Below are positions 1 to 64,000 of a stretch of 64,000 bases of DNA, piece by piece. The notes under the pieces are model-generated. The model was not told the origin of the DNA and made no database searches. It saw only the letters and a list, made by a program, of their open reading frames with translations. Source of the stretch: Arthrobacter sp. JZ12 (GTDB lineage: Bacteria; Actinomycetota; Actinomycetes; Actinomycetales; Micrococcaceae). The position numbers and the translations under genes were made by a program. The stretch is taken from assembly GCF_035189165.1 (NCBI RefSeq), contig NZ_CP045246.1, positions 2,976,001 through 3,040,000 of the forward strand, given 5' to 3'. Each line of letters starts with the position of its first letter. Position 1 is the stretch's first letter.

Positions 1-1
1 T

Positions 2-817
2 GCGAAGCGGGTGAATACCCCTTCACTACAGATGGTAGGCATCAAGCTGGTACTCGACGGCGTGATCGACAGCTGCACTGCGGCCATGAAGGAGCCGTAT
101 TTCGACGGCACCGTGGGGCAGCCGATCTGGGACCGTGAGGCCCTCACTCCGGTGGTGGCCGCAGCGGACGCCGCCGGGCTGCAGATCGCGATCCATGCCA
201 TCGGGGACGAGGCCTCGGATATTGGCCTTGACGCACTGGAGGAGGCGTTCCGCCGCAACGGCGAACGGGATCGGCGCCACCGCATCGAACACCTCGAGAC
301 CGTGACGGTGGAGAACGTGAAGCGGCTGGCCCGGTTGGGTGTTGTCGCTTCCATGCAGCCGGTCCACGCAGACCCGGCGATTCAGGAAAACTGGCGCGCC
401 ATGCTCGGCGATGACCGGATCAACCGTGGCTTCCCGTGGACCGAGTTCACCGACGCGGGCGCAACACTGGCTCTGAGCACCGATGCCCCCACCGCGCCGC
501 ACTATCCACTGCCCAACATGTACATCGCGTCCACCCGCAAGTCGGCCCTCGATCCGACGCTGCCCGCAAACCTGCCCGAGTATGCCCTGCCGCTCGAAGA
601 CGCCCTGCAGCATGCCACGCGGGACGCCGCCTACTCCTGCCGGGCCGAGCACCAGGCAGGCTGTATCGCGGCAGGTTACCTGGCCGACTTCGTGGTTCTC
701 GAGACGAACCCCCTAAATGAGGACCCGGAGGGCCTCCTTACCAACCAGCCCGCGCTCGTGGTGGCCGACGGCGTCGTTCGCTTCCGCGCGTCCGCACCCG
801 CCCACGCAACTGCCTAA
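2..817 (+). CDS. Amidohydrolase family 3 (YtcJ-like), 5'-truncated by window edge
   Basis: This is the C-terminal ~270 residues of a metal-dependent amidohydrolase of the YtcJ-like branch, TIM-barrel enzymes that hydrolyse amide or related bonds. Visible landmarks are HAIGD (metal-binding His), HRIEH (second His) and STDAPTAPH (late catalytic Asp), followed by the tail GYLADFVVLETNP typical of composite-domain amidohydrolases. The frame is open to base 2, so the true start lies before the window. The GTG at 11 is not accepted as a start because the family normally has about 500-550 residues. The substrate cannot be told. A strong hairpin follows the stop codon. Confidence 0.88.
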   Translation, partial: AKRVNTPSLQMVGIKLVLDGVIDSCTAAMKEPYFDGTVGQPIWDREALTPVVAAADAAGLQIAIHAIGDEASDIGLDALEEAFRRNGERDRRHRIEHLETVTVENVKRLARLGVVASMQPVHADPAIQENWRAMLGDDRINRGFPWTEFTDAGATLALSTDAPTAPHYPLPNMYIASTRKSALDPTLPANLPEYALPLEDALQHATRDAAYSCRAEHQAGCIAAGYLADFVVLETNPLNEDPEGLLTNQPALVVADGVVRFRASAPAHATA

Positions 818-825
818 AGACCAAT

Positions 826-881
826 CGGGCGGGCGCTTATAACCTTTCGCCGGAGGCGAGGTGGTTATAAGCGCCCGCTCG
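826..881. terminator. Nested long hairpin after the amidohydrolase gene
   Basis: The arms at 826-844 and 863-881 pair over 19 bases with one mismatch; the inner 16 are perfect. The 18-base loop contains a second perfect hairpin (tcgcc/ggcga), so the whole could form a branched structure. It begins 8 bases after the amidohydrolase stop codon, which suits transcription termination, although there is no long T-run. Confidence 0.6.
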
Positions 882-968
882 ATGCAGGTTGACTACGGAA
901 TGAGACGTGGGGTGACGTCGAATTTGGCCCCCGTCTTTTCCCATGCTCGGATCCGTAGCCTGAGCGCC

Positions 969-1340
969 ATGTCCAAACACAAGCGTCCGCCCCTTGTGAA
1001 CCTGAAGGTGCTGCACCAACTCGAAGACGAGTTCGGAGATCCGGGCCCTGCGCACACTTTTGTGCAGGACTTCGTGGATTTCTGGGACGAGCGGTACCTC
1101 CGCCTGGTTGAAGCAGTGCGTTCCCGGGACACGAACGCAACACACGAGGCGATTCGCAGCGTGCGGATTTCCTCGTCAATGGTTGGCGCCTCGAGGCTGG
1201 CCGAGTTGGCTGGCGACCTGGAGTCGAACCTGAAACGCGGCAACCTGGATGCCGTGGCCCACGCGCTTCCCCAGGTCAAGGACTGCGGTGCCGCAACCAT
1301 CACCAAGCTCACCACGAAGTACATCAACTCCGAGTGGTGA
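969..1340 (+). CDS. Hpt-domain-like protein lacking the phospho-accepting histidine
   Basis: A 123-residue, probably cytoplasmic protein. Hpt domains are four-helix bundles that pass phosphoryl groups between histidine kinases and response regulators. Residues ~60-90 carry the Hpt helix pattern ending SSSMVGASRLAELAGDLE, matching the family pattern HxLKG...GA.RLA..LE. At the position where the phospho-His is expected (three residues before the conserved Lys/Arg) there is Arg, and the following Gly is Ile. It may therefore be a non-phosphorylated Hpt-fold protein, or my alignment may be shifted by one turn. The ATG at 969 is preferred over upstream starts because the family resemblance begins after it and a TAGCCT -10-like box lies 7 bases upstream (956-961). 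No kinase or response regulator is adjacent. Confidence 0.68.
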   Translation: MSKHKRPPLVNLKVLHQLEDEFGDPGPAHTFVQDFVDFWDERYLRLVEAVRSRDTNATHEAIRSVRISSSMVGASRLAELAGDLESNLKRGNLDAVAHALPQVKDCGAATITKLTTKYINSEW

Positions 1341-1376
1341 TCCTGTAGCGGGTATGCGGTCCGACAGAATGTATGC

Positions 1377-2237
1377 GTGCCTCAAGTCTCCGTCCCGGCC
1401 CCCGCCCTGATGATCACGGCTGTGCTCTCCGTCCAATTCGGGGCCGCGCTTGCGCGCACCCAGTTCGACGCCGTCGGCCCCACCGGCGCCGTGCTCCTGC
1501 GCCTGTTTTTCGGCGCGCTCATTCTCCTGGCCGCTGTGCGCCCGCGGGTCGGATCCTGGAAGCGCGAACAGTGGGCGGCCGCCGCGGTGCTGGGCGTGGC
1601 GCTTGCCGGAATGAACAGCCTGATCTACCTGGCCATCGGGATCATCCCGATCGGCGTGGCCGTCACCCTCGAATTCACCGGCCCCCTGTTGTTGGCGCTA
1701 GTGCAGACCCGCCGCCTCGCCGACGCGTTGTGGGCGCTGTTGGCGTTCGCGGGGGTCCTTCTTCTCGGGGCCGACGGCGGCGGCGACCTCCCCCTGCCCG
1801 GCATACTCTTCGCGCTCGGTGCCGGCGCGTTCTGGGTGCTTTACATCCTTGCGAGCGCCCGTGTAGGGAAGCTGGTTCCCGGTGTTGGCGGCCTGGCGGT
1901 GTCCATGGCGATCGGCGCGGTCCTCGCGTTGCCGTTCGGCACGACGGCAGCAGCCGGCGGAGTGCTGGGCTCCCCTCTGGTCCTGCCCGTCTTTGTCGCG
2001 GTTGCCCTACTGTCGAGCGCACTCCCCTATGCCCTGGAGATGCTTGCCCTCCGACGGCTGTCCACCCGGGTCTTCGGGGTGCTGTCGGCCTTGGGCCCGG
2101 CCATGGCCGCCGTGGCCGGTTTGCTGGTTCTCGGGCAGACACTTGGCGCACGTGAACTGGTGGCCCTGGCGCTCGTGACGGTGGCTTCCGTCGGCGTTAC
2201 GGTCGGCGTACGACTCAGGCGCTCGCGCGGCGGATGA
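1377..2237 (+). CDS. EamA/RhtA-type inner membrane exporter
   Basis: A 286-residue integral membrane protein of the drug/metabolite transporter superfamily (EamA, RhtA-like). Such proteins have ten transmembrane helices from two repeated EamA units and export amino acids or similar metabolites. The sequence is nearly all hydrophobic segments divided by short polar loops; the first repeat includes the typical ALARTQFDAVGPTGAVLLR stretch and the second starts near residue 150. The start is GTG at 1377 with a CAGAAT -10-like box 6 bases upstream (1365-1370), suggesting a leaderless transcript. The 3' end overlaps the convergent ROK regulator gene by 23 bases. The substrate is unknown. Confidence 0.85.
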   Translation: MPQVSVPAPALMITAVLSVQFGAALARTQFDAVGPTGAVLLRLFFGALILLAAVRPRVGSWKREQWAAAAVLGVALAGMNSLIYLAIGIIPIGVAVTLEFTGPLLLALVQTRRLADALWALLAFAGVLLLGADGGGDLPLPGILFALGAGAFWVLYILASARVGKLVPGVGGLAVSMAIGAVLALPFGTTAAAGGVLGSPLVLPVFVAVALLSSALPYALEMLALRRLSTRVFGVLSALGPAMAAVAGLLVLGQTLGARELVALALVTVASVGVTVGVRLRRSRGG

Positions 2238-3390
2238 CCCGTGGCTCGGCGAGGAGTTCCGCGAACACCGCCTCTGCAGCGCCCACCAGCAGGAGTTCGC
2301 TCCCGAGCGCCGCCCGCTCCACCCGAACCTCCGAACCCAGCCCGCCCACGGGTTCCCTCCGGACAGCTTCCGCGAGCCGGTTACCACCTGCGGCCAGCAG
2401 AACGCCAAGGAACCCGCCCAGCACAATGGCCTGCGGGTTGAATGCGTTGACGAGGTTGCTGAGCGCGATCGAGAGCATGTCAGTCTGGCGGCGCACTTCC
2501 CGAGCGGCAGGAAGTGACCCGTCCGAGCTCAATGCCTCCTCGAGCTGGTCGGCGTCGGCCTGCTCGAGGTTCAGGACTCCGAGCAAGCGCTCAAGATTGA
2601 CCTCGGTCTCGAGGCAACCACGCCGTCCGCAGTGGCACGGGGTTCCGTCCGGACGGATGACCATATGCCCGAATTCACCGGCATATCCGGACGCTCCCGT
2701 GAGAGGCATTCCGTTCACTATGGCGCCACCACCAATTCCGGACGCACTGCCGTTGAGATACAACGCATGGTCGTACCCGGCCGCGGCACCGAAAATGCTC
2801 TCCGCCTGGGTGCCTAACGTTGCGTCGTTCGCGGCTACTGTCGGCAGGTCCAGGGCACGCTGGAAAGGCTCGACGACGTCGACGTCGGACCAGCCAAGAT
2901 GCGGCGCAAGGCGCACCTGGCCGCTGGCTGCATTGACCAGGCCCGGGATTGCCAGGCCGGCGCCGGCGATGTGGTCGAAACCTGCCAACTCGACGGATAG
3001 GCCTTCCACTACGGCCCGGGTAATATTGACTGCTTCGGTGAGCGACGGAATCGCCTGTGTCTGGTAGCGGATGCGACGGTGCACTTTCCCTCCGAGCCCC
3101 ACGATCCCGACCGTCACGGCGTCCACGTCGGGATTGACAGCGAGGGCAACAACGCGCTCGTTGGCGTGAACCAGGGGGCTCGGCCTGCCAACGCGCGCGG
3201 CACCCGAGTCCGTCTCGTACACCAAGTCGAGTCCGGCCAGTTCCCCGACCAGCGCGCCGATTGTAGACCTGGTCAATCCCGAGCGGGAGGTCAGCGCAGC
3301 CCTGGTCAGCGGTCCGTGCCGGTGCGCCGCGCCCAGAACCGCGGCGAGATTTCGACGGCGCAGTTCCTCCGTCCCACTCCGCTCAACCAT
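2215..3390 (-). CDS. ROK-family repressor, probable xylose regulator (XylR type)
   Basis: A 391-residue transcription factor: an N-terminal winged helix-turn-helix (residues ~10-65, containing [20 protein letters not shown]) fused to a ROK sugar-kinase-like domain. The ROK part has the zinc motif [19 protein letters not shown] and the glycine-rich loops of the family; such repressors bind a sugar and leave the operator. It is divergent from xylA-xylB with 140 bases between, the arrangement of XylR-type repressors, so control of xylose use is the likely role. The start at 3390 is chosen over 3429 because AAGGAGG stands ~8 bases upstream of it on this strand. The 3' end overlaps the convergent EamA gene. 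Confidence 0.86.
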
Positions 3391-3530
3391 GCCCCACTCC
3401 TCCTTTTGTACTGAACGCAAACTTAGCACTGGATGAACGAAACCTGACCTTATCGACCATTGACGGTTCCACCAGCAGGGCTATATGTTTTAGTCACGAA
3501 CTTATTACTTCAACTCATCGGAGAGTACGC
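3391..3530. promoter_or_regulatory. Divergent xylR-xylA control region
   Basis: Towards xylA there is a -35-like TTGACG (3460-3465) and a -10-like TATGTT (3484-3489), spacing 18. Just downstream lies an AT-rich stretch around 3489-3510 containing TAGTCACGAACTTA. A related sequence, GAACGCAAACTTAG, sits at 3413-3426 near the repressor start. In the minus orientation both read AAGTT(T/C)G, which recalls ROK XylR operator halves. A GGAGAG ribosome-binding site precedes the xylA ATG. Operator assignment is inference. Confidence 0.5.
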
Positions 3531-4721
3531 ATGACCCCCCAGCCCACACCCGCTGACCGTTTCACCTTCGGGCTCTGGACCGTCGGATGGACCGGCGCCG
3601 ACCCATTCGGAACCGAGACCCGCGCTCCGCTGGATCCCGTCGAGGCCGTTCACCGTCTCTCTCAGCTCGGCGCCTACGGCATCACCTTCCACGACAACGA
3701 CCTGGTCCCCTTCGGCGCCACTGCTCAGGAGCGCGAGAGCATCCTAGCCAGCTTCAAGGGCGCACTCGATGAGACCGGCCTCAAGGTTCCGATGGTCACT
3801 ACCAACCTGTTCAGCCACCCGGTGTTCAAGGACGGCGGCTTCACGAGCAATGACCGGTCCATCCGTCGCTTCGCCCTGCGCAAGGTGCTCACCAACGTTG
3901 ATCTCGCCGCCGAGCTGGGTGCCGAGACCTTCGTGATGTGGGGCGGCCGAGAAGGAGCCGAGTACGACGGCTCCAAGGACTTCGCCGCAGCCTTCGACCG
4001 CATGAGGGAGGGCGTGGACACGGTAGCCGGCTACATCAAGGAGAAGGGCTACGGGCTGCGCATCGCTCTGGAGCCCAAGCCGAACGAACCGCGCGGCGAC
4101 ATCTTCCTGCCCACCGTCGGACATGCCCTGGCCTTCATCTCCGAGCTGGAGCACGGCGACATCGTGGGCCTGAACCCTGAAACCGGCCATGAGCAGATGG
4201 CGGGCCTGAACTTCACCCACGGCATTGCGCAGGCGCTTTGGGCGGGCAAGCTCTTCCACATCGACCTCAACGGGCAGAAGGGCATCAAGTACGACCAGGA
4301 CCTCGTCTTCGGCCACGGCGACCTCTCCAGCGCCTTCTTCACGGTTGACCTCCTCGAGAACGGCTTCCCCAACGGCGGTCCGCGCTACGAAGGTCCCCGC
4401 CACTTCGACTACAAGGCCTCCCGCACCGACGGCTACGACGGCGTTTGGGAGTCCGCACGCGCCAACATGGCCATGTACCTCCTTCTCAAGGAGCGGGCCC
4501 TTGCCTTCCGCGCCGATCCGGAAGTACAGGAAGCGCTGCAGACGGCTGGCGTCGTCGAACTGGCAGAGCCCACGCTTGCAGCGGGCGAAAGCACCGCGGA
4601 CCTGCTCGCCGACCGCGCATCCTTCGAGGATTTCGACGCCGTCAAGGCTTCGGAGCGCTCCTTCGCGTTCATCCGCCTGAACCAGTTGGCTATGGAGCAC
4701 CTGCTCGGCGCACGTTCCTAA
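3531..4721 (+). CDS. xylA: Xylose isomerase
   Basis: A 396-residue xylose (glucose) isomerase that converts D-xylose to D-xylulose in the cytoplasm as a metal-dependent TIM-barrel tetramer. It matches the shorter class I actinobacterial enzymes (~390 residues). Visible active-site residues are His54 and Asp57 in FHDND, the [11 protein letters not shown] strand, Glu181 and Lys183 in [23 protein letters not shown] with a metal-site Glu, and [19 protein letters not shown] with the late metal ligands. The ATG at 3531 follows GGAGAG. It is the first gene of a two-gene operon with xylB (28-base gap) and is divergent from the ROK repressor, so xylose induction is likely. Confidence 0.97.
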
Positions 4722-4749
4722 GCGCGCACCCACAATCGGAAGGAAAGTC

Positions 4750-6138
4750 ATGGCACTGGTCGCGGGAGTGGACAGCTCCACTCAGTCCTGCAAGGTGGTC
4801 ATCCGGGACGCCGACACCGGCGAACTTGTACGTAGCGGTTCGGCCAGGCATCCTGCCGGCACCGAGGTACACCCGGATGCCTGGTGGTCTGCCCTGCAGG
4901 AGGCGATCGAGGCGGCAGGCGGGTTCGACGACGTCGCCGCCGTCTCGGTCGGCGGCCAGCAGCACGGGATGGTGTGTCTGGATAGCACGGGCGAGGTGGT
5001 CCGCCCCGCCCTGCTGTGGAATGACACGCGCTCGGCGGAGGCGGCAGCGACACTGACGGCGGAGCGGGGCGCCCAGTGGTGGGCGGAGGCCACGGGAACG
5101 GTGCCGGTGGCCTCGCTCACCGCCACCAAGCTGCGTTGGCTGGCTGAACACGAGCCGGAGAACGCTGCCCGCACCGCCGCCGTCTGCCTTCCGCACGACT
5201 GGCTGAGCTGGCGCCTCGCCGGACACGGGCCGGGATCCGGGCTGGAGGGGCTGGCAGCCCTGGCGACTGACCGGTCCGATGCTTCCGGCACCGGCTACTG
5301 GTCCGCCTCCGACGGGTACCTCGCCGAAGTCCTCGAGGCCACTCTCGGCCAGGCGCCCATCCTTCCGGAGGTGCTCGATCCGTCCGGCTCCCGCAAGGCG
5401 CCGGACGGACTGGTCATCGCCGCGGGCTGCGGTGACAATGCCGGCGCCGCTCTGGGCGTCGGCGCGGTGGAGGGCGACGTCGTCGTCTCGGTGGGCACGT
5501 CGGGCACCGTGTTCGCGGTGTCCGACCGGCCGACGTCGGACCCGACCGGTTTGGTGGCCGGGTTCGCCGACGCGACGGGCAACTATCTGCCGCTGGTGTG
5601 CACCCTCAACGCCACGCTGGTGCTCGACGCGACTGCCCGGCTGCTCGGCGTGGATCACGAGGAGTTCTCGCGGCTGGCCCTCAAGGCTCCCGCCGGGGCC
5701 GAGGGCCTCACCCTGATCCCCTACTTCTCGGGGGAACGCACGCCGAACCTGCCGGATGCCACCGGGTCGTTGCACGGCCTGACCCTCACCAACTACACGC
5801 CTGAGAACCTCGCCCGCGCAGCGATCGAGGGCATCGCCTGCTCGCTCGCGGACGGGCTGAAGGCCCTCACGGACACCGGGGTGAAGCCGCAGCGCCTCAT
5901 CCTGGTGGGCGGCGGCGCGCGGTCCGAGGCACTACGGCAGTCAGTGGCGGGCATCTTCGGCCTGCCGGTCGTGGTTCCCAGCCCGGGAGAGTACGTGGCC
6001 GACGGCGCTGCCCGCCAGGCGGCCGGGGCCCTCACCGGCGCGCTGCCTACCTGGCAGACCAACGACGTCGAGCACGTTGAAGCAGCACCGACGCCGGAGG
6101 TGTTGGAGCGCTACCGCTCGATTGCCTTGAACCGGTAG
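4750..6138 (+). CDS. xylB: Xylulokinase
   Basis: A 462-residue FGGY-family sugar kinase that phosphorylates D-xylulose to xylulose 5-phosphate, feeding the pentose phosphate pathway. The N-terminal phosphate-binding motif VDSSTQSCK is at residues 7-15, [11 protein letters not shown] gives the substrate-loop signature, [11 protein letters not shown] the second-domain Asp region, and [10 protein letters not shown] plus [14 protein letters not shown] the C-terminal FGGY and ATP-binding segments. Length fits actinobacterial XylB. The ATG follows GGAAGGAAAG. It is cotranscribed with xylA, with no hairpin between them. Confidence 0.96.
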
Positions 6139-6177
6139 CGGTGGAATGCGCCGCCGTCGTCCGTGGTTGTCGCGGAT

Positions 6178-7224
6178 ATGAAGCGAATAGGATTCCTCTC
6201 CTTCGGCCACTGGTCACCCGTGGACGGCTCGCGTACCCGCACCGCCCGCGAGTCCCTGCTGCAGGGCATCGAACTCGCTGAGGCGGCCGAGGAACTGGGC
6301 ATCAACGGTGCCTTCTTCCGCGTGCACCACTTCGCCCGGCAGCAGGCCGCGCCCTTCCCCCTTCTGGCCGCGGTTGCTGCGCGGACTTCGCGCATCGAAA
6401 TCGGCACGGGCGTAATCGACATGCGCTACGAGAATCCGCTGTACATGGCTGAGGAAGCAGCGGAGACGGACCTGATCAGCGGCGGCAGGCTGCAGCTGGG
6501 CATCAGCCGGGGATCCCCCGAGCCGGCCCTCAACGGAGCTGCCAACTTCGGCTACGTACCGGCCGACGGCGAAGAGCCCGCCGATATGGCACGTCGGCAT
6601 ACAGAGGTCTTCCGTTACGCAATCACCGGAGCGGGGATCGCCCAGGCCGATCCGCGGCAAGGTGCCGGTTTGCTGCCCATCCAGCCGCACTCCCCGGGCT
6701 TGGAACGGCGCATCTGGTGGGGCGCAGGGACACGGAAGACGGCGGTCTGGGCTGCCGAGCAGGGCATGAACCTGATGAGTTCAACCCTGCTCACAGAAGA
6801 CACCGGCGTTCCCTTCGATCAACTGCAGGCCGAGCAGATCCGCATGTTCCGCGACACGTGGACCGAAGCAGGTCATGACTTCGAACCGCGGGTGTCGGTG
6901 AGCCGCAGCGTCATTCCGATTGCCGACGACGAAGACCGCCAGTACTTCGCGCTCAGCGCACTCCGTGAGACGCGGGACCAGGTGGGCGTGCTCGACGGCG
7001 CCATGTCCCGTTTTGGCAAGAGTTACATCGGCGAGCCCGACCGCATCGCCGAGGAACTGGCCCGTGACGAGGCCGTGCGCGCCGCGGACACCCTCCTGGT
7101 CACCGTCCCTAACCAACTGGGAGTCGACTACAACGCCAAGCTGCTCGGCAACATCGCCGAGCACGTGGCCCCGGCGATCGGGTGGGAACCAGCTTCCGCG
7201 TCCCCGCATGCTTCGGTCGAGTGA
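6178..7224 (+). CDS. LLM-class flavin-dependent oxidoreductase
   Basis: A 348-residue luciferase-like monooxygenase-family protein, a TIM barrel that uses reduced FMN or F420 to oxidise small substrates. Family features are GFLSFGHWSP at the first strand, FFRVHHFARQQAAPFPLLAAVAARTSRIEIGTGV with the cofactor-site His residues, and LISGGRLQLGISRGSPEPA. The start is the ATG at 6178 rather than an upstream GTG, because MKRIGFLSFGHW is the usual N-terminus. It lies 39 bases after xylB in the same direction and could be read through from that operon, but nothing links it to xylose. The substrate is unknown. Confidence 0.87.
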   Translation: MKRIGFLSFGHWSPVDGSRTRTARESLLQGIELAEAAEELGINGAFFRVHHFARQQAAPFPLLAAVAARTSRIEIGTGVIDMRYENPLYMAEEAAETDLISGGRLQLGISRGSPEPALNGAANFGYVPADGEEPADMARRHTEVFRYAITGAGIAQADPRQGAGLLPIQPHSPGLERRIWWGAGTRKTAVWAAEQGMNLMSSTLLTEDTGVPFDQLQAEQIRMFRDTWTEAGHDFEPRVSVSRSVIPIADDEDRQYFALSALRETRDQVGVLDGAMSRFGKSYIGEPDRIAEELARDEAVRAADTLLVTVPNQLGVDYNAKLLGNIAEHVAPAIGWEPASASPHASVE

Positions 7225-7225
7225 A

Positions 7226-7350
7226 CCCGTGACCTCGGCGCTGGAATTGAGGAACAACTCCGCGCCCTGGCTGCGGAGGAACAGCGCATCAAGTACCAGC
7301 GGTTTTCCTCGGCAAGACGCCGCTGATCGGGGTGCGGATGGTCGCGAGCG
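7226..7350 (+). pseudogene. Possible internally deleted remnant of a UPF0303/heme-degrading-domain-like gene
   Basis: After the monooxygenase stop, the same frame reads IEEQLRALAAEEQRIKYQRF, resembling the N-terminus of UPF0303/DUF336-like proteins, then stops. In another frame the next stretch reads VFLGKTPLIGVRMVASG, which looks like a C-terminal segment. The two halves lie next to each other but out of frame, consistent with an internal deletion. No start codon fits. The identification rests on memory of the family and is weak. Confidence 0.3.
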
Positions 7351-7390
7351 GTACCTGGTCCGCCCGCGCTGAACCGTCTAGGCTCCGGTC

Positions 7391-7819
7391 ATGGACCAGC
7401 AGCTGCATTTCATCACGCTCGCTACCGCAGATCTCGACGCCGCGCGTACCTTCTATCGGGACGGCCTCGACTGGGAGGCGGCACTCGACGTTCCCGGTGA
7501 AATCCTCTTCTACCAGGTCGCCCCTGGGCTGCTCCTTGGGTTGTTCGACGCCGGGAAATTCGCAGAGGACCTCGGGCGGGAAGTGCCTCCACCGGTCTCC
7601 GGCGTCACACTGTCCCATAACGTTGCAAGCCCTGAGGACGTGCGGAAGTCTGTGGAGGCACTGCGGGCGGCAGGCGCCGTCGTACTCAAGGAACCGCAGG
7701 AGAGCCGCTTCGGCGGCATCTTCCACGCGCACGTGCAGGACCCCAACGGGGTCATCTGGGAAGTCGCCCACAATCCTGGCTGGCAGGTCGACGACGACGG
7801 CGCGGTCCACCTCGGATAG
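7391..7819 (+). CDS. VOC (glyoxalase/bleomycin-resistance fold) family protein
   Basis: A 142-residue single VOC-domain protein, expected to dimerise and bind a metal. The N-terminus [22 protein letters not shown] (residues 1-22) is the usual first beta-alpha unit with a metal-ligand-type His. The C-terminal [23 protein letters not shown] contains the second ligand region and the terminal Glu. Catalytic role or substrate cannot be told. The ATG at 7391 has TAGGCT at 7379-7384, 6 bases upstream, and no Shine-Dalgarno sequence, so the transcript is probably leaderless. Confidence 0.87.
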
Positions 7820-7847
7820 ACCTCCCCTATACGCCTATAGTGGCCAG

Positions 7848-8594
7848 ATGATCGCTGATACCGCCTGGAACGCGGACATCCGTTTCTACTTCGATCCCGT
7901 CTGCCCCTTCGCCTGGATGACCAGCAAATGGATCCGACTGGTGATGGAGGAGCGGGATTACTCGGTCGAGTGGCGGTTCATCTCGCTGCGCCTGCTCAAC
8001 GCGTCGATCGACTATGACTCTCATTTCCCCGAAGGGTACGAGGCAGGGCATACCGCAGGATTGCGCCTGCTGCGCGTTGCGGCCCGCACGCGGCAGGAGC
8101 ACGGGCCCGACGCCGTCGGCGCGCTTTACGCGCGGCTTGGCGCCCACATCTTCGATACAGTGCGGGAGGATGCATCCCAGTCCGGCGCCACGGGACACCA
8201 CGGTACCCGTGAGTTCCTTGAGCCGATCCTTGAGGAGGCGGGTCTGCCGTTGTCGCTGGCGGATGCGCTTGACGACGCCTCTTTCGATGTCGCCATCCAG
8301 GCCGAAACCGATGAAGCGCTTTCGCGTACCGGCAAGGATGTCGGCACTCCGATCATCCACTTCCAGCCGCCGGAGGGCGTGGCGTTCTTCGGACCGGTGA
8401 TCAGTAGGTTGCCCTCACGCAGCGAGGCCGCCCAACTGTGGGATCACGTGGTGGGGCTGGCTCAATTTCCCGGATTCGCTGAGCTGAAGCGGAGCCTGCG
8501 TGAGCGTCCGCAGCTGGCAAGTTTCGGTGTTCCTGACGCCGAGCCCGGCGTGGAGGAAGACTGGCATGGCGGGAGCCGCCGGCAGAAGAAGTAG
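7848..8594 (+). CDS. DsbA/thioredoxin-fold protein, Rv2466c-like, with CPFA active site
   Basis: A 248-residue protein resembling mycobacterial Rv2466c, a mycothiol-dependent DsbA-fold reductase. The N-terminal strand FYFDPVCPFAWMTSKW places Cys19-Pro-Phe-Ala22 exactly where Rv2466c has Cys19-Pro-Trp-Cys22, so the resolving cysteine is missing. A helical insertion follows, and GTPIIHFQPPEGVAFFGPVIS contains the cis-Pro loop (TP). Such single-Cys variants may form mixed disulfides or act in isomerisation rather than disulfide reduction. The ATG at 7848 has TATAGT at 7836-7841, 6 bases upstream, suggesting a leaderless transcript. No signal peptide, so cytoplasmic. Confidence 0.86.
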   Translation: MIADTAWNADIRFYFDPVCPFAWMTSKWIRLVMEERDYSVEWRFISLRLLNASIDYDSHFPEGYEAGHTAGLRLLRVAARTRQEHGPDAVGALYARLGAHIFDTVREDASQSGATGHHGTREFLEPILEEAGLPLSLADALDDASFDVAIQAETDEALSRTGKDVGTPIIHFQPPEGVAFFGPVISRLPSRSEAAQLWDHVVGLAQFPGFAELKRSLRERPQLASFGVPDAEPGVEEDWHGGSRRQKK

Positions 8595-8619
8595 CGCCGG
8601 TCGCACTGCGTGCGAAGGT

Positions 8620-8823
8620 TCAGTCCACAAACTCCGACTGGATCTCGATGAAGTCCCAGTCCCGCGAAGACAAAGTGGTCCCGGAGAGATCCGGTCCGCC
8701 GGCTTCACGAACGGCCGAGGCTGCATCAGGATCGACCAGCTCTGCCCGGAGGTTTTCCCGGAACCATTCCTTGTCGGTGGTATCCAGCAAGACCCACCAC
8801 TGTTCGATGCGAAGCTCTGCCAT
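8620..8823 (-). CDS. Small hypothetical protein
   Basis: A 67-residue acidic, Trp-rich soluble protein starting MAELRIEQWWVLLD and ending SRDWDFIEIQSEFVD. I do not recognise the family. Start at 8823 is chosen because AGGGG lies about 6 bases upstream on this strand and the in-frame extension to 8874 has no ribosome-binding site. It sits convergent to the DsbA-like gene, with 25 bases between stops, and upstream of nothing obviously related. Confidence 0.62.
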   Translation of the reverse strand: MAELRIEQWWVLLDTTDKEWFRENLRAELVDPDAASAVREAGGPDLSGTTLSSRDWDFIEIQSEFVD

Positions 8824-8898
8824 GTTGTACCCCTGACGGATCGGACTGTGGTTCAACGGTAGGCCTGTACGCACACACCATCAAGGGTGCAGCAGCGC

Positions 8899-11766
8899 CT
8901 ATAGCCGGCCAGCCAGCAGCTGCGCGAGGTGGATTCCTCTCCGTTCACTGAGGTCCTCAAGCTGGGTCCGGCACGAGTAACCGTCGGCCAGCACGACGTC
9001 GTCATCCGCCGCCGCGCGGACCGCCGGCAGCAGCTGCTGCTCGGCCACCGCGACGGAAACCTCATAGTGGCCCCGCTCAACACCGAAATTGCCGGCCAGC
9101 CCGCAGCAGCCTCCGAGTTTCTGCAGAGTCGCCCCGGCGCTCGCCAGGAGTGCCGCGTCCGGACTCCAGCCCATCACCGCGTGGTGGTGGCAGTGCGGCT
9201 GCGCCACCACTGTCGTGCCCTCGAGCGACGGCGGCGTGTATCCCGGGGTTCTGGCCAACAGCTCGGCCAGTGTGAAGGTTCCGCCCGCGACACCCCCTGC
9301 TTCAGCTCGGCTGAGCAGTTCAACGGCATCGGAGCGGACCACACCTGTGCAGGACGGCTCGAGGCCGACAACGGGTATGCCCTGGTCAACGTACTCCTGC
9401 AGTATCTGAACCGATTCCCGGAGTTTCTTCCGTGCCGTATCGAGCTGACCGGTTGAAATCCACGTAAGGCCGCAGCACACGGGCTTTTCCGGTACGACGA
9501 CGCTGTACCCGGCATCCTCAAGGACGCGCACCGCGGCCTTGCCGACCTCTGGAGTGAAGTAGTTGGTGAAGGAGTCGGCCCAGAGGAGCACCTTCCCGTG
9601 CTTGCCCTCCGAGGGCGGGCGTTCCCCCGCGGATGTTGCGGACGGTCGGCCGTCGAACCATTTGTGGAAGGTGTGCGGGGCGAAGGCGGGGATCTTGCGG
9701 CGCGGGTCAACGCCCGCCGCCCGCAGGCCCAGCTTCCCCAGTCCGGGCAGGCGAGTCAGCGCGTTGACCACGCCTGGTGCCACGGAGGCCATTGACGCCC
9801 ATTTGGGCAGCCACCCCAGGGAGTAGTGCGACGCAGGCCGGATCCGCCCCTTGTAGCTCTGGTGCAGCACCTCCGACTTGTAGGTTGCCATGTCGATCCC
9901 CGTCGGGCAGTCCGAAGCGCACCCCTTGCAGGAGAGGCACAGGTCCAGTGCCTCGTGCACTTCCTGCGCGCGCCAGTTGGGTTCACTTCGGCGCGCTCCC
10001 CCCGTAACGCTGCCGTTGATCATCTCCTGCAGCGCACGCGCCCGGCCGCGGGTGGAGTCCTTCTCCTCGAGGGTCGCAATGTAGGAGGGGCACATCACCG
10101 TCCTGTTGTCCCGATGCGCTGCGCGGCACTGTCCCACCCCGGTACAGCGGTGGACCGCCTGGCTGAAGTCGCCGTCGTCGTGCTCGTAGCCGAAAGCCAG
10201 ACCGGTACGCAGCGGGCCGGCTTCGGCCACGCGCAGGTGAGCGTCGAGGGGCTCAGGGTCGATGAGGACACCGGGGTTCAGAATGTTATGCGGGTCGAAG
10301 ATCCCCTTCACCTGACCGAACAGCGAGAGGGCCTCGGGCGAGTACATGTACGGCAACAGTTCGCTGCGGGCGCGCCCGTCGCCGTGCTCGCCGGACAGCG
10401 ACCCTCCGTAGGACGCCACCAGCCGTGCGGCATCGGTAAGGAAAGAACGGAAGGCGGCGGCGCCGTCGTCGCGCTGGAATGGGAAATCCAGGCGGACGTG
10501 TACGCAACCGTCACCGAAGTGACCGAACGGGAAGCCGGTGAGGTTGTGTGTCAGCAACAGCTCATCGAACTCGCGCAGATAGTCGCCGAGCCGCTCCGGG
10601 GGAACCGCGGCGTCTTCCCAGCCGGCGTGGGCGGGCGCCCCTGCCGGTGAGCGGCCGGCAAGCCCGCCGCCGTCCTCGCGGATGCGCCAGAGCGCGGCGG
10701 CCTGGTCGGGACTGGTGATGACTCGCGCGTGGCGGGCGGCTTCAATTCGGCTGAGGCGGGCGGCACGGTCGGCGACCTCACCGGCGTCGTCGCCTGAGAT
10801 TTCGACAAACAGCCAGGCCGCCCCGCCGGGCAGCTCGGGCACCGACTGCGGGCCTTTCCTCGAGCGCACGACCTCGACGATGCGGGAGTCAAGGCCTTCA
10901 CACGCGGTCGGCTTGAAGGGCAGGACAGAGGTAACGGCGTCGCCCGCGTCACCGATGTTCGCGAAGCCGAGGACCACCATCGTTTTGTGCGGCGCGTCCT
11001 TGACCAGCCGGACGCCGGCTTCAAGCACGACGGCGAGCGTCCCCTCGGTGCCGACCAGCATCCGACGCAGATCGAATCCGTTCTCCGGCAGCAGGTGTTC
11101 CAGTGAGTAGCCGGACACCTGGCGGCCGAACCGGCCGAGTTCGGTGCGAATGGTTCTGAGGTTGGCTGCGACCAGGGAGCGCAGCGCGTCCGTCTCCGGT
11201 GACGACGGCGTGTCCCCGGCTCCCAGCTTCAGCCTTGTTCCTGAGCCGGTAACGATATCCAGGCCGGTGACGTTATCTGAGGTCCGCCCATACGCGAGCG
11301 CACGGGAACCGCACGCATTGTTGCCGATCATTCCGCCGACAGTGCAGCGGTTGTGCGTCGAGGGGTCGGGGCCAAACCGCAATCCGTTGGCGAGCGCAAC
11401 CTGTTGTAGTGCTGCATGGACTGCACCGGGTTCGACGACGGCGGTGCGGCTTCCGGCGTCGAAATCCAGAACGCGGGTGAGGTGGCGGCTGAAGTCGATC
11501 ACCACGCCGGGGCCGATCGCATTGCCGGCGATCGACGTGCCTGCCCCACGCGAGGTGAACGGGATGCCGCGCTCCCGGCAGACCTCGAGCGTGGCAAGGA
11601 CTTCGTCGATGTGCCGGGGGAAGACCACGGCGGTCGGCTGGATCCGGTAGAGCGAGGCATCGCTCGAGTAGATGGCGCGGGAAGTGGCATCAACCCGAGC
11701 GTCCGCGACTCCGCGGGACTGCAGTTCGGAGACAAGGGACCGGGGTTCCGTGAGCGTCGTTGCCAT
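8899..11766 (-). CDS. FAD-binding and 4Fe-4S oxidoreductase, D-lactate dehydrogenase type
   Basis: A 955-residue fusion that oxidises a 2-hydroxyacid (D-lactate or glycolate type) and passes electrons towards quinone. In order: FAD_binding_4 domain (~residues 30-200; PRHIDEVLATLEVC, GAGTSIAGNAIGPG, TVGGMIGNNACGS), FAD-oxidase C-terminal domain (~230-500; HFGDGCVHVRLDFP, SGEHGDGRARSE), ferredoxin-like cluster sites (CTGVGQCRA...MCPSY and CLSCKGCASDCPTG), and two CCG cysteine-rich segments (VCCGLTWISTGQ and GGCCGLAGNFG). Length fits the single-chain actinobacterial form. Start at MATTLTEPRS (11766); a GTG 9 bases upstream is possible. No lactate permease is nearby, so the substrate is inferred from family only. 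Confidence 0.9.
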   Translation of the reverse strand: MATTLTEPRSLVSELQSRGVADARVDATSRAIYSSDASLYRIQPTAVVFPRHIDEVLATLEVCRERGIPFTSRGAGTSIAGNAIGPGVVIDFSRHLTRVLDFDAGSRTAVVEPGAVHAALQQVALANGLRFGPDPSTHNRCTVGGMIGNNACGSRALAYGRTSDNVTGLDIVTGSGTRLKLGAGDTPSSPETDALRSLVAANLRTIRTELGRFGRQVSGYSLEHLLPENGFDLRRMLVGTEGTLAVVLEAGVRLVKDAPHKTMVVLGFANIGDAGDAVTSVLPFKPTACEGLDSRIVEVVRSRKGPQSVPELPGGAAWLFVEISGDDAGEVADRAARLSRIEAARHARVITSPDQAAALWRIREDGGGLAGRSPAGAPAHAGWEDAAVPPERLGDYLREFDELLLTHNLTGFPFGHFGDGCVHVRLDFPFQRDDGAAAFRSFLTDAARLVASYGGSLSGEHGDGRARSELLPYMYSPEALSLFGQVKGIFDPHNILNPGVLIDPEPLDAHLRVAEAGPLRTGLAFGYEHDDGDFSQAVHRCTGVGQCRAAHRDNRTVMCPSYIATLEEKDSTRGRARALQEMINGSVTGGARRSEPNWRAQEVHEALDLCLSCKGCASDCPTGIDMATYKSEVLHQSYKGRIRPASHYSLGWLPKWASMASVAPGVVNALTRLPGLGKLGLRAAGVDPRRKIPAFAPHTFHKWFDGRPSATSAGERPPSEGKHGKVLLWADSFTNYFTPEVGKAAVRVLEDAGYSVVVPEKPVCCGLTWISTGQLDTARKKLRESVQILQEYVDQGIPVVGLEPSCTGVVRSDAVELLSRAEAGGVAGGTFTLAELLARTPGYTPPSLEGTTVVAQPHCHHHAVMGWSPDAALLASAGATLQKLGGCCGLAGNFGVERGHYEVSVAVAEQQLLPAVRAAADDDVVLADGYSCRTQLEDLSERRGIHLAQLLAGRL

Positions 11767-11817
11767 GAGCAACACGCTACCGTCCCGGGCCGCAGTCCGG
11801 CTCGGGAATCACTCGAC

Positions 11818-12018
11818 TTACTTTTCGGACTCGCTCCTGGTCCAAGTCACCGGAACGCCGTTCCAGGAAGGCATCAGCGTTCCCTGACTGATGTAGCGCA
11901 GGGAGTTATCTGCGCCTGCGGCCAGCCAGAACCCGCTGCTTGGGCAGTGGGTTCCGGTGGAGGCTTCGAGCCGCTCCTTACGGACTGCCCGTCGTCTTGT
12001 TTCGCTCAAGGTCACCAC
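11818..12018 (-). CDS. Small hypothetical protein with a CPxSGxW-like motif
   Basis: A 66-residue ORF containing STGTHCPSSGFWLAAGAD and the end GTLMPSWNGVPVTWTRSE. Short proteins with a TGxxCPxSGxW core and a GxLMP...W tail are common in actinobacteria and are of unknown role, so I believe this is real. The start is GTG at 12018 (a second GTG follows directly). It begins 2 bases after the stop of the 40-residue ORF upstream on the same strand, with a CGGAG about 12 bases before the start, so the two may be translationally linked. Confidence 0.5.
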   Translation of the reverse strand: MVTLSETRRRAVRKERLEASTGTHCPSSGFWLAAGADNSLRYISQGTLMPSWNGVPVTWTRSESEK

Positions 12019-12020
12019 GG

Positions 12021-12143
12021 CTAGTCAGTCTCCGGGCCGGAGCAGTATTCACAGCGCGGCGCGCATGAGTCCTCGGGAATTGTGCCGCCCAGGAAGGTCG
12101 GGAGGGTTCGCGTGGTGCGCGGCCTCAAAAGAGTCAGTGTCAT
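12021..12143 (-). CDS. Possible 40-residue Cys-rich small protein
   Basis: An ORF of 40 codons starting MTLTLLRPRTTRTLPTFLGG and ending with CAPRCEYC close to the C-terminus, a CxxxCxxC pattern that could bind metal. GAGGCAAGG precedes the ATG on this strand. It lies directly upstream of the CPxSGxW ORF. I do not recognise it, and it could be a chance frame. In favour are the ribosome-binding site, tight spacing and a palindrome (12218-12238) about 75 bases upstream. Confidence 0.35.
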   Translation of the reverse strand: MTLTLLRPRTTRTLPTFLGGTIPEDSCAPRCEYCSGPETD

Positions 12144-12217
12144 TGCCTTGCCTCGGATGTTGGGGATCCGGATGACTGCACCGTCATATCCGGAAGCCGG
12201 GGGATGTTGTGGGTCAC

Positions 12218-12238
12218 TAAATGAACGTAATTCATTTA
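12218..12238. promoter_or_regulatory. Perfect AT-rich palindrome, candidate operator
   Basis: Arms TAAATGAA (12218-12225) and TTCATTTA (12231-12238) pair perfectly around a 5-base spacer in a GC-rich setting. It lies between the small Cys-rich ORF (minus strand, start 12143) and the phosphatase gene (plus strand, start 12363). Size and base composition fit a Fur-, TetR- or MarR-type site. Which regulator binds is unknown. Confidence 0.45.
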
Positions 12239-12362
12239 CCTGCACTTTACGGCCATCCCGTGCTACCTTTCAACCCCGGCGATGGATAACGACGGCGGCA
12301 ACGCGCCCTCACCCGCCCCCTGCCAATGGCGCTACCGCCCGACCCACGGGTAGAAAAGAGAT

Positions 12363-14039
12363 ATGGACAGCTCCCTGGTGCTCGGCCCCATGCTGCGATT
12401 CGTCGACGAGACCTCCGCGAGCGTTTGGGTGGAGACGCAATCCAGAGCTGTGGTTGTGGTGCACGCCGGCGGCCGCTCCTGGCAGGCCGACACCTTCTCG
12501 GTACACGGACACCACTATGCGCTCGTCGAACTCGATCAACTGGAGCCGGGTTCAACCCTCCCGTACACAGTCGAGATCGACGGCGAGCAGGTGTGGCCCG
12601 AGGAGGGTTCACCCTTTCCGGCTCCGGCGATTCGGACTCTTACCTCTGACCGGCCGTTCCGGATGTCCTACGGGTCCTGCAGGACAAGCGAGGTCAACGA
12701 TCTGGCGGCCCACAAGACGCACGGCGTCGACTCCCTGTTGGCCTTCGCGCTGGATCTTGCCAAACGGGACGAGGAAAATCGGCCCGACCTTATCGCCTTC
12801 CTCGGCGACCAGGTCTACGCCGACATCCCCAGCAGCGAGATGCTCCAGCTGATCCGCGATGACCGGGGGATCAGCACCCGCCTCGACGCCGAACTGCGCA
12901 ACTACGAGGAGTACACGCAGATCTACCGCATCGCGTGGAACGGAACCGCAATCCGGTGGCTTCTTTCGACAGTGCCCAGCGCAATGATCTTCGACGATCA
13001 CGACATCCGAGACGACTGGAACTCTTCCCTGCTGTGGAAGCGGAAGGTCGAGACCATTCCCTGGTGGCGGGACCGCATCGTGTCCGGCCTTGCCTCCTAC
13101 TGGGTGTACCAGCACCTGGGGAACCTGTCGCCCGAGGATCGGGCCGCTGATGAGATCTGGCAGGCCGTGGTTTCACACGAAGGGCCCGAGGAGTTCGAAC
13201 TGGCCCCAATCCTGGAAGCCGTTGTGGAAGAAGCGGACCAAGATCCAGAGCGCTACCGCTGGAGCTTCTGCCGCGATTACGGCGATGTCCGTCTGATCGT
13301 CCTGGACTCGCGGGCGGCGAGGGTTCTTGAGCCGGGACAGCGGTCCATGCTCGACCGCAAGGAACTGCAGTGGCTGGATGAGCGGATGCAGGGCGGACGG
13401 CGCCACCTCCTCGTGGCCACGTCACTGCCGTTCCTCCTTCCGCGGGGGCTGCACCACATCGAGGACTGGAACGCGGTGCTCGCGGATGGACGGTGGGGCG
13501 AGCGGCTTGCGCTTTTGGGCGAACGGATCCGGCAGGCCATCGATCTTGAACACTGGGCTGCGTTTCCCGCGAGCTTCCGCGCCGTCGCCACCATGGCAAC
13601 TGAAGTAGCCCAGGGTGAGCGTGGCGCCGCGCCGGAGACGGTCACCTTCCTCTCCGGAGATGTCCACTTCTCCTACATCGAAGAAGTGGACCAACCTATG
13701 CAGTCGCGGGTGCTGCAGGCCGTCTGCTCCCCCATCCGGAATCCGCTGCGGCCCGCCCTGCGCTGGGTTGCGGCAGTGATGTCCACCCGTGTTGCCGGGC
13801 CGGTAGGCGGATTTCTCTCCCGGTTCGTACCCCGGACGCCGTTTCACTGGTCGACGCTGAAGAAGCCGTGGTTTGACAACAACCTCGCAAGCCTGGAAGT
13901 AACCGAGGAGGGTCTGAAGCTGAGGTGGGATACCGGCGTCGTACGTGAAGGGAACCACGGCGCTCCCCAACTGGAGGAGGTCACGTCGATCGTGATCGCG
14001 CCGCGCCCGGCGGAGTCCCGCGAGACTCCCTCGCGATAG
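12363..14039 (+). CDS. PhoD-like metallophosphatase/phosphodiesterase
   Basis: A 558-residue protein of the alkaline phosphatase D (PhoD-like) family, metal-dependent phosphomono- or diesterases. The N-terminal Fn3-like sandwich covers residues ~1-95 (LGPMLRFVDETSASVWVET). The catalytic metallophosphatase domain follows with SYGSCR, DLIAFLGDQVYAD, MIFDDHDIRDDW, YGDVRLIVLDSR and VTFLSGDVHFSY, giving the Asp and His metal ligands. Unlike classical secreted PhoD there is no Tat signal, so this is probably a cytoplasmic member. The ATG follows AAAAGAG. The stop codon lies inside a long palindromic repeat (14032-14120). Confidence 0.9.
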   Translation: MDSSLVLGPMLRFVDETSASVWVETQSRAVVVVHAGGRSWQADTFSVHGHHYALVELDQLEPGSTLPYTVEIDGEQVWPEEGSPFPAPAIRTLTSDRPFRMSYGSCRTSEVNDLAAHKTHGVDSLLAFALDLAKRDEENRPDLIAFLGDQVYADIPSSEMLQLIRDDRGISTRLDAELRNYEEYTQIYRIAWNGTAIRWLLSTVPSAMIFDDHDIRDDWNSSLLWKRKVETIPWWRDRIVSGLASYWVYQHLGNLSPEDRAADEIWQAVVSHEGPEEFELAPILEAVVEEADQDPERYRWSFCRDYGDVRLIVLDSRAARVLEPGQRSMLDRKELQWLDERMQGGRRHLLVATSLPFLLPRGLHHIEDWNAVLADGRWGERLALLGERIRQAIDLEHWAAFPASFRAVATMATEVAQGERGAAPETVTFLSGDVHFSYIEEVDQPMQSRVLQAVCSPIRNPLRPALRWVAAVMSTRVAGPVGGFLSRFVPRTPFHWSTLKKPWFDNNLASLEVTEEGLKLRWDTGVVREGNHGAPQLEEVTSIVIAPRPAESRETPSR

Positions 14040-14120
14040 CGGTTTTGCGGCGCGTTAGCAGTCTGGCCATCCGTTAGGGGCAGACCGCTAACGGATGGCC
14101 AGACCGCTATCGCGACGCGC
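14032..14120. repeat. 89-bp nested palindromic repeat, copy 1
   Basis: The outer arms at 14031-14043 and 14103-14115 pair over 13 bases. The inner arms at 14061-14077 and 14088-14104 pair over 17 bases, both perfectly. It starts within the last codons of the phosphatase gene and ends 12 bases before the stop of the convergent PH-domain gene, so it could serve as a two-way terminator. A second copy at 14557-14645 differs at two positions only. Confidence 0.85.
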
Positions 14121-14132
14121 GATGGACGGCGC

Positions 14133-14501
14133 TTATCGAAGCACGGAATGAGCGATCAGCATGTCGAGGCGACGAATATCAACCTGCTTGCCAACCTTGA
14201 TCTTGATGTGTCCCGCTCGGGTCCACAGCTCCAGTTCGGCGTCGAGATCAAATCTTCCGGCATTCTCCGAGGACCACATATTCACTGACGAGAAGGGAAG
14301 TGAGTACACCTCGACCTTCTTGCCAGTGAGACCTTGGGCATCACGCACGATGATTCGCCTGTCTGTGAAGATGGCGCTATCCCGGAACGTCTTATAGGCG
14401 GCAACCGGGGTCTCGCCCGGGACCAGCAACTGGCTGACGTCGGCTGGAATGGGGCACTCTGCCACGAACGTCCACTGGGCAAGAGCTGCTACTGCTTCCA
14501 T
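14133..14501 (-). CDS. Bacterial PH-domain protein
   Basis: A 122-residue cytoplasmic protein of the bacterial PH-like fold (bPH family). The pattern LLVPGETPVAAYKTFRDSAIFTDRRIIVRDAQGLTGKKVEVYSLPFSSV is typical: a T/ADRRIIV strand, then a G-K turn, then a YSLP/SS segment. The ATG at 14501 follows AAAGGGAAG; a TTG 15 bases further upstream is less likely. Role unknown for the family. The gene is bracketed by two nearly identical palindromic repeats (14032-14120 and 14557-14645). Confidence 0.8.
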   Translation of the reverse strand: MEAVAALAQWTFVAECPIPADVSQLLVPGETPVAAYKTFRDSAIFTDRRIIVRDAQGLTGKKVEVYSLPFSSVNMWSSENAGRFDLDAELELWTRAGHIKIKVGKQVDIRRLDMLIAHSVLR

Positions 14502-14556
14502 GGGCTTCCCTTTCAATTTTGATTACTCGTTTGAATGACTGACTTGAGATGTCTCG

Positions 14557-14645
14557 CGCGATAGCGGTTTTGCGGCGCGTTAGCAGTCTGGCCATCCGTT
14601 AGGGGCAGACCGCTAACGAATGGCAAGACCGCTATCGCGACGCGC
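14557..14645. repeat. 89-bp nested palindromic repeat, copy 2
   Basis: Direct repeat of 14032-14120, 525 bases away, with two substitutions, both in the right half of the palindrome. One falls in the inner arm and breaks one pair, the other breaks a second pair, so this copy has a slightly weaker stem. It lies between the lipoprotein gene end and the PH-domain gene start on the minus strand. Confidence 0.85.
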
Positions 14646-14655
14646 CGGGAAAGAT

Positions 14656-15477
14656 CTAGGAGACCGCGGGGTCGAGCAGTTGCGTGGCGAGGTCGGCCAA
14701 CCGATCCTGCATGGCGCCGTCGAGCTCCGTCTGGCTCAGGGCTTGCACTGCGACGATCACTCCGTTCCCATGTGCGGTGACCACGAGATTGTGGAAGACC
14801 GGAGTGGATCCCATGGTCTGTGTCGCCTGGGCTGCAAACGTCTCCTCACCGATCTGGTCCTGCGGCAACTCTTCCGTGCTGATGGTGAGTGTGTTCCCCT
14901 GAACCACTGCCGTCATCTCGGAGCACTTCTCGAGCGCGCTGCGGTTAACATCGAATCCCTGCTGGATGGCTTCCTCGGTCGACCCGTCCAGCACGGTAAC
15001 GGTCAGGTAGCCGCCCGACTCGTCGGCAGCGCCCACCCCGGTCACAGCGTCTGCGGCGAAGTCACCCGTGGCGGCCAGGTTCCCGATGGCCTGGTCCCTG
15101 CACTCGGCGGGCTGCACGTCGGCACCTTCCATCGCTGCCTGGGAGATCTCGAGCCCTGCAGCCATCTGCTCCGCAGAAACGAGCTGAAACGGTTCCCCCA
15201 CCGCATCCGTCAGCGCCGTGATCCGCGCCTCAAGCTCCGCCTTGGTGGGAGCGGCAACCGACTCGGCGGAGGAGGCGGGTGCCGGCGTCGCGCTCTCACT
15301 GGGTGCCGGCGTCGTACTGTCGCTGGCGGGCGAGCTGGCCGGCGAGGAGGCCGGAGAGCTGACCGGCGCTGCCCCACCCGAAGAGGACTCTGCCTCAACA
15401 GGTTCATCCGAACCGCTGCAACCGGTCAGCAGCAAAGCCGCTCCGAGCAGGCAGGAAGTAACGAGCGATGCCTTCAT
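14656..15477 (-). CDS. Secreted lipoprotein with Ser/Pro/Ala-rich linker and PknH-sensor-like domain
   Basis: A 273-residue predicted lipoprotein: the signal MKASLVTSCLLGAALLLTGC has the lipobox LLTGC with Cys20. A low-complexity Ser/Pro/Ala/Thr linker (~residues 35-75, SSPASSPASSPAS repeats) would span the wall. The globular domain (~80-273) has two likely disulfide cysteines (AECRDQ and LEKCSEM) and resembles PknH extracellular-sensor-like/DUF5642 domains of actinobacteria. GGGGGA precedes the ATG. The role is not known; ligand or cell-surface sensing is inference from the fold resemblance only. Confidence 0.78.
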   Translation of the reverse strand: MKASLVTSCLLGAALLLTGCSGSDEPVEAESSSGGAAPVSSPASSPASSPASDSTTPAPSESATPAPASSAESVAAPTKAELEARITALTDAVGEPFQLVSAEQMAAGLEISQAAMEGADVQPAECRDQAIGNLAATGDFAADAVTGVGAADESGGYLTVTVLDGSTEEAIQQGFDVNRSALEKCSEMTAVVQGNTLTISTEELPQDQIGEETFAAQATQTMGSTPVFHNLVVTAHGNGVIVAVQALSQTELDGAMQDRLADLATQLLDPAVS

Positions 15478-15567
15478 GATGATCCCCCAGATAATGCGCG
15501 ACCGACCGTCGGCGACAGGAAAATCGTAACCCTTGACTGCCCCGCGAGCCGGGAGAATGGTTGAACC

Positions 15568-17007
15568 ATGGAGTGGCTGAGCGGCGTGCTCGACGCCGAG
15601 GGGTACGAGGTCGGGCGACAGATCCTGCAGCGCGGGGTTGCGGCCATCTACCTGATCGGCTTCATCTCCGCCATCAACCAGTTTCCGGCGCTGCTCGGCG
15701 AGAACGGCCTCCTGCCGGCGCCCCGGTTCATTGAGCGCGCAGGCAAGCGGGCGGGTCCCACCCTGTTCCGCTGGCGGTACTCCGACCGCCTACTCCTGAC
15801 CGTCTGCTGGGTGGGGGCGGCTATCGCTGCGCTCCTGGTCGTTGGCCTGCCGCAAGCCGGGCCGCCATGGGTACCCATGCTCGCTTTCCTCATCATCTGG
15901 GCGCTGTACCTGTCGGTCGTGAACATCGGGCAGGTCTTCTACGGATTCGGCTGGGAGAGCCTGCTCCTGGAAGCCGGTTTCCTCGTTGCGTTCCTAGGCT
16001 CCAACGAGGTGGCTCCCCCTTTCCTTGTCCTCCTGATCATCCGGTGGCTGGTGTTCCGCCTCGAGTTCGGCGCCGGCATGATCAAGATGCGCGGCGACCG
16101 TTCCTGGCGCGACCTCACCGCGCTGTACTACCACCACGAGACCCAGCCGATGCCCAACCCGGCAAGCCGCTTCTTCCACCTGCTGCCCAAACCCCTGCAC
16201 CGCATGGAGGTGGCCGGCAACCACTTCACCCAGCTGGTGGTTCCGTTCTTCCTGTTCGCGCCGCAGCCCATCGCCGGCGTTGCGGCGCTGATCATCATCG
16301 TCACCCAGGCCTGGCTCGTGATCTCCGGGAACTTCGCCTGGCTCAACTGGATCACCATCGTGCTCGCCTTCGGCGCGGTACCCGACTCCTTCTACGAAGC
16401 GCTGGGCTTCACTGTTGCCCCCGCTTACGGTACGACGCCGGTCTGGTTCAGCGCCGTCGTCGTCCTCCTGACCGCGTTCATCGCGTGGCTGAGCTGGCAG
16501 CCGCTGCTGAACCTGTTCGCCAAGCGGCAACTGATGAACGCCAGCTTCAACCGCTTTCACCTGGTCAACGCATACGGTGCTTTCGGATCAGTCACCAAAG
16601 TGCGCAACGAGGTGATAGTCGAGGGCACGCTCGACGACGGCGGGCCCGGCTCCCGCTGGCTGGAATACGAGTTCAAGGGAAAGCCGGGCAACCCCGCCCG
16701 CATTCCGCGGCAGTATGCCCCCTACCACCTCCGTCTGGACTGGCTGATGTGGTTCCTGGCCTTGGGGTCCGACGGCGGGTGGTTCACTCCCCTGCTCATC
16801 AAACTTCTGCAGGCGGATCCAAAGATCCTCAAACTGATCCGGCACGACCCGTTCGACGGCAAGCCGCCGAAGTACGTCCGGGCACGCATGTTCCGGTACC
16901 GGTTCGCGACCCGCGCCGAACGAAAGGCCACCGGGCTCTGGTGGATGCGGGACGAGATGTGGACCATTGTGGATCCGGTAGCGCTTCGGGCGAACCAGCG
17001 GCACTAA
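15568..17007 (+). CDS. Lipase maturation factor family membrane protein
   Basis: A 479-residue multi-pass membrane protein of the LMF1 (DUF1222) family. In animals LMF1 helps fold secreted lipases; bacterial homologues are uncharacterised. The N-terminus LQRGVAAIYLIGFISAINQFPALLGENGLLPAP is the family signature, FLIIWALYLSVVNIGQVFYGFGWESLLLEAGFL lies in mid-membrane, and the soluble C-terminal part (~330-479) has RHDPFDGKPPKYVRARMFRYRF. The start ATG follows a weak GGTTG. The stop codon falls inside a degenerate repeat (16994-17078). Confidence 0.88.
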   Translation: MEWLSGVLDAEGYEVGRQILQRGVAAIYLIGFISAINQFPALLGENGLLPAPRFIERAGKRAGPTLFRWRYSDRLLLTVCWVGAAIAALLVVGLPQAGPPWVPMLAFLIIWALYLSVVNIGQVFYGFGWESLLLEAGFLVAFLGSNEVAPPFLVLLIIRWLVFRLEFGAGMIKMRGDRSWRDLTALYYHHETQPMPNPASRFFHLLPKPLHRMEVAGNHFTQLVVPFFLFAPQPIAGVAALIIIVTQAWLVISGNFAWLNWITIVLAFGAVPDSFYEALGFTVAPAYGTTPVWFSAVVVLLTAFIAWLSWQPLLNLFAKRQLMNASFNRFHLVNAYGAFGSVTKVRNEVIVEGTLDDGGPGSRWLEYEFKGKPGNPARIPRQYAPYHLRLDWLMWFLALGSDGGWFTPLLIKLLQADPKILKLIRHDPFDGKPPKYVRARMFRYRFATRAERKATGLWWMRDEMWTIVDPVALRANQRH

Positions 17008-17078
17008 CCGGCGGCGCTGACCAGCGGCACTAACCGCGGCACAGACCAGCGGCACAGAGTGGGACTGACCAGCGGCAC
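16994..17078 (+). repeat. Four degenerate tandem copies of an 11-base unit across a stop codon
   Basis: The unit accagcggcac occurs at 16994-17004, 17020-17030, 17045-17055 and 17068-17078, spaced 26, 25 and 23 bases apart. The first copy encodes the last residues of the membrane protein and the stop codon follows directly. The first two copies share a longer stretch. It looks like local sequence duplication, too short and irregular for CRISPR. Confidence 0.7.
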
Positions 17079-17183
17079 AACCTCATCGTCCGTTCAGGTG
17101 ATGTTCCGCGGCCGCGACGCAATGCGCCGTAACGTTTCAATAACCCCTCCCGCAGGACCTCCGACAGGACTAGAGTTGCGCGG

Positions 17184-18455
17184 GTGCGCGACACCCCTAT
17201 GCACCCTGCCCCCACTCCCCGCTACGTTCCCGGCATCAAGTACATCCTGATGCTCGGAGCCCTCGCTGCCCTCCCCGCAATCACCACCGACATGTACCTG
17301 CCATCGCTTCCGGCGGTCGCTGAGGACCTGCGGGCAAGCCAGGCCGCCGTTCAGTTCACGCTGTCCGGCATGCTGCTCGGCGGAGGGGTCGGGCAACTTG
17401 TCATCGGGCCGCTGTCCGACCGGTTCGGTAGACGGTTGCCCCTCATCATCGGCATCACTCTGCACGTGATCGTCTCGGTTCTCTGTTCGATCGCGCCGGA
17501 CATCGGGACGCTCATACTGTTGCGCGTCCTGCAGGGTTTCTTCAACGCGGCGTCCGCCGTGGTCGCGATCGCCGTCATCCGCGACCGGTTCGTAGGCTCC
17601 GACGCCGCCCGGTTGCTGTCCCGCCTCATGCTGGTCATCGGGGTGGCGCCGCTCTTCGCTCCAACGGTTGGCCAGGCGATCGCCGGGGTCTGGCAGTGGC
17701 GGGCCGTCTTCTGGGCGCTTGCGCTGATCGGAGCCGTCCTCGTGCTCATCGTGTGGCGCTGGATGCCCGAGACGCTGCCCCTCGATCGTCGCCGTCCGGG
17801 TCACGTCCGGCATATCGCTGGCGGCTACTGGCATCTGCTCAAGGACGTTCACTTCATGTCCCTCGCCGTGATTCCCGGCCTCGGCCTGGGCGTCATCATG
17901 AGCTACGTGGTGGGTTCGCCGTTCGTGTTCCAGGAGGAGTACGGCGTGGGTGAGGCCCAGTTCGCGCTCATCTTCGCACTGAACGGAGTGGCTCTTGTTC
18001 TCTCCGCGCAAGTGAACGCGGCGCTGGTCCGCCGTGTTGCACCTGCCCGGATCCTGAAGGTGGCGTCAGTGGCGCAGCTGGCGGCTGCCCTGCTGCTGGT
18101 TGTCCTGAGCGTCACCGGGGCCGGCGGCGTTTTCGGCCTGATCACCGGAATCTGGCTGGTTCTCTTTGCCCAGGCGATGATCCCGCCCAACTCCTCCACG
18201 CTGGCTTTGGCGTCCTACGGGCACATGGCCGGGACTGCGGCGGCCGTCATCGGCGCACTGCAGTCCGGGGTAGCCGGCATCGTGAGCCCGCTGGTGGGTG
18301 TCCTCGGCGGGAATTCAGTCTCCATGTCCATGGTGATGCTGGGCGCAGTGGTGCTCACCGTCGTCGTGCTGGCGCTGGGAACACCGCTCTTCCGCAAGGA
18401 AGGCTGGCGAATGTTCGAGGCGCCGCCGGAGGAAACTGCGGCCGCACAGGCGTAG
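17184..18455 (+). CDS. Bcr/CflA-family multidrug efflux MFS transporter
   Basis: A 423-residue, 12-helix major facilitator of the DHA1 Bcr/CflA subfamily, proton-driven exporters of drugs such as bicyclomycin. Signatures are the first helix with TTDMYLPSLPAV, the loop 2-3 motif GPLSDRFGRRLPL and LRVLQGFFNAASAVVAIAVIRD for helix 4 and motif C surroundings. The start may be GTG at 17184, with TAGAGT (17171-17176) 7 bases before it, or ATG at 17199. Substrate unknown; no regulator adjoins. Confidence 0.9.
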   Translation: MRDTPMHPAPTPRYVPGIKYILMLGALAALPAITTDMYLPSLPAVAEDLRASQAAVQFTLSGMLLGGGVGQLVIGPLSDRFGRRLPLIIGITLHVIVSVLCSIAPDIGTLILLRVLQGFFNAASAVVAIAVIRDRFVGSDAARLLSRLMLVIGVAPLFAPTVGQAIAGVWQWRAVFWALALIGAVLVLIVWRWMPETLPLDRRRPGHVRHIAGGYWHLLKDVHFMSLAVIPGLGLGVIMSYVVGSPFVFQEEYGVGEAQFALIFALNGVALVLSAQVNAALVRRVAPARILKVASVAQLAAALLLVVLSVTGAGGVFGLITGIWLVLFAQAMIPPNSSTLALASYGHMAGTAAAVIGALQSGVAGIVSPLVGVLGGNSVSMSMVMLGAVVLTVVVLALGTPLFRKEGWRMFEAPPEETAAAQA

Positions 18456-18464
18456 AGGCGAGCC

Positions 18465-18683
18465 CTAGTCGCTGGGGCTGATGTCCGTGGTCAGGTCCCG
18501 GTCGTCGTCGTCCTCTTTATCCTGTTCCTCGGCGGGGCCGGCCGCCTCGTTGACACCCAGCTTGGTGCCGCTGGCCTCGTCGCTGCCCTCGCTGCCCTGG
18601 TCGACGTCACGCGGGATCGGGGCCTGGGCGTTGTGCAGGCCGTCCCTGACGTCGTCCTCAAAGTCGTTCGTGTCGCTGTTCAC
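18465..18683 (-). CDS. Small acidic hypothetical protein
   Basis: A 72-residue, strongly acidic and probably disordered protein (NSDTNDFEDDVRD at the start, EEQDKEDDDDRDL near the end). The GTG start at 18683 is supported by GGGGAGGA 6-7 bases upstream on this strand, a strong ribosome-binding site. I do not recognise the family. It is convergent with the Bcr/CflA gene. Confidence 0.62.
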   Translation of the reverse strand: MNSDTNDFEDDVRDGLHNAQAPIPRDVDQGSEGSDEASGTKLGVNEAAGPAEEQDKEDDDDRDLTTDISPSD

Positions 18684-18806
18684 GCAGTCCTCCCCTGTTT
18701 GACGCTGCCTGACGCGCACCACGTTACTCGCTCACAGACCTCTGCGGGCCGGAGACTTTCGGGACGCCCGCACCTAGCAGATCACATTGATGGCAGACTC
18801 GGACCC

Positions 18807-19697
18807 ATGCGCGAACTCGTGATCCTCGGCACCGCCTCGCAGGTTCCCACCCGCACGCGCAACCACAACGGCTACCTGCTGCGCTGGGACGGTGAGGGGT
18901 TGCTATTCGATCCGGGCGAGGGCACGCAGCGGCAAATGACGTTCGCGGGTGTCTCAGCCTCCAGCATCACCCGCATCTGCCTGACCCATCTGCACGGCGA
19001 CCACTGCTTCGGACTGCCGGGGGTCCTCTCCCGTATGGTGCTCGACGGCGTGGACCACCCCGTCCATCTGCACTATCCCGCGTCAGGGGACTCGGCCGTC
19101 CGTGCCCTGGTTTCACTCGCAACTCCCGGCCTTGACCTCCGCCTGGAACCACACGGCTCGGCCGGCGCCATCGCCGACGGCCTCGAGGTGCAGCCGCTGC
19201 GCCACCGGATTGAGGCGTTCGGGTACCGGCTCTCCGAGCCGGCGTCGCGGACGCTCCTTCGGGATCGCCTGGCGGAGGCGAGGATCACAGGGCCCGACGT
19301 CGGCCGCCTCCAGCAGGAGGGCAGGCTCGGGGACATCACGCTCGAGGACGTGAGCGTGCCCCGTCCCGGCCAAAGCTTCGCCTTCGTCATGGATACGGCC
19401 GAGTGCGACAGCGCTGACGCGCTTGCCGACGGCGTGGACCTCCTCGTCGCGGAGTCCACCTTCAGCAACGACGACGACGCCCTAGCCGCCCAGTACCTGC
19501 ACCTCACCGCCGGGCAGGCGGGCGCGCTCGCCGCGAAGGGCAACGTGGGCACCCTGGTGCTCACCCACTTCTCGTCCCGCTACCCGGACGTGAGAGTGCT
19601 GCAGGAGCAGGCCTCCGCCGTCGCGCCCGGCACGACCGTGATCGCGGCGAACGACCTGGACCGGATCCCGTTTCCGAAGCGCCGCCGGGTTAGCTGA
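18807..19697 (+). CDS. Ribonuclease Z-like MBL-fold hydrolase
   Basis: A 296-residue metallo-beta-lactamase-fold protein of the RNase Z/ElaC type, which trims tRNA 3' ends. N-terminal [19 protein letters not shown] and [10 protein letters not shown] are the family hallmarks, and the metal motif [13 protein letters not shown] gives His61, His63, Asp65 and His66. Further ligands lie in [10 protein letters not shown] and VLTHFSSRY. Length matches short RNase Z. The ATG at 18807 has CAGACT (18794-18799) 7 bases upstream and no Shine-Dalgarno sequence. The 3' end overlaps the convergent acyltransferase gene by 8 bases. Confidence 0.87.
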
Positions 19698-21405
19698 GCG
19701 TGAGGCCCGGAGCGGGTTCAGGCCGATGAACGCCGCGCGGACGGTAGCCCAGACTCTCCGAAACTCCCAGGAGGTCGGCGAGCAGCCAGATGATGGCGAG
19801 CCACATTTCCGTGCCCTGCAGGCCCGGAACGGTATCGGGCAGACCGCGGTTCATCGTGCCCGCGGCGCGGAAGCTGAAGCCCTCCGGAGTCCAGTGTCCT
19901 AGGGCGTCAGCGAGGAGTTTCGTTGCAAGCGCGGTGATTTCGTCAGAGCGGTAGCGGGCATTACGGGTCAGCCAGAGCGGGTGGGCGACGTCGAGCACGT
20001 TGCAGGCGGTCCGCCTGTCCGGGCGGAAATAGCGCTGGTCCCGGGCGTGCTGCAGCACTGAGTCAATTACCTGCTCGGGATGCGGAACCGGGACACCGAA
20101 CTGGGCGAAGGTTCCACGTGATGCGCGGTAGTAGCCGTTGACCGGCAGGAGCAGTCCTTCATCGGGGGTCCTGCTGCCCCATAGCCCGGTGCCGGCGTCG
20201 GCCCGGGTCAGTAGCCAACCGAACAGTGCCTCGCGCGTACCAGCGACACCGCCCTCTCCCTTGCGCTGGTTCCACATCATGGCAGTTCCAAGGATGTCGA
20301 CGCAGTGCCCTGCACGCCAGGCATCGGTGCGCCAGGGCAGCGAGTCGAGGGTTGCAACCAGGTCCTGAGGCGAGGCGTCGGCCACGATCCGAATCGGCGC
20401 GGCAAGCGAACTGCCCAGGAGATCGAGCGCATAGCCAACGCTGAGGACCGAGTAGTTGTGCGCTCCCTCCAGCAGTGTGGTGGGCGGCGCTCCGAGCGAT
20501 CCGTCCGGGCGAAGCTCCACGAAGAGACCGGTCTGGGAGTCCTGCCAGGACCGGAGCCGGTCGATCTGGTCATCGACCGGTAGCTGGTCGGGTGCTCTTC
20601 CCAGCAGCAAGTCTGCGATCTCCACAGCGTCGCACTGGGCACGGACAGTCGCCGGGGTGCCCGGCCGATCGTCGAAAAGACCGCTGTCCTGATTCCACGC
20701 CCGCTGCAGGATGGGTTCGGCCCGTTGGCGGGCCTCGTCGCCGAAGCCACGAAGGCGGACACCCAAACTGGGCGTACCCGAAACCGGAGCCGCGGAGGTT
20801 GCCAGTTCCGGAACCCGCCAGCGAAGGACGCGGGCCGGATTTCCACCGACGATCGCTCCCGCTGGGACGTCCTTGGTCACGATCGCACCGGCGGCCAGCA
20901 CGGATCGGTCACCGACGGTGACCCCATCCAGTACGACGACGTGGGAACCGATCCACACATCGTTGCCGATGGTGATGCCCTTCGAGGTCAGCGGCTGACG
21001 GAACACTTCCTTGTCGGGCTCCATCGTGTGATTGAAGCCGAGGATCGAGGTGTGTGCTCCCATCCGGACGGCGTCACCCATGCGCACTGCACCGCGTACG
21101 ACGGCGTACGGGTTGATGGTGCAGTCCCTGCCGGTCACCAGCGTGCCCGAGACATAGGCACCGGCGGCGATGTAGGTTCGATCGCCAAGTTCCAGCTCGT
21201 CACAACTGACAGAAGCAAGCTCCGAGAGGAAGCACTGCTCCCCCAGCCTGTGGTTCTCGCGTCGAGACAGCACCTCCTGCACCCGGCTCTGCCGGCCGCG
21301 TTCCTCCTCGGTAGCTTCTGCCCAGAACCGGAAGGGCGAGTATTCGAGCTCCGTGGCGCGGCACGGATCATCAGTGAGGACGGCGGCAACGACTGGCTGT
21401 GTCAC
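19690..21405 (-). CDS. Hexapeptide-repeat O-acetyltransferase fused to an unassigned C-terminal domain
   Basis: A 571-residue protein in two parts. Residues ~50-225 form a left-handed beta-helix acetyltransferase of the maltose/nodulation O-acetyltransferase type: repeats such as [13 protein letters not shown] and [34 protein letters not shown] and the end [14 protein letters not shown] are diagnostic. Residues ~230-570 are alpha-helical, rich in Trp and Gly, with [33 protein letters not shown] and [17 protein letters not shown], resembling an alpha/alpha-toroid. The GTG at 21405 follows GAAGGAA; an upstream GTG at 21426 lacks one. A role in acetylating a surface sugar or secondary metabolite is inference. 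Confidence 0.85.
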
Positions 21406-21599
21406 GAGATTCCTTCGAGGCGGCACGGTCCGGGACCGGATATCCGCGGACTGCTGTCAGTGGTCAAAAATCCATTACATCGGTTGAAGCCCCCTTGATG
21501 GACGAAACGAACACGGTCAATCAAGACTGCTCTTGCTGGTGAGTTCCCCACGCGCTATACCGGAAGGCACCCCAACACAGGCACCACCGAGGAGGGTCA

Positions 21600-21983
21600 A
21601 TGACCGAGGGAAGCCTTGAACCGTCGGACGAAGTGTCGGCATTCCTCGCGGGCTGGCCTCCCGAAACAGAGGCTGTTGCGCTGTGGCTGCGCCAGCAGGT
21701 GATGCGCGCCGAGCCGGAATTCACGGAACGGGTCTACAAGGGTTGGAACGGTGTGGGTTACCGTCACCCGCGAGCCGGACTGGTGTGTGCGATCTACCCT
21801 CAGGCGAACGGCACCGTACGGCTGCTGTTCGAGCATGGCGTCGAACTCGACGACCCCGACGGATTTCTTGAGGGAACCGGCACCCAGACCAGGTACCTCA
21901 CGTCAACTGAACCCTCCGTGGACCTCGCTGCCCGGATCGAAGGATTTGTGGACGAGTCCATTGTCCGACGCCTGCACCGCTAG
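21600..21983 (+). CDS. DUF1801 family protein
   Basis: A 127-residue soluble protein of the DUF1801 (YdhG/YdeI-like) family: EAVALWLRQQVMRAEPEFTERVYKGWNGVGYRHP is the usual helix-strand core, followed by VCAIYPQANGTVRLLFEHGVEL and the C-terminal helix DLAARIEGFVDESIVRRL. Function is not established for the family; some members have been linked to iron or metal stress. GGAGGG precedes the ATG by 3 bases. It is divergent from the acetyltransferase gene, 194 bases apart. Confidence 0.83.
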   Translation: MTEGSLEPSDEVSAFLAGWPPETEAVALWLRQQVMRAEPEFTERVYKGWNGVGYRHPRAGLVCAIYPQANGTVRLLFEHGVELDDPDGFLEGTGTQTRYLTSTEPSVDLAARIEGFVDESIVRRLHR

Positions 21984-22134
21984 TGCCCACGTTATGGGCG
22001 AACACCACGCGGAGCGAGGCTGCTCCAGCCTCTCGAAGAGGAGCCGCCGCGATGCCTCCATTCCTTCCCCCCCCGTGCCAGATGGGCATATGAAATCTTC
22101 TGTTGCAAGGCGAACCCCCTGCTGTTCAGTCAGT

Positions 22135-22794
22135 TCACCAGACGTGGCACCGACGCGCAGTACCTCGTGTCGGAGGGTGGCTGTACTTTCTTGAACAGAG
22201 CGGCAAGTGCTGCAAATCAATTATTGGAGGGCGGAGTTGATGGACATTCAGAAAAACGATGAAGCAAGCAGGCGGTGCTCGTCGAGTGGCGAAGACGTTG
22301 GGCTGATGATTGAGATTTGGGGTTCGGATGATTGGCATATCAGGTGCCCGACATGTGGCTGCCGGTGGGCTGGTGGGAGCACCGTTTTGAACGAGCACGA
22401 CCGCCCTAGATGACCTCGTTCTGATTCTTTGGGGCCTGGAGGCTGTGACTCCTGATGTGATGATCATTGCGATGACCAGCGCGAAGCCTGACAGGATGAT
22501 CGCCGCGTTGACGGTTTGAGAAGGTTCAAACCCGGTCAGGAATAGGGCCGCCAGGCCGGCTACGGCAGCAGCCACTGCGGCGATAGCCCCCGCCAATACC
22601 CACGGGGCACCTGCTTTTTGTCCCCGACTCCATGCCGCATCGGAGGACATCGTCGCTCTTGTGCGGATACCGAGCGCTCCATTGCGCGATAGTCCATCGT
22701 TCCTCAGCATCACCGAAAAACCGGTGAAAAGAATTGCGATCCAGATGAAGAAGACCATCGCCACGATGAGCGGAGCAGCACCTGCCTCGTCCAT
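22135..22794 (-). CDS. SdpI-family membrane protein with abnormal C-terminal tail
   Basis: The first ~120 residues form an SdpI/YhfL-type protein with three hydrophobic helices (LIVAMVFFIWIAILFTGFSV, WVLAGAIAAVAAAVAGLAAL, AIILSGFALVIAMIITSGV) and the family loop NGALGIRTRATMSSDAAW between helices 1 and 2. The remaining ~90 residues are Arg/Pro-rich, unlike any membrane protein, and overlap a plus-strand ORF. Another frame of the same strand gives a short tail and a stop at 22406-22408, so one base may have been lost or gained near 22440, by mutation or sequencing error. GAGGGGG precedes the ATG. Role: SdpI gives immunity to a peptide toxin in Bacillus; homologues are mostly uncharacterised. 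Confidence 0.7.
   Translation of the reverse strand: MDEAGAAPLIVAMVFFIWIAILFTGFSVMLRNDGLSRNGALGIRTRATMSSDAAWSRGQKAGAPWVLAGAIAAVAAAVAGLAALFLTGFEPSQTVNAAIILSGFALVIAMIITSGVTASRPQRIRTRSSRAVVLVQNGAPTSPPAATCRAPDMPIIRTPNLNHQPNVFATRRAPPACFIVFLNVHQLRPPIIDLQHLPLCSRKYSHPPTRGTARRCHVW
22240..22413 (+). CDS. Small zinc-knuckle-like protein
   Basis: A 57-residue ORF with GSDDWHIRCPTCGCRWAGGS, a CxxCxC group that may bind zinc. A strong GGAGGGCGGAG lies ~5 bases before the ATG at 22240. I do not recognise a named family. On the opposite strand the SdpI reading frame runs through the whole gene, but that part of the frame does not look like protein, so this plus-strand ORF is more likely to be the real product. 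An adjusted SdpI end at 22406 would meet it tail to tail. Confidence 0.5.
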   Translation: MDIQKNDEASRRCSSSGEDVGLMIEIWGSDDWHIRCPTCGCRWAGGSTVLNEHDRPR

Positions 22795-22893
22795 GGGTCC
22801 CCCTCGCGATATTGAACTGCTTCGACCGTTTCACGTGTCCTTCGCAGATATCAAGTTCACTGATCGTCGTCTCTACCCGCCCCTACGCCCAGG

Positions 22894-23526
22894 CTAACCG
22901 GGCAGCTCCCCCACCAGGTCCGGCCGCCGCTTGCCCAGCTCCTCCGACAGCACGCCAAGAGCGTCCCGCACCACGCCCTCGTCGTTCTCAAGGGCTGTGC
23001 GCACCCGCCGCAGGAAGGCTTCCGCGTCCCCGCCCCCTGAGCGGAGCTCCCGCAGGGGCGCCAGCATGGCGGCGCGGCAGAGCCAAGGATCAGGGCTGAG
23101 CGCCCAGCGGTCCAGCACCGCCTCCGCCTGGGCGCGCTCCGGTTCGGTGAGGCGGGCGGCCAGCGGACCAACGACGTCGACCGCTACCGGATCGACGAGC
23201 GTCTCACGCCGCCCCTCCCGCACATAGCGCTCCAGCCGGGCAAGGTCGGAGGGACGCAGCAGCGCCACGTTGGACTGCAACAGCACGACGGCGGCCAGTC
23301 GCCGCTCGAAGATCGGCTCGAACCACAGCTCTGCGGCGAGGAACAGGACGGCCTTCCGGTCCATGCCGCGGAACTTCCGCAGGGCGTCGCGCACCGTACC
23401 CCGAACGACGCCGACGGAGGCGCCGTAGTAGCGCAGTCCGTCGTCGTTCGCGTTCAGACTGTCAGCCCGCTCCCAGGACGCCTCCCGCTGGAGGGCGGCG
23501 TCGATGAATTCGGCTGCCTCACTCAC
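22894..23526 (-). CDS. DNA alkylation repair (AlkD-like HEAT-repeat) protein
   Basis: A 210-residue all-helical protein resembling AlkC/AlkD-type glycosylases: YYGASVGVVRGTVRD near the N-terminus, the LWFEPIFERRLAAVVLLQ repeat and WALSPDPWLCRAAMLAPLRELR are characteristic segments in which the enzyme family flips alkylated purines out by backbone contacts. The start is GTG at 23526; a plain ribosome-binding site is lacking. Specific catalytic residues cannot be confirmed by eye. It is divergent from the broken DUF421 gene. Confidence 0.8.
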   Translation of the reverse strand: MSEAAEFIDAALQREASWERADSLNANDDGLRYYGASVGVVRGTVRDALRKFRGMDRKAVLFLAAELWFEPIFERRLAAVVLLQSNVALLRPSDLARLERYVREGRRETLVDPVAVDVVGPLAARLTEPERAQAEAVLDRWALSPDPWLCRAAMLAPLRELRSGGGDAEAFLRRVRTALENDEGVVRDALGVLSEELGKRRPDLVGELPG

Positions 23527-23644
23527 TGCTCGAGTCTATGCAACTTCCACAGGCCCAAGCCGTGCCAAGGCTGGCCGAACCAAAAGTGCCAAGCGTACTG
23601 TCGAATTACGTTTAGAGACGCAGCTGAAGGGGCGGGGAAGAAGT

Positions 23645-23991
23645 ATGTGGTTTGACTCGTGGCCGGAGGTCCTGAGGGTCCTGATATGCAGATGATCGTC
23701 GCCTGGACGTCGGCACAAGTTCCCGGAGCCCGCGGTGTCATAACGTCCCAGCCGGTGGCGCTCCTTCTTGAGGGCGAACTGAACGGAGATGAGTTGCGCC
23801 GGAATCGCATCACAGAATCGGAGGTTTTGCAGGCTGTGCGCTCGACAGGCTCCGGAGATCTCTCTCAGATAGCCGCGGTGGTGCTTGAAACCAATGTTTC
23901 CCTCAGCGTTATTCCTGGGGACAAATTCGGCAACGGGTCCGCCATCAAGGGAGTGCGTGGCACCTTCCAATCGAGCCAGTCCGACACCTGA
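23645..23991 (+). pseudogene. Internally deleted DUF421 (YetF-like) membrane protein gene
   Basis: An ATG at 23645, with GGGGAAGAAG before it, begins MWFDSWPEVLRVLI, the usual N-terminus of DUF421 proteins, then runs into a stop after a few codons. In another frame from about 23684 the sequence continues as MIVAWTSAQVPGARG and the DUF421 C-terminal domain (RITESEVLQAVRSTGSGDLSQIAAVVLET). The transmembrane middle of roughly 70 residues is missing and the join is out of frame. The C-terminal part reads as an open frame to 23991. The gene is therefore a deletion pseudogene. Confidence 0.75.
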
Positions 23992-24007
23992 AAGGCATTG
24001 CAAGCCC

Positions 24008-24796
24008 ATGGCAGAGGCCACACCTACCGAAATCTACAATCGCGCCAAACAAGAGGGCGAGCGCAGGCTGTTCATGCCGCCGCTCGAACAGATATCGACC
24101 GGTTTCATTGCCGGTGTGACGATCGTTTTCGGGATTGTTGCGCTGGCGACCGCCCAGCACCTTGTGGAACCTGCAATGGGTGTAGGACCCGGCAAGCTTG
24201 TCGGAGCCCTGGCCTTCGGGATCGGGCTGGTATTCCTCATCATCGGCCGCTCGGAACTGTTCACTGAGAACTTCTTTGGCCCAGTGGCAGCGGCGATCGA
24301 CCGTCGACAATCAGCGGCCTGGGTACGCCTGGCCCGGCTGTGGGGCCTCATCCTGCTTCTCAACCTACTAGGCGGAGCCGTGATGGCCGCCGTTTTCGTG
24401 GTTGAGGGCGCTCTGCCTTCCGGCGCACACCAGGTTCTCTCCAGCATGGCCGAAGAAATCAACGGGAAGAGTGGGCCCGCGACGTTCATGCGCGCAGTTG
24501 CAGCCGGAACATTGCTGACTTTGCTGTCGTACCTGCTTCACGCCGTGACCTCTTCGGCAAGCCGGATCGCTCTGGCGTATCTTGCAGGTGTCTTCCTCGC
24601 GCTGGGTGCCTTCGACCATGTCGTTGTGACCGCACTACATCTGCTCGCGGGGCTATGGCTTGGCGCCCAGGTGACCTATCCCGAACTGGCCCTGCACATA
24701 CTGCTGGTTGGCGCCGGGAACCTTGTGGGCGGAGTCCTGCTCATGACACTCACCCACACAGCACAGGCGAAAGGGGCAGGACCGCGCCGAAAGTAG
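24008..24796 (+). CDS. Formate/nitrite transporter family channel
   Basis: A 262-residue FNT-family (FocA/NirC-like) membrane protein, pentameric channels for small monovalent anions. Hydrophobic helices are arranged in the six-helix aquaporin-like fold: GFIAGVTIVFGIVAL, LVGALAFGIGLVFLIIGRSELFTENF (the ELFTEN segment is the family signature), LILLLNLLGGAVMAAVF, TLLTLLSYLLHAVTS and AGNLVGGVLLMTL. Start at 24008. It lies 16 bases after the broken DUF421 gene and is convergent with the alpha/beta hydrolase. Whether formate, nitrite or another anion is carried is not visible. Confidence 0.9.
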   Translation: MAEATPTEIYNRAKQEGERRLFMPPLEQISTGFIAGVTIVFGIVALATAQHLVEPAMGVGPGKLVGALAFGIGLVFLIIGRSELFTENFFGPVAAAIDRRQSAAWVRLARLWGLILLLNLLGGAVMAAVFVVEGALPSGAHQVLSSMAEEINGKSGPATFMRAVAAGTLLTLLSYLLHAVTSSASRIALAYLAGVFLALGAFDHVVVTALHLLAGLWLGAQVTYPELALHILLVGAGNLVGGVLLMTLTHTAQAKGAGPRRK

Positions 24797-24865
24797 GGGA
24801 GGCCGCGCACCTTACCGCCAACCCCTTGCGCCCAGGGCCCACGGGCGAGGCAATGCTACAGCGCC

Positions 24866-25693
24866 CTAGCCACCAAGCAGATGGTCGAGCATGGCCGCTG
24901 CGATTTCCTCCGGGGAATCCTCCATTGGGATGTGCTTGCCCGCTACTTCAACCAGGTCGCTTGAGGGTATCTCGGCGGCGTAGCGGCGGGCGAAGCTCAC
25001 TTTCTGGAAGTCATCATCCCTGCCCCAGACCAACCTCGTCGGCACGGATGCGGCCGCCAGGGCCGGCAGCAGGTCAAGGGTGTAACGCGGATCTGCGGCG
25101 CCTGCCATTGCCATCCATGAGCGGGCGCGGGCCGGGCTCCGCCAAGGAGAGACGTAGTCGTCCACTTCGTCCGCACCGAGGTGCCGTTCCGTCATGAGCT
25201 GCATCGACTCGGTTCGCGCCGCCAGCAGATCCTCGGGACTCGTGTCCGCACGGAGAATCGGATCACGGAACCGCGCAACCGCCGGCACGGGCCAGGAATC
25301 AAACATCACAGCGTTGACCAGCACCAACCTTGTCACCCGGCCGGAATAAGCCGCCAAGTGCTGGGCTACTCCCCCACCTATATCGTGTGCCGCTACAGCG
25401 AAATCATTCAGGCCGAGCGCATCCGCCGCGTCCTCGACCACCCTTGCCAATGACGGGATGTTGGCCGACTCGACGTCGAGCTCCCCTTCGCTGCACCCAA
25501 AGCCGGGGAAATCCAACGCCAGGCAGCGAAATTCCCTTGCCAATGAAGGCAGGACAGGCTGCCATACGCGGCTCCAGAACGTGCCGTGCAGAAGGAGCAG
25601 CGGTGGTGCGTCCGGGCGGCCTGCTTCAAGGTAAGACAACGGCGTTCCCTTCACCTCCACCGTCTTCCTGACTACCTGTGCTTTCACACTCAT
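24866..25693 (-). CDS. Alpha/beta-hydrolase
   Basis: A 275-residue alpha/beta-hydrolase with oxyanion motif LLLHGTFWSRVWQP, LDFPGFGCSEG and a nucleophile elbow AAHDIGGGVAQ with Asp in the nucleophile place, as in haloalkane dehalogenases and epoxide hydrolases. The late catalytic residues are probably in VWGRDDDFQKV (Asp) and EVAGKHIPMEDSP (His). The start at 25693 follows AAGGAG by 6 bases; the longer frame to 25891 has no such site. It is divergent from a DHA2 exporter across a region with two CsoR-like palindromes, so the two may share control. Confidence 0.87.
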   Translation of the reverse strand: MSVKAQVVRKTVEVKGTPLSYLEAGRPDAPPLLLLHGTFWSRVWQPVLPSLAREFRCLALDFPGFGCSEGELDVESANIPSLARVVEDAADALGLNDFAVAAHDIGGGVAQHLAAYSGRVTRLVLVNAVMFDSWPVPAVARFRDPILRADTSPEDLLAARTESMQLMTERHLGADEVDDYVSPWRSPARARSWMAMAGAADPRYTLDLLPALAAASVPTRLVWGRDDDFQKVSFARRYAAEIPSSDLVEVAGKHIPMEDSPEEIAAAMLDHLLGG

Positions 25694-25924
25694 GGTCATC
25701 TCCTTCGTCTCGCCTGCGAATATTGTCGTTCCCGATCCGATGCATGCGTCCACCGCAACACGTGTCCGAGGGAGGTACCCCAGACAGGGGCTGCTGAAAC
25801 ATATCCCGGAAACCGCTGGAGCACGCCGTCGACCGGTTGCTTCGCTCGCTGCTCCAGTTTGAGCGACTCTCGTGCAGGGGCCGGGGGCCACCCTTCCTGC
25901 GCAGGAGGTGGCAGCTTGACGCCT

Positions 25925-25941
25925 ATACCCCCGCAGGGTAT
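25925..25941. promoter_or_regulatory. CsoR/RcnR-family-like operator 1
   Basis: ATACCC-N5-GGGTAT at 25925-25941, an imperfectly spaced G/C-tract palindrome of the type bound by CsoR-family regulators (copper, formaldehyde or persulfide sensors). Its first base is 33 bases before that of operator 2. It lies in the 312-base divergent region between the hydrolase and the exporter; the rest of that region shows nothing else I can name. Confidence 0.6.
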
Positions 25942-25957
25942 TTTGTTTCCGACCCAG

Positions 25958-25974
25958 ATACCCCTTGGGGGTAT
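25958..25974. promoter_or_regulatory. CsoR/RcnR-family-like operator 2
   Basis: ATACCCC-TTG-GGGGTAT at 25958-25974 is a perfect palindrome close to the known CsoR-type consensus. It ends 31 bases before the exporter start codon, where it would overlap the promoter or start of transcription. A GGAG ribosome-binding site follows at 25991-25994. Confidence 0.68.
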
Positions 25975-26005
25975 ACAGACCGATGCATTCGGAGCGAAAC
26001 GCAAT

Positions 26006-27418
26006 ATGACCACTGCAGTCAAAACACGGGGAGCACTGGTCCCCCTACTCGTGATCGCCACTGCACAGCTGATGCTGGTGCTCGACGACTCGATTGTGAA
26101 TATCGCCCTACCCAGCATCCAGCGCGAACTCGGCGTCGATTCGGTCCATCTGCCCTGGATCGTGAACGCGTACATCCTCTCCTTCGGCGCGCTCCTGTTG
26201 CTGGGCGGCCGGACGGGTGACCTATGGGGCCGACGAAGAACCCTGCAGCTTGGACTAACGATCTTCATCGCCGCCTCGCTACTCGGCGGACTGAGCCAGA
26301 ACGCCGTTATGCTCATCGGCGCCCGGGCCGTACAGGGAATAGGCGCTGCATTGGTTGCGCCGAATGCACTCGCCCTGATCACAACAACCTTCCCCGACCG
26401 CAAGACGCGGGACACGGCCCTTTCCCTGTATGGCACGATGTCCGCACTCGGTGTCGTGGTGGGGCTACTGCTGGGTGGGTTCCTGACCGACACCCTTGGC
26501 TGGCGCTGGGTGTTCTTCATCAACATCCCCATCGGGCTGCTGGTGATCCTCGGGACCCGCACTCTCGTCGCCGCCGACCGCCACCCGGGACGGCTCGGGA
26601 TCATCGGCGCTGCACTGGGCACCGGCGGAATGGTGCTACTCGTGTACGCGATCACGCGTTTCGGTGAGGCGGGCTTCGCAGATCCCACCCTGTTCATCCT
26701 CCTGGCCGGTTCCGCGGTTCTGCTCGCGACTTTCATCAGCACACAGGCACGTAGCCGGCATCCCCTGATGCCGCTCGATCTATTCGGGGACCGCAATCGC
26801 TCCGGTGCGTACGTAACCGTGCTGCTGCTGGCAATCGGCCCAATGGGCACGCTCTACGTCATTACTCTGTACCTCCAGCAGGTGCAGCAGTACAGCCCCA
26901 TCCAGACGGGTATTGCGTGGCTGCCGTTCGCCGTCGGACTGGTGTTGGGTGCGGGCGGGGCACCCAAGCTACTCCTACGGGTACCGGCTCGGGCGATTGC
27001 CTCCGTGGGGGCGCTCCTGAGCGCTGTGGCAGCATTCTGGCTCTCCGCCATCGCAGTCGATTCGAGCTACTGGCTGCACCTTGCGCCCGCGATGCTGATC
27101 CTGGCGCTCGGATTCGGGCTGGCGGTTATCGCCCTCACCCAGGCCGCGGTGTACCGGGTCGACGCGGATAAGGCCGGCATCGCCTCGGCCCTGCTGAACT
27201 CGGCCCAGCAGATCGGCGTGGCGCTCGGGCTCGCACTGCTGGCTACGGTCGCCGCAACCACCTCGGCCCTGCCCGGCAACGCGGGAATGAACGACGGCGC
27301 GGCCCTCACCGCCGGATACGGAACGGCCCTCCTGGTCGCGGCAGCGGTACTGCTCGCCGCGGCGGCGGTGGCGATCGCCACTCTGCGCCCCGGTACCACT
27401 GCCGAGTCGGCCGCCTGA
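26006..27418 (+). CDS. DHA2-family (EmrB/QacA-like) MFS exporter
   Basis: A 470-residue major facilitator with about 14 helices, of the drug:H+ antiporter-2 family. Signatures are helix 1 ending LDDSIVNIALPSIQRELG (motif D1), WIVNAYILSFGALLLLGGRTGDLWGRRR (motif A region), RAVQGIGAALVAPNALALI (motif B) and LGVVVGLLLGGFLTDTLGWRWVFFINIPIG (motif C and the WRW-FFINxP hallmark). GGAG stands 12 bases before the ATG. CsoR-like palindromes upstream suggest induction by copper, an aldehyde or a reactive sulfur species. Substrate unknown. Confidence 0.92.
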   Translation: MTTAVKTRGALVPLLVIATAQLMLVLDDSIVNIALPSIQRELGVDSVHLPWIVNAYILSFGALLLLGGRTGDLWGRRRTLQLGLTIFIAASLLGGLSQNAVMLIGARAVQGIGAALVAPNALALITTTFPDRKTRDTALSLYGTMSALGVVVGLLLGGFLTDTLGWRWVFFINIPIGLLVILGTRTLVAADRHPGRLGIIGAALGTGGMVLLVYAITRFGEAGFADPTLFILLAGSAVLLATFISTQARSRHPLMPLDLFGDRNRSGAYVTVLLLAIGPMGTLYVITLYLQQVQQYSPIQTGIAWLPFAVGLVLGAGGAPKLLLRVPARAIASVGALLSAVAAFWLSAIAVDSSYWLHLAPAMLILALGFGLAVIALTQAAVYRVDADKAGIASALLNSAQQIGVALGLALLATVAATTSALPGNAGMNDGAALTAGYGTALLVAAAVLLAAAAVAIATLRPGTTAESAA

Positions 27419-27623
27419 GAAGGGGCCCCCTGACAAGGGGTGCACCCCAGCTTCCCCTGTGTAACCGCCCCTTTTTGTGACCGCTCACGTGTTATGTCAT
27501 TGGTCACAGATCCCGGCATCAGGGCCGCTCCAAAGGGTCCGACAGCTATCCTGAATGCATCGCCGCAGCCATCATCGGGGCTCTCGATGTCGGCCGCATC
27601 TCGCGGAAACCTGAAAAACCAAT

Positions 27624-27684
27624 GCCGGTTGGCCGAACGCGCACGCGTCCATCGAGCCCGCCGGAGCAACGCCGGGCAACCGGC
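27624..27684 (+). promoter_or_regulatory. Possible structured 5' leader of the gap gene
   Basis: GCCGGTTG (27624-27631) pairs perfectly with CAACCGGC (27677-27684), closing a 61-base segment that contains a further hairpin (cgcg-ca-cgcg at 27638-27647) and a GCCGG...CCGG region. The gap ribosome-binding site (AAAGGA) follows directly. It may be a regulatory leader, but I cannot match it to a known riboswitch class. A TATCCT -10-like box is at 27550-27555. Confidence 0.3.
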
Positions 27685-27704
27685 GAGAGAAAGGACCGAT
27701 CAGC

Positions 27705-29186
27705 GTGGATCACAACCCTTCAGTCACCCGCGACGCATGGATAAGCCGCGAGGCCCTCGCCGAGGGGATGATTCCCCTCATCGGACGCCTCTACCGCGAA
27801 AACAACGTGGTCACCAGCATCCATGGGCGCAGCCTCATCAACAAGTCCACCATGGGCATCCTCAAGGCGCACCGCTTCGCGCGCCGCATGAGCAAGGAGG
27901 AGCTGCTCCTCGAGGAGACCGCTCCCCTGCTCGGTGTCCTCGCCGAACTCGATCTTGGAGCCGCCTCCATCGACGTCGCCCGCCTCGCCCAGAAGTACAA
28001 GGCTGAGGCCGGAGAGACCTCCCTCGAGAACTTCCTCCGGGCAGAACTGGCCGACGTCGTCGGTAAGCGGGGCGCCGACGAGCGCCGCAGCACCGACGTC
28101 GTTCTCTACGGTTTCGGTCGCATCGGCCGCCTGGTTGCCCGCCTGCTCATCGAGAAGGCAGGCGGCGGGCACGGCCTGTGCCTGCGCGCGATCGTGGTCC
28201 GCAAGGGTGCCGCGAACGACCTCATGAAGCGCGGCAGCCTGCTTCGCCGCGACTCCGTCCACGGCTCCTTCGAGGGCAGCATCCAGGTGGACGAGGAAAC
28301 CAACACCATCACCGCCAACGGCGTGCGGATCCAGGTCATCTACTCGGATGACCCGGCATCCATCGACTACACGGCCTACGGCATCAATGACGCCCTTGTT
28401 GTGGACAACACCGGGCGTTGGCGCGACGAAGAGGGACTGGGCCAGCACCTGAAGAGCAAGGGCGTTGCCCGCGTCCTTCTGACCGCCCCGGGCAAGGGCG
28501 GCCTGAAGAACATCGTCCACGGCATCAACCACACGGACATCAGCCCGGATGACGCCATCGTCACCGCCGCCTCCTGCACCACTAACGCGATCACGCCGGT
28601 GCTCAAGGCCATCAACGAAGAGTTCGGTGTGGTGCACGGCCACGTGGAGACGGTCCACTCCTTCACCAACGACCAGAACCTGATCGACAACTTCCACAAG
28701 GGCGACCGCCGCGGACGCTCCGCTGCCCTCAACATGGTGATCACCGAGACCGGTGCCGCCAAGGCCGTGGCCAAGGCCCTGCCGGAGCTAGCCGGCAAGC
28801 TCACCGGCAGCTCCATCCGTGTGCCTACCCCGGACGTCTCGATCGCCATCCTCAACCTCACCCTGGCGAAGGAGACCACCAAGGAAGAGGTCAACGACTA
28901 CCTGCGCAGCATGTCGCTCCACTCAACACTGCGCAAGCAGATCGACTACATCGACTCACCCGACGTCGTCTCCACCGACTTCGTGGGATCCCGCCGCGCA
29001 GGCACCGTTGACGGCCTCGCAACCATCTGCAACGACACGAACCTTGTGCTCTACGTCTGGTACGACAACGAGTTCGGCTACAGCTGCCAGGTTGTGCGTG
29101 TCATGGAGGAGATGGCCGGCGTGAACGCGCCGTCGTTCCCCGCCAAGGACGCGGTACCGACGGCCAAGGTGCCCGCAACCGTCTAG
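27705..29186 (+). CDS. gap: Glyceraldehyde-3-phosphate dehydrogenase, long GapB-like form
   Basis: A 493-residue GAPDH with a ~130-residue helical N-terminal extension, like Corynebacterium GapB (about 480 residues), the gluconeogenic or NADP-linked form. The Rossmann motif YGFGRIGR is at residues 135-142 and catalytic Cys291 is in ASCTTNAI. HSFTNDQN, SIRVPTPDVSI and WYDNEFGYSCQVVR complete the catalytic domain. The extension contains RLYRENNVVTSIHGRSLINKST and LLLEETAPLLGVL. GTG start at 27705 after AAAGGA. It is monocistronic: an MFS gene lies upstream, a strong hairpin downstream. Confidence 0.95.
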   Translation: MDHNPSVTRDAWISREALAEGMIPLIGRLYRENNVVTSIHGRSLINKSTMGILKAHRFARRMSKEELLLEETAPLLGVLAELDLGAASIDVARLAQKYKAEAGETSLENFLRAELADVVGKRGADERRSTDVVLYGFGRIGRLVARLLIEKAGGGHGLCLRAIVVRKGAANDLMKRGSLLRRDSVHGSFEGSIQVDEETNTITANGVRIQVIYSDDPASIDYTAYGINDALVVDNTGRWRDEEGLGQHLKSKGVARVLLTAPGKGGLKNIVHGINHTDISPDDAIVTAASCTTNAITPVLKAINEEFGVVHGHVETVHSFTNDQNLIDNFHKGDRRGRSAALNMVITETGAAKAVAKALPELAGKLTGSSIRVPTPDVSIAILNLTLAKETTKEEVNDYLRSMSLHSTLRKQIDYIDSPDVVSTDFVGSRRAGTVDGLATICNDTNLVLYVWYDNEFGYSCQVVRVMEEMAGVNAPSFPAKDAVPTAKVPATV

Positions 29187-29203
29187 GCACTCCTTCGCCC
29201 CAG

Positions 29204-29283
29204 ACCCGCGGATCCGTTGCCTGCCCGCAAAGGTAGCGGCGTCGACGCTCCGGCATCGGCGTCGACACAACGGATCCGCGGGT
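29204..29283. terminator. Long hairpin after gap; arm shared with 60147
   Basis: Arms at 29204-29219 and 29268-29283 pair perfectly over 16 bases, followed by TTTT. The interior carries two gcgtcgac units that could fold further. The hairpin begins 17 bases after the gap stop codon and fits a terminator. An 18-base piece of the left arm and its flank recurs at about 60147-60164 without its partner arm. Confidence 0.65.
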
Positions 29284-29325
29284 TTTGTGCACCCACGGAC
29301 CGCCTGACACTCCTATACTTTCGCC

Positions 29326-30117
29326 ATGGGCACCTCCCTCGTGTTCGGGCTGATCGCCTCCACGCCGCTGATTATCGGGTCCCTGATCGGGATCCGCTTC
29401 TCGTTGCCGAAGCGCGTGCTCGCAATCCTGCTGTCCTTCGCCGCCGGCTCCCTCATCACGGCACTGGCGTTCGAACTGTTCCTTGATGCGTACGAGCACG
29501 GCGGCCTGCCTATCGCGATCATCGGTCTTCTGGTCGGCGCGGTTGTCTTCACCGTCCTGAGCGCGTTGCTCGACAAGTGGGCGCAGCCCAAGGACCAGGA
29601 CGTCCCGGCCGATGAGTACGAGGGCAGCGCGAAACTCGACACCGATGCAGCTGCGTCAGACCAGCGGGCCTCCAGCGCTTCCAAGCGTGGGGCTGCCGGT
29701 CTGGCCCTGCTCGCTGCCGTAACCCTTGACGGTGTTCCGGAGAACGTCGCCCTTGGGGTGGCGCTCGGTGAGGGCAGCGGCGGGTTGGCGCTGCTGGCCG
29801 CCATTTTCGTATCGAACCTCCCGGAAGCGCTGGTCGGATCCTCGTCCATGCGCAGCCAGGGCATGAAGAAGGGCCGCATCCTCGGTCTTTGGACCATCTG
29901 CGCGGTACTGTTGGTCGCCGCCGTCGTAATCGGTGCCGGCCCACTGTCCGGTGCCGACCCCCAGACCATTTCCCTCCCGCTGGCCTTTGCGGCAGGCGCG
30001 GTGATCGCGTCGCTCGCCGACACCCTCATGCCCGAGGCGTACGAGCACGGCGGGCCCGCGGTCGCGCTGAGCACGGCAGCCGGGTTTGTGCTCGCCTTCG
30101 CCCTCTCGCTGATGTAG
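29326..30117 (+). CDS. ZIP-family metal transporter
   Basis: A 263-residue ZIP-family protein, importers of zinc and related divalent cations. There are eight hydrophobic segments, a hydrophilic loop at ~85-125 between helices 3 and 4, and the helix-4 motif LDGVPENVALGVALGEG whose D/N, P-E-N residues form the metal site, with FVSNLPEALVGSSSM in helix 5. The ATG has TATACT (29314-29319) 6 bases before it and no ribosome-binding site, so a leaderless transcript is likely. Metal specificity unknown. Confidence 0.88.
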   Translation: MGTSLVFGLIASTPLIIGSLIGIRFSLPKRVLAILLSFAAGSLITALAFELFLDAYEHGGLPIAIIGLLVGAVVFTVLSALLDKWAQPKDQDVPADEYEGSAKLDTDAAASDQRASSASKRGAAGLALLAAVTLDGVPENVALGVALGEGSGGLALLAAIFVSNLPEALVGSSSMRSQGMKKGRILGLWTICAVLLVAAVVIGAGPLSGADPQTISLPLAFAAGAVIASLADTLMPEAYEHGGPAVALSTAAGFVLAFALSLM

Positions 30118-30158
30118 GCAGGGCCGCACGGGCACGGGCAGGGCCCTATAGTCGGAGG

Positions 30159-31142
30159 ATGGAAAATCGCATTCTCGGCAAGACCGCCCGCAACGTTTCA
30201 GTCATCGGCCTCGGGACCTGGCAGCTCGGCGCGGACTGGGGGTCCGTTGATCCCTCGCAGGCCACGGCCGTCCTGGAAGCAGCAGTTGACGCCGGAGTGA
30301 ACTTCTTCGACACCGCGGACGTCTATGGCGACGGACGCAGTGAACAGACAATCGGTGATTTCCTGCAGGACAACCCGGGACTCGACATCACCGTGGCCAC
30401 GAAGATGGGCCGACGCGTCGACCAGGTCCCCGAGAACTACGTCCTGCCCAACTTCCGGCAGTGGATCGACCGTTCCCGCCGCAACCTCCGCCAGGACACC
30501 CTGGACCTGGTGCAGCTGCACTGCCCGCCCACGCCCGTGTACTCGAACGCCGAGGTCTATGACGCCCTGGACACCCTCGTCTCCGAAGGTGCCATCCGCA
30601 ACTACGGTGTGAGCGTCGAGCGGACCGAAGAAGCCCTCGAAGCCATCAGCCGCGGCGACACCGCCACGGTGCAGATCATCCTCAATGCCTTCCGGCTCAA
30701 GCCTCTCGACGAGGTTCTGCCGGCGGCCAAGCAGTCCGACGTCGGCATCATTGTGCGCGTTCCGCTCGCCTCAGGCCTGCTCTCCGGCAAGTACAGCAAG
30801 GAAACGGCGTTCCCCGAGAACGACCACCGCAACTACAACCGCGACGGCTCCTCCTTCGACGTCGGGGAGACCTTCTCCGGCGTCGACTTCGAGACCGGAC
30901 TGGCAGCCGTCGAGGAGTTCGGCAACCACGTGCCCGACGGCGTGAGCACCGCCCAGGCGGCCCTCGCCTGGATCCTGGCGCAGGACGGTGTCAGCACCGT
31001 CATCCCCGGCGCTCGCTCACCGGAACAGGCCCGCGCCAACGCCGAAGCTGCCGGCATGGCAGCGCTAGGCGGAGACCTTACGCCTGCTGTCCAGGACATC
31101 TACGACCGGTACTTCCGGGAAGCCGTCCACTCCCGCTGGTAG
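30159..31142 (+). CDS. Aldo/keto reductase
   Basis: A 327-residue TIM-barrel oxidoreductase using NADPH, of the AKR11/12-like type. The catalytic tetrad is visible: Asp and Tyr in FFDTADVYGDGRSE, Lys in VATKMGRR, His in LVQLHCPPTP. The cofactor end segment IPGARSPEQARANAEAAG follows. The ATG lies directly after GGAGG and 6 bases after TATAGT (30147-30152), so transcript and start codon nearly coincide. Substrate unknown. A palindromic element follows the stop. Confidence 0.9.
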   Translation: MENRILGKTARNVSVIGLGTWQLGADWGSVDPSQATAVLEAAVDAGVNFFDTADVYGDGRSEQTIGDFLQDNPGLDITVATKMGRRVDQVPENYVLPNFRQWIDRSRRNLRQDTLDLVQLHCPPTPVYSNAEVYDALDTLVSEGAIRNYGVSVERTEEALEAISRGDTATVQIILNAFRLKPLDEVLPAAKQSDVGIIVRVPLASGLLSGKYSKETAFPENDHRNYNRDGSSFDVGETFSGVDFETGLAAVEEFGNHVPDGVSTAQAALAWILAQDGVSTVIPGARSPEQARANAEAAGMAALGGDLTPAVQDIYDRYFREAVHSRW

Positions 31143-31184
31143 CAGCTGCGCCGCGCAGACGCTCCAAAAGCGCCGCTCCCTCCC

Positions 31185-31255
31185 CAGAAGCGCCGGGAAA
31201 GTGCAGGATCGTAGGGATGACCCCACGATCCTGCGCAGAACCGGCGCTTTTGCCG
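31185..31255. repeat. Palindromic intergenic element, copy A (family with 60830-60900)
   Basis: A 71-base stem-loop between two convergent genes. The core stem gtgcaggatcgt pairs with acgatcctgcgc across 31201-31234, with outer CGCCGG/CCGGCG arms. It aligns without gaps to 60830-60900, and base changes in the core stem are compensated in the partner arm. It probably also terminates transcription from either side. Confidence 0.75.
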
Positions 31256-31287
31256 TGTGCCAGGTAGGGCAGAACCGGCGCTTTTGC
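31235..31287. repeat. 19-base direct repeat at the end of element A
   Basis: gcagaaccggcgcttttgc occurs at 31235-31253 and again at 31269-31287, 34 bases apart. The second copy also pairs with ccaaaagcgccg near 31165, giving an outer stem enclosing the whole element. The downstream copy ends 6 bases before the malQ stop region. Confidence 0.75.
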
Positions 31288-31293
31288 GATGAG

Positions 31294-33366
31294 CTACCCC
31301 TGGATCGCCCGCACCAGTGAGTCGAACCGTGCCAGCCCTGGCAGGTCCTCCACGAGTACGACGCCGTCGGGTCCGGCCAGCGGGACCTGCCAGTTGAGAT
31401 ACTGCTCGGCCGTAGTGCCGGGCTGGTTCTGGGTGCGTTCCTCGCCGACGGCGTCGGTCAGCGCAACTCCCAGCAGGACGGACGGGGTCTGAGCGATGAA
31501 GGCGTGCATCGCCTCGACCGTCTCCTGCACCGACTGTGGCTTTAGGCCGGTTGAGGACCGCACCAGGGACAGGACGCCGTCCTGCGCTTCCCGGTCGGCC
31601 TCACGCTCTTCCTCGACCGGCCTGCTGAGGAGCCCCAACTCCTCACGCAGGTCTACGTGCCGGCCCGTCAGGTAACCGGCGCTGGGCGGGAGGTCATGGG
31701 TTGTCACCGTGGTGAGGCACGCCCGGCGGTACTGCTCAGCCGGGCGGGGAGTTTCGTCGTCGTACTCAAACCACAGGATGGACGTGCCCAGCACGCCGCG
31801 CTCGGCCAGGTACTCCTGGACGCCCGGCTCGAAGACGCCCAGGTCCTCACCGACGACGACGGCGCCCGCCCGCTCTGCCTCGAGCGCGAGGATCCCGATG
31901 AGCGCCTCGTGGTCGTAGTACACATAGGCGCCGTCGCCCGGCATCGAATCCTTCGGGATCCACCACAACCGGAACAGTCCCAGGATGTGGTCGATGCGGA
32001 TGCCGCCCGCATGCCGGAGGATGGTCCGCAGCATGTCACGGTAGGGCGCAAATCCGGCCTCGGCGAGCCGTTCCGGGTGCCACGGCGGCTGGGCCCAGTC
32101 CTGACCCTGCTGGTTGAACATGTCCGGGGGCGCGCCGACACTGATGCCGGAGGCAAGGACATCGCTCAGGGTCCAGGCGTCGGCGCCGGCCGGGTGCACA
32201 CCAACCGCGAGATCGTGCATGATTCCGATGTTCATCCCGGCCTGGCCGGCGGCGCGCTGCGCGGCTTCAAGCTGCTCGTCGCACAGCCACTGCAGCCACT
32301 CGTGGAAGGTAATCCGCCCGGCAAGCTCGGTCTGCTGACCCTCCAGGTATTGAGGATCTTCCCACTGCGGCGAGCCCTCGGGCAGCGTTTCGGCGAGCGC
32401 GGACCAGAGCGCGAAGCGTCCCAGTCCAGGTCCCGACTCCTGCCGGAACCGCTGGAATGCCTCCTCGCGTTGGGGTGTGCGCTGGACTGAGTAGATCAGC
32501 TCGAGAGCCTGCAGTTTCGCCGCATAGCTCGTGTCACGGTCGATCCGCTCGGCACTCCGGTTGGCCTCCTGGAAACCTTCCGCGAGCTTGCGGAGCAGCT
32601 GGGCATCGGCGTCGGACAGCCCGGCGTACTCGTCGATGTTCTCGACTCGCAGGTAGAGCGGATTGAAGAACCTGCGCGTGCTTGGCAGGTAGGGCGAGGC
32701 CTCGACCGGCGGTTTGGGCTGTGCCGCATGCAGCGGATTGATGAGCACAAAGCCGGCGCCCTTGTCCGCGGCCACCTCGGCAAGCTGCGCCAGGTCCTGC
32801 AGATCACCCACGCCCCACGAGGACGCCGATCGCACCGAATACAGCTGCGCCATCAGGCCCCAGGTCCGGGTGAGCCGGTCCGCCGTCGACAGTTTCCGTG
32901 GCGTCATGACCAGCGCGCAGGTGCTTTCCTGCGAGCCGACCGTCGCTGAGAGGATGTGCCAGCCGAGGGGCAGGTCTGTCGGGATGTTCACGGCCCACCG
33001 CGCCACCGTGTCGTCGCCGACCTCGCGGGCGTGGGTCATCTCGGCCTGCAACTGCTGCCGGGTACCGTCCTCCAGAACTACCTGAACCGACACGTCAGCA
33101 CCTTCGGGTGCGTTGACCGGCACTTCGGTGACGTCGCCCTCGCGGATTACGACGGCGGAAGGCAGCGTGCGCTGCCACGGCGCCAGTTCCGCAGCTCGGA
33201 GGGAGGAGGCGACGTCGTCGTCATTCCGGCAGGGCACACCGAGGGCGGTGAGGACGGCAACCAGGGTGTCATCGCTGACCGTCTGGGTACTGCCGTCCCA
33301 GCCCTTGAAGGTGGTTCCGACGTGATGTTGAGCGGCAAGTTGGGCAAGGGGAGTAAGCTCAGCCAT
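31294..33366 (-). CDS. malQ: 4-alpha-glucanotransferase
   Basis: A 690-residue GH77 amylomaltase, which transfers alpha-1,4-glucan segments between maltodextrins and so takes part in maltose and glycogen metabolism. The ~150-residue N-terminal extension is usual in actinobacteria. Catalytic motifs are AGGIRIDHILGLFRLWWIP (nucleophile Asp), VVVGEDLGVFEPGVQEYL (acid/base Glu) and TVTTHDLPPSAGY (transition-state Asp). WGLMAQLYSVRSASSWGVGD begins the barrel. No other maltose genes are nearby. The ATG at 33366 is 33 codons ahead of recognisable domain similarity. Confidence 0.96.
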   Translation of the reverse strand: MAELTPLAQLAAQHHVGTTFKGWDGSTQTVSDDTLVAVLTALGVPCRNDDDVASSLRAAELAPWQRTLPSAVVIREGDVTEVPVNAPEGADVSVQVVLEDGTRQQLQAEMTHAREVGDDTVARWAVNIPTDLPLGWHILSATVGSQESTCALVMTPRKLSTADRLTRTWGLMAQLYSVRSASSWGVGDLQDLAQLAEVAADKGAGFVLINPLHAAQPKPPVEASPYLPSTRRFFNPLYLRVENIDEYAGLSDADAQLLRKLAEGFQEANRSAERIDRDTSYAAKLQALELIYSVQRTPQREEAFQRFRQESGPGLGRFALWSALAETLPEGSPQWEDPQYLEGQQTELAGRITFHEWLQWLCDEQLEAAQRAAGQAGMNIGIMHDLAVGVHPAGADAWTLSDVLASGISVGAPPDMFNQQGQDWAQPPWHPERLAEAGFAPYRDMLRTILRHAGGIRIDHILGLFRLWWIPKDSMPGDGAYVYYDHEALIGILALEAERAGAVVVGEDLGVFEPGVQEYLAERGVLGTSILWFEYDDETPRPAEQYRRACLTTVTTHDLPPSAGYLTGRHVDLREELGLLSRPVEEEREADREAQDGVLSLVRSSTGLKPQSVQETVEAMHAFIAQTPSVLLGVALTDAVGEERTQNQPGTTAEQYLNWQVPLAGPDGVVLVEDLPGLARFDSLVRAIQG

Positions 33367-33404
33367 CTTCCTAATCTATTGGGTGAGTGGGATTTGTGCT
33401 TGCA

Positions 33405-33448
33405 AGCTGATGGTCCCCTCCCACCGTAGTGAGAAGGGACCATCAGCT
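33405..33448 (-). terminator. Terminator of FG-GAP protein 1
   Basis: The 13-base perfect arms at 33405-33417 and 33436-33448 flank an 18-base loop, ending 43 bases after the stop of the FG-GAP gene on the minus strand. It resembles the hairpin at 35754-35785 after the paralogous gene (both contain ggtcccctccc), so the terminator was duplicated with the gene. Confidence 0.75.
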
Positions 33449-33490
33449 ATTCAGTTGGAGTGGAGCGGACTCCTTGTGCCAAGGAGCGTG

Positions 33491-35620
33491 TTACTGCGCG
33501 ATGGTGAAGGTGCTCCAGCCGGTGCCGATCTGACTACGGGTTCCGGAGAAGGTGCCGGTGCCGCTGCCGCGGTAGAGCCAGAGAGTTCCAGCGCCGTCGC
33601 GGGCGACAATGTCACTGCGGGAATCTGCGGTACCCCAGGCTCCCGGCCCAACGATGTGGAAGCCATTCCAGCCGGTTCCAATTTGGTTTGAGGTTCCGAA
33701 GGTGCCGGTGCCGGAGCCCCTGTAGAGGAACAAGGCTCCGGAGGAGTTTCGGGCGATGACGTCCGAACGCCCGTCACCGCTGAAGTCGCCGGTGCTGACC
33801 AGCGAGGTGAAACCTCCCCAGCCGCTGCCCGGCTGGGTGCGGGTGCCGAAGCCTCCTGTGCCGTTGCCCGGGTAGAGGTACAGAGCGCCGGTGGATGCGC
33901 GAGCGAGCAGGTCTGCCCTGCTGTCGCCGTTGAAGTCACCTGGAGTCACGAGCGCTGTCATGCCGCCCCAGCCGGTACCGATCTGGCGGCCGGCATTGAT
34001 CCTGCCTGTACCGGTACCGCTGTAGAGCCAGAGCCGTCCGGAGGTGTCACGGGCAACGACGTCGGAACGTCCGTCACCGTCGAAGTCGCCCGGCTGCAGG
34101 ATAGCGTTCATGGTTCCCCACCCGGTACCGATCTGGACGCGGGTGCCGAAGCCACCGGCCGAAGTTGACGGGTACATCCAGAGCCGGCCACCGGAATCAC
34201 GCGCCACGAGGTCGGGGTTGCCGTCACCGGTCATATCCTTCTGGTCGGCCGTTCCGCCGGCAGGAGGAGGTGTGGTGGTACCGGTGCCGATCCGCCAGGC
34301 GTAGGTTCCGTTGGCGCTTACGTTGCCGGCAGTATCCGTTGCCCGGACGTTGAAGGTGTAGTTGCCATTGACCTGCGCGTCATAGGAGTGCGGGGAGGTG
34401 CATGCACGCCAGAGCGAATTGGTCGGCAGCAGCTGGCACTCGAACGAAGCCGAAGCCTCGCCGCTGAAGGTGAACGACGGTACCGCGCTTGCCGACGGAT
34501 TCGACGGAGTGCTCTGGAACGACGGAGCTGCGGGGGCCGCAGTGTCTACAGTGATCTGCAGGGTTCCGGAGGTAGCGGCTGCCCCTGTAGTCGCATCCGT
34601 GACAATTCGTGCCTGAATCCGGTGTCCGCCGTCGGTGAGGGCCGTTGCAGGAGTCAACGAGTATGCTCCGGTAGCGGAGGCTACAGCCGAGACACCGGTC
34701 GCTGCTCCATCAACTACCAGTTCAACATTGGCGCCGGCGGTCGCTGTACCGGAGAACGTGGGAGTGGTGTCGTTGGTGATGTGGTCGGCGTTCGAGCGGC
34801 CGGAGTCGCTCAAGTCGTCCAGGTTCGGAGTCGATGGTGCACCATCAACGACGTCGGCGATCAGGCCCTGCACCGTGAAGAGGGTGGTGGACTGATTCAC
34901 TCCGGGCCCAACGATGGACACGCTGTTGTTACCGGACGGGGCGCCTGTTACAGCACGCGCGGTGTTGATATCGCCGATGGTGCCGGCTGGGGCCGTGGTT
35001 TGCCGTAGGAAGGTTGCCGTGGTGCCGACTGCATAGTCACCGAGGAAGGCTGCGCCCACCCCGGTCCAGTCGCAGGGCGTCTCCAGGCAACCGTTATCGA
35101 TGGTTTCGTTGATGACACCTTCGTCGTCGGCGGTGAACGTGTGAACGCCGTAGGGATGCGTGAAGGTGTAACTGCCGCCTGCCTGTAGACCTTCGAAACG
35201 GAAGCGCAACCGGCCGAAGCCGATCTGATCGCCTGGAATGACAGCCTCATTGGCATGGGCTGCCTCCAGCGCTGCTTCGTAGGATCCGAGGGTACCGATG
35301 TCTGCAGAGGCGGCGAACCAGAAGGATTCATCGGGGAAATTGTCGGGGTACGCAGCTGGCAGTTCCGGGTTGGGCGGTTCGGACAGGCAACCCTTGCCTG
35401 CCTCATAGCACAGCGCAAGCCGGATGCTGCCGTCGCCGAACCACTCCGGGTAGCCGTGCAGGGTGCTGATGGGGCCCATCTCAGCGGTGGCGGCTTGCGC
35501 CGGTACGGCCGCAAGAGGTGCGAGTGCCGTAACGAGGAGTGCGCTGGTAGCAACAGAGGAGGTGAGGCGAAGCGTGCGGCGGCCCTTTGGTGGGTCCACC
35601 GCATAAGGATGGTTGGACAT
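33491..35620 (-). CDS. Secreted FG-GAP/VCBS repeat protein, paralogue 1
   Basis: A 709-residue exported protein. Signal peptide: TSALLVTALAPLAAVPAQA, cleavage after AQA near residue 43. A unique N-terminal domain (~45-250) has the Cys pairs CYEAGKGC and CLETPC. Then come a bacterial Ig-like domain (~270-360; FSGTATAGANVELVVDG), a second sandwich domain (FTFSGEASASFECQL...NYTFNVRATDTAGN) and five C-terminal FG-GAP repeats (~465-709) of the type PGDFDGDGRSDVVARDTSG, a calcium-binding beta-propeller pattern; the last repeat is degenerate. No LPXTG or S-layer anchor. AGGGAGCTC precedes the ATG. It lies downstream of a near-copy at 35817-37940. Confidence 0.88.
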   Translation of the reverse strand: MSNHPYAVDPPKGRRTLRLTSSVATSALLVTALAPLAAVPAQAATAEMGPISTLHGYPEWFGDGSIRLALCYEAGKGCLSEPPNPELPAAYPDNFPDESFWFAASADIGTLGSYEAALEAAHANEAVIPGDQIGFGRLRFRFEGLQAGGSYTFTHPYGVHTFTADDEGVINETIDNGCLETPCDWTGVGAAFLGDYAVGTTATFLRQTTAPAGTIGDINTARAVTGAPSGNNSVSIVGPGVNQSTTLFTVQGLIADVVDGAPSTPNLDDLSDSGRSNADHITNDTTPTFSGTATAGANVELVVDGAATGVSAVASATGAYSLTPATALTDGGHRIQARIVTDATTGAAATSGTLQITVDTAAPAAPSFQSTPSNPSASAVPSFTFSGEASASFECQLLPTNSLWRACTSPHSYDAQVNGNYTFNVRATDTAGNVSANGTYAWRIGTGTTTPPPAGGTADQKDMTGDGNPDLVARDSGGRLWMYPSTSAGGFGTRVQIGTGWGTMNAILQPGDFDGDGRSDVVARDTSGRLWLYSGTGTGRINAGRQIGTGWGGMTALVTPGDFNGDSRADLLARASTGALYLYPGNGTGGFGTRTQPGSGWGGFTSLVSTGDFSGDGRSDVIARNSSGALFLYRGSGTGTFGTSNQIGTGWNGFHIVGPGAWGTADSRSDIVARDGAGTLWLYRGSGTGTFSGTRSQIGTGWSTFTIAQ

Positions 35621-35753
35621 TTTAGAGCTCCCTTATTGACGAACCGGAGGCCCGTTCGCTTCCGGTCTCGGTCCCAACAGGGTGCTCCGCATTCCTTGGA
35701 CAATCCTTGGGAGCTTGCTTGCTGGAACGTGTGATTCACCTTTCGACACGCGA

Positions 35754-35785
35754 AAGGTCCCCTCCCGCTGACGGAAGGGGACCTT
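35754..35785 (-). terminator. Terminator of FG-GAP protein 2
   Basis: Arms aaggtcccct (35754-35763) and aggggacctt (35776-35785) pair perfectly over 10 bases with a 12-base loop. The hairpin ends 32 bases after the stop of the upstream FG-GAP gene (minus strand). Confidence 0.7.
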
Positions 35786-35816
35786 CTGCTACTTGGTTGG
35801 GTCTTTCAATCGCGTC

Positions 35817-37940
35817 CTACTGTGCAATGGTGAATGCTCCCCAGCCGCTGCCGATCTGGGCGCGCGTTCCCGAGAAGGTTCCGGTGCCGCTGCCTCGGTA
35901 GAGCCAGAGGGCGCCGGCACTGTCGCGAGCGACTACGTCAGCGCGGGTGTCAGCGCTGCCCCAGGCACCAGGGCCGACCAGGTGGAATCCGTTCCAGCCG
36001 GTTCCAACCTGTGCTGAACCGGCGAAGGTGCCACTTCCGGAGCCGCGGTAGAGGAACAGGGTTCCGGAGGAGTTCCGGGCCAGAACATCGGAGCGACCGT
36101 CACCACTGAAGTCACCGGTGCTTACCAGCGAGGTGAATCCTCCCCAGCCGCTGCCGGGTTGGGTGCGTGTACCGAAGCCGCTCGCACCGTTTCCTGGGTA
36201 AAGGAACAATGCGCCGGCAGCATCGCGGACCAGAAGGTCTGCACGACGGTCACCGTTGAAGTCGCCCGGAGTGACGAAGGAGTTGAAAGCGCCCCAGTTG
36301 GTGCCGGCACCGATTTGAACGCCTGCGTTGATCCTGCCGGTTCCGGTACCCGTGTAGAGCCAGAGGCGACCGGAGGTGTCGCGGGCCAGGACGTCGGAAC
36401 GTCCGTCGTTGTTCAGGTCACCGGGCTGCAGGATGGTGTTCATGCCGCCCCAGCCGGTACCCATCTGGATTCGGGTGCCGAAACCGCCCGTTGACGTCGA
36501 CGGGTACATCCACAGGGTTCCTGCGCCATCCCGAGCCACGAGGTCGGGACGACCGTCGCCGTTCATGTCCTTCTGCCGGGCGGTGTTGGTCGGCGGCGGA
36601 GCCGTCGTGCCGATCTGCCAGGTGTACGAACCGTTCGCGCTCACGTTGCCGGCGATGTCCGTCGCACGGACGTTGAAGGTGTAGGTCCCGTTCACCTGGG
36701 CGTCATAGGCGTGCGGCGAGGTGCATGCGCGCCAGAGTGAGTTGCTCGGCAGCAACTGGCACTCGAAGGCAGCCGATGCTTCGGCGCTGAAGGTGAACGA
36801 CGGGGTATTGCTCGCAGTCGGGTTCGACGGCGTGCTCTGGAAGGTCGGAGCTGCGGGGACAGCTGTGTCGATGGTGACCTGCAGGGTTCCGGAGGCAGCG
36901 ACCGCACCGGTTGTGGCGTCCGTGACGATCCTTGCCTGGACGCTGTGGTTCCCGTTGGTGAGCGCCGTTGCCGGTGTCAGTGAGTACGTCCCGGTGGCGG
37001 AGGCAACTGTGGAAACGCCGGTTGCCACTCCATCGACCACGAGTTCAACATTGGCCCCCGCAGTCGCGGTACCTGACAGCGTAGGTGTGGTGTCGTTCGT
37101 GATGTTGTCGGCGTTGGAACGGCCGGAATCACTCAGATCATCCAGGTTCGGCGTAGACGGAGCACCGTCAACATGAGTGGAGATCAGGCCCTGCACGTTG
37201 AAAAGGTTGGTGGTCTGGTTCACCCCAGGACCCACGATGGAAACGCTGTTGTTTCCGGACGGGGCTCCCGTCACAGTGCGGGCAGTGTTGATATCGCCGA
37301 TGGTTCCAGCTGGGGCGGTGGTCTGCCGCAGGAAGGTTGCCGTCGTGCCGACGGCGTAGTTTCCAAGGAAGGCCGCGCCGACCCTGTTCCAATCGCAGGG
37401 CGTCTCCAGGCAGCCGTTATCAATGGTCTGGTTGATGACACCTACTGTGTCGGCGGTGAAGGTATGCACGCCGTATGGGTGCGTGATCGTGTAGCTACCG
37501 CCGGGAGTAAGCCCCTCGAAGCGGAACCGCAACCGGCCAAAGCCAATCTGGTCACCTGGAATGACGGCCTCGTTGGCATGAGCTGCCTCGAGTGCCGCTT
37601 CATAGGAACCGGAGCCCAACGTGGCTGACGCCTGGAACCAGAAGGACTCATCGGGGAAGTTGTCGGGGTAGGAGGCCGCCAGTTCCGGGTTGGGCGGCTC
37701 GGACAGGCAACCCTTGCCTGCCTCGTAGCACAGCGCAAGTCTGACGGTGCCGTCGCCGAACCACTCCGGGTAGCCGTGCAGAGTGCTGATGGGGCCCATC
37801 TCGGCAGTGGCGGCCTGAGCCGGAGCCGCCGCAAGGGGCGCAAGTGCGGTGATGAGCATTGCGGTGGAAAGGACAGATGATGTGAGACGAAGTGCGCGGC
37901 GGCCCTTTGGTTGGGCCACCGGGGTTTGATGGTTGGACAT
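35817..37940 (-). CDS. Secreted FG-GAP/VCBS repeat protein, paralogue 2
   Basis: A 707-residue tandem paralogue of the preceding gene, with the same order: signal peptide (cleavage AQA near residue 44), N-terminal Cys-paired domain (CYEAGKGC, CLETPC), Ig-like domain, second sandwich domain and five FG-GAP repeats (QPGDLNNDGRSDVLARDTSG type). By eye most residues are identical, with scattered differences; the repeats differ more, for instance TNWGAFNSFVTPGDFNGDRR. Its own AAAGGGAGCTC ribosome-binding site and terminator indicate that promoter, gene and terminator were duplicated as a unit. Role is probably cell-surface or extracellular binding. Confidence 0.88.
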   Translation of the reverse strand: MSNHQTPVAQPKGRRALRLTSSVLSTAMLITALAPLAAAPAQAATAEMGPISTLHGYPEWFGDGTVRLALCYEAGKGCLSEPPNPELAASYPDNFPDESFWFQASATLGSGSYEAALEAAHANEAVIPGDQIGFGRLRFRFEGLTPGGSYTITHPYGVHTFTADTVGVINQTIDNGCLETPCDWNRVGAAFLGNYAVGTTATFLRQTTAPAGTIGDINTARTVTGAPSGNNSVSIVGPGVNQTTNLFNVQGLISTHVDGAPSTPNLDDLSDSGRSNADNITNDTTPTLSGTATAGANVELVVDGVATGVSTVASATGTYSLTPATALTNGNHSVQARIVTDATTGAVAASGTLQVTIDTAVPAAPTFQSTPSNPTASNTPSFTFSAEASAAFECQLLPSNSLWRACTSPHAYDAQVNGTYTFNVRATDIAGNVSANGSYTWQIGTTAPPPTNTARQKDMNGDGRPDLVARDGAGTLWMYPSTSTGGFGTRIQMGTGWGGMNTILQPGDLNNDGRSDVLARDTSGRLWLYTGTGTGRINAGVQIGAGTNWGAFNSFVTPGDFNGDRRADLLVRDAAGALFLYPGNGASGFGTRTQPGSGWGGFTSLVSTGDFSGDGRSDVLARNSSGTLFLYRGSGSGTFAGSAQVGTGWNGFHLVGPGAWGSADTRADVVARDSAGALWLYRGSGTGTFSGTRAQIGSGWGAFTIAQ

Positions 37941-38151
37941 TTCAGAGCTCCCTTTGTGAAATCGAAACCTGGCTTACTACCGGCCTCGATTCCCCAAGAG
38001 TGAGGGTCACTCCTTGGGCATTTCTTGGGAAACCATAAAGCTCGTTCTCATAACGTCTTTCAGCAGACTAGGATTCGTTTTCCTACTGGGGAGTAGCATT
38101 AACCTAGGGCCGGGTTCCGGCTGGCGGAACCCACAGTTCTAGGGGGCTGCC

Positions 38152-40074
38152 ATGAGCGCCGAAACAGTTCAGGAACAGGTCAACGAGCGCACCTCGCGGC
38201 AGGTTGCCGAGGCGGCCCGGGAGACCGAGTGGAACCGCCCCAGCTTCGCCAAGGGCCTCTTCCTCGGCCGGTTCGACATCTCGCTGATCCACCCCCACCC
38301 CGCCCCCGGGAAAGCCCGATACGACGACGGCGAGCAGTTCCTCGCGAAGCTCACGACCGCGCTGGCCGGCATGGATGGCCAGGTGATCGAGCGGGACGCG
38401 CTGGTGCCGGACGCCTACCTCCGCCAGCTCGCGGAACTGGGCGTCTTCGGACTCAAGATCCCGCGCGAGTACGGCGGCCTGGGACTGTCCCTGGCCTACT
38501 ACGGGCGGGCGCTCATGCTGATCGCCACCGTCCATCCCAGCCTCGGCGCCCTGGTCTCGGCCCATCAGTCCATTGGAGTCCCGGAACCTGTTCGCATGTT
38601 CGGGACCGACGAACAGAAACGCGAATACCTCCCCCGTTGCGCGGCAGGCGCGGTCTCGGCATTCCTGCTCACCGAGCCCGACGTCGGATCGGATCCCGCC
38701 CGTCTGAGTTCCACTGCGGTTTGGGACAACAGCGACGAATGCTACGTCCTGAACGGCAGCAAGCTCTGGACCACCAACGGAGTGATTGCCGAGCTCGTCG
38801 TCGTCATGGCGAAGGTGCCGCCGCACGACGGAGCCCCGGGCGGCATCACCGCCTTCGTGGTAGAAGCGGACAGCCCGGGCGTCACGGTGGAGAACCGCAA
38901 CTCGTTCATGGGCCTGCGCGGAATCGAGAACGGGGTCACCAGCTTCGAGAACGTACGCATCCCGCAGGCGCAGCGCCTTGGGAAGGAGGGGCAGGGCCTG
39001 AAGATTGCCCTGACCACCCTCAATACCGGCCGTCTCTCCATCCCGGCAAACTGCGCCGGAGCCGGCAAGTGGTCGCTCAAGATTGCGCGGGAGTGGTCGA
39101 ATGCACGCGTGCAGTGGGGCCGCCCCATCGGCAAACACGAAGCCGTCGCGAAGAAGCTGGCCTTCATGGCAGCGACGGGCTTCGCGATGGAAGCCGTTTT
39201 CGAAGTGTCAGCCGCGCTTGCCGATTCCGGCCAGAAGGATGTCCGTATCGAGGCAGCGCTCGCCAAGCTGTGGTGCAGCGAGATGGCGTGCCGCGTGGCG
39301 GATGAGCTGGTGCAGGTTCGCGGCGGCCGCGGCTACGAGACAGCATCATCCCTGAAGGCTAGAGGGGAAAGGGCAGTCCCCGCCGAGCAACAGCTCCGGG
39401 ACCTGCGCATCAACCGGATCTTCGAGGGCTCCTCGGAAATCATGCATCTGCTCATCGCTCGTGAAGCGGTCGATGCCCACCTCGCTGCCGCCGGTGATCT
39501 CGCCTCGCCCGACGCCGACCTGCGTGCCAAAGCCCAGGCAGCCGTTGGCGCGAGCAGCTTCTATGCGGCATGGTTGCCCAAGCTGGTTGCCGGTCCGGGG
39601 CTGGACCCCCGCTCCTACGGCGAGTTCGGGCGGTTGGCACGCCAGGTCCGCTACGCCGAGCGCGCATCGCGGCGGCTTGCCCGACACACTTTCCTCGGGA
39701 TGGCGCGCTGGCAGGCCCAGCTGGAGCACCGACAAGTATTCCTGGCCCGGATTGTGGATATCGGGGCTGAGCTCTTTGCGATGGCCGCAACCTGCGCCCA
39801 TGCCTCCCACCTTGCGGGCGGGGGCAGGAAAGAGGCGATAGATCTTGCGGACGCCTTCTGTCGGCAGTCCCGCCTCCGGGTGGAGCAGCTCTTCACGGAC
39901 CTGTGGAAGAACACCGACGACGACGACACGCGGCTTGCGCGAACCGTCCTGGACGGTCAGCACACCTGGCTGGAAGAGGGCATCCTCGATCAGTCCGAGG
40001 GGACCGGGCCGTGGATTGCCGACCCACCGACAACCTCTTCCCGAAGGGAGAACCTGCACCGGAACTACCGTTGA
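38152..40074 (+). CDS. Acyl-CoA dehydrogenase, long VLCAD-like form
   Basis: A 640-residue flavoprotein that introduces the 2,3-double bond into acyl-CoA. The three-domain core has FGLKIPREYGGLGLS, SAFLLTEPDVGSDPAR and SKLWTTNG for the FAD/substrate sheet domain, and RIFEGSSEIMHLLIAREA near residue 425 with the usual catalytic Glu position. An additional ~170-residue helical C-terminal domain (~465-640), as in VLCAD/ACAD9, suggests long-chain substrates. The ATG at 38152 has GGGGG nearby. No electron-transfer flavoprotein gene is adjacent. Confidence 0.92.
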   Translation: MSAETVQEQVNERTSRQVAEAARETEWNRPSFAKGLFLGRFDISLIHPHPAPGKARYDDGEQFLAKLTTALAGMDGQVIERDALVPDAYLRQLAELGVFGLKIPREYGGLGLSLAYYGRALMLIATVHPSLGALVSAHQSIGVPEPVRMFGTDEQKREYLPRCAAGAVSAFLLTEPDVGSDPARLSSTAVWDNSDECYVLNGSKLWTTNGVIAELVVVMAKVPPHDGAPGGITAFVVEADSPGVTVENRNSFMGLRGIENGVTSFENVRIPQAQRLGKEGQGLKIALTTLNTGRLSIPANCAGAGKWSLKIAREWSNARVQWGRPIGKHEAVAKKLAFMAATGFAMEAVFEVSAALADSGQKDVRIEAALAKLWCSEMACRVADELVQVRGGRGYETASSLKARGERAVPAEQQLRDLRINRIFEGSSEIMHLLIAREAVDAHLAAAGDLASPDADLRAKAQAAVGASSFYAAWLPKLVAGPGLDPRSYGEFGRLARQVRYAERASRRLARHTFLGMARWQAQLEHRQVFLARIVDIGAELFAMAATCAHASHLAGGGRKEAIDLADAFCRQSRLRVEQLFTDLWKNTDDDDTRLARTVLDGQHTWLEEGILDQSEGTGPWIADPPTTSSRRENLHRNYR

Positions 40075-40151
40075 GAAATAGTAAGTACACTTCCCATTGA
40101 CGCCTGGACTTCCTAGGATGGGGAGGAACCGCTTCGAGAGTAGGGAAAGTC

Positions 40152-40307
40152 ATGAGTCAGAGCCCGGATCACAAACACAACGACGACCACTCACTCTCGC
40201 CGAAGGGTCAAAGGAAGGTCAGCAACCTCATGATCACCGGGATTGTGGTGGTCATCGCGGCCGTGCTGATCTTCGTGGTCGCTAGCGCAATCATGAACGG
40301 AATGTAG
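40152..40307 (+). CDS. Small single-helix membrane protein
   Basis: A 51-residue ORF: a His/Asp-rich polar start (MSQSPDHKHNDDHSLS), basic KGQRK, then one strong transmembrane helix (ITGIVVVIAAVLIFVVASAI). AGGGAAAG lies 4 bases before the ATG. The charge pattern predicts a cytoplasmic N-terminus. I do not recognise it; similar short membrane proteins are common in actinobacteria. It is convergent with the thioesterase gene, 3 bases between. Confidence 0.6.
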   Translation: MSQSPDHKHNDDHSLSPKGQRKVSNLMITGIVVVIAAVLIFVVASAIMNGM

Positions 40308-40310
40308 CGC

Positions 40311-40859
40311 TTACGGCAACCAGGCGTGCGGGGCCGGCTTCCGAGTACTCGGTAGTGCTGTAGAACCGCGCCAATCATGCACCCATTCCGGCAGCACCAT
40401 GTCCGCCGGAGGCTGCCCAAGCGCCTCAAAGATCTCCTCGTTGGACACAGGTCCGCCCGACCCTAGTAAGCGGGTGGCGATGTGGGCACGCGCGTAGATC
40501 TCGCCGTCGTGCACCATGCGCTGCTCAAAATAGATTGCGCGCTCATCAAAGCCGACAATGCGCGTTTCCACGGTGTACCGCTGACCCAACTGCAGCGACT
40601 TACGGAAGGTGATTGTCTCCGCGTTCACCACCGGACTCCAACCCCGCCGCCTCATCTGCGCCCACACGCCGCTGCGGATCATGAGGTCGAAGCGGCCCAG
40701 ATCCATCAACGACAGATACATGCCGTTATTCACGTGCAGCGCGATGTCGATATCCGTCAGCTGGACCCGGAGTCGAAGCGAGGATAAGTCCCAGATACTC
40801 ACGGGCGAACGGCGTCGGGAGGTCAGCAGAATCCACAGGGTTCGTAGGATCAGATGCAT
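40311..40859 (-). CDS. Acyl-CoA thioesterase (hotdog fold, 4HBT/THEM6-like)
   Basis: A 182-residue hotdog-fold protein. LRVQLTDIDIALHVNNGMYLSLMDLGRFDLMIRSG contains the D-x-N-x-H-x-N-N-x-x-Y motif of 4-hydroxybenzoyl-CoA-type thioesterases. VNAETITFRKSLQLGQRYTVETRIVGFDERAIYFEQRM gives the beta-sheet. The nearby acyl-CoA dehydrogenase suggests a fatty acyl-CoA substrate, but they are convergent and not an operon. A palindrome 8 bases upstream of the start (40868-40883) may be its operator. Confidence 0.85.
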   Translation of the reverse strand: MHLILRTLWILLTSRRRSPVSIWDLSSLRLRVQLTDIDIALHVNNGMYLSLMDLGRFDLMIRSGVWAQMRRRGWSPVVNAETITFRKSLQLGQRYTVETRIVGFDERAIYFEQRMVHDGEIYARAHIATRLLGSGGPVSNEEIFEALGQPPADMVLPEWVHDWRGSTALPSTRKPAPHAWLP

Positions 40860-40867
40860 CGCCCCAT

Positions 40868-40883
40868 GTTACCGCAGGGTAAC
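40868..40883. promoter_or_regulatory. GTTACC-N4-GGTAAC palindrome, candidate operator
   Basis: Six-base perfect arms around GCAG, placed directly upstream of the thioesterase start (minus strand) and in the divergent region with putP. GTTAC-type palindromes are typical of TetR-family fatty-acid regulators in actinobacteria; assignment to this gene is inference. Confidence 0.4.
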
Positions 40884-40895
40884 TTAGCGCACCTT

Positions 40896-40911
40896 TGTGA
40901 CTTGGATCACC
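40896..40911 (+). promoter_or_regulatory. CRP/GlxR-like site upstream of putP
   Basis: TGTGA-CTTGGA-TCACC matches the TGTGA-N6-TCACA consensus at nine of ten fixed positions. A TTGGCC (40915-40920) and GAATAG (40938-40943), spaced 17, may be the promoter, putting the site just upstream of the -35 box, a place suited to activation. Confidence 0.4.
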
Positions 40912-40991
40912 TTATTGGCCAAACCCATGGCGCCTTGGAATAGTGGGCCGCTGCACTCAGGCAGTTCCAAGAAAAACTATGAGAGGAACCC

Positions 40992-42491
40992 ATGACTGAC
41001 CAGACCTGGCAATACTTCGCCATGGCTCTGTACATGCTCGCCATGCTGGGAATCGGCTGGTACGCATACCGGAGAACGTCCGACCTTGATGACTACATGC
41101 TCGCCGGCCGCGGACTCAAGCCCGGCGTCGCCGCGCTCAGCGCCGGTGCGTCGGATATGTCCGGGTGGCTGCTGCTCGGACTTCCCGGAGCCATTTACCT
41201 GTCGGGGCTGGTCGAGATCTGGATAGCCATTGGACTAACGATAGGCGCGTGGGTCAACTGGAAGATCGTGGCACCTCGGCTACGCAGCTACACCGAGGTT
41301 TCGAACAACTCCATTACGGTTCCCAGCTTCCTCGAGAACCGACTCAAAGACCGCTCGCGCGTCCTCCGTGTGGTCTCCGGAGTCATCATCCTCCTGTTCT
41401 TCACCTTCTACGTCTCTTCCGGCATGGTGGCCGGCGGAGTGTTCTTCGAGTCTTCCTTCAACTCCAGTTACGTGCTCGGCATGATTCTGGTTGCGGGAGT
41501 GACCATCGCCTACACACTGTTCGGCGGCTTCATGGGCGCAACCTATACCGATGTCGCGCAGGGACTCCTCATGCTGGTTGCGCTCATCGTCGTGCCTGTG
41601 ATCGGGCTCTTCCAGGTCGGCGGATTCGGTGGCATGGTCGACTCCATCCGCGCGGTCGATCCCGCCATGCTCAACTTCGTTGCCGGCGGCTCGGTCCTGG
41701 CCATCATCTCGGCAGCGGCATGGGGTCTGGGCTACTTCGGACAGCCGCACATTATCGTCCGGTTCATGGCCATGCGTTCTTCGAGGGATGCGGCAACCGG
41801 CCGCCGAATCGGAATCGGCTGGATGATCCTCACCGTTCTCGGCGCCGTCCTCACCGCGCTGGTCGGTATCGCGTATTTCGAGCAGAACCCGCAGCTCGCC
41901 CTGGGCGACCCGGAAGCAGTCTTCCTTGAACTGTCCCAGGTCTTCTTCCACCCCTTCGTGGCCGGAGTGGTGCTGGCCGCTGTCCTCGCTGCAATCATGA
42001 GCACCATCTCCTCACAGCTCGTGGTCTGCTCATCGGCGCTCGTGGAGGACCTGTACAACATGGTTTCGCGCAAGACCCTAACTCCGAAGCAAGGAGTGCT
42101 CCTGGGCCGACTCGGAGTGCTGATCGTCGCGGTCGTCGCCATCATGCTGGCTTCCAGCCGCAACGACTCCATCCTCACCCTCGTTGCCTTCGCCTGGGCA
42201 GGGTTCGGAGCGTCGTTCGGTCCGACCATCCTGCTCTCGCTGTTCTGGCGGAAGCTGACCACCCAGGGAGCGCTCGCCGGAATGGTGGTTGGCGCCGTCG
42301 TCGTCTTCGCCTGGGGCAATTCGCCGCTTGCGGATCAGCTGTACGAAATTGTGCCGGCATTCGCCGCCAACCTGGTGGTCGCCGTCGTCGTAAGCCGGCT
42401 CACCTGGAAGCCGAACGCACAGATCGAGGCTGAATTCGATGAAGCGGTCCGCGGCGTATCCAGGCGGACGGAAGCGGCCAGCGTCTCCTAG
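40992..42491 (+). CDS. putP: Sodium/proline symporter
   Basis: A 499-residue sodium:solute symporter of the PutP branch, which imports L-proline with Na+. There are 13 predicted helices in the LeuT-like fold. Diagnostic segments are DLDDYMLAGRGLKPGVAALSAGASDMSGWLLLGLPGA near the start, SYTEVSNNSITVPSFLENRL in loop 3-4 and GAFVAS-like SSGMVAGGVFFES. GAGAGGAA precedes the ATG. No putA is nearby. A possible CRP/GlxR site lies upstream. Confidence 0.92.
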   Translation: MTDQTWQYFAMALYMLAMLGIGWYAYRRTSDLDDYMLAGRGLKPGVAALSAGASDMSGWLLLGLPGAIYLSGLVEIWIAIGLTIGAWVNWKIVAPRLRSYTEVSNNSITVPSFLENRLKDRSRVLRVVSGVIILLFFTFYVSSGMVAGGVFFESSFNSSYVLGMILVAGVTIAYTLFGGFMGATYTDVAQGLLMLVALIVVPVIGLFQVGGFGGMVDSIRAVDPAMLNFVAGGSVLAIISAAAWGLGYFGQPHIIVRFMAMRSSRDAATGRRIGIGWMILTVLGAVLTALVGIAYFEQNPQLALGDPEAVFLELSQVFFHPFVAGVVLAAVLAAIMSTISSQLVVCSSALVEDLYNMVSRKTLTPKQGVLLGRLGVLIVAVVAIMLASSRNDSILTLVAFAWAGFGASFGPTILLSLFWRKLTTQGALAGMVVGAVVVFAWGNSPLADQLYEIVPAFAANLVVAVVVSRLTWKPNAQIEAEFDEAVRGVSRRTEAASVS

Positions 42492-42494
42492 TAC

Positions 42495-43574
42495 TCACCA
42501 ACCGCTGCGGGTGGGTGTATGGCCTTGTCGGGAGTCTTCCGGCAGGGCCATTTCCGCGCGGAAGCCCAATAATCGGACGGGCCTCCCCGACTCAACCTTG
42601 CCGAGAAGGCTCAGAGCCTGCTCAAGAACGGACTCCCGGCTTGAGGTCTCCGGGATCTTGCGGGCATAGGTTCTGGTGAGGAAGGGAGCGTAGCGGACCT
42701 TCAGTGTTAGTCCGACCACCGGGCGTCCTTCTTCAGCCACATCGTCCAGGACCCGGGCGACCAGCTCCCGGAGCGCTTCCTCGATCTGGGCGGGCTCGGT
42801 CAGGTTCTGCTGGTAGGTGGTCTCCCGGCTGTGGCCGCGGGCGACATAGGGTGCGTCATCCACGACGCGTTCACCATCCCCGCGTCCCAACTGCTGGTAC
42901 CACGGGCCCATCTTCGGGCCGAACTCTCCCACCAACCCCGCCGGATCCGCTGCCGCAAGCTGTGCCACGGTAGTGATCCCCAGCCCTGCCAGTCTTCGGG
43001 AAACCTTTGGTCCCACTCCCCAGAGCTCGATGGTGGGCCGGTGTCCCATGACTTCCAGCCAGTTGTCCACTGTGAGCCGGAAAACACCGGCGGGTTTGCC
43101 GAAGCCGGTGGCAACCTTGGCCCGCACCAGGGTGTCGCCGATTCCCACGCTGCAGCGCAATTCGGTGCGCTCAAGCACCGCTGCCTGCAGCTGCCTCGCA
43201 TACGCCTCCGGGTCCGCGGTGTTGACGCCGACAAAGGCTTCATCCCAACCCAGCACCTGAACCGTTGCGCCGTCCTGTTCGCGCAGCGTCGCCATCACCT
43301 TTTCGGAAGCAGCGATGTACGTCTCGTTATCAACCGGCAGGATGACGGCGTCCGGCACCTTGCGGGCGGCGACGCGCAACGGCATACCGGATCCGACGCC
43401 GAAAGCCCGCGCCTCATAGGAAGCGGTTGAGACGACGGCCCGCTCGGAGGGATCACCACGTCCGCCGACGATCAGTGGCTTGCCTGCCAACTCCGGCCTA
43501 CGCAGCACCTCGACAGCCGCGATGAACTGGTCGAGGTCCACGTGCAACACCCACGGCTTCGAAAGTCGGCTCAC
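42495..43574 (-). CDS. Y-family DNA polymerase (DNA polymerase IV-like)
   Basis: A 359-residue translesion polymerase of the DinB branch. Catalytic carboxylates are Asp13 in VLHVDLDQFIAAVE and Asp111/Glu112 in VLGWDEAFVGV. YEARAFGVGSGMPLR is the finger motif; GIGDTLVRAKVATGFGKPAG and ELWGVGPKVSRRLAGLGI give the palm end and thumb helix-hairpin-helix. Positions usually Ser (SIDE) are Trp here (GWDE), a known variant group. The GTG at 43574 is favoured over 43610. There is no clamp-binding motif that I can identify at the C-terminus and no SOS box upstream. Confidence 0.87.
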   Translation of the reverse strand: MSRLSKPWVLHVDLDQFIAAVEVLRRPELAGKPLIVGGRGDPSERAVVSTASYEARAFGVGSGMPLRVAARKVPDAVILPVDNETYIAASEKVMATLREQDGATVQVLGWDEAFVGVNTADPEAYARQLQAAVLERTELRCSVGIGDTLVRAKVATGFGKPAGVFRLTVDNWLEVMGHRPTIELWGVGPKVSRRLAGLGITTVAQLAAADPAGLVGEFGPKMGPWYQQLGRGDGERVVDDAPYVARGHSRETTYQQNLTEPAQIEEALRELVARVLDDVAEEGRPVVGLTLKVRYAPFLTRTYARKIPETSSRESVLEQALSLLGKVESGRPVRLLGFRAEMALPEDSRQGHTPTRSGW

Positions 43575-43714
43575 GTCCCTAGTCTGCTCGCCACAACGGG
43601 AATGCACCACAGGTTCGGCTCCGGCTGCTGGGGGCGGATTGACGCGTCACCGTTCGGACTACAAAGCTGGGGAGAACGCAAGGCTCAAATCAGGATTCCA
43701 CCAGGAGGAAAACC

Positions 43715-44548
43715 ATGACCCATGCAGTGGCACCCACCATCGAACTGCTCAGCGGCGCATCCATTCCGGTACTCGGACTGGGCACCTGGCCGTTGACGGA
43801 TGATGAGGCTGCGACCGCCGTCGAGCAGGCCATCGCCGCCGGGTACCGGCTGATCGATACCGCCGAGAATTACGGCAACGAGGCCGGCGTGGGTGAAGGA
43901 ATCCGCCGCTCGGGCATCAGTCGCGAACAGCTGTTCATCACCACCAAGTTCAACAAGAAATGGCACAGTGCCGACGGCGTTCGGCAAGCCTTCGAACTGA
44001 GTGCGGCCAAGCTGGGCGTCGACTACATCGATCTGCTGCTGGTCCACTGGCCAAACCCGGCACAGGACAGCTACGTGGACGCCGTCAAGGGCCTTGCGGC
44101 GCTACGTGAGGAAGGGCTGCTGCGCGCCATCGGCGTCTCCAACTTCAAAGCTCACCACCTGCAGCGGCTTCTGGATGAAGGCCTCGTTCCCGACGTCAAC
44201 CAGATTCAGCTGGACCCGAGGCATACCCGTCCCGAATTGCGTGAGTTCCACGCCCGAAACGGCATTGTCACTGAGTCCTGGAGCCCCATCGGCCAGGGCG
44301 GCGCACTCCTGCAGGACCCGGTGATCGATCAGCTTGCCGACAAGTACGGGATGACTCCGGCACAGATCGTGCTTCGCTGGCATCTTCAGCTGGGACTCGT
44401 CGCGATCCCCAAGTCATCCAATCCCATGCGCATCAAGCAGAACATCAACCTGTTCGGGTTTGAACTCACCGATGAGGAAGTTGGCTCGCTCAGCGCGATG
44501 GATACCGGCGAAAGCGACATCGCAGACTCCGACTCCTTCGGCCACTGA
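43715..44548 (+). CDS. Aldo/keto reductase, 2,5-diketogluconate reductase-like (AKR5)
   Basis: A 277-residue NADPH-dependent reductase. The catalytic tetrad is in RLIDTAENYGNE (Asp, Tyr), ITTKFNKK (Lys) and LLLVHWPNP (His); IGVSNFKAHHLQRL, NQIQLDP and VAIPKSSNPMRIKQN are AKR5 signatures. CCAGGAGGAAAACC before the ATG is a near-perfect ribosome-binding site. Likely reduces small aldehydes or ketones. Convergent with the pdxH-like gene, 16 bases apart. Confidence 0.92.
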   Translation: MTHAVAPTIELLSGASIPVLGLGTWPLTDDEAATAVEQAIAAGYRLIDTAENYGNEAGVGEGIRRSGISREQLFITTKFNKKWHSADGVRQAFELSAAKLGVDYIDLLLVHWPNPAQDSYVDAVKGLAALREEGLLRAIGVSNFKAHHLQRLLDEGLVPDVNQIQLDPRHTRPELREFHARNGIVTESWSPIGQGGALLQDPVIDQLADKYGMTPAQIVLRWHLQLGLVAIPKSSNPMRIKQNINLFGFELTDEEVGSLSAMDTGESDIADSDSFGH

Positions 44549-44564
44549 CCCCCTTTGATTTGGA

Positions 44565-45212
44565 CTAAGGCCAGAGGAGCTCCCTGCGCCAGCCCTCGCC
44601 GCTTCGCACATAACGCAGGCGGGTATGGCGCCGGTCGGCATCAGCCTGCCAGAACTCGATCCGTTCGGGCGCGACCCTGTAGACAGTCCACGTCGCTGAA
44701 CCCCTGCCCTCGATTCCATCCAGTTCCCGTTCGACGGCGGCACTCACCGACTCGCCTGCAAGGATGGGTTCGCTCTGCTCCCCTGCAAGCACGAGCGCGC
44801 GTGCCGCGGGATGGCGGCGGCGGAAGTCGGCGTCGTTCTCTTCCGCCGAGGCGGGCGTAACGGGGCCGCTTACCCGAATCTGCCGACCGGCGGCCTGCCA
44901 GAAGAAGGTCAACGCCGCGTGAGGGGTGGCGTTCAACTGGCGGCCCTTGGGGCTGTCGCTGCTCGTGGCGAAGGAGAAGCCGCCCTCGTCCAGGTCCCGC
45001 AGGACGACTACCCGGGCATCCGGGCAGCCGTCGCCGTCGGCGGTGGAAAGCACCACTGCGTGTGGAGCGGGAACGCCGTCGTCGATCGCGGCCGCCAGCC
45101 ACCGCAGGAACAGGTCGTGGGGAGATTCAGGGGCCGACCCCGGGTCGAATGGACGCATCCCGTCGGGAAAGACCGCCAGGCCGCGGAGCAGGTCTCCAGC
45201 ACTCGAAGTCAT
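44565..45212 (-). CDS. Pyridoxamine 5'-phosphate oxidase-like protein
   Basis: A 215-residue FMN-binding split-barrel protein of the PdxH type, which oxidises PNP or PMP to pyridoxal 5'-phosphate. Typical segments are the N-terminal DPGSAPESPHDLFLRWLAAAIDDGVPAPHAVVLSTAD, ARVVVLRDLDEGGFSFATSSDSPKGRQL (FMN phosphate contact), ALTFFWQAAGRQIRVSGPV and the C-terminal RLRYVRSGEGWRRELLWP, where PdxH usually ends ERLAP. The unusual end leaves a related oxidase possible. The ATG at 45212 has TAGGCT 7 bases upstream on this strand, so probably leaderless. Confidence 0.8.
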   Translation of the reverse strand: MTSSAGDLLRGLAVFPDGMRPFDPGSAPESPHDLFLRWLAAAIDDGVPAPHAVVLSTADGDGCPDARVVVLRDLDEGGFSFATSSDSPKGRQLNATPHAALTFFWQAAGRQIRVSGPVTPASAEENDADFRRRHPAARALVLAGEQSEPILAGESVSAAVERELDGIEGRGSATWTVYRVAPERIEFWQADADRRHTRLRYVRSGEGWRRELLWP

Positions 45213-45290
45213 GTCGCCCAGCCTACTGATTCCCCGCCGGCGAGCGCCCGCTGTCCTGCGTACCTTTCCCCACGTTGCTATCGTCGAGGG

Positions 45291-46109
45291 ATGGCATTCC
45301 AGGATCCGGAGGATGAGGACTCCCACGTCGGAACACGCGACCTCACCCGGTGGCAGACGCCGGTCGGCAGCTTCCTGGTCGCCTGCGTCCGGCAACTGGC
45401 AAAGTGGATCGGTCACCGCTGGGCACTGCTGGCTCTGCTTGTGGTGGGCATCGGCGGCGCCGTCGCGCTTACTGTCGCTTCGGCCGAGGTCTACGAAGCG
45501 GTAGCGGACCGGGACGGCATTGCCTCGCTCGACCAGCCCGCGCTGGATGCAGCAATCGACGTCCGGTCACCCTGGCTCAACGGGGCGGCGACAGCGTTCA
45601 CGCATCTCGGCGGTCCGGTCGGCATGCCCGTGCTCGCAGGGACAGTAACGCTCGCGCTCACCCTTGTGCGGCGGTCCTTCACACCGCTCATCCTGATGGG
45701 CGTGGGCGCAGCGGGATCACTGCTGATGACCGTCCTCGGCAAGGACGCCATCGGCCGACTCCGGCCTGACACCGACTTCGCCATTCCTCCCTTCGAGCTG
45801 TCGCCGTCATTCCCCAGCGGTCACACGCTCAACGCGGTGGTTCTCTCAGGGATCGTCGCGTACCTTCTGATGCTTCGTCAGCGGCGCAAGCGAACCCGAG
45901 CGCTCACCATCACGGTCGCCGTGGTCTTCGCCTTCGTCATGGGCCTCACCCGCGTCTATTTGGGGCACCACTGGCTAACAGACGTGGCGGTGGCGTGGAC
46001 ACTCGGGCTGGCGTGGCTCGCCCTCGTGATTACCGCGCACCGTCTGCTGCTCACCTTCCGGAACCACCGGCGCAACCGTCCAGGCGCTCAACCGGGTGGA
46101 ATTAGCTGA
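45291..46109 (+). CDS. PAP2-family phosphatase
   Basis: A 272-residue membrane protein with the phosphatidic acid phosphatase type 2 motifs KDAIGRLRP (motif 1), PSFPSGHTLN (motif 2, catalytic His) and TRVYLGHHWLTD (motif 3, nucleophile-type His). Several helices surround them, and the active site faces outside. Probably dephosphorylates lipid phosphates or undecaprenyl diphosphate. The ATG has TATCGT (45279-45284) 6 bases upstream. The 3' end overlaps the convergent TPP-enzyme gene by 8 bases. Confidence 0.9.
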   Translation: MAFQDPEDEDSHVGTRDLTRWQTPVGSFLVACVRQLAKWIGHRWALLALLVVGIGGAVALTVASAEVYEAVADRDGIASLDQPALDAAIDVRSPWLNGAATAFTHLGGPVGMPVLAGTVTLALTLVRRSFTPLILMGVGAAGSLLMTVLGKDAIGRLRPDTDFAIPPFELSPSFPSGHTLNAVVLSGIVAYLLMLRQRRKRTRALTITVAVVFAFVMGLTRVYLGHHWLTDVAVAWTLGLAWLALVITAHRLLLTFRNHRRNRPGAQPGGIS

Positions 46110-47874
46110 GTTCCTCCTCGAGCCTGAGGTACTCACGGAGAAGTTCCAGCGCGTGCGCGTTCCCCTCCGAAGCGAGGCCCTCCTCCATGGACTCCGCGAG
46201 CGACTTACCCGCAGGGAACGGCGGCAGGAGGGGAACGTCCGGGTCGGTGACGATGTCCAGCACAAATGGCCGGTCGGCGGCGAGCGCCCGCTCCCATGCC
46301 GGTCCAACGTCGTCGGGCGTCTCCACCCGCAGACCGTCCAGGCCCAGCAGCTTCGCGTAGCCGGCGTAATCCACATCGGGAAGGGCCTGGCTATCAGCGA
46401 ATCGGGGCTCGGCTTCGGTCTCGCGCTGTTCCCAGGTCACCTCGGCGAGATCGCGGTTGTTGAGGATGCAGATTGCGAAAACCGGGTTGGCCCAGGACCG
46501 CCACAGCCTGCTGACCGTAATCAGCTCGGCCATCCCGGTCATCTGGAACCCGCCGTCACCGCTGAGCACCACAACCGGCCGCTCGGGCGAGGCCAGCTTC
46601 GCCGCGAGTCCATAGGGCACTCCGCCGCCCATGCTGGCCAGCGTGCTGGAGAGGTGGGCGGGCACGCCGGCCGGCAGGTGCAGCTGGCGGGCGTACCAGT
46701 AGACGCAACTGCCGACGTCGAGCGCCACCTGCGCGTCGGACGGCAGGCGACCATTCAGCTCCCGGACGGCGCGCTCCGGATTTACCGGCTCCGCCGCCAC
46801 CATCGCCCGGGCCTCGCTGAGCCGGCGCCACGAATCCACGTGGCGTTCTACGTCGGAGCGCCAGCCGATGCGTTCGTCGACCAGGGGCAGCAACGCCCGG
46901 AGGGATTCCGCTGCGTCACCGGTGAGCGCAACCTCCACCGGGTAGCGGTTGCCGATCGCCTTGGCGTCGCTGTCTATCTGGATGGCGCGCGCCTGGCCCG
47001 GCGGCGGATAGAACTCCGTCCACGGATCATTCGAGCCCACGATCAGCAGCGTGTCGCAGGAACCCATCGCCCAACCGCTGGCGGTAGTGCCCAGGTGACC
47101 CATGGTCCCAGCCGCCCAGGGCTGCGTCTCGTCGACGTACGGTTTGCCCAGGAGGCTGGTGACGACGGCAGCGCCCAGCTTCTCCGCGAGCGCAGCCACC
47201 TCTTCCTGCGCGTTCCGCGCACCCTGCCCGACCAGCAGCGCCAGCTTTGATCCGGCGTTAAGGACCGCAGCGGCGTCGTGCAGGTCCTGTTCCCGGGGCA
47301 TTACGGTTCCCGGGCTCCAAAGGGGCGCGGAAGGAACGACGCCGTGTTCGTGCCCGGGCTCGGTTGCCGGCTCCTGCTGCACATCGTGCGGAAGGATTAC
47401 GACGGCGGGCGACCGGGTGGCGAGGGCCGCCTTGAAGGCGCGGTCCAGCACCATGGGAGCCTGCTCGGGGCTGTTCACCTGCTGCCGGAACTCAGCCGCC
47501 ACGTCCTTGAACAAGCTCTGCAGGTCGATCTCCTGCTGGTACGCCGATCCCAGGACCGTCTGGCTCTGTTGGCCGACCAGGGCCACCACGGGGACGCTGT
47601 CCATCCGTGCGTCGTATAGCCCGTTGAGCAGGTGGACGGCGCCGGGTCCCTGCGTGGACAGCACAACGCCCACGCCCCCGGTGTACTTGGCGTGGCCCAC
47701 TGCCATGAAGGCCGCGTTCTCCTCGTGGCGCGCCTGGATGAACTCCGGCGCCCCGGCGCGCCGAAGCGCGCCGAGCACCGGGTTGATCCCGTCACCGCTG
47801 TATCCGAAGACCCGGTTGACCCCCCACGAAGTCAACCGCTCGACTATTGCGTCCGCTACCAGCCGGTCCCCCAT
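46102..47874 (-). CDS. Thiamine-diphosphate enzyme, pyruvate oxidase-like
   Basis: A 590-residue ThDP-dependent enzyme of the pyruvate oxidase/acetolactate synthase superfamily. N-terminal PYR domain: GVNRVFGYSGDGINPVLGAL and IQARHEENAAFMAVGHAKYTG (catalytic Glu). Central Rossmann domain: ~200-340. C-terminal PP domain: VLSGDGGFQMTGMAEL to ILNNRD, the GDG...NN diphosphate motif. The start ATG overlaps the upstream baeRF stop (TGATG), so translation is coupled. It has no clear lipid-binding tail as in E. coli PoxB. Substrate is most likely pyruvate, but others are possible. Confidence 0.86.
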   Translation of the reverse strand: MGDRLVADAIVERLTSWGVNRVFGYSGDGINPVLGALRRAGAPEFIQARHEENAAFMAVGHAKYTGGVGVVLSTQGPGAVHLLNGLYDARMDSVPVVALVGQQSQTVLGSAYQQEIDLQSLFKDVAAEFRQQVNSPEQAPMVLDRAFKAALATRSPAVVILPHDVQQEPATEPGHEHGVVPSAPLWSPGTVMPREQDLHDAAAVLNAGSKLALLVGQGARNAQEEVAALAEKLGAAVVTSLLGKPYVDETQPWAAGTMGHLGTTASGWAMGSCDTLLIVGSNDPWTEFYPPPGQARAIQIDSDAKAIGNRYPVEVALTGDAAESLRALLPLVDERIGWRSDVERHVDSWRRLSEARAMVAAEPVNPERAVRELNGRLPSDAQVALDVGSCVYWYARQLHLPAGVPAHLSSTLASMGGGVPYGLAAKLASPERPVVVLSGDGGFQMTGMAELITVSRLWRSWANPVFAICILNNRDLAEVTWEQRETEAEPRFADSQALPDVDYAGYAKLLGLDGLRVETPDDVGPAWERALAADRPFVLDIVTDPDVPLLPPFPAGKSLAESMEEGLASEGNAHALELLREYLRLEEELS

Positions 47875-49013
47875 CAGCCGGCTGTGGGAACGGTGGGGCC
47901 AACGGGCCAGCGCAGCAGCGCCGCCACGGGGCCGCCGTCGAGCGCGCCCGAGGGGAACAGCGCCACCTCTGCATCGGTCAGCACGGCTGCCCGCAACAAC
48001 GACGACGGCGCTGGCACCTCCCCCAGTACCGGCGCCCCGGCGGTTTCCCCGTCGACGAAGGCGGTCCACGGCTCCGATCCCAATGCCAGCAGACGCTGCC
48101 CGTTCAGGCCCGCTGTCTCCAGCAGGAGCGTGTCAACCTGCGCCTGCTGCAGCGCCGGAACCACCAGGCCGATGCCCTCGGCAGCCTCCGGATTGCTGCG
48201 GCCCTTCTGGTTGTTCAACCGCTCCAGCAACTGCTCCTGCCGCCGTGCGATGCACTCTGCCACCCGTTTCTCGATCTCCTGCGCATAGGCTTCCTTGTCG
48301 GCGCCCTCCGTCCGGCTATGGCTCTCGACGACGCTCAGAATCTCCTTCGACTGTTCACTGAGTTGCTCAGCCACGAGATTCCGCGCCCGAATGTCGCCGG
48401 CCACGATGAGCAACCGCGCCTTGTTGCTGCGGACAACGCGGTCGATCTCGCCGGCGATATCGCCTGCGTTGGCCTTCCAAATGTTCTCCGTCCGGTGCTG
48501 GTAGCGGCCCTGAGACCAGCCGCCGCTCGGAACCTTCTTGATGTTCTCGGTCTCGCCTTCCACGTGCATCATGTCGTCGTCGGACAGGCCGTTGGCGCGT
48601 CGGAGGTGGATCTCGCCGCCGTCCCTTCCCACTTCGGCCACTACATAGGCAAAGTCATCCGGCCGGTGCCAGAGCAGAGGGCACAGGTTCGGAACCTCGT
48701 TGACCGCCGTGAACTCGGGCAGCGCAAGCTCGCCGGGGAGGAATTCGTCGAGCTCCACGGTGCCGTTGGCGACGACGATCAGGCGGGCCACCGGATCAGG
48801 CAAACCCTTCGCGGTTGTGCGCAGCGCGTCGGCAACAGCGCGCCGATCCTCCTTGGACGCTCCAGCCTCCTCCAGAGCGGTGGCGATGTTGTCAGGCCGC
48901 ACATCGTCCGCGTGCAGGGAGTCGACCGTTCCGGTGCTCGCATCGGTGTACACGGTGACCCAGGGGCCGGACTTCCTGTAGAGATCTCCAAGCGCGTGCA
49001 GGGAGCTTGTCAC
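47874..49013 (-). CDS. baeRF/Vms1-like family protein (Rv2629-like)
   Basis: A 379-residue protein of the bacterial/archaeal eRF1-related family, related to mycobacterial Rv2629. Segment VPSGGWSQGRYQHRTENIWKANA is the conserved GGxSQxR(Y/F)Q-like catalytic-loop region comparable to the release-factor or Vms1 loop; LLIVAGDIRARNLVAEQLS and the C-terminal VDTLLLETAG form the L7Ae/Rossmann-like part. A role in ribosome rescue or hibernation is inference. It is the middle of a three-gene operon: start overlaps the upstream acidic ORF stop (GTGA), stop overlaps the TPP-enzyme ATG. Confidence 0.8.
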   Translation of the reverse strand: MTSSLHALGDLYRKSGPWVTVYTDASTGTVDSLHADDVRPDNIATALEEAGASKEDRRAVADALRTTAKGLPDPVARLIVVANGTVELDEFLPGELALPEFTAVNEVPNLCPLLWHRPDDFAYVVAEVGRDGGEIHLRRANGLSDDDMMHVEGETENIKKVPSGGWSQGRYQHRTENIWKANAGDIAGEIDRVVRSNKARLLIVAGDIRARNLVAEQLSEQSKEILSVVESHSRTEGADKEAYAQEIEKRVAECIARRQEQLLERLNNQKGRSNPEAAEGIGLVVPALQQAQVDTLLLETAGLNGQRLLALGSEPWTAFVDGETAGAPVLGEVPAPSSLLRAAVLTDAEVALFPSGALDGGPVAALLRWPVGPTVPTAG

Positions 49014-49255
49014 TGCGCCTCCTCGTCGGTTGTGGCGTCGTCGGTGTCGGTGTCATCGCCGGTGTTGCCTTGATTCGGTTGGCGCTCGTAAACGGGCGCT
49101 TCCTCAAGGGGGACGTCGACGTCGTCGTCAATCGTTTCGGTTTCCCGCCAGTCTTCGGCGCGGGTGTGATGGCCCCCCTGCACCAAGCCCTGCGTCTCGT
49201 GTTTCATCTGGTCGTCCACATGTGGACCGTGGGTGGTGTTGCCGCGCTCAGCCAT
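49010..49255 (-). CDS. Small acidic hypothetical protein, first gene of baeRF operon
   Basis: An 81-residue, highly acidic, likely disordered protein (GDDTDTDDATTDEEAQ at the end, several His near the N-terminus: GNTTHGPHVDDQMKHE). Unknown family. Its stop overlaps the baeRF start by 4 bases, so it belongs to the operon. It is divergent from the phosphoribosyltransferase gene with 111 bases between; that AT-rich region (taagattactta near 49299) probably holds both promoters. Confidence 0.65.
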   Translation of the reverse strand: MAERGNTTHGPHVDDQMKHETQGLVQGGHHTRAEDWRETETIDDDVDVPLEEAPVYERQPNQGNTGDDTDTDDATTDEEAQ

Positions 49256-49366
49256 GGCGTACCTCTTTCATGTTCGGCTTGCAGATGGGCGAAAATGATA
49301 AGATTACTTACGGTCTATCATTCTCTGGGCTCGAAGAAAAGACCTGTCGGCCCACCGGGGGAGCAG

Positions 49367-50257
49367 ATGCCACGCATGCGTGAAAGTGACCGCTACGCCG
49401 ACCGCGAGCACGCCGGGCGGCATCTCGCGGACGTGCTCGAGCCGGTGCTGCACGGCGTTCATCCCCTCGTGCTCGCCCTTCCCCGGGGCGGTGTTCCGGT
49501 AGCCGCCGTGGTTGCCGATTCCTGCCTTGCACCCCTGGATCTGGTCATGGTCCGGAAGGTTGGCGTGCCGGGTTATCCGGAGCTCGCGATGGGTGCCATC
49601 GCATCAATCGGTGGGACCCTGGAGACAGTGCGGAACGTGCGTGTCCTCGCTGATATCCGAAGTGCAGATGCAGCGTTCACTCGGGTCGCCGCACAGGAAC
49701 AGGCGGAGCTCGAACGCCGCGAGCGCCTGTACCGGGCCGGACTCGAACCGTTGTCGGTCAGAGGCCAGGCGGTGGTTGTGGTCGACGACGGCGTAGCCAC
49801 CGGCGCAACCATGCGCGCCGCCGTCGCGGCAGTGCGCAAGAGCGGGGCGGAGCGGGTGATCGCCGCTGCACCGGTGTTCCTCGCCTCGGCGATGGACGCC
49901 GTCGGACCCGAAGTGGATCAGCTGGTCAGCCCCTGGAGCGCGCCGAACCTGCCCGCAGTGGGCAGCGCCTACCGCAGTTTCCCGCAGGTCTCGGACGAAG
50001 AGGTACAGCGGTTGTTGAGCGCCGCACGCGAGCGTAGGTTGGGGACCATGACGGATTACGCAGATCTTCCCAAGGCCTACCGCGCCTACCTGGACACCCT
50101 GGACGAGAGCACGGCCAACGCTGTACTTCCCGTCCTCAAGCAGTCAGTCGCCGGCGGCGAGCACGGTGTTCTGATCAGTACCAACCTCGGACCCGACACT
50201 CAGGCCGAGGTCTCCCCCGAGGTCCCGTTCGGCGAGGTCCGCGAGACGGTCCGCTAG
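49367..50257 (+). CDS. Phosphoribosyltransferase with extra C-terminal tail
   Basis: A 296-residue protein. Residues ~15-225 are a type I phosphoribosyltransferase: PLVLALPRGGVPVAAVVA, VRKVGVPGYPELAMGAIA and the PRPP-binding loop VVVVDDGVATGATMRAAV. This group is often near stress genes and its base substrate is unknown. The last 69 residues (from Met228, MTDYADLPKAYRAYLDTLD) resemble an independent small protein fused in frame. Ribosome-binding site GGGGGAG before ATG 49367; the longer upstream frame overlaps other genes and is rejected. It lies 3 bases before the metallo-hydrolase gene. Confidence 0.82.
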   Translation: MPRMRESDRYADREHAGRHLADVLEPVLHGVHPLVLALPRGGVPVAAVVADSCLAPLDLVMVRKVGVPGYPELAMGAIASIGGTLETVRNVRVLADIRSADAAFTRVAAQEQAELERRERLYRAGLEPLSVRGQAVVVVDDGVATGATMRAAVAAVRKSGAERVIAAAPVFLASAMDAVGPEVDQLVSPWSAPNLPAVGSAYRSFPQVSDEEVQRLLSAARERRLGTMTDYADLPKAYRAYLDTLDESTANAVLPVLKQSVAGGEHGVLISTNLGPDTQAEVSPEVPFGEVRETVR

Positions 50258-50260
50258 CGG

Positions 50261-51058
50261 GTGGACGGGCACGACGCCGCACTGCAGGTCAGCAGCCCAC
50301 TCACCCGATTTCGGCTGGCCCCCAACCCGGGACCGATGAGCCTGGACGGAACCAACTCGTACCTTATTGGGGCGCCGGAAGCACCTTCCGTGGTGGTTGT
50401 GGACCCCGGACCGCTCGATGATGTGCACCTTGCAGCGCTCCAATCCTCCGGGCCGGTTGAACTGGTGCTCATAACCCACCACCATCGCGATCATACGGAG
50501 GCGAGCGCGCGCTTTCACCAGCTGACGGGAGCGCCCGTGCGGGCGCTGGACCCGGCTCAGTCCCACGGCGGGCCGCCTCTCCTAGACGGAGAGACCATCT
50601 CGGCAGCGGGCGTGCGGATCAACGTGCTGGCGACGCCGGGCCATACCGCCGACTCGGTGTGCTTCTTCCTCCCCGACGACGGCCCCTCCGGCTCCCTGCT
50701 GACCGGCGACACTGTGCTGGGCCGGGGAACCACGGTGCTCAGCTACCCGGACGGCACCCTGGGCGAATACCTGCGGTCGCTCGACCTGCTCGAAGGTCTT
50801 GGAAACGCCGCTGTGCTCCCGGCGCACGGGCCGGCCCTCCCGGGCATTGCCGACGCCGCCCGCTCGTACCGTTCGCATCGGCTGGAACGGCTGGACCAGG
50901 TGAGGGCGGCGCTGCTCGCCCTTGGGCTCACTGCGGGTGAGGCCAGTGTCGGCGCGGTCGCGGACCGGGTGTATGCCGACGTCGACCCTTCCGTTCGCCG
51001 GGCGGCGGAGCAGTCGGTGGCCGCCCAACTGCACTATCTGCGGGAAACTTCCGGCTAG
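50261..51058 (+). CDS. MBL-fold metallo-hydrolase, LACTB2-like
   Basis: A 265-residue metallo-beta-lactamase-fold protein. The metal-binding HxHxDH motif is ITHHHRDHTEA (His73, His75, Asp77, His78); further ligands are in ATPGHTADSVCFFL and LLTGDTVLG. A C-terminal winged-helix-like segment (~215-265) matches LACTB2-type proteins, some of which are RNases. The start is GTG at 50261, 3 bases after the phosphoribosyltransferase stop, indicating one transcript. Confidence 0.86.
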   Translation: MDGHDAALQVSSPLTRFRLAPNPGPMSLDGTNSYLIGAPEAPSVVVVDPGPLDDVHLAALQSSGPVELVLITHHHRDHTEASARFHQLTGAPVRALDPAQSHGGPPLLDGETISAAGVRINVLATPGHTADSVCFFLPDDGPSGSLLTGDTVLGRGTTVLSYPDGTLGEYLRSLDLLEGLGNAAVLPAHGPALPGIADAARSYRSHRLERLDQVRAALLALGLTAGEASVGAVADRVYADVDPSVRRAAEQSVAAQLHYLRETSG

Positions 51059-51066
51059 GGCACGCA

Positions 51067-52161
51067 TCAGGGACGCCACTGCGCCACCGACGCCCTCTCG
51101 ATGAAGCGTGTCTCCAGGGTATGCATCTTGCCGCTCGGGGTTGCGCCATCGATCTGGTGCAGAAGTGTTTCGGCTGCGCGGGCACCGAGCTCCAGCATTG
51201 GCTGTTCGATCATGGTCAGGGGCGGGTCCATGACCGCCGCCCAGGAACTATCGTCGAAGCCGATCAAGGAAACGTCCGCGGGATAGCGGAGCCCGCTGGA
51301 CCTTACCGCGCGAAGGGCTCCAGTCATGCCGTCCGTTTCGGTGCAGAAGATTCCGGTGATCCGATTCTCGAGGGCCAGCATCCGGGCGACGGCGGCCGTC
51401 GCGTTTTCTTCCGTTTTTGGTTCGGTCATCACGAGGTCGGCGTCAAACGGGATTCCGGCGTCGTCCAGCGCGTCGAGGTACCCGTTCAACCGCTCTCCAT
51501 CGGTCCACAGGCTCTGCGAAGCGGCCGCGGTGAGGGCGCGCCGCGTCGTGATCGGCTTCTTGACGGCCGGACCCCAGATGAACCCGATCCGCCGGTGCCC
51601 GCGCTCGATCATGTGGCTGACGGCACGCCTGCTTGCCTCACGGTTGTCGATGACCACGGAGTCGAGAGCCAGGTGCTCCACAGCCCTGTCGACCAGGACA
51701 ACCGGGATCCCGCGTGAAACGGCGTCCTGGATGTGCGCGACTTCTCCGCGAGCCACGGCGGCCGAGGCAATGATCATTCCGTCGACGCGCTTGTCCATGA
51801 GCACGCCCACTGCAACTTTCTCTTCCTCAAGGTCCTCGTGAGTGCTGAGCACAATGGTGTCGAATCCGCGAGAGCGCGAAAAGTCGCTGATGCCACGCGT
51901 AACCCCCGCGAAGAACGGGTTGCCGATATCCGCAACGATGAGGCCGAGGGTGTGGCTGACACCCGTGGACATGCTTCGGGCGAGCGCGTTGGCCCTGTAC
52001 CCCAGCTTTTCTGCAGCCTGAAGTACTCGTTCCCGCAGTTCCGGGCTAACGTACCCGTATCCTCCAAGGGTGCGGGCAGCTGATGCCCGGCCCACACCTG
52101 CTTCAGCGGCAACCTCGGAAATAGTGGGAGGAGCTACGCTGCGGTCGCGTTCTGCAGCCAT
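51067..52161 (-). CDS. LacI-family transcriptional regulator of the fructosamine locus
   Basis: A 364-residue LacI/GalR regulator. The N-terminal helix-turn-helix is PTISEVAAEAGVGRASAARTL with the hinge helix ANALARSM near residue 60. The C-terminal periplasmic-binding-protein fold (HTLGLIVADIGNPFFAGVTRGI to GIFCTETDGMTGALRAVR) would bind the inducer. It is last in the minus-strand group, 46 bases after the FrlD-like kinase gene, and likely acts on the TGGTACCGGTACCA-type palindromes in the divergent control region (54239-54604). The inducer is predicted to be a fructosamine or its phosphate. Confidence 0.88.
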   Translation of the reverse strand: MAAERDRSVAPPTISEVAAEAGVGRASAARTLGGYGYVSPELRERVLQAAEKLGYRANALARSMSTGVSHTLGLIVADIGNPFFAGVTRGISDFSRSRGFDTIVLSTHEDLEEEKVAVGVLMDKRVDGMIIASAAVARGEVAHIQDAVSRGIPVVLVDRAVEHLALDSVVIDNREASRRAVSHMIERGHRRIGFIWGPAVKKPITTRRALTAAASQSLWTDGERLNGYLDALDDAGIPFDADLVMTEPKTEENATAAVARMLALENRITGIFCTETDGMTGALRAVRSSGLRYPADVSLIGFDDSSWAAVMDPPLTMIEQPMLELGARAAETLLHQIDGATPSGKMHTLETRFIERASVAQWRP

Positions 52162-52207
52162 TCAGATCATTTTTCTGTTGACGGATTGGCACACCCGGAT
52201 CAGCATG

Positions 52208-53092
52208 TCACATGCTAACCGACAAGCCGGAATCGGCCGCCCCGTGCCCGAACGCGCCCTCCACCAGGCACTGCTGCGCGGCGAAGTCGGCACCGGCACG
52301 CAGGGCCTCGCGGAGCGAAGCTTCCTGCGGAGGCGCGGTCCTGCTCCATCCCAGACCGAACAGGGTGACTGCGAATGCGGTGAGGAAGGCATCTCCGCAC
52401 CCCATGGTGTCTATGGGGCTCTGTGATGGCTCAAGGGGTGATGCCGGCGCATGGAGGTAGCTTTCTCCGTCAAAAACGATGGCTCCGGAATCTCCGCAGG
52501 TCCCAAGGGCAAGCCCTGCTCCCTGCCGCACCAGCTCGGACAGGAGGTGCTCGGCATCATAGGCCGCAAGGTCGGAGCAGGAGATCAGCGCCAGGTCGAC
52601 CGAGGGACAGACCGCGGCCAGGTAGTCAGCCGTGCGGAATTCCTCTTCGCTTGAAAAGTCGAAACTCACAAGCGGTCCGCTGCGCCGCACCTTGGGTAAC
52701 TCGCGCTCGGACCTGGAATAGACGCTCGAATGAACCAGGTCGAAGCCGGCGACGTATCCCAGCAGGGCTTCGTCCAGTTCCAACGGATCACTGACCGTCA
52801 CACCGCCGCCGTTCCAACCGCCGAACACCCTTTCGCCGTCGACGATACGAATGGTCGAGATCCCGCTCGATCCATCCTTGGTCACCGAGCACGACAGGTC
52901 CACGCCCTCAGCCCGGATGGAATCACGGAGGAAGCGAGCGTGCTCGTCCGATCCGAAGACCCCCAGGTAGGCCGCATCCACACCCAGCTTGCGGGCGAAT
53001 ACCGCGAAGTTGACGCAATTCCCGCCGGGATACACCATTCCCCTATCCAGGTAACGGTCAATGATGTTGTCCCCGAAACCCAAAGCCTTCAT
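52208..53092 (-). CDS. frlD: PfkB-family kinase, fructoselysine 6-kinase (FrlD)-like
   Basis: A 294-residue ribokinase-fold kinase. The N-terminal GFGDNIIDRY and the glycine motif YPGGNCVNFAVFARKLG (residues 21-37) match FrlD-type fructosamine kinases, and the C-terminal IDTMGCGDAFLTAFAV holds catalytic Asp234. It is predicted to phosphorylate the C6 hydroxyl of a fructosamine such as fructoselysine before the deglycase acts. Context: between the LacI regulator and the FrlB-like gene, divergent from a sugar ABC importer. Other PfkB substrates are possible, but the pairing with a FrlB-like deglycase is specific. Confidence 0.85.
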   Translation of the reverse strand: MKALGFGDNIIDRYLDRGMVYPGGNCVNFAVFARKLGVDAAYLGVFGSDEHARFLRDSIRAEGVDLSCSVTKDGSSGISTIRIVDGERVFGGWNGGGVTVSDPLELDEALLGYVAGFDLVHSSVYSRSERELPKVRRSGPLVSFDFSSEEEFRTADYLAAVCPSVDLALISCSDLAAYDAEHLLSELVRQGAGLALGTCGDSGAIVFDGESYLHAPASPLEPSQSPIDTMGCGDAFLTAFAVTLFGLGWSRTAPPQEASLREALRAGADFAAQQCLVEGAFGHGAADSGLSVSM

Positions 53093-53189
53093 GAGCCTGA
53101 CTCCGTTTGGTGCTGCATGTGCTTCATAGCCGCCCTCTGTGCTTGGCCTAAGTGTTTGTGCTGCTCTGACTGATCGATGCGCGTAAGAC

Positions 53190-53219
53190 CGGGCGCCTGC
53201 TTCACGAAACAGGCGCCCG
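53190..53219 (-). terminator. Hairpin between frlB-like and frlD-like genes
   Basis: Perfect 10-base arms (53190-53199 and 53210-53219) with a 10-base loop, 14 bases after the frlB-like stop codon on the minus strand. No T-run. It could reduce readthrough into the kinase and regulator genes, or protect the frlB message end. Confidence 0.65.
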
Positions 53220-53233
53220 ATCGGGGTCGGAAT

Positions 53234-54238
53234 CTAGTACTCGACCACCCGGTAGTAGCGCCTCAGATCGAGCGAGTGGTTGCGCACACGCTCAAGATGC
53301 TTGCTGATGCGGCCGGTAACCGTGTCCAGAACCACCGGCGCCAGCAGGCCCCGGAATTCCTCACTGATGCCCTCAAGGGGGTAGTCGCGGGTATCGAGGA
53401 CGGTGACGTCGTCGGACACGCGCCGTGCGAACTTCTCGACGCGGTCAGTAAGGGCGCGCGTCTCATCCTCCCCCTGGAAGATGATGACGCTGGTGTCCTT
53501 CTCTAGCAGCTCGAGCGAACCGTGGAAGAACTCGGCGCTGTGTACGCGGGTGGTCCGCAACCACTGCATCTCCTCGAGAATGCACATGGAGTACAGGTAG
53601 GTGAAGCCCCACAGGTTTCCGCCGCCCACAAGGAAGTGATAGTCCGTTTGTGCGTGAGATTCCGCGAAGGCGGCAGCCTCCGGCTCTGCCTGCGTTGCGA
53701 CGTCGACCAGCACCTGAGGAAGCTGCGCCAGCTCGTCTGCGAACTTCTCATACCCGGCAAATTCTCCGCGCTCGGAAAGCAGCCTGGTCATGAACAGGAG
53801 CATCTGCATATCGAAGGGCCACGTCTTGGGCTGCGAGATCAGGACGGAATCAGCTGCCTGTGCAATGGGCGAGTCGGGGTATCCCGTGAGCGCAACTGTA
53901 TGAACACCGCGTTCCTTGCAGTACTGGATTGCGCGAAGGCTGTCGTCCGTGGTCCCGGAGACCGAGGCAAAGACGGCGACGGACTTCTCACCGAGCGAGG
54001 CGTCGCCTGATTCGATGAGCTCCGCCGCTATCACTGCCCTCACGGGAAGCGTCGACAGGCGGCGTGCCAGGTGCTCATAAGGCCACATCGCGGCATACGT
54101 TCCACCGGCGCCGATCAGGAAAAGATTGCTCAGTCCATCAGCGGTGATCGTAGTGACTAGTTCCTCGATCTGAGGCCGCAGGGACACTGCGCTGGCGATT
54201 TGGTTGCGGAATGCTGACTCGTCAAAACCGAGCATCAT
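53234..54238 (-). CDS. frlB: SIS-domain fructosamine-6-phosphate deglycase (FrlB)-like
   Basis: A 334-residue double SIS-domain protein of the FrlB/FraB type, which splits fructosamine 6-phosphates into glucose 6-phosphate and the free amine. SIS motifs are NLFLIGAGGTYAAMWP and AVFASVSGTTDDSLRAI (sugar-phosphate loop). Glu223 (in LEEMQW) and His239 (in EFFHG) are 16 residues apart, the same spacing as the catalytic Glu214 and His230 reported for Salmonella FraB (from memory). AAGGAAG precedes the tandem ATGs at 54238 and 54235. First gene of the minus-strand group, divergent from the importer. Confidence 0.86.
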   Translation of the reverse strand: MMLGFDESAFRNQIASAVSLRPQIEELVTTITADGLSNLFLIGAGGTYAAMWPYEHLARRLSTLPVRAVIAAELIESGDASLGEKSVAVFASVSGTTDDSLRAIQYCKERGVHTVALTGYPDSPIAQAADSVLISQPKTWPFDMQMLLFMTRLLSERGEFAGYEKFADELAQLPQVLVDVATQAEPEAAAFAESHAQTDYHFLVGGGNLWGFTYLYSMCILEEMQWLRTTRVHSAEFFHGSLELLEKDTSVIIFQGEDETRALTDRVEKFARRVSDDVTVLDTRDYPLEGISEEFRGLLAPVVLDTVTGRISKHLERVRNHSLDLRRYYRVVEY

Positions 54239-54282
54239 CTTCCTTTCGGAAAGGGGTGGAGGAGGTGGAATGCCGATCGGAA

Positions 54283-54300
54283 GCTGGTACCGGTATCAGC
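54283..54300. promoter_or_regulatory. Candidate LacI-type operator near frlB
   Basis: GCTGGTACCGGTATCAGC, an 18-base palindrome with one mismatched pair, 45 bases upstream of the frlB-like start. It shares the core TGGTACCGGTA with the operator at 54478-54495, as expected for two sites of one repressor. Confidence 0.62.
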
Positions 54301-54477
54301 AGTGGGACCGATGCTGGCACATCACCTGAGACGCCGTCAAGGGGTGGAGGCGCAGAGTTGCTGAGCAGACGAAGTAGCGGTTTCATCGGCAATAGAGCAC
54401 TTTCTCAGCCTCGACTGCGGCCCGGCTCCGCCAGCCAGAATGACCCAAGCGTCCCCTCAAAGAAAGTTTGAAAAAGG

Positions 54478-54495
54478 TCTGGTACCGGTACCAGA
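54478..54495. promoter_or_regulatory. Candidate LacI-type operator at importer promoter
   Basis: TCTGGTACCGGTACCAGA, an 18-base perfect palindrome ending 7 bases before the -10-like TATAGT. It covers the -35 position, so binding would block RNA polymerase. Confidence 0.68.
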
Positions 54496-54604
54496 AGCTG
54501 GGTATAGTCATCGAAATCACGCAGTACCTCTCACAATCCAAAGGCGGATTCGATGACTCACGGATGTGGCTCTGTCGGTCCGCTACTTCACACGAAGGAC
54601 CACC

Positions 54605-55924
54605 ATGCAGAGAAGAAATTCCCTGGCGGCAGCTGCGCTCCTGATGGTTTCAGCGCTCGGCCTCAGCGGGTGCGCGGGACAGTCGAGCACCGCGGTTGCG
54701 GACGTTGGGGCCGAGCCCGAGTTCTCCGGAAGCTTGAGCATCCTGACCAAGTTCGCGGGTGAACCGCTGCAGCCCTACTTCGAAGACCTCGCCGCAGAGT
54801 ACAAGGAACTTCATCCCGAGGTGGAGATTGAGCTGATTCAGGAGACGGATCAGAGCATCAAGGACAAGACCAAGACACTCACTGCATCCGGAGCCCTCCC
54901 CGACATCTACTTCAGCTGGACCGGTGACTGGGCAGAGAACTTCGTCGGCGGAGGGCTTGCCGCTGACCTCACGAATGTCATCGCACCGGGAACGGAATGG
55001 GGCGATACCTTCGGACAGGCCTCTCTGGACGCCTTCAAGTACAACGACAAGTACTACGGGATCCCCCTTTATAACAACGGCAAGTTCATGGGGTACAACA
55101 AGACCGCCTTCGAGGAGGCCGGCGTGGAGGTTCCCACCTCCTTCGAGGAATTGATCGAGAGTTGCCAGCCCCTCCGGGAAGCCGGTTATGAACCAATCGC
55201 CTTTGGCAATAAGGACGGCTGGCCGGGACTGCATTATCTTCAGCAGCTCTTTGCCTACAACGTCCCCGCTGAGGTGCTGCAGGCGGACTTCGCACCGGAA
55301 ACGGCGGAACTCAACCATGAGGGGTACGTGGCCGCGCTGGAGCAGTTCAAGACGCTCGTCGATGAGTGCACGGATAGCGGAGAAGGCACTAACGGGGTTC
55401 TCTACACCACGGCGCAGGAGGCACTAGCCGGAGGATCTGCGGCCATGTACTACCAGGAGATCCTCGAATTCGACACGGTGACCGCCGACGGCAACGCCCT
55501 CACCCCTGAGAATTTTGGCATTTTCAAGCTGCCTGTACCCGCGGGCGCCGAAGGAGATCCGGAGGCGATCGAGGGCTCACCGGAGGGGTATCTCATCAAC
55601 GCGAAGTCGCCCCGGGCGGCCCTTGCGGTCGACTTCATGAAGTTTGTAACCGCTCCTGAGAATGCGGCCACGCTCTCCTCTCCGCCGTACGGCCAGCCCA
55701 GCGCCGTAGTGGGTGCGGTAACGCCGGAGACCTCCAGCGAAGTAGTCCATGCAGGGATTGATCAGGTGAACAACGCCTCACAGGTTGTCGTTTGGCTGGA
55801 TACAGTAACTGTTCCGGAAGTTGCGGATGCCTGGCTCGCCGGCGGAGAAGCCATCATCAGTGGAAGCTCGACACCTGAACAGGTCCTCGAAAGCGTCCGC
55901 AACGCTTCGAATGCGGCGAAGTAG
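54605..55924 (+). CDS. ABC sugar importer, extracellular binding lipoprotein (FrlO-like)
   Basis: A 439-residue solute-binding lipoprotein of the family 1 sugar type. Signal MQRRNSLAAAALLMVSALGL with lipobox LSGC (Cys23). Mature domain: LSILTKFAGEPLQPYFEDLAAEY, DIYFSWTGDWAENFV, IPLYNNGKFMGYNKTAFEEAG and the C-terminal lobe KSPRAALAVDFMKFVTAPENAATLS, the usual two-lobe ligand-binding pattern. Context suggests it binds fructosamines, like Bacillus FrlO. Start at 54605 follows GAAGGACC. First gene of the importer operon, 3 bases before the first permease. Confidence 0.88.
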   Translation: MQRRNSLAAAALLMVSALGLSGCAGQSSTAVADVGAEPEFSGSLSILTKFAGEPLQPYFEDLAAEYKELHPEVEIELIQETDQSIKDKTKTLTASGALPDIYFSWTGDWAENFVGGGLAADLTNVIAPGTEWGDTFGQASLDAFKYNDKYYGIPLYNNGKFMGYNKTAFEEAGVEVPTSFEELIESCQPLREAGYEPIAFGNKDGWPGLHYLQQLFAYNVPAEVLQADFAPETAELNHEGYVAALEQFKTLVDECTDSGEGTNGVLYTTAQEALAGGSAAMYYQEILEFDTVTADGNALTPENFGIFKLPVPAGAEGDPEAIEGSPEGYLINAKSPRAALAVDFMKFVTAPENAATLSSPPYGQPSAVVGAVTPETSSEVVHAGIDQVNNASQVVVWLDTVTVPEVADAWLAGGEAIISGSSTPEQVLESVRNASNAAK

Positions 55925-55927
55925 GCC

Positions 55928-56893
55928 ATGCTGACTGTTGAGGGCACCCGCACCAGACGGGCGCGGGTGCCCGGAAACCCCTCGCCCGTTCAGCAGACGC
56001 CTTCACGCAAATCCGGTTTTCGGAAAGTGCTTGGCTTTACCTGGGTTCTGCCGGCGCTGCTCACCCTCGGAGTGTTTGTTTACCTTCCCCTCGTTCAGAA
56101 CTTCGGGTTCAGCTTCCTCGAGTGGGATATCTACAGCGGCAGTCAGACGTTCGTCGGCGGCGATAACTATGCCAAGCTAATCAACGACCCCATCTTCTGG
56201 AGTGCCCTCGGCAACAACGTTCTTTATGCCGCTGTTTCCATCGTTTTCCAGGTTTGTGCGGCGCTTGTGCTGGCAGCAATCATCGAAAGCGTACGCAGGG
56301 AACGTTGGCGGCGCGCGCTTCGCGCCGTGTACTTCGTCCCCTCCGCCATCTCCCTAACCGTGGCAGGGCTCCTCTTCTACTTCATCTACGAGCCCAACCT
56401 CGGCCTGCTGAACTTCATCTTGAAGAACGTAGGGTTCGGGGCTCTTGCCCAGCCCTGGCTCGGCCAGGAAAGCACGGCAATGATGTCGGTCATCGCGATG
56501 AGTCAGTGGCAAGGCTTCGGCTACTCCACCCTGCTGTTTGCCGTGGCCATCCAACGAATCCCGTCCGAGCTCTACGAGGCTGCCGCAATCGACGGGATCG
56601 GCACCATCCGCCGCTTTTTCACGGTAACGGTCCCGCTGGTGAGGGAAATGACCGGCCTCATGACCATCGTCACCATCTCCGGTGCTTTCCAGGTCTTCAA
56701 CGAGGTGATGGTGATGACCAGCGGCGGCCCCAACAACTCCACCCAGGTCCTCGGGACATGGCTCTACCGCAGCGGATTTGTCCGTAACGACTTCGGCTAC
56801 GCTGCAGCGATTGCCATGGTGATCTTCCTCGTCACTCTCGTCATCGCGCTCGTACAACTCTGGATCACGCACAGGAGAAGAGTGGAATGGTAA
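55928..56893 (+). CDS. ABC sugar importer permease 1 (MalF/UgpA type)
   Basis: A 321-residue inner membrane permease with six hydrophobic helices. The EAA loop, which docks the ATPase, is ELYEAAAIDGIGTIRRFFTVTVPLV. A polar 35-residue N-terminus precedes helix 1 (TWVLPALLTLGVFVYLPLVQN). It is expected to pair with the next gene and with an ATPase encoded elsewhere. Overlaps permease 2 by 7 bases. Confidence 0.92.
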   Translation: MLTVEGTRTRRARVPGNPSPVQQTPSRKSGFRKVLGFTWVLPALLTLGVFVYLPLVQNFGFSFLEWDIYSGSQTFVGGDNYAKLINDPIFWSALGNNVLYAAVSIVFQVCAALVLAAIIESVRRERWRRALRAVYFVPSAISLTVAGLLFYFIYEPNLGLLNFILKNVGFGALAQPWLGQESTAMMSVIAMSQWQGFGYSTLLFAVAIQRIPSELYEAAAIDGIGTIRRFFTVTVPLVREMTGLMTIVTISGAFQVFNEVMVMTSGGPNNSTQVLGTWLYRSGFVRNDFGYAAAIAMVIFLVTLVIALVQLWITHRRRVEW

Positions 56894-57723
56894 CGCGCAT
56901 CTCCTTCCTTGGGAGCATCCTCCGGGTCTTCATGTGGACCTTCCTGCTCGGCCTCGTTGTCGTGGTGGTCTACCCGCTTCTATGGATGGTCCTCAACGGC
57001 TTCAAACAGAATGCCGAGCTGTTCGGGAACCCGTTCGCCCTTCCTATCAGCTGGGAATGGCAGAACTATGCAGACGCCTGGAACCGGGGAGTCAGCAACT
57101 ATCTGATGACCAGCGTCCTCGTGACGGTCACGTCGACGATAGCCACCGTCTTCATCAGCGCCTGGGCTGCCTACGGGCTGACACGCGTCAATCTTCCCTT
57201 CAACAGAGCCGTAGTCACAGTGATTCTGGGCGGGCTGATGTTGGCCCCGGCGGTAGCACTCGTTCCGCTCGTGAAGATGTTCCAAAGCCTGGGTCTCTAC
57301 AACACCTTCTGGGCGTTGCTCATCCTCTACACAGCGTTCCGCATCCCCTTCACCACGTTCCTGATCCGGGCCTACATGATCGATCTTCCGCGAGAAATCG
57401 ACGAAGCGGCCGAAGTGGACGGAGCCTCCCAGTGGACAACGTTCTGGCGCATTATTTTGCCGATGTGCAAGCCGATCCTCGTCTCGACCGTGATCCTGCA
57501 CGTCCTGTTCGCCTGGAACGAGTATCTTTTCGCGATGGTTTTCACCAGCGGGACCGGCGTGCAGACCCTGCCGGTGGGCCTCACTAGTCTCATGAGCAAG
57601 CACGGGACGGACTATCCGGTGGTCTTCGCAGGCATGGTTATCGCGGCAATCCCCGTAGTGCTGCTGTTCTTCCTCGGCCAGCGCTACTTCGTGAAAGGGC
57701 TGGCAGACGGCATTGGAAAGTGA
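56887..57723 (+). CDS. ABC sugar importer permease 2 (MalG/UgpE type)
   Basis: A 278-residue permease of the MalG type. EAA loop: EIDEAAEVDGASQWTTFWRIILPMCKPIL. Helices include FLLGLVVVVVYPLLWMVLNGFK at the N-terminus and VVFAGMVIAAIPVVLLFFLGQRYFVKGLADGIGK at the end, where RYFVKGL is the family C-terminus. AGGAGAAGAG inside the upstream gene serves as ribosome-binding site. Confidence 0.92.
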   Translation: MVTRISFLGSILRVFMWTFLLGLVVVVVYPLLWMVLNGFKQNAELFGNPFALPISWEWQNYADAWNRGVSNYLMTSVLVTVTSTIATVFISAWAAYGLTRVNLPFNRAVVTVILGGLMLAPAVALVPLVKMFQSLGLYNTFWALLILYTAFRIPFTTFLIRAYMIDLPREIDEAAEVDGASQWTTFWRIILPMCKPILVSTVILHVLFAWNEYLFAMVFTSGTGVQTLPVGLTSLMSKHGTDYPVVFAGMVIAAIPVVLLFFLGQRYFVKGLADGIGK

Positions 57724-57724
57724 A

Positions 57725-58594
57725 TTGGGAACGAATCAGCCGGAGCACTCCGTAGCCATACCAACGGAGCGGGTCTTGGGCTCGAACTTCTCCTACCAGC
57801 ATCGACCGTTCGACGTGTTCCTGGACGACATGGCCGCCCTCGGTCGCCGGAAGCTGGAGCTATGGGGAATCGCCCCGCAGTTCCACATCCCGCAACTGGA
57901 TAACGCTGCCATCCGGGCCGTCCGCCGTCAGCTTTCGGATCGGCAGCTCGAAGCCCACTGTGTGACCGTCGAGCAGGTGATGTATCCGGTGAATATCGCC
58001 TCCCCCGTCGACTGGCTGAGAAATGACAGCATTGCTCTGTTCCGCAGGGCAGCGCAGGTGTGTAACGAACTGCAGGCGCCTCTGCTCTTTCTGACCCCCG
58101 GCCGCGGCTTCGAGGATGAGGATCTGCAGCGCGCCTGGCGGCGGTCCGTGGATGCGTTGGGTGAGATTGCTTCGTATGCAGCCACACTCGGCGTGGACTG
58201 TGTGCTCGAGCCGCTGCAGCGGGTCGAATCGAACCTGGTGAACGATTCACAAGCCCTGCGCCGGATGATTGACGACGTCGGCGCTTCCAATCTGGGAGCG
58301 GTACTGGACACTGTTGCCATGGCTGCAGCCGGTGAGACAGTGCAGGATTACGTCAGGAACCTCGATACGCTGATCCGCCACGTCCATCTAATCGACGGAT
58401 GCCCAACCGGGCATCTCGCCTGGGGCGACGGCGACCTCCCTCTCGGAACCTACGTAGCCGAGCTTGAGCGCGCCGGATACGACGGCTACTTCACCTTCGA
58501 ACTCTTCGGTGACGGAACCTATGCCTTCGACCCGCGTCCGGCGCTCGAGCGGTGCCTGAACGCGTTTGACCGGGCCGTCGAACCGAGAACTTAG
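57725..58594 (+). CDS. frlC: Sugar phosphate isomerase/epimerase, FrlC-like
   Basis: A 289-residue xylose isomerase-like TIM barrel. HCVTVEQVMYPVNIASP, VLEPLQRVESNLVNDSQALRRM (metal Glu), VLDTVAMAAAGETV (Asp) and RHVHLIDGCPTGHLAWGDGDL (His) and FTFELFGDGTYA (Glu) give the usual metal ligands. FrlC of E. coli interconverts fructoselysine and psicoselysine; the locus makes that role likely. No ATG is available; TTG at 57725 after GGAAAG is preferred, a TTG at 57713 overlapping the permease is the alternative. Last gene of the importer operon. Confidence 0.78.
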   Translation: MGTNQPEHSVAIPTERVLGSNFSYQHRPFDVFLDDMAALGRRKLELWGIAPQFHIPQLDNAAIRAVRRQLSDRQLEAHCVTVEQVMYPVNIASPVDWLRNDSIALFRRAAQVCNELQAPLLFLTPGRGFEDEDLQRAWRRSVDALGEIASYAATLGVDCVLEPLQRVESNLVNDSQALRRMIDDVGASNLGAVLDTVAMAAAGETVQDYVRNLDTLIRHVHLIDGCPTGHLAWGDGDLPLGTYVAELERAGYDGYFTFELFGDGTYAFDPRPALERCLNAFDRAVEPRT

Positions 58595-58597
58595 AAC

Positions 58598-59365
58598 TTA
58601 GACCGAGATCAGCCTGAAGGCTGCTCCGGTGGGGTCCGTCACGGTGCATACCCGGCCGTACGCTGAGTCCATCGGGTCATCCGTCACCGTACCGCCCAAC
58701 TCACGGACCCGGGCGGCAGCAGCGTCGGTGTCCTTCACGCCGAAGTACACCGTCCACGCCGACGGCACCCCCTCCGGCAGGAAGGTCCTGGCATCCAGGA
58801 TGCCTGCCTCCTGCTCGCCGTCGACAAGCCCCGTGGTGTAGCGGAAAGAATCCGAGTCCGATTCCACCCGGGTCTCCCATTCGAAGATCCGCCGGTAGAA
58901 CTCAAGGCACTGCTGGTACTGCCGCGTGGCAAGCTCGTGCCACACCGCAGCACCCTCTTCGGCGTGCGCCTCGAAGCCGAGGAGTTTGTCGCCCTGCCAC
59001 AGCCCGAACGTTGCGCCCGAGGGATCCGCGGCGTGCGCCACACTGCCCTGGTCTGACACTGTGAACGGCGGCCCAAGCAGTTCGGCGCCCGCGAGCGCCG
59101 CCTTCTCCGCGAGAGCATTCACATCACCGGCCGCGAAGTACGTGGTCCAGCCGTCAGGAAATCCCGAGCCCTCCGTGTTGCCGATGAGTCCCGCAACCAC
59201 TCGGCCATCCTTGGAGAACTTTGTGTAGTGCCCGTACTCCTCCCCCATGTCCTCGGCGTCCCAACCGAGCAGGGTGGAATAGAAGGTCACCGCCTTCGCC
59301 ATGTCGGAACTGGCGAGGTCGATCCAGCAGGGCACTCCGTCAGGGAAGGCTTCGCGAGCGGGCAT
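58598..59365 (-). CDS. Two-domain VOC (glyoxalase-fold) family protein
   Basis: A 255-residue protein with two VOC domains: residues ~8-125 (CWIDLASSDMAKAVTFYSTLLGWDAED to DPSGATFGLWQG) and ~135-255 (VWHELATRQYQQCLEFYRRIFEWET to DPTGAAFRLISV). The overall pattern resembles mycobacterial CFP30B/CFP32-type proteins. No substrate can be assigned. AAGGAG lies 5 bases before the ATG on this strand. Convergent with the FrlC-like gene, 3 bases apart. Confidence 0.9.
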   Translation of the reverse strand: MPAREAFPDGVPCWIDLASSDMAKAVTFYSTLLGWDAEDMGEEYGHYTKFSKDGRVVAGLIGNTEGSGFPDGWTTYFAAGDVNALAEKAALAGAELLGPPFTVSDQGSVAHAADPSGATFGLWQGDKLLGFEAHAEEGAAVWHELATRQYQQCLEFYRRIFEWETRVESDSDSFRYTTGLVDGEQEAGILDARTFLPEGVPSAWTVYFGVKDTDAAAARVRELGGTVTDDPMDSAYGRVCTVTDPTGAAFRLISV

Positions 59366-59450
59366 GGGAACTCCTTGTGCAAGGGGACCGGACGAGGCGA
59401 GCGTATATCTGCCCGCCGGCACTGACAATGGGAACCCCCACAATGGAGCC

Positions 59451-60095
59451 ATGAGCTCCCTGCTTCCCCGAGAACCCGTAGTCGTCGCGCCCGGTGCGGT
59501 GCATGTCCCGGAGTGGCTGGATCCCGAACGCCAGCGCGACGTTGTCCAGGCGTGCCGCGAGTGGGCGCAGGGTCCGGTGCCGATGCGGCACACTCGCATG
59601 CCGAACGGGACGCAGATGTCCGTGCAGACTGTCTGCCTCGGCTGGCACTGGATGCCCTATCGTTACAGCCGGACAGCGGACGACGTCGGCGGCGCCCCGG
59701 TCGCTCCCTTTCCTTCGTGGTTGGCCGGGTTGGGGCGCGATGCCGTTGAGACCGCCTACGGAGAGCGGGACGAGAGCTACGAGCCGGATGCGGCGCTCAT
59801 CAACTTCTACGATTCGACGGCGAAGATGGGCATGCACCAGGACAAGGAGGAACAGTCCTCCGCACCGGTTGTGTCACTGAGCATCGGAGACAGTTGCCTC
59901 TTCCGGTTCGGAAACACTGAGTCCAGGGGCCGGCCGTGGACCGACGTACGATTGGAATCCGGCGACCTGTTCGTGTTCGGCGGTCCGTCACGCTTCGCGT
60001 ATCACGGCGTGATGAAGACTTTCTCAGGGACCGCCGACTCGGCGCTCGGACTCAACGGACGGCTCAACATCACCCTGCGCGTCACAGGGCTGTAG
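59451..60095 (+). CDS. alkB: AlkB-type 2-oxoglutarate-dependent dioxygenase
   Basis: A 214-residue Fe(II)/2-oxoglutarate dioxygenase that directly reverses alkylation damage (1-meA, 3-meC) in DNA. Iron ligands are His129 and Asp131 in MGMHQDKEEQ and His185 in AYHGV; Arg204 and Arg210 in NGRLNITLR bind 2-oxoglutarate. NFYDSTAKMGMHQD is a family hallmark. The ATG has CACAAT (59439-59444) 6 bases upstream. No ada or alkA nearby, though an AlkD-like gene lies at 22.9 kb. Confidence 0.93.
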   Translation: MSSLLPREPVVVAPGAVHVPEWLDPERQRDVVQACREWAQGPVPMRHTRMPNGTQMSVQTVCLGWHWMPYRYSRTADDVGGAPVAPFPSWLAGLGRDAVETAYGERDESYEPDAALINFYDSTAKMGMHQDKEEQSSAPVVSLSIGDSCLFRFGNTESRGRPWTDVRLESGDLFVFGGPSRFAYHGVMKTFSGTADSALGLNGRLNITLRVTGL

Positions 60096-60145
60096 GGACG
60101 GACGTTCTGGATGGCGCTCCGGCCATAAGCGTGCCAACAGCGGTT

Positions 60146-60164
60146 AACCCGCGGATCCGTTGCC
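60146..60164 (+). repeat. Orphan half of the hairpin sequence found after gap
   Basis: acccgcggatccgttgcc here is identical to 18 bases at 29204-29221. At 29 kb the sequence is one arm of a 16-bp stem; here the partner arm is absent, so it cannot fold the same way. The rest of the 60096-60258 gap shows nothing I can name. Confidence 0.6.
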
Positions 60165-60258
60165 TTGCCGCCGAACCGGCCGCTTCAATGCCCCGCCATC
60201 CGCGCGAAGCCATCGGATTCCCAGGCTTGGCGCGGAGGTCCGGCCAACCAGGAAGACC

Positions 60259-60777
60259 TCAGGCCAGGAGTCCCCGCAGGTAAGCCGCCTGGCCCGCGTG
60301 CTGCATGCAGTCCTCGATGACGCTGACCAGCCGCACCCGCAGTGTCACCGGCGGGTCCCAGGACGTGTCGATGATCCGGTTTAGGTCCGTCTCGCTCAGG
60401 TCCCGTACAAAGTTCAATGTCCGCTCATGTACAGCGCGGTGGTAGTTCACGAGAAGGTCCGCCTCGACCTGTACCCGATCGACGTCGTCGGAACCATGCC
60501 CGTAGCCCGTGTCCTCACGTGGCAGGCCGAGGTTGAACCTGTCCGCCCAGCCGTCGGCGAGCCAGAGTTCGTCCCGACCGGCGGCGTCGGCCACGTGGTT
60601 GTCCTGCACCCGGGCGAGGTGCCACACCAGCCAGGCAATGCTGTTGCCGCGCGCGCCGGAACCGTCAGGAAGGGCCGGGCGGTAGGCGAGCCGGCCGGCG
60701 TCGAGCCCGTCCACTGCGTTGGCCACCGCGTCAGGAATGCGGCCGAACGCTTCTGTCAGTACGTCGCTTCCACTCAT
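60259..60777 (-). CDS. DinB/DUF664-fold protein
   Basis: A 172-residue four-helix-bundle protein of the DinB-like superfamily (DUF664), which includes mycothiol- and bacillithiol-dependent transferases. Metal-binding His residues fit WLVWHLARVQDNHV and the C-terminal CMQHAGQAAYLRGLL. NYHRAVHERTLNFVRDL also supports it. In a mycothiol-making actinobacterium a thiol-transferase role is plausible. The ATG at 60777 has TAGGCT 7 bases upstream on this strand and no ribosome-binding site. Confidence 0.87.
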   Translation of the reverse strand: MSGSDVLTEAFGRIPDAVANAVDGLDAGRLAYRPALPDGSGARGNSIAWLVWHLARVQDNHVADAAGRDELWLADGWADRFNLGLPREDTGYGHGSDDVDRVQVEADLLVNYHRAVHERTLNFVRDLSETDLNRIIDTSWDPPVTLRVRLVSVIEDCMQHAGQAAYLRGLLA

Positions 60778-60829
60778 GCGCCATAGCCTAAACCCCGTCG
60801 GTTTCGTAAAGCAGCCCGGACGGTCAGGG

Positions 60830-60900
60830 CAAAAACGCCGGAAACGTGCAGCTTCGTGGGGATTAACCCACGAAGCTGCACGTTTCCGGCGCGTTTGGCG
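60830..60900. repeat. Palindromic intergenic element, copy B (family with 31185-31255)
   Basis: Perfect 25-base arms at 60836-60860 and 60867-60891 with a 6-base loop, the longest perfect stem in the window. It follows the TIM-barrel isomerase gene (minus strand, stop at 60918) and precedes the DinB-fold gene. It aligns without gaps to 31185-31255. Confidence 0.85.
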
Positions 60901-60917
60901 CCCTGAACGAGGACGCC

Positions 60918-61793
60918 TTACAGGTACGGCTCCACGAGCGACTCATAGCGGGCCTTCACCGTGGCAAGAACCTCGGCCGCCGGCGAGTTCCAGATCTCCT
61001 GGTTGAAGATCTCCACCTCTACCGGGCCGTCATAGCCCGTGGCTGCGACCCAGCGCGTGATCGTCTCGAAGTCGATGTAACCGTCCCCCATGTAGCCGCG
61101 GGAGAGCAGCGCGTCGGCCGCGATCGGGAGGTTCCAGTCGCACACCTGGTAGGAGGCGATGCGCCCCTCCGCGCCTGCCCGCTGGATGGACGCTTCGAGC
61201 GCGGGATCCCACCACACGTGGAAGGTATCGACGACGACGCCAACCGTCTTCGCGGGGAACGGCGCCGCCAAATCGAGGGCCTGGCCGAGCGTGGACAGCA
61301 CGGCGCGATCGGCCGCGTACATCGGGTGCAGCGGCTCGAGCACGAGCCGGACATCGTGTTCCTGCGCCACGGGCACCAGCTCGCCGATACGGTCGGCGAC
61401 ACGCTGCCGGGCGGCGGCAACATCCTTGGCCCCCGGTGCGGAAGGATCGACGGCAGGACCTCCGATCAGGGGTCCGGCGGCGGGAAGACCGCCGACCACC
61501 ATGATCAGTTCACGCGTGCCCAGCGTCGCGGCCTCCACGATCGCCTGGGTGTTGTCGGCGAGTGCGGTAGCCTGTCCCTCCTCGTCTGCCGCGGTGAGAA
61601 AGCCTCCCCGGCAGAGGCTGGAGACGCTCAGGCCGGCCTCCGAGATGAGCCGGGCAGCCTTGTCCAGGCCCGCTTCGGCAACACGGTCACGCCAAACGCC
61701 GATGTGCGAGAGCCCGGCGTCCGTGGACAGCGCCACCGCCTCGGCAAGCGTGATGTTCTTGGTGGTCGCGGTGTTCAGCGAGAGCCGGCTCAT
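60918..61793 (-). CDS. Sugar phosphate isomerase/epimerase (xylose isomerase-like TIM barrel)
   Basis: A 291-residue TIM barrel: LSLNTATTKNITLAEAVAL at the start, VRLVLEPLHPMYAADRAVLSTL (metal Glu), GVVVDTFHVWWDPALEA (Asp/His) and VEVEIFNQEIWNSP (late Glu). It is last in an operon with a DUF993 protein and a Gfo/Idh/MocA dehydrogenase; start and upstream stop overlap (ATGA). In related clusters such proteins epimerise, isomerise or dehydrate ketosugars. Ends before a strong palindrome (60836-60891). Confidence 0.88.
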   Translation of the reverse strand: MSRLSLNTATTKNITLAEAVALSTDAGLSHIGVWRDRVAEAGLDKAARLISEAGLSVSSLCRGGFLTAADEEGQATALADNTQAIVEAATLGTRELIMVVGGLPAAGPLIGGPAVDPSAPGAKDVAAARQRVADRIGELVPVAQEHDVRLVLEPLHPMYAADRAVLSTLGQALDLAAPFPAKTVGVVVDTFHVWWDPALEASIQRAGAEGRIASYQVCDWNLPIAADALLSRGYMGDGYIDFETITRWVAATGYDGPVEVEIFNQEIWNSPAAEVLATVKARYESLVEPYL

Positions 61794-63004
61794 GCGCCGA
61801 CTCCGTAGCTTGCGAGCAGCCACTCGAAGCGGTGCGCGGCTACCTCCGGGTCGACCAGCAGGCCGGCCTTGTCCGCCAGCCGGAAGGTGTCAGCAAGGTG
61901 CATCACCGAGCGCCCGGAGTGCAGGCCGCCGACCATCTGGAAGCCGGGCTGGTGCCCGTTCACCCAGGACAGGAACGCGACGCCGGTCTTGTAGTAGAAC
62001 GTGGGCGAGCTGAAGATGTGCTTGCCCAGGTCGCGTGTGGAGTCCAGGATGGCCCGACCGCGGTCGCCGTTGCCGTCGTCGTACGCCTGCAGCGCCGCCG
62101 AAGCGGCCGGGTAGATCGCCGCGAAGATGCCCAGCAGGGCGTCCGAGTAGTGCGTTCCGTCGCCGTGGATGAGTTCGGGGTAATTGAAGTCGTCGCCGGT
62201 GTAGAGGCGGACGCCCTCAGGCAGGGCCGCGCGCAGTGACGTCTCATGCGCGGCGTCGAGGAGGGAGACTTTCACGCCGTCCACCTTGCCGGGCTGGCTG
62301 CGGATGAGGTCCAGGAAGATGCCGGTGGCGGTGTCGACGTCGTCGCTGCCCCAGTAGCCCGCGAGCGCCGGGTCGAACATGGTGCCGAGCCAGTGCAGGA
62401 TCACCGGTTCATCGACCTCGGCCAGGAGGATGCCATAGACGTACTTGTAGTCCGCCGGGCCTTCCGCCACTGCCGCGAGCGCGCGGGAGGCCATCAGGAT
62501 GACCTTCGCGCCGGCGTCGGACACCACCTTGATCTGCTCGCGGTAGGCCTCGACGACGGCGTTCAGGCCGGCACGGCCTGTGGGCAGGGTAGCCAGGTCC
62601 AACTGGTCGGTGCCGGCACCGCAGGCGAGCAGGTCGCGGACGGTCTTGCCGCTGGTGGCCGGGGCGTTGGAACCAACGATGGCGGCAGCTTCAGCTCCCG
62701 AGCGGCGGATCAGTTCCTGCGTGGCCGCCCAGTCCAGGCCCATGCCCCGCTGGGCGGTGTCCATGGCGTCGGCAACGCCGAGACCGTAGGACCACAGTTC
62801 CCGGCGGTAGTTGAGAGTGCGGTCCCAGTCGAGGACGGCGGGGGCGCCAGGGGTGTTGTCGGCGGTCACTTCAGGGATGACGTGCGCTGCGGCGTACGCA
62901 TGGCGTGCCGTGAGCGGCGCAGTCGGCTTGGCCCAGGCGCTGGGTGCCGCGAGCTCATACCGTTCCAGCGAGCCCTGGGCGGTGGGCAGGTAGAGCGAGG
63001 TCAT
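61790..63004 (-). CDS. DUF993 family protein (DHDPS/aldolase-like)
   Basis: A 404-residue protein of the DUF993 family, which resembles dihydrodipicolinate synthase-type class I aldolases but is uncharacterised. Segments include HVIPEVTADNTPGAPAVLDWDRTLNYRRELWSYGLGVADAMDTAQRGMGLDW, KVDGVKVSLLDAAHE (candidate Schiff-base Lys) and LYTGDDFNYPELIHGDG. It overlaps its neighbours by 4 bases on both sides, so the three genes are one operon. A carbon-carbon cleavage step after oxidation of a sugar is inference. Confidence 0.88.
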   Translation of the reverse strand: MTSLYLPTAQGSLERYELAAPSAWAKPTAPLTARHAYAAAHVIPEVTADNTPGAPAVLDWDRTLNYRRELWSYGLGVADAMDTAQRGMGLDWAATQELIRRSGAEAAAIVGSNAPATSGKTVRDLLACGAGTDQLDLATLPTGRAGLNAVVEAYREQIKVVSDAGAKVILMASRALAAVAEGPADYKYVYGILLAEVDEPVILHWLGTMFDPALAGYWGSDDVDTATGIFLDLIRSQPGKVDGVKVSLLDAAHETSLRAALPEGVRLYTGDDFNYPELIHGDGTHYSDALLGIFAAIYPAASAALQAYDDGNGDRGRAILDSTRDLGKHIFSSPTFYYKTGVAFLSWVNGHQPGFQMVGGLHSGRSVMHLADTFRLADKAGLLVDPEVAAHRFEWLLASYGVGA

Positions 63005-64000
63005 AGCGTGATCTCCGGAATGTCAAGGGTGCGGCGCTCGGCGGACGACTGCAGGCCGAGCTCGGCCAGCTGCACGCCGCGGGCTGCGGAGAGCAGACCG
63101 AAGCGGTGCTCGCGCCCGGCAGAAACGTCGCGCAGGAACTCCTCCCACTGCAGCTTGAAGCCGTTGTCCAGCTCTGCATTCGCGGGAACTTCCTGCCACT
63201 GGTCGCGGAACGACTCGGTGACGGGCAGGTCCGGGTTCCAGACGGGCTTGGGAGTGTGTGCGCGCTGCTGGGCAACGCACTTGTTCAGGCCGGCCACAGC
63301 GGAACCGTGGGTGCCGTCGATCTGGAACTCAACCAGCTCGTCGCGGTAGACGCGCACTGCCCACGAGGAGTTGATCTGCGCAAGCACCTGGTCACCGGCA
63401 GGGGTCTCGAGCTCGAAGATGCCGTAAGCGGCGTCGTCGGCCGTTGCCTTGTATTCCTTGCCCTGCTCATCCCAGCGGGTGGGGATGTGGGTGACGGTGT
63501 TGGCGTTGACGCTCTTGACCTTGCCGATGATGCCCTCGAGGACGTAGTTCCAGTGGCAGAACATGTCGGTGGTCATGCCGCCGCCGTCTTCCTTGCGGTA
63601 GTTCCAGGACGGGCGCTGTGCGGGCTGGTGATCGCCTTCGAACACCCAGTAGCCAAACTCGCCGCGCAGGGACAGGATGCGGCCAAAGAAGCCTTCGTCC
63701 ACAAGGCGGCGCAGCTTGACGAGGCCCGGCAGGTAAAGCTTGTCGTGGACGACACCGGCGGTGACGCCGGCTTCACGGGCGATGCGGGCGAGCTCAACGG
63801 CTTCGGCGAGGGTCTCGGCGGTGGGCTTCTCGGTGTAGATGTGCTTGCCGGCGGCCATGGCCTTCTTGAGGGTGGCGGCACGCAGCGAGGTCATGGAGGC
63901 GTCGAAGACGACGTCGACCGTGGGATCGGCGATGATCCCGTCCAGGTCGGTGGTCCAGTGCTCAACCTTGTGCAGCTGGGCCAGGTCGCGGATCTTCGCT
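63001..64000 (-). CDS. Gfo/Idh/MocA-family dehydrogenase, 5' end beyond window
   Basis: The visible 333 residues belong to an NAD(P)-dependent sugar or polyol dehydrogenase. The in-frame sequence beyond 63894 continues WTTDLDGIIADPTVDVVFDAS, so the ATG at 63894 is internal and the gene continues past 64000. AGKHIYTEKPTAETLAEAVEL is the catalytic Lys motif (EKP); DMFCHWNYVLEGIIG is the C-terminal domain H-x-x-Y/D region. First known gene of the operon with DUF993 and the TIM barrel. Confidence 0.92.
   Translation of the reverse strand, partial: AKIRDLAQLHKVEHWTTDLDGIIADPTVDVVFDASMTSLRAATLKKAMAAGKHIYTEKPTAETLAEAVELARIAREAGVTAGVVHDKLYLPGLVKLRRLVDEGFFGRILSLRGEFGYWVFEGDHQPAQRPSWNYRKEDGGGMTTDMFCHWNYVLEGIIGKVKSVNANTVTHIPTRWDEQGKEYKATADDAAYGIFELETPAGDQVLAQINSSWAVRVYRDELVEFQIDGTHGSAVAGLNKCVAQQRAHTPKPVWNPDLPVTESFRDQWQEVPANAELDNGFKLQWEEFLRDVSAGREHRFGLLSAARGVQLAELGLQSSAERRTLDIPEITL

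Follow-up and report, generated by a model that had tools for sequence, protein, structure and literature searches.

Seven genes at positions 51067-58594 of the window (the 64,000-nucleotide stretch of Arthrobacter sp. JZ12 contig NZ_CP045246.1 analyzed here) appear to form a single unit, acquired laterally, for the catabolism of fructosamines (Amadori compounds). We put the probability of this reading, including the mechanism proposed below with its accessory epimerase and LacI repression, at roughly 80%. The unit would very probably take up Amadori compounds, which are sugar-glycated amines, phosphorylate them and cleave the products to glucose 6-phosphate and an amine. Soil and heated food are rich in such compounds, yet most of the kinase-deglycase routes known so far are from gut Enterobacteriaceae, Bacillus and gut Firmicutes. 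Our search of the literature found no paper on an actinobacterial kinase-deglycase locus.

Gene content and proposed pathway

A preliminary description of this DNA had recognized here a fructosamine utilization locus with an ABC importer and a LacI regulator, arranged in two divergent groups. We confirmed the gene coordinates, the layout (SIS-kinase-LacI on the minus strand; binding protein-permease-permease-FrlC-like epimerase on the plus strand) and the identity of importer and regulator, the former consisting of a CUT1 binding protein and two permeases (Table 1). Gene content and family membership can be read from the sequence, as can active sites, linkage and palindromes. The catalytic residues are intact in all enzymes of the cluster, and linkage of the importer to deglycase and kinase is conserved in relatives. 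Together with the family matches, these features support the assignment well.

Table 1. Features of the predicted fructosamine unit (window positions)
Feature	Position	Strand	Basis
LacI-family regulator	51067..52161	-	PF00356 + PF00532/PF13377; third gene of SIS-kinase-LacI group; position kept in relatives
FrlD-like PfkB-family kinase, predicted fructosamine 6-kinase	52208..53092	-	NF007321 fructoselysine 6-kinase, PF00294
SIS-domain deglycase, GfrF type, predicted fructosamine-6-phosphate deglycase	53234..54238	-	E223/H239; PDB 2a3n match; clade
Palindrome CTGGTACCGGTATCAG, predicted LacI operator of SIS-kinase-LacI group	54284..54299	.	46-61 nt before SIS start
Perfect palindrome CTGGTACCGGTACCAG, predicted LacI operator of transporter-epimerase group	54479..54494	.	
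CUT1-type solute-binding lipoprotein	54566..55924	+	PF01547/PF13416
ABC permease 1 (CUT1)	55928..56893	+	PF00528
ABC permease 2 (CUT1)	56887..57723	+	PF00528
FrlC-family TIM-barrel epimerase, predicted fructosamine/psicosamine 3-epimerase (accessory)	57713..58594	+	NF007360 best model

From these features we infer the following reactions. The lipoprotein binding protein and the two permeases would import the unphosphorylated glycated amine, energized by an MsmX/MalK-type orphan ATPase whose gene lies outside the unit. The FrlD-like kinase would then phosphorylate C6, and the GfrF-type SIS deglycase, with E223/H239 as its acid/base pair, would convert the 6-phosphate to glucose 6-phosphate and the free amine. 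As an accessory, the FrlC-family epimerase would interconvert the C3 epimer (psicosamine) and the fructosamine, making both usable. LacI would repress both divergent groups through the 16-bp palindrome before each, until released by a pathway intermediate.

The assignments are to families: the SIS protein, epimerase and kinase score 105.5, 113.1 and 159.9 bits against the FrlB, FrlC and FrlD models, below the NCBI equivalog cut-offs of these curated NCBIfam entries for the E. coli proteins (430, 305 and 247 bits, respectively), and are 26, 27 and 29% identical to E. coli FrlB, FrlC and FrlD. For the kinase, the fructoselysine 6-kinase model is nevertheless best by far, scoring 160 bits (cut-off 247) where the runner-up scores 48. 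The GDN (7-9), GGN (23-25) and GCGD (231-234) motifs reported earlier are all present, and apart from the C their residues are 96-100% conserved. A search of the host genome for a fructosamine-3-kinase found none.

The deglycase and the likely substrate

The SIS protein had been described as FrlB-like, with Glu223 and His239 in FraB-like spacing. The spacing holds, as E223 and H239 lie 16 residues apart and are conserved in 100% and 96%, respectively, of 159 aligned SIS relatives. The closest type, by contrast, is GfrF rather than FrlB: the protein scores 281 bits (43% identity) against PDB 2a3n, the fructoselysine-6-phosphate deglycase GfrF of Salmonella, and 159 bits against B. subtilis FrlB (3eua). 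In the SIS tree it falls with Salmonella GfrF in a clade set off by a 100/100 branch (26 rows on one side), outside which lie B. subtilis FrlB with its relatives, as well as 3fkj and 9ou6; E. coli FrlB is a far outlier.

We also considered an aminosugar locus, with an isomerase of the GlmS, NagB or AgaS type. The SIS protein does show weak domain-level similarity to GlmS (67 bits), but as a best match GlmS, at 51 bits, stands far below both GfrF and FrlB, and at 2.44 Mb the genome encodes another protein, of 641 aa and with two SIS domains, that fits its ordinary GlmS. Model scores, structure matches and the SIS tree led us to reject the aminosugar isomerase, which is highly improbable. The cluster has no second SIS gene and no PTS, and SIS matches elsewhere in the genome are confined to the GlmS-like protein and one weak match. 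Use of glucoselysine was likewise rejected: the glucoselysine-6-phosphate enzyme GfrE (L113, 6918-7982) is a different SIS protein on another branch of the tree, and the cluster carries no counterpart.

GfrF cleaves fructoselysine 6-phosphate (PMC12675984). For fraB, mutants are reported to be poisoned by the substrate (PMC4941530). Since the deglycase is of the GfrF type, we favor epsilon-fructoselysine or a similar side-chain Amadori compound as the predicted substrate. A Priestia operon also ties this type of deglycase to frl operons: its permease is 57% identical to E. coli FrlA, its kinase 45% to FrlD and its regulator 45% to FrlR, and its deglycase shares 48% identity with that of the window.

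Alternatively, the same pathway could serve alpha-glycated amino acids such as fructosevaline, fructose-asparagine and deoxyfructosyl-glutamine. Soil and decaying plants commonly contain such compounds, and B. subtilis frl, which likewise has a type I ABC importer, prefers them (PMC12632257). We consider this unlikely: the deglycase lies on the GfrF side of the 100/100 split, not on that of B. subtilis FrlB, and several loci (L161, L172, L191, L139, L094 and L105) carry one deglycase from each side, suggesting different substrates for the two.

The actinobacterial deglycases form a clade of their own on a long stem (0.65-0.72), and given this stem their amine specificity may have shifted. The stem is also consistent with a true nutrient that is some related sugar-amine conjugate, opine-like or a sugar-peptide, on which kinase and deglycase would act in the same way; a Ti-plasmid locus has a similar layout of SIS, kinase, LacI and ABC genes. 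Yet the Ti deglycase falls outside the GfrF-type clade, and the active-site motifs and the FrlC, FrlD and GfrF assignments all point to fructosamine chemistry, which makes such a conjugate quite improbable.

Importer, predicted operators and epimerase

The reading frame of the binding protein opens at GTG 54566, but ATG 54605, which gives a signal peptide with the lipobox LSGC, is the more likely start. Its nearest solved relative is a xylo-oligosaccharide-binding protein (3zkk), and its relatives gave no clue to the substrate. Both permeases are far nearer to fructosamine-locus permeases of Bacillota and rhizobia than to generic CUT1 permeases: permease 1 is 45-62% identical to fructosamine-locus permeases of other phyla and 27-30% to unlinked CUT1 permeases, and permease 2 is 38-66% identical to SIS-linked permeases of other phyla and 26-32% to unlinked ones. 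The cluster contains no ATPase gene, a point absent from the preliminary description. An orphan OB_MalK ATPase, encoded elsewhere beside otsAB-like genes, is the candidate to serve the importer.

Two 16-bp palindromes (CTGRTACCGGTAYCAG), also missed earlier, precede the two divergent groups. Within the genus, all 12 genomes that carry the cluster have them too, and the remaining 26 have almost none; thus, they are likely LacI operators. Among relatives of the cluster, 35 of 37 have them. Three stray palindromes (G002, G018 and G037), a number near chance expectation, were dismissed as further LacI targets: each falls within an ORF, and none has a gene of this kind linked to it. A simple-consensus scan of the divergent region found no sigma-70-like promoter, and its sole terminator-like match is the operator palindrome itself. 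An Rfam scan for riboswitches or other RNAs over 49-60 kb found none.

The TIM barrel had been called FrlC-like, and our data agree: its top model is fructoselysine 3-epimerase (NF007360; 113 bits against 58 for the next), and E166, D199, H225 and E263, at the metal-ligand positions of the epimerase fold, are 98-100% conserved. Activity on psicosamines is predicted from this family membership and the intact metal site. Since the gene is missing in 15 of 37 relatives of the cluster, we regard the epimerase as accessory. That absence would also fit a passenger, or an enzyme of the D-psicose/D-tagatose 3-epimerase type acting on a free ketose; the AlphaFold model (pLDDT 91.5) has its best fold matches among D-tagatose and D-psicose 3-epimerases. 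Both possibilities seem doubtful. FrlC, not a psicose epimerase, is the best model for this protein and for every one of the six fructosamine-locus epimerases that we tested; no cluster-free genome of the genus has the epimerase, and it recurs in fructosamine loci of the ABC, PTS, amino-acid-ABC and permease types.

Distribution and relation to known systems

In a congener (G036), the two genes that flank the cluster are direct neighbors. The cluster also has a lower G+C content, and its SIS protein is nearer to those of other families than to those of most congeners. Together, these observations indicate lateral acquisition. The flanking MBL-fold hydrolase and VOC protein were rejected as conserved partners: the window and G031 are the only cases in which they border the cluster, and in cluster-free G036 their genes lie side by side.

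Many other actinobacteria carry the same unit: the seven genes, colinear or divergent, are present in Streptomyces and Nonomuraea as well as in other families; in G014 and G120 both groups are joined as one colinear run. An ABC importer combined with SIS and FrlC-family epimerase, nearly always accompanied by the kinase, is found in Streptomyces, Nonomuraea, Mesorhizobium, Virgibacillus, Neobacillus and a Klebsiella plasmid. Such a mixed design is not unusual, and the proposal of a locus that specially combines Bacillus and E. coli features is not supported: three phyla have the same combination, and the deglycase belongs to the GfrF kind, not to either FrlB kind. Transporter, regulator and epimerase are exchangeable modules.

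More tentatively, and with the odds somewhat against it, the two deep types of SIS deglycase in fructosamine loci, GfrF and FrlB/FraB, might reflect a division between side-chain (epsilon) and alpha Amadori compounds. On this view the actinobacterial cluster, a GfrF-type system with kinase, ABC importer and a LacI operator of its own, would have spread laterally through actinobacteria, with the epimerase as a plug-in widening use to C3 epimers (psicosamines). A widespread, mobile unit with its own operator would offer a compact system (kinase, deglycase, epimerase and LacI sensor) for probing what determines alpha versus epsilon specificity and what purpose the FrlC epimerase serves, and could be a basis for Amadori sensors or deglycation enzymes.

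Among known systems, the gfr operon (gfrABCDEF) of Salmonella and other Enterobacteriaceae shares the deglycase type and the predicted products, glucose 6-phosphate and an amine. It uses a mannose-type PTS for import and phosphorylation and includes GfrE, whereas the window's unit has an ABC importer, a kinase and LacI, and lacks GfrE. E. coli K-12 frlABCD-frlR shares FrlC-, FrlD- and FrlB-like enzymes but has a single permease, FrlA, and the regulator FrlR instead of LacI. In B. subtilis the repressor is also named FrlR, and is of the GntR type. Like our unit, B. subtilis frlBONMD-frlP combines a kinase and a SIS deglycase with an ABC importer of type I, made up of a binding protein and two permeases (PMC12632257). 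It differs in its deglycase, on the opposite side of the 100/100 split, in its FrlR repressor in place of LacI, in having no epimerase named in the operon, and in encoding its ATPase, FrlP, downstream.

A plasmid locus of Mesorhizobium sp. B1-1-8 (L101) has the same set of genes, with LacI, SIS (44% identity), binding protein (52%), permeases (62% and 66%), epimerase (51%) and a PfkB kinase. Unlike the window's unit it forms one colinear run, its kinase belongs to a different branch, and it has an extra FAD oxidoreductase; we know of no characterization of this locus. Three Streptomyces loci (L185, L186 and L188) have no detectable epimerase. The copies in Streptomyces, Nonomuraea and other actinobacteria (L182, L187, L100 and L083-L090) have all seven genes in the same order with the same operators and a SIS protein 70-78% identical, and differ from the window's unit only by sequence divergence.

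Gene content and type of the deglycase

Comparative sequence evidence establishes which seven genes make up the predicted fructosamine (Amadori) unit, their families, active sites and conserved linkage, and also the predicted operators and the lateral insertion. All seven genes are intact by sequence reading and family models, in a source genome of one 3.31-Mb contig. The preliminary description had noted E223 and H239 in the SIS protein, the predicted deglycase, and GDN, GGN and GCGD motifs in the kinase; all are present. E223 and H239 are conserved in 100% and 96% of 159 aligned SIS relatives, the kinase motifs hardly vary among 82 relatives, and epimerase residues E166, D199, H225 and E263, the metal-ligand positions of the TIM-barrel fold, are 98–100% conserved in 45. 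When modelled with AlphaFold (pLDDT 91.5), the epimerase most closely resembles D-tagatose and D-psicose 3-epimerases.

Features of the predicted fructosamine unit and its surroundings (window coordinates)
Feature	Position	Strand	Remark
SIS protein, FrlD-like kinase, LacI regulator	part of 51067-58594	minus	SIS first
CUT1 binding protein, two permeases, TIM-barrel epimerase	part of 51067-58594	plus	
Palindrome CTGGTACCGGTATCAG	54284-54299		divergent region; predicted LacI operator
Palindrome CTGGTACCGGTACCAG	54479-54494		divergent region; predicted LacI operator
TIM-barrel protein (PF01261), DUF993, Gfo/Idh/MocA oxidoreductase	60918-63894	minus	tight row
Bacterial archaeo-eukaryotic release factor family 2 protein (PF18844)	47874-49013	minus	
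TPP-dependent enzyme	46102-48069		adjoins PF18844 gene

Among solved structures, the SIS protein matched 2a3n best (281 bits), followed by 8glr, which is near-identical to it in sequence; scores were 159 bits for 3eua, which we take to be B. subtilis FrlB, about 130 bits for 3fkj and 9ou6 (the latter FraB, at a guess from its length) and 51 bits for GlmS. Because a 90% identical homologue of 2a3n is the last gene of a PTS IIA-IIB-IIC-IID-GfrE-GfrF row in Citrobacter youngae, 2a3n is identified as GfrF. GfrF cleaves fructoselysine 6-phosphate and GfrE glucoselysine 6-phosphate (PMC12675984, section 2.4 as well as the introduction; a figure legend in that paper reverses the assignments). In both SIS trees, of 123 and 41 proteins, the window protein groups with GfrF and with proteins of a Priestia frl operon, Collinsella intestinalis, Clostridia, Neobacillus and rhizobia. 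A 100/100 split in the smaller tree separates this group from B. subtilis FrlB, 3fkj, 9ou6, a Ti-plasmid protein and others; in the larger tree, E. coli FrlB stands as an outlier on a long branch. This placement assigns the deglycase to the GfrF type, so that its earlier label, FrlB-like, holds only loosely.

The Priestia operon, on P. megaterium plasmid NZ_CP071473 (stretch L099, 6668-11747), is E. coli-like, with FrlC, FrlA, FrlD and FrlR homologues and a GfrF-type deglycase in place of the E. coli FrlB type. Ti plasmid NC_002377 (stretch L104, 6962-14044) combines an SIS protein outside the GfrF-type clade with a fructoselysine 6-kinase, a peptidase, a polyamine-type ABC importer and LacI, possibly for catabolism of an opine or deoxyfructosyl-glutamine.

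Recurrence of the gene set

The locus had been presented as mixing the Bacillus and E. coli designs; its recurrence speaks against a singular hybrid. Nonomuraea gerenzanensis, Streptomyces huasconensis and S. viridiviolaceus are among the distant actinobacteria that carry the seven genes in identical order, with SIS proteins 70–78% identical to the window's. Other phyla have versions of the set: it is LacI-SIS-SBP-perm-perm-epimerase-PfkB in Mesorhizobium and SBP-perm-perm-SIS-kinase, plus an FrlC-like gene and GntR, in Neobacillus and Bacillus; Virgibacillus has ABC, FrlC-like and SIS genes with no kinase seen on a short contig, and a Klebsiella plasmid has LacI, SIS, PfkB, an amino-acid ABC and a TIM barrel. 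Six epimerases from loci of this kind were tested, and FrlC was the top-scoring model for each. SIS-linked permeases of Bacillota and rhizobia are 38–66% identical to the window's, against 26–32% for unlinked CUT1 permeases from the same stretches; linkage was set by a distance cut-off, within which one unlinked pair falls (L055, 29–30%); in L057 and L058, the second permease that belongs to the cluster lies just beyond it. The epimerase is present in 22 and absent from 15 of 37 examined relatives of the cluster. Among 38 genomes of the genus, 12 carry the SIS gene, three of these 12 the epimerase, and no cluster-free genome has this epimerase. The recurrence and the linked-permease identities therefore argue that the design is known chemistry in which importer, regulator and epimerase can be exchanged. 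A search of mainly open-access literature found no paper on this actinobacterial cluster.

The closest relative, G031, carries a second FrlC-like epimerase beyond its cluster (C55:1518-2333; 59% identical to the window's). In G002 (L029, 9579-9956) the cluster looks degraded: the kinase matches only in part and no LacI was found adjoining it; both operators are still present.

No ATPase gene lies within the unit. The genome encodes two OB_MalK ATPases, one following its own permeases (L215) and one standing alone (L214) next to otsA- and otsB-like genes, assigned by eye from sequence. By analogy with MsmX, the shared ATPase of B. subtilis (PMC12632257), the lone ATPase likely serves the unit as a shared one.

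Predicted operators and lateral origin

The 14-base palindrome core, allowing one mismatch, has no further copy in the window and gave no match in 100 shuffles. At least one such palindrome precedes the SIS and/or binding-protein gene in 35 of 37 relatives; in the colinear order of G014, sites remain before both genes. All 12 cluster genomes of the genus have two in-cluster sites and 24 of 26 cluster-free genomes have none, the three stray sites lying within unrelated ORFs. This is strong evidence for a predicted local LacI operator, at which the LacI protein would act as repressor.

In the congener G036, the MBL-fold and VOC genes that flank the unit are adjacent, with matches ending about 50 bp apart; in G012, G035 and G037 an AlkB-like gene directly follows MBL. 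G+C content is 59–62% across most of the unit versus 64–69% around it. The SIS protein is 70–82% identical to proteins from other families (82% in G555, about 76% in Streptomyces) versus 62–66% to those of congeners, except G031 (90%). By these sequence comparisons, the unit is one laterally acquired block, whose limits coincide with the 51067-58594 initially proposed for the locus. Beyond it, the row containing DUF993 is probably co-transcribed and looks like an uncharacterised catabolic operon for a sugar or polyol.

Substrate

The substrates of B. subtilis FrlB and FrlD are alpha-glycated amino acids (PMC12632257); FraB uses an alpha conjugate and Salmonella FrlB fructoselysine (PMC9609667). 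One deglycase of each type occurs together in stretches L139, L161, L172, L191, L094 and L105. On the simplest reading, the GfrF and FrlB types serve different Amadori compounds and the window deglycase serves epsilon-fructoselysine or a similar compound. The unit would import Amadori compounds, phosphorylate them at C6 and cleave them to glucose 6-phosphate, presumably with epsilon preference and C3 epimerisation.

Two SIS deglycases of different branches lie close together in actinobacterial stretches L035 (11659-13912), L082 (9009-16169), L094 (2134-4955) and L105 (8848-14204), some with a second kinase, as if one locus handled two Amadori classes. Near rhizobial SIS/kinase loci lies an FAD-dependent oxidoreductase (L101, 14930-16348; L102, 14410-15690), whose substrate may be the amine set free or the Amadori compound itself.
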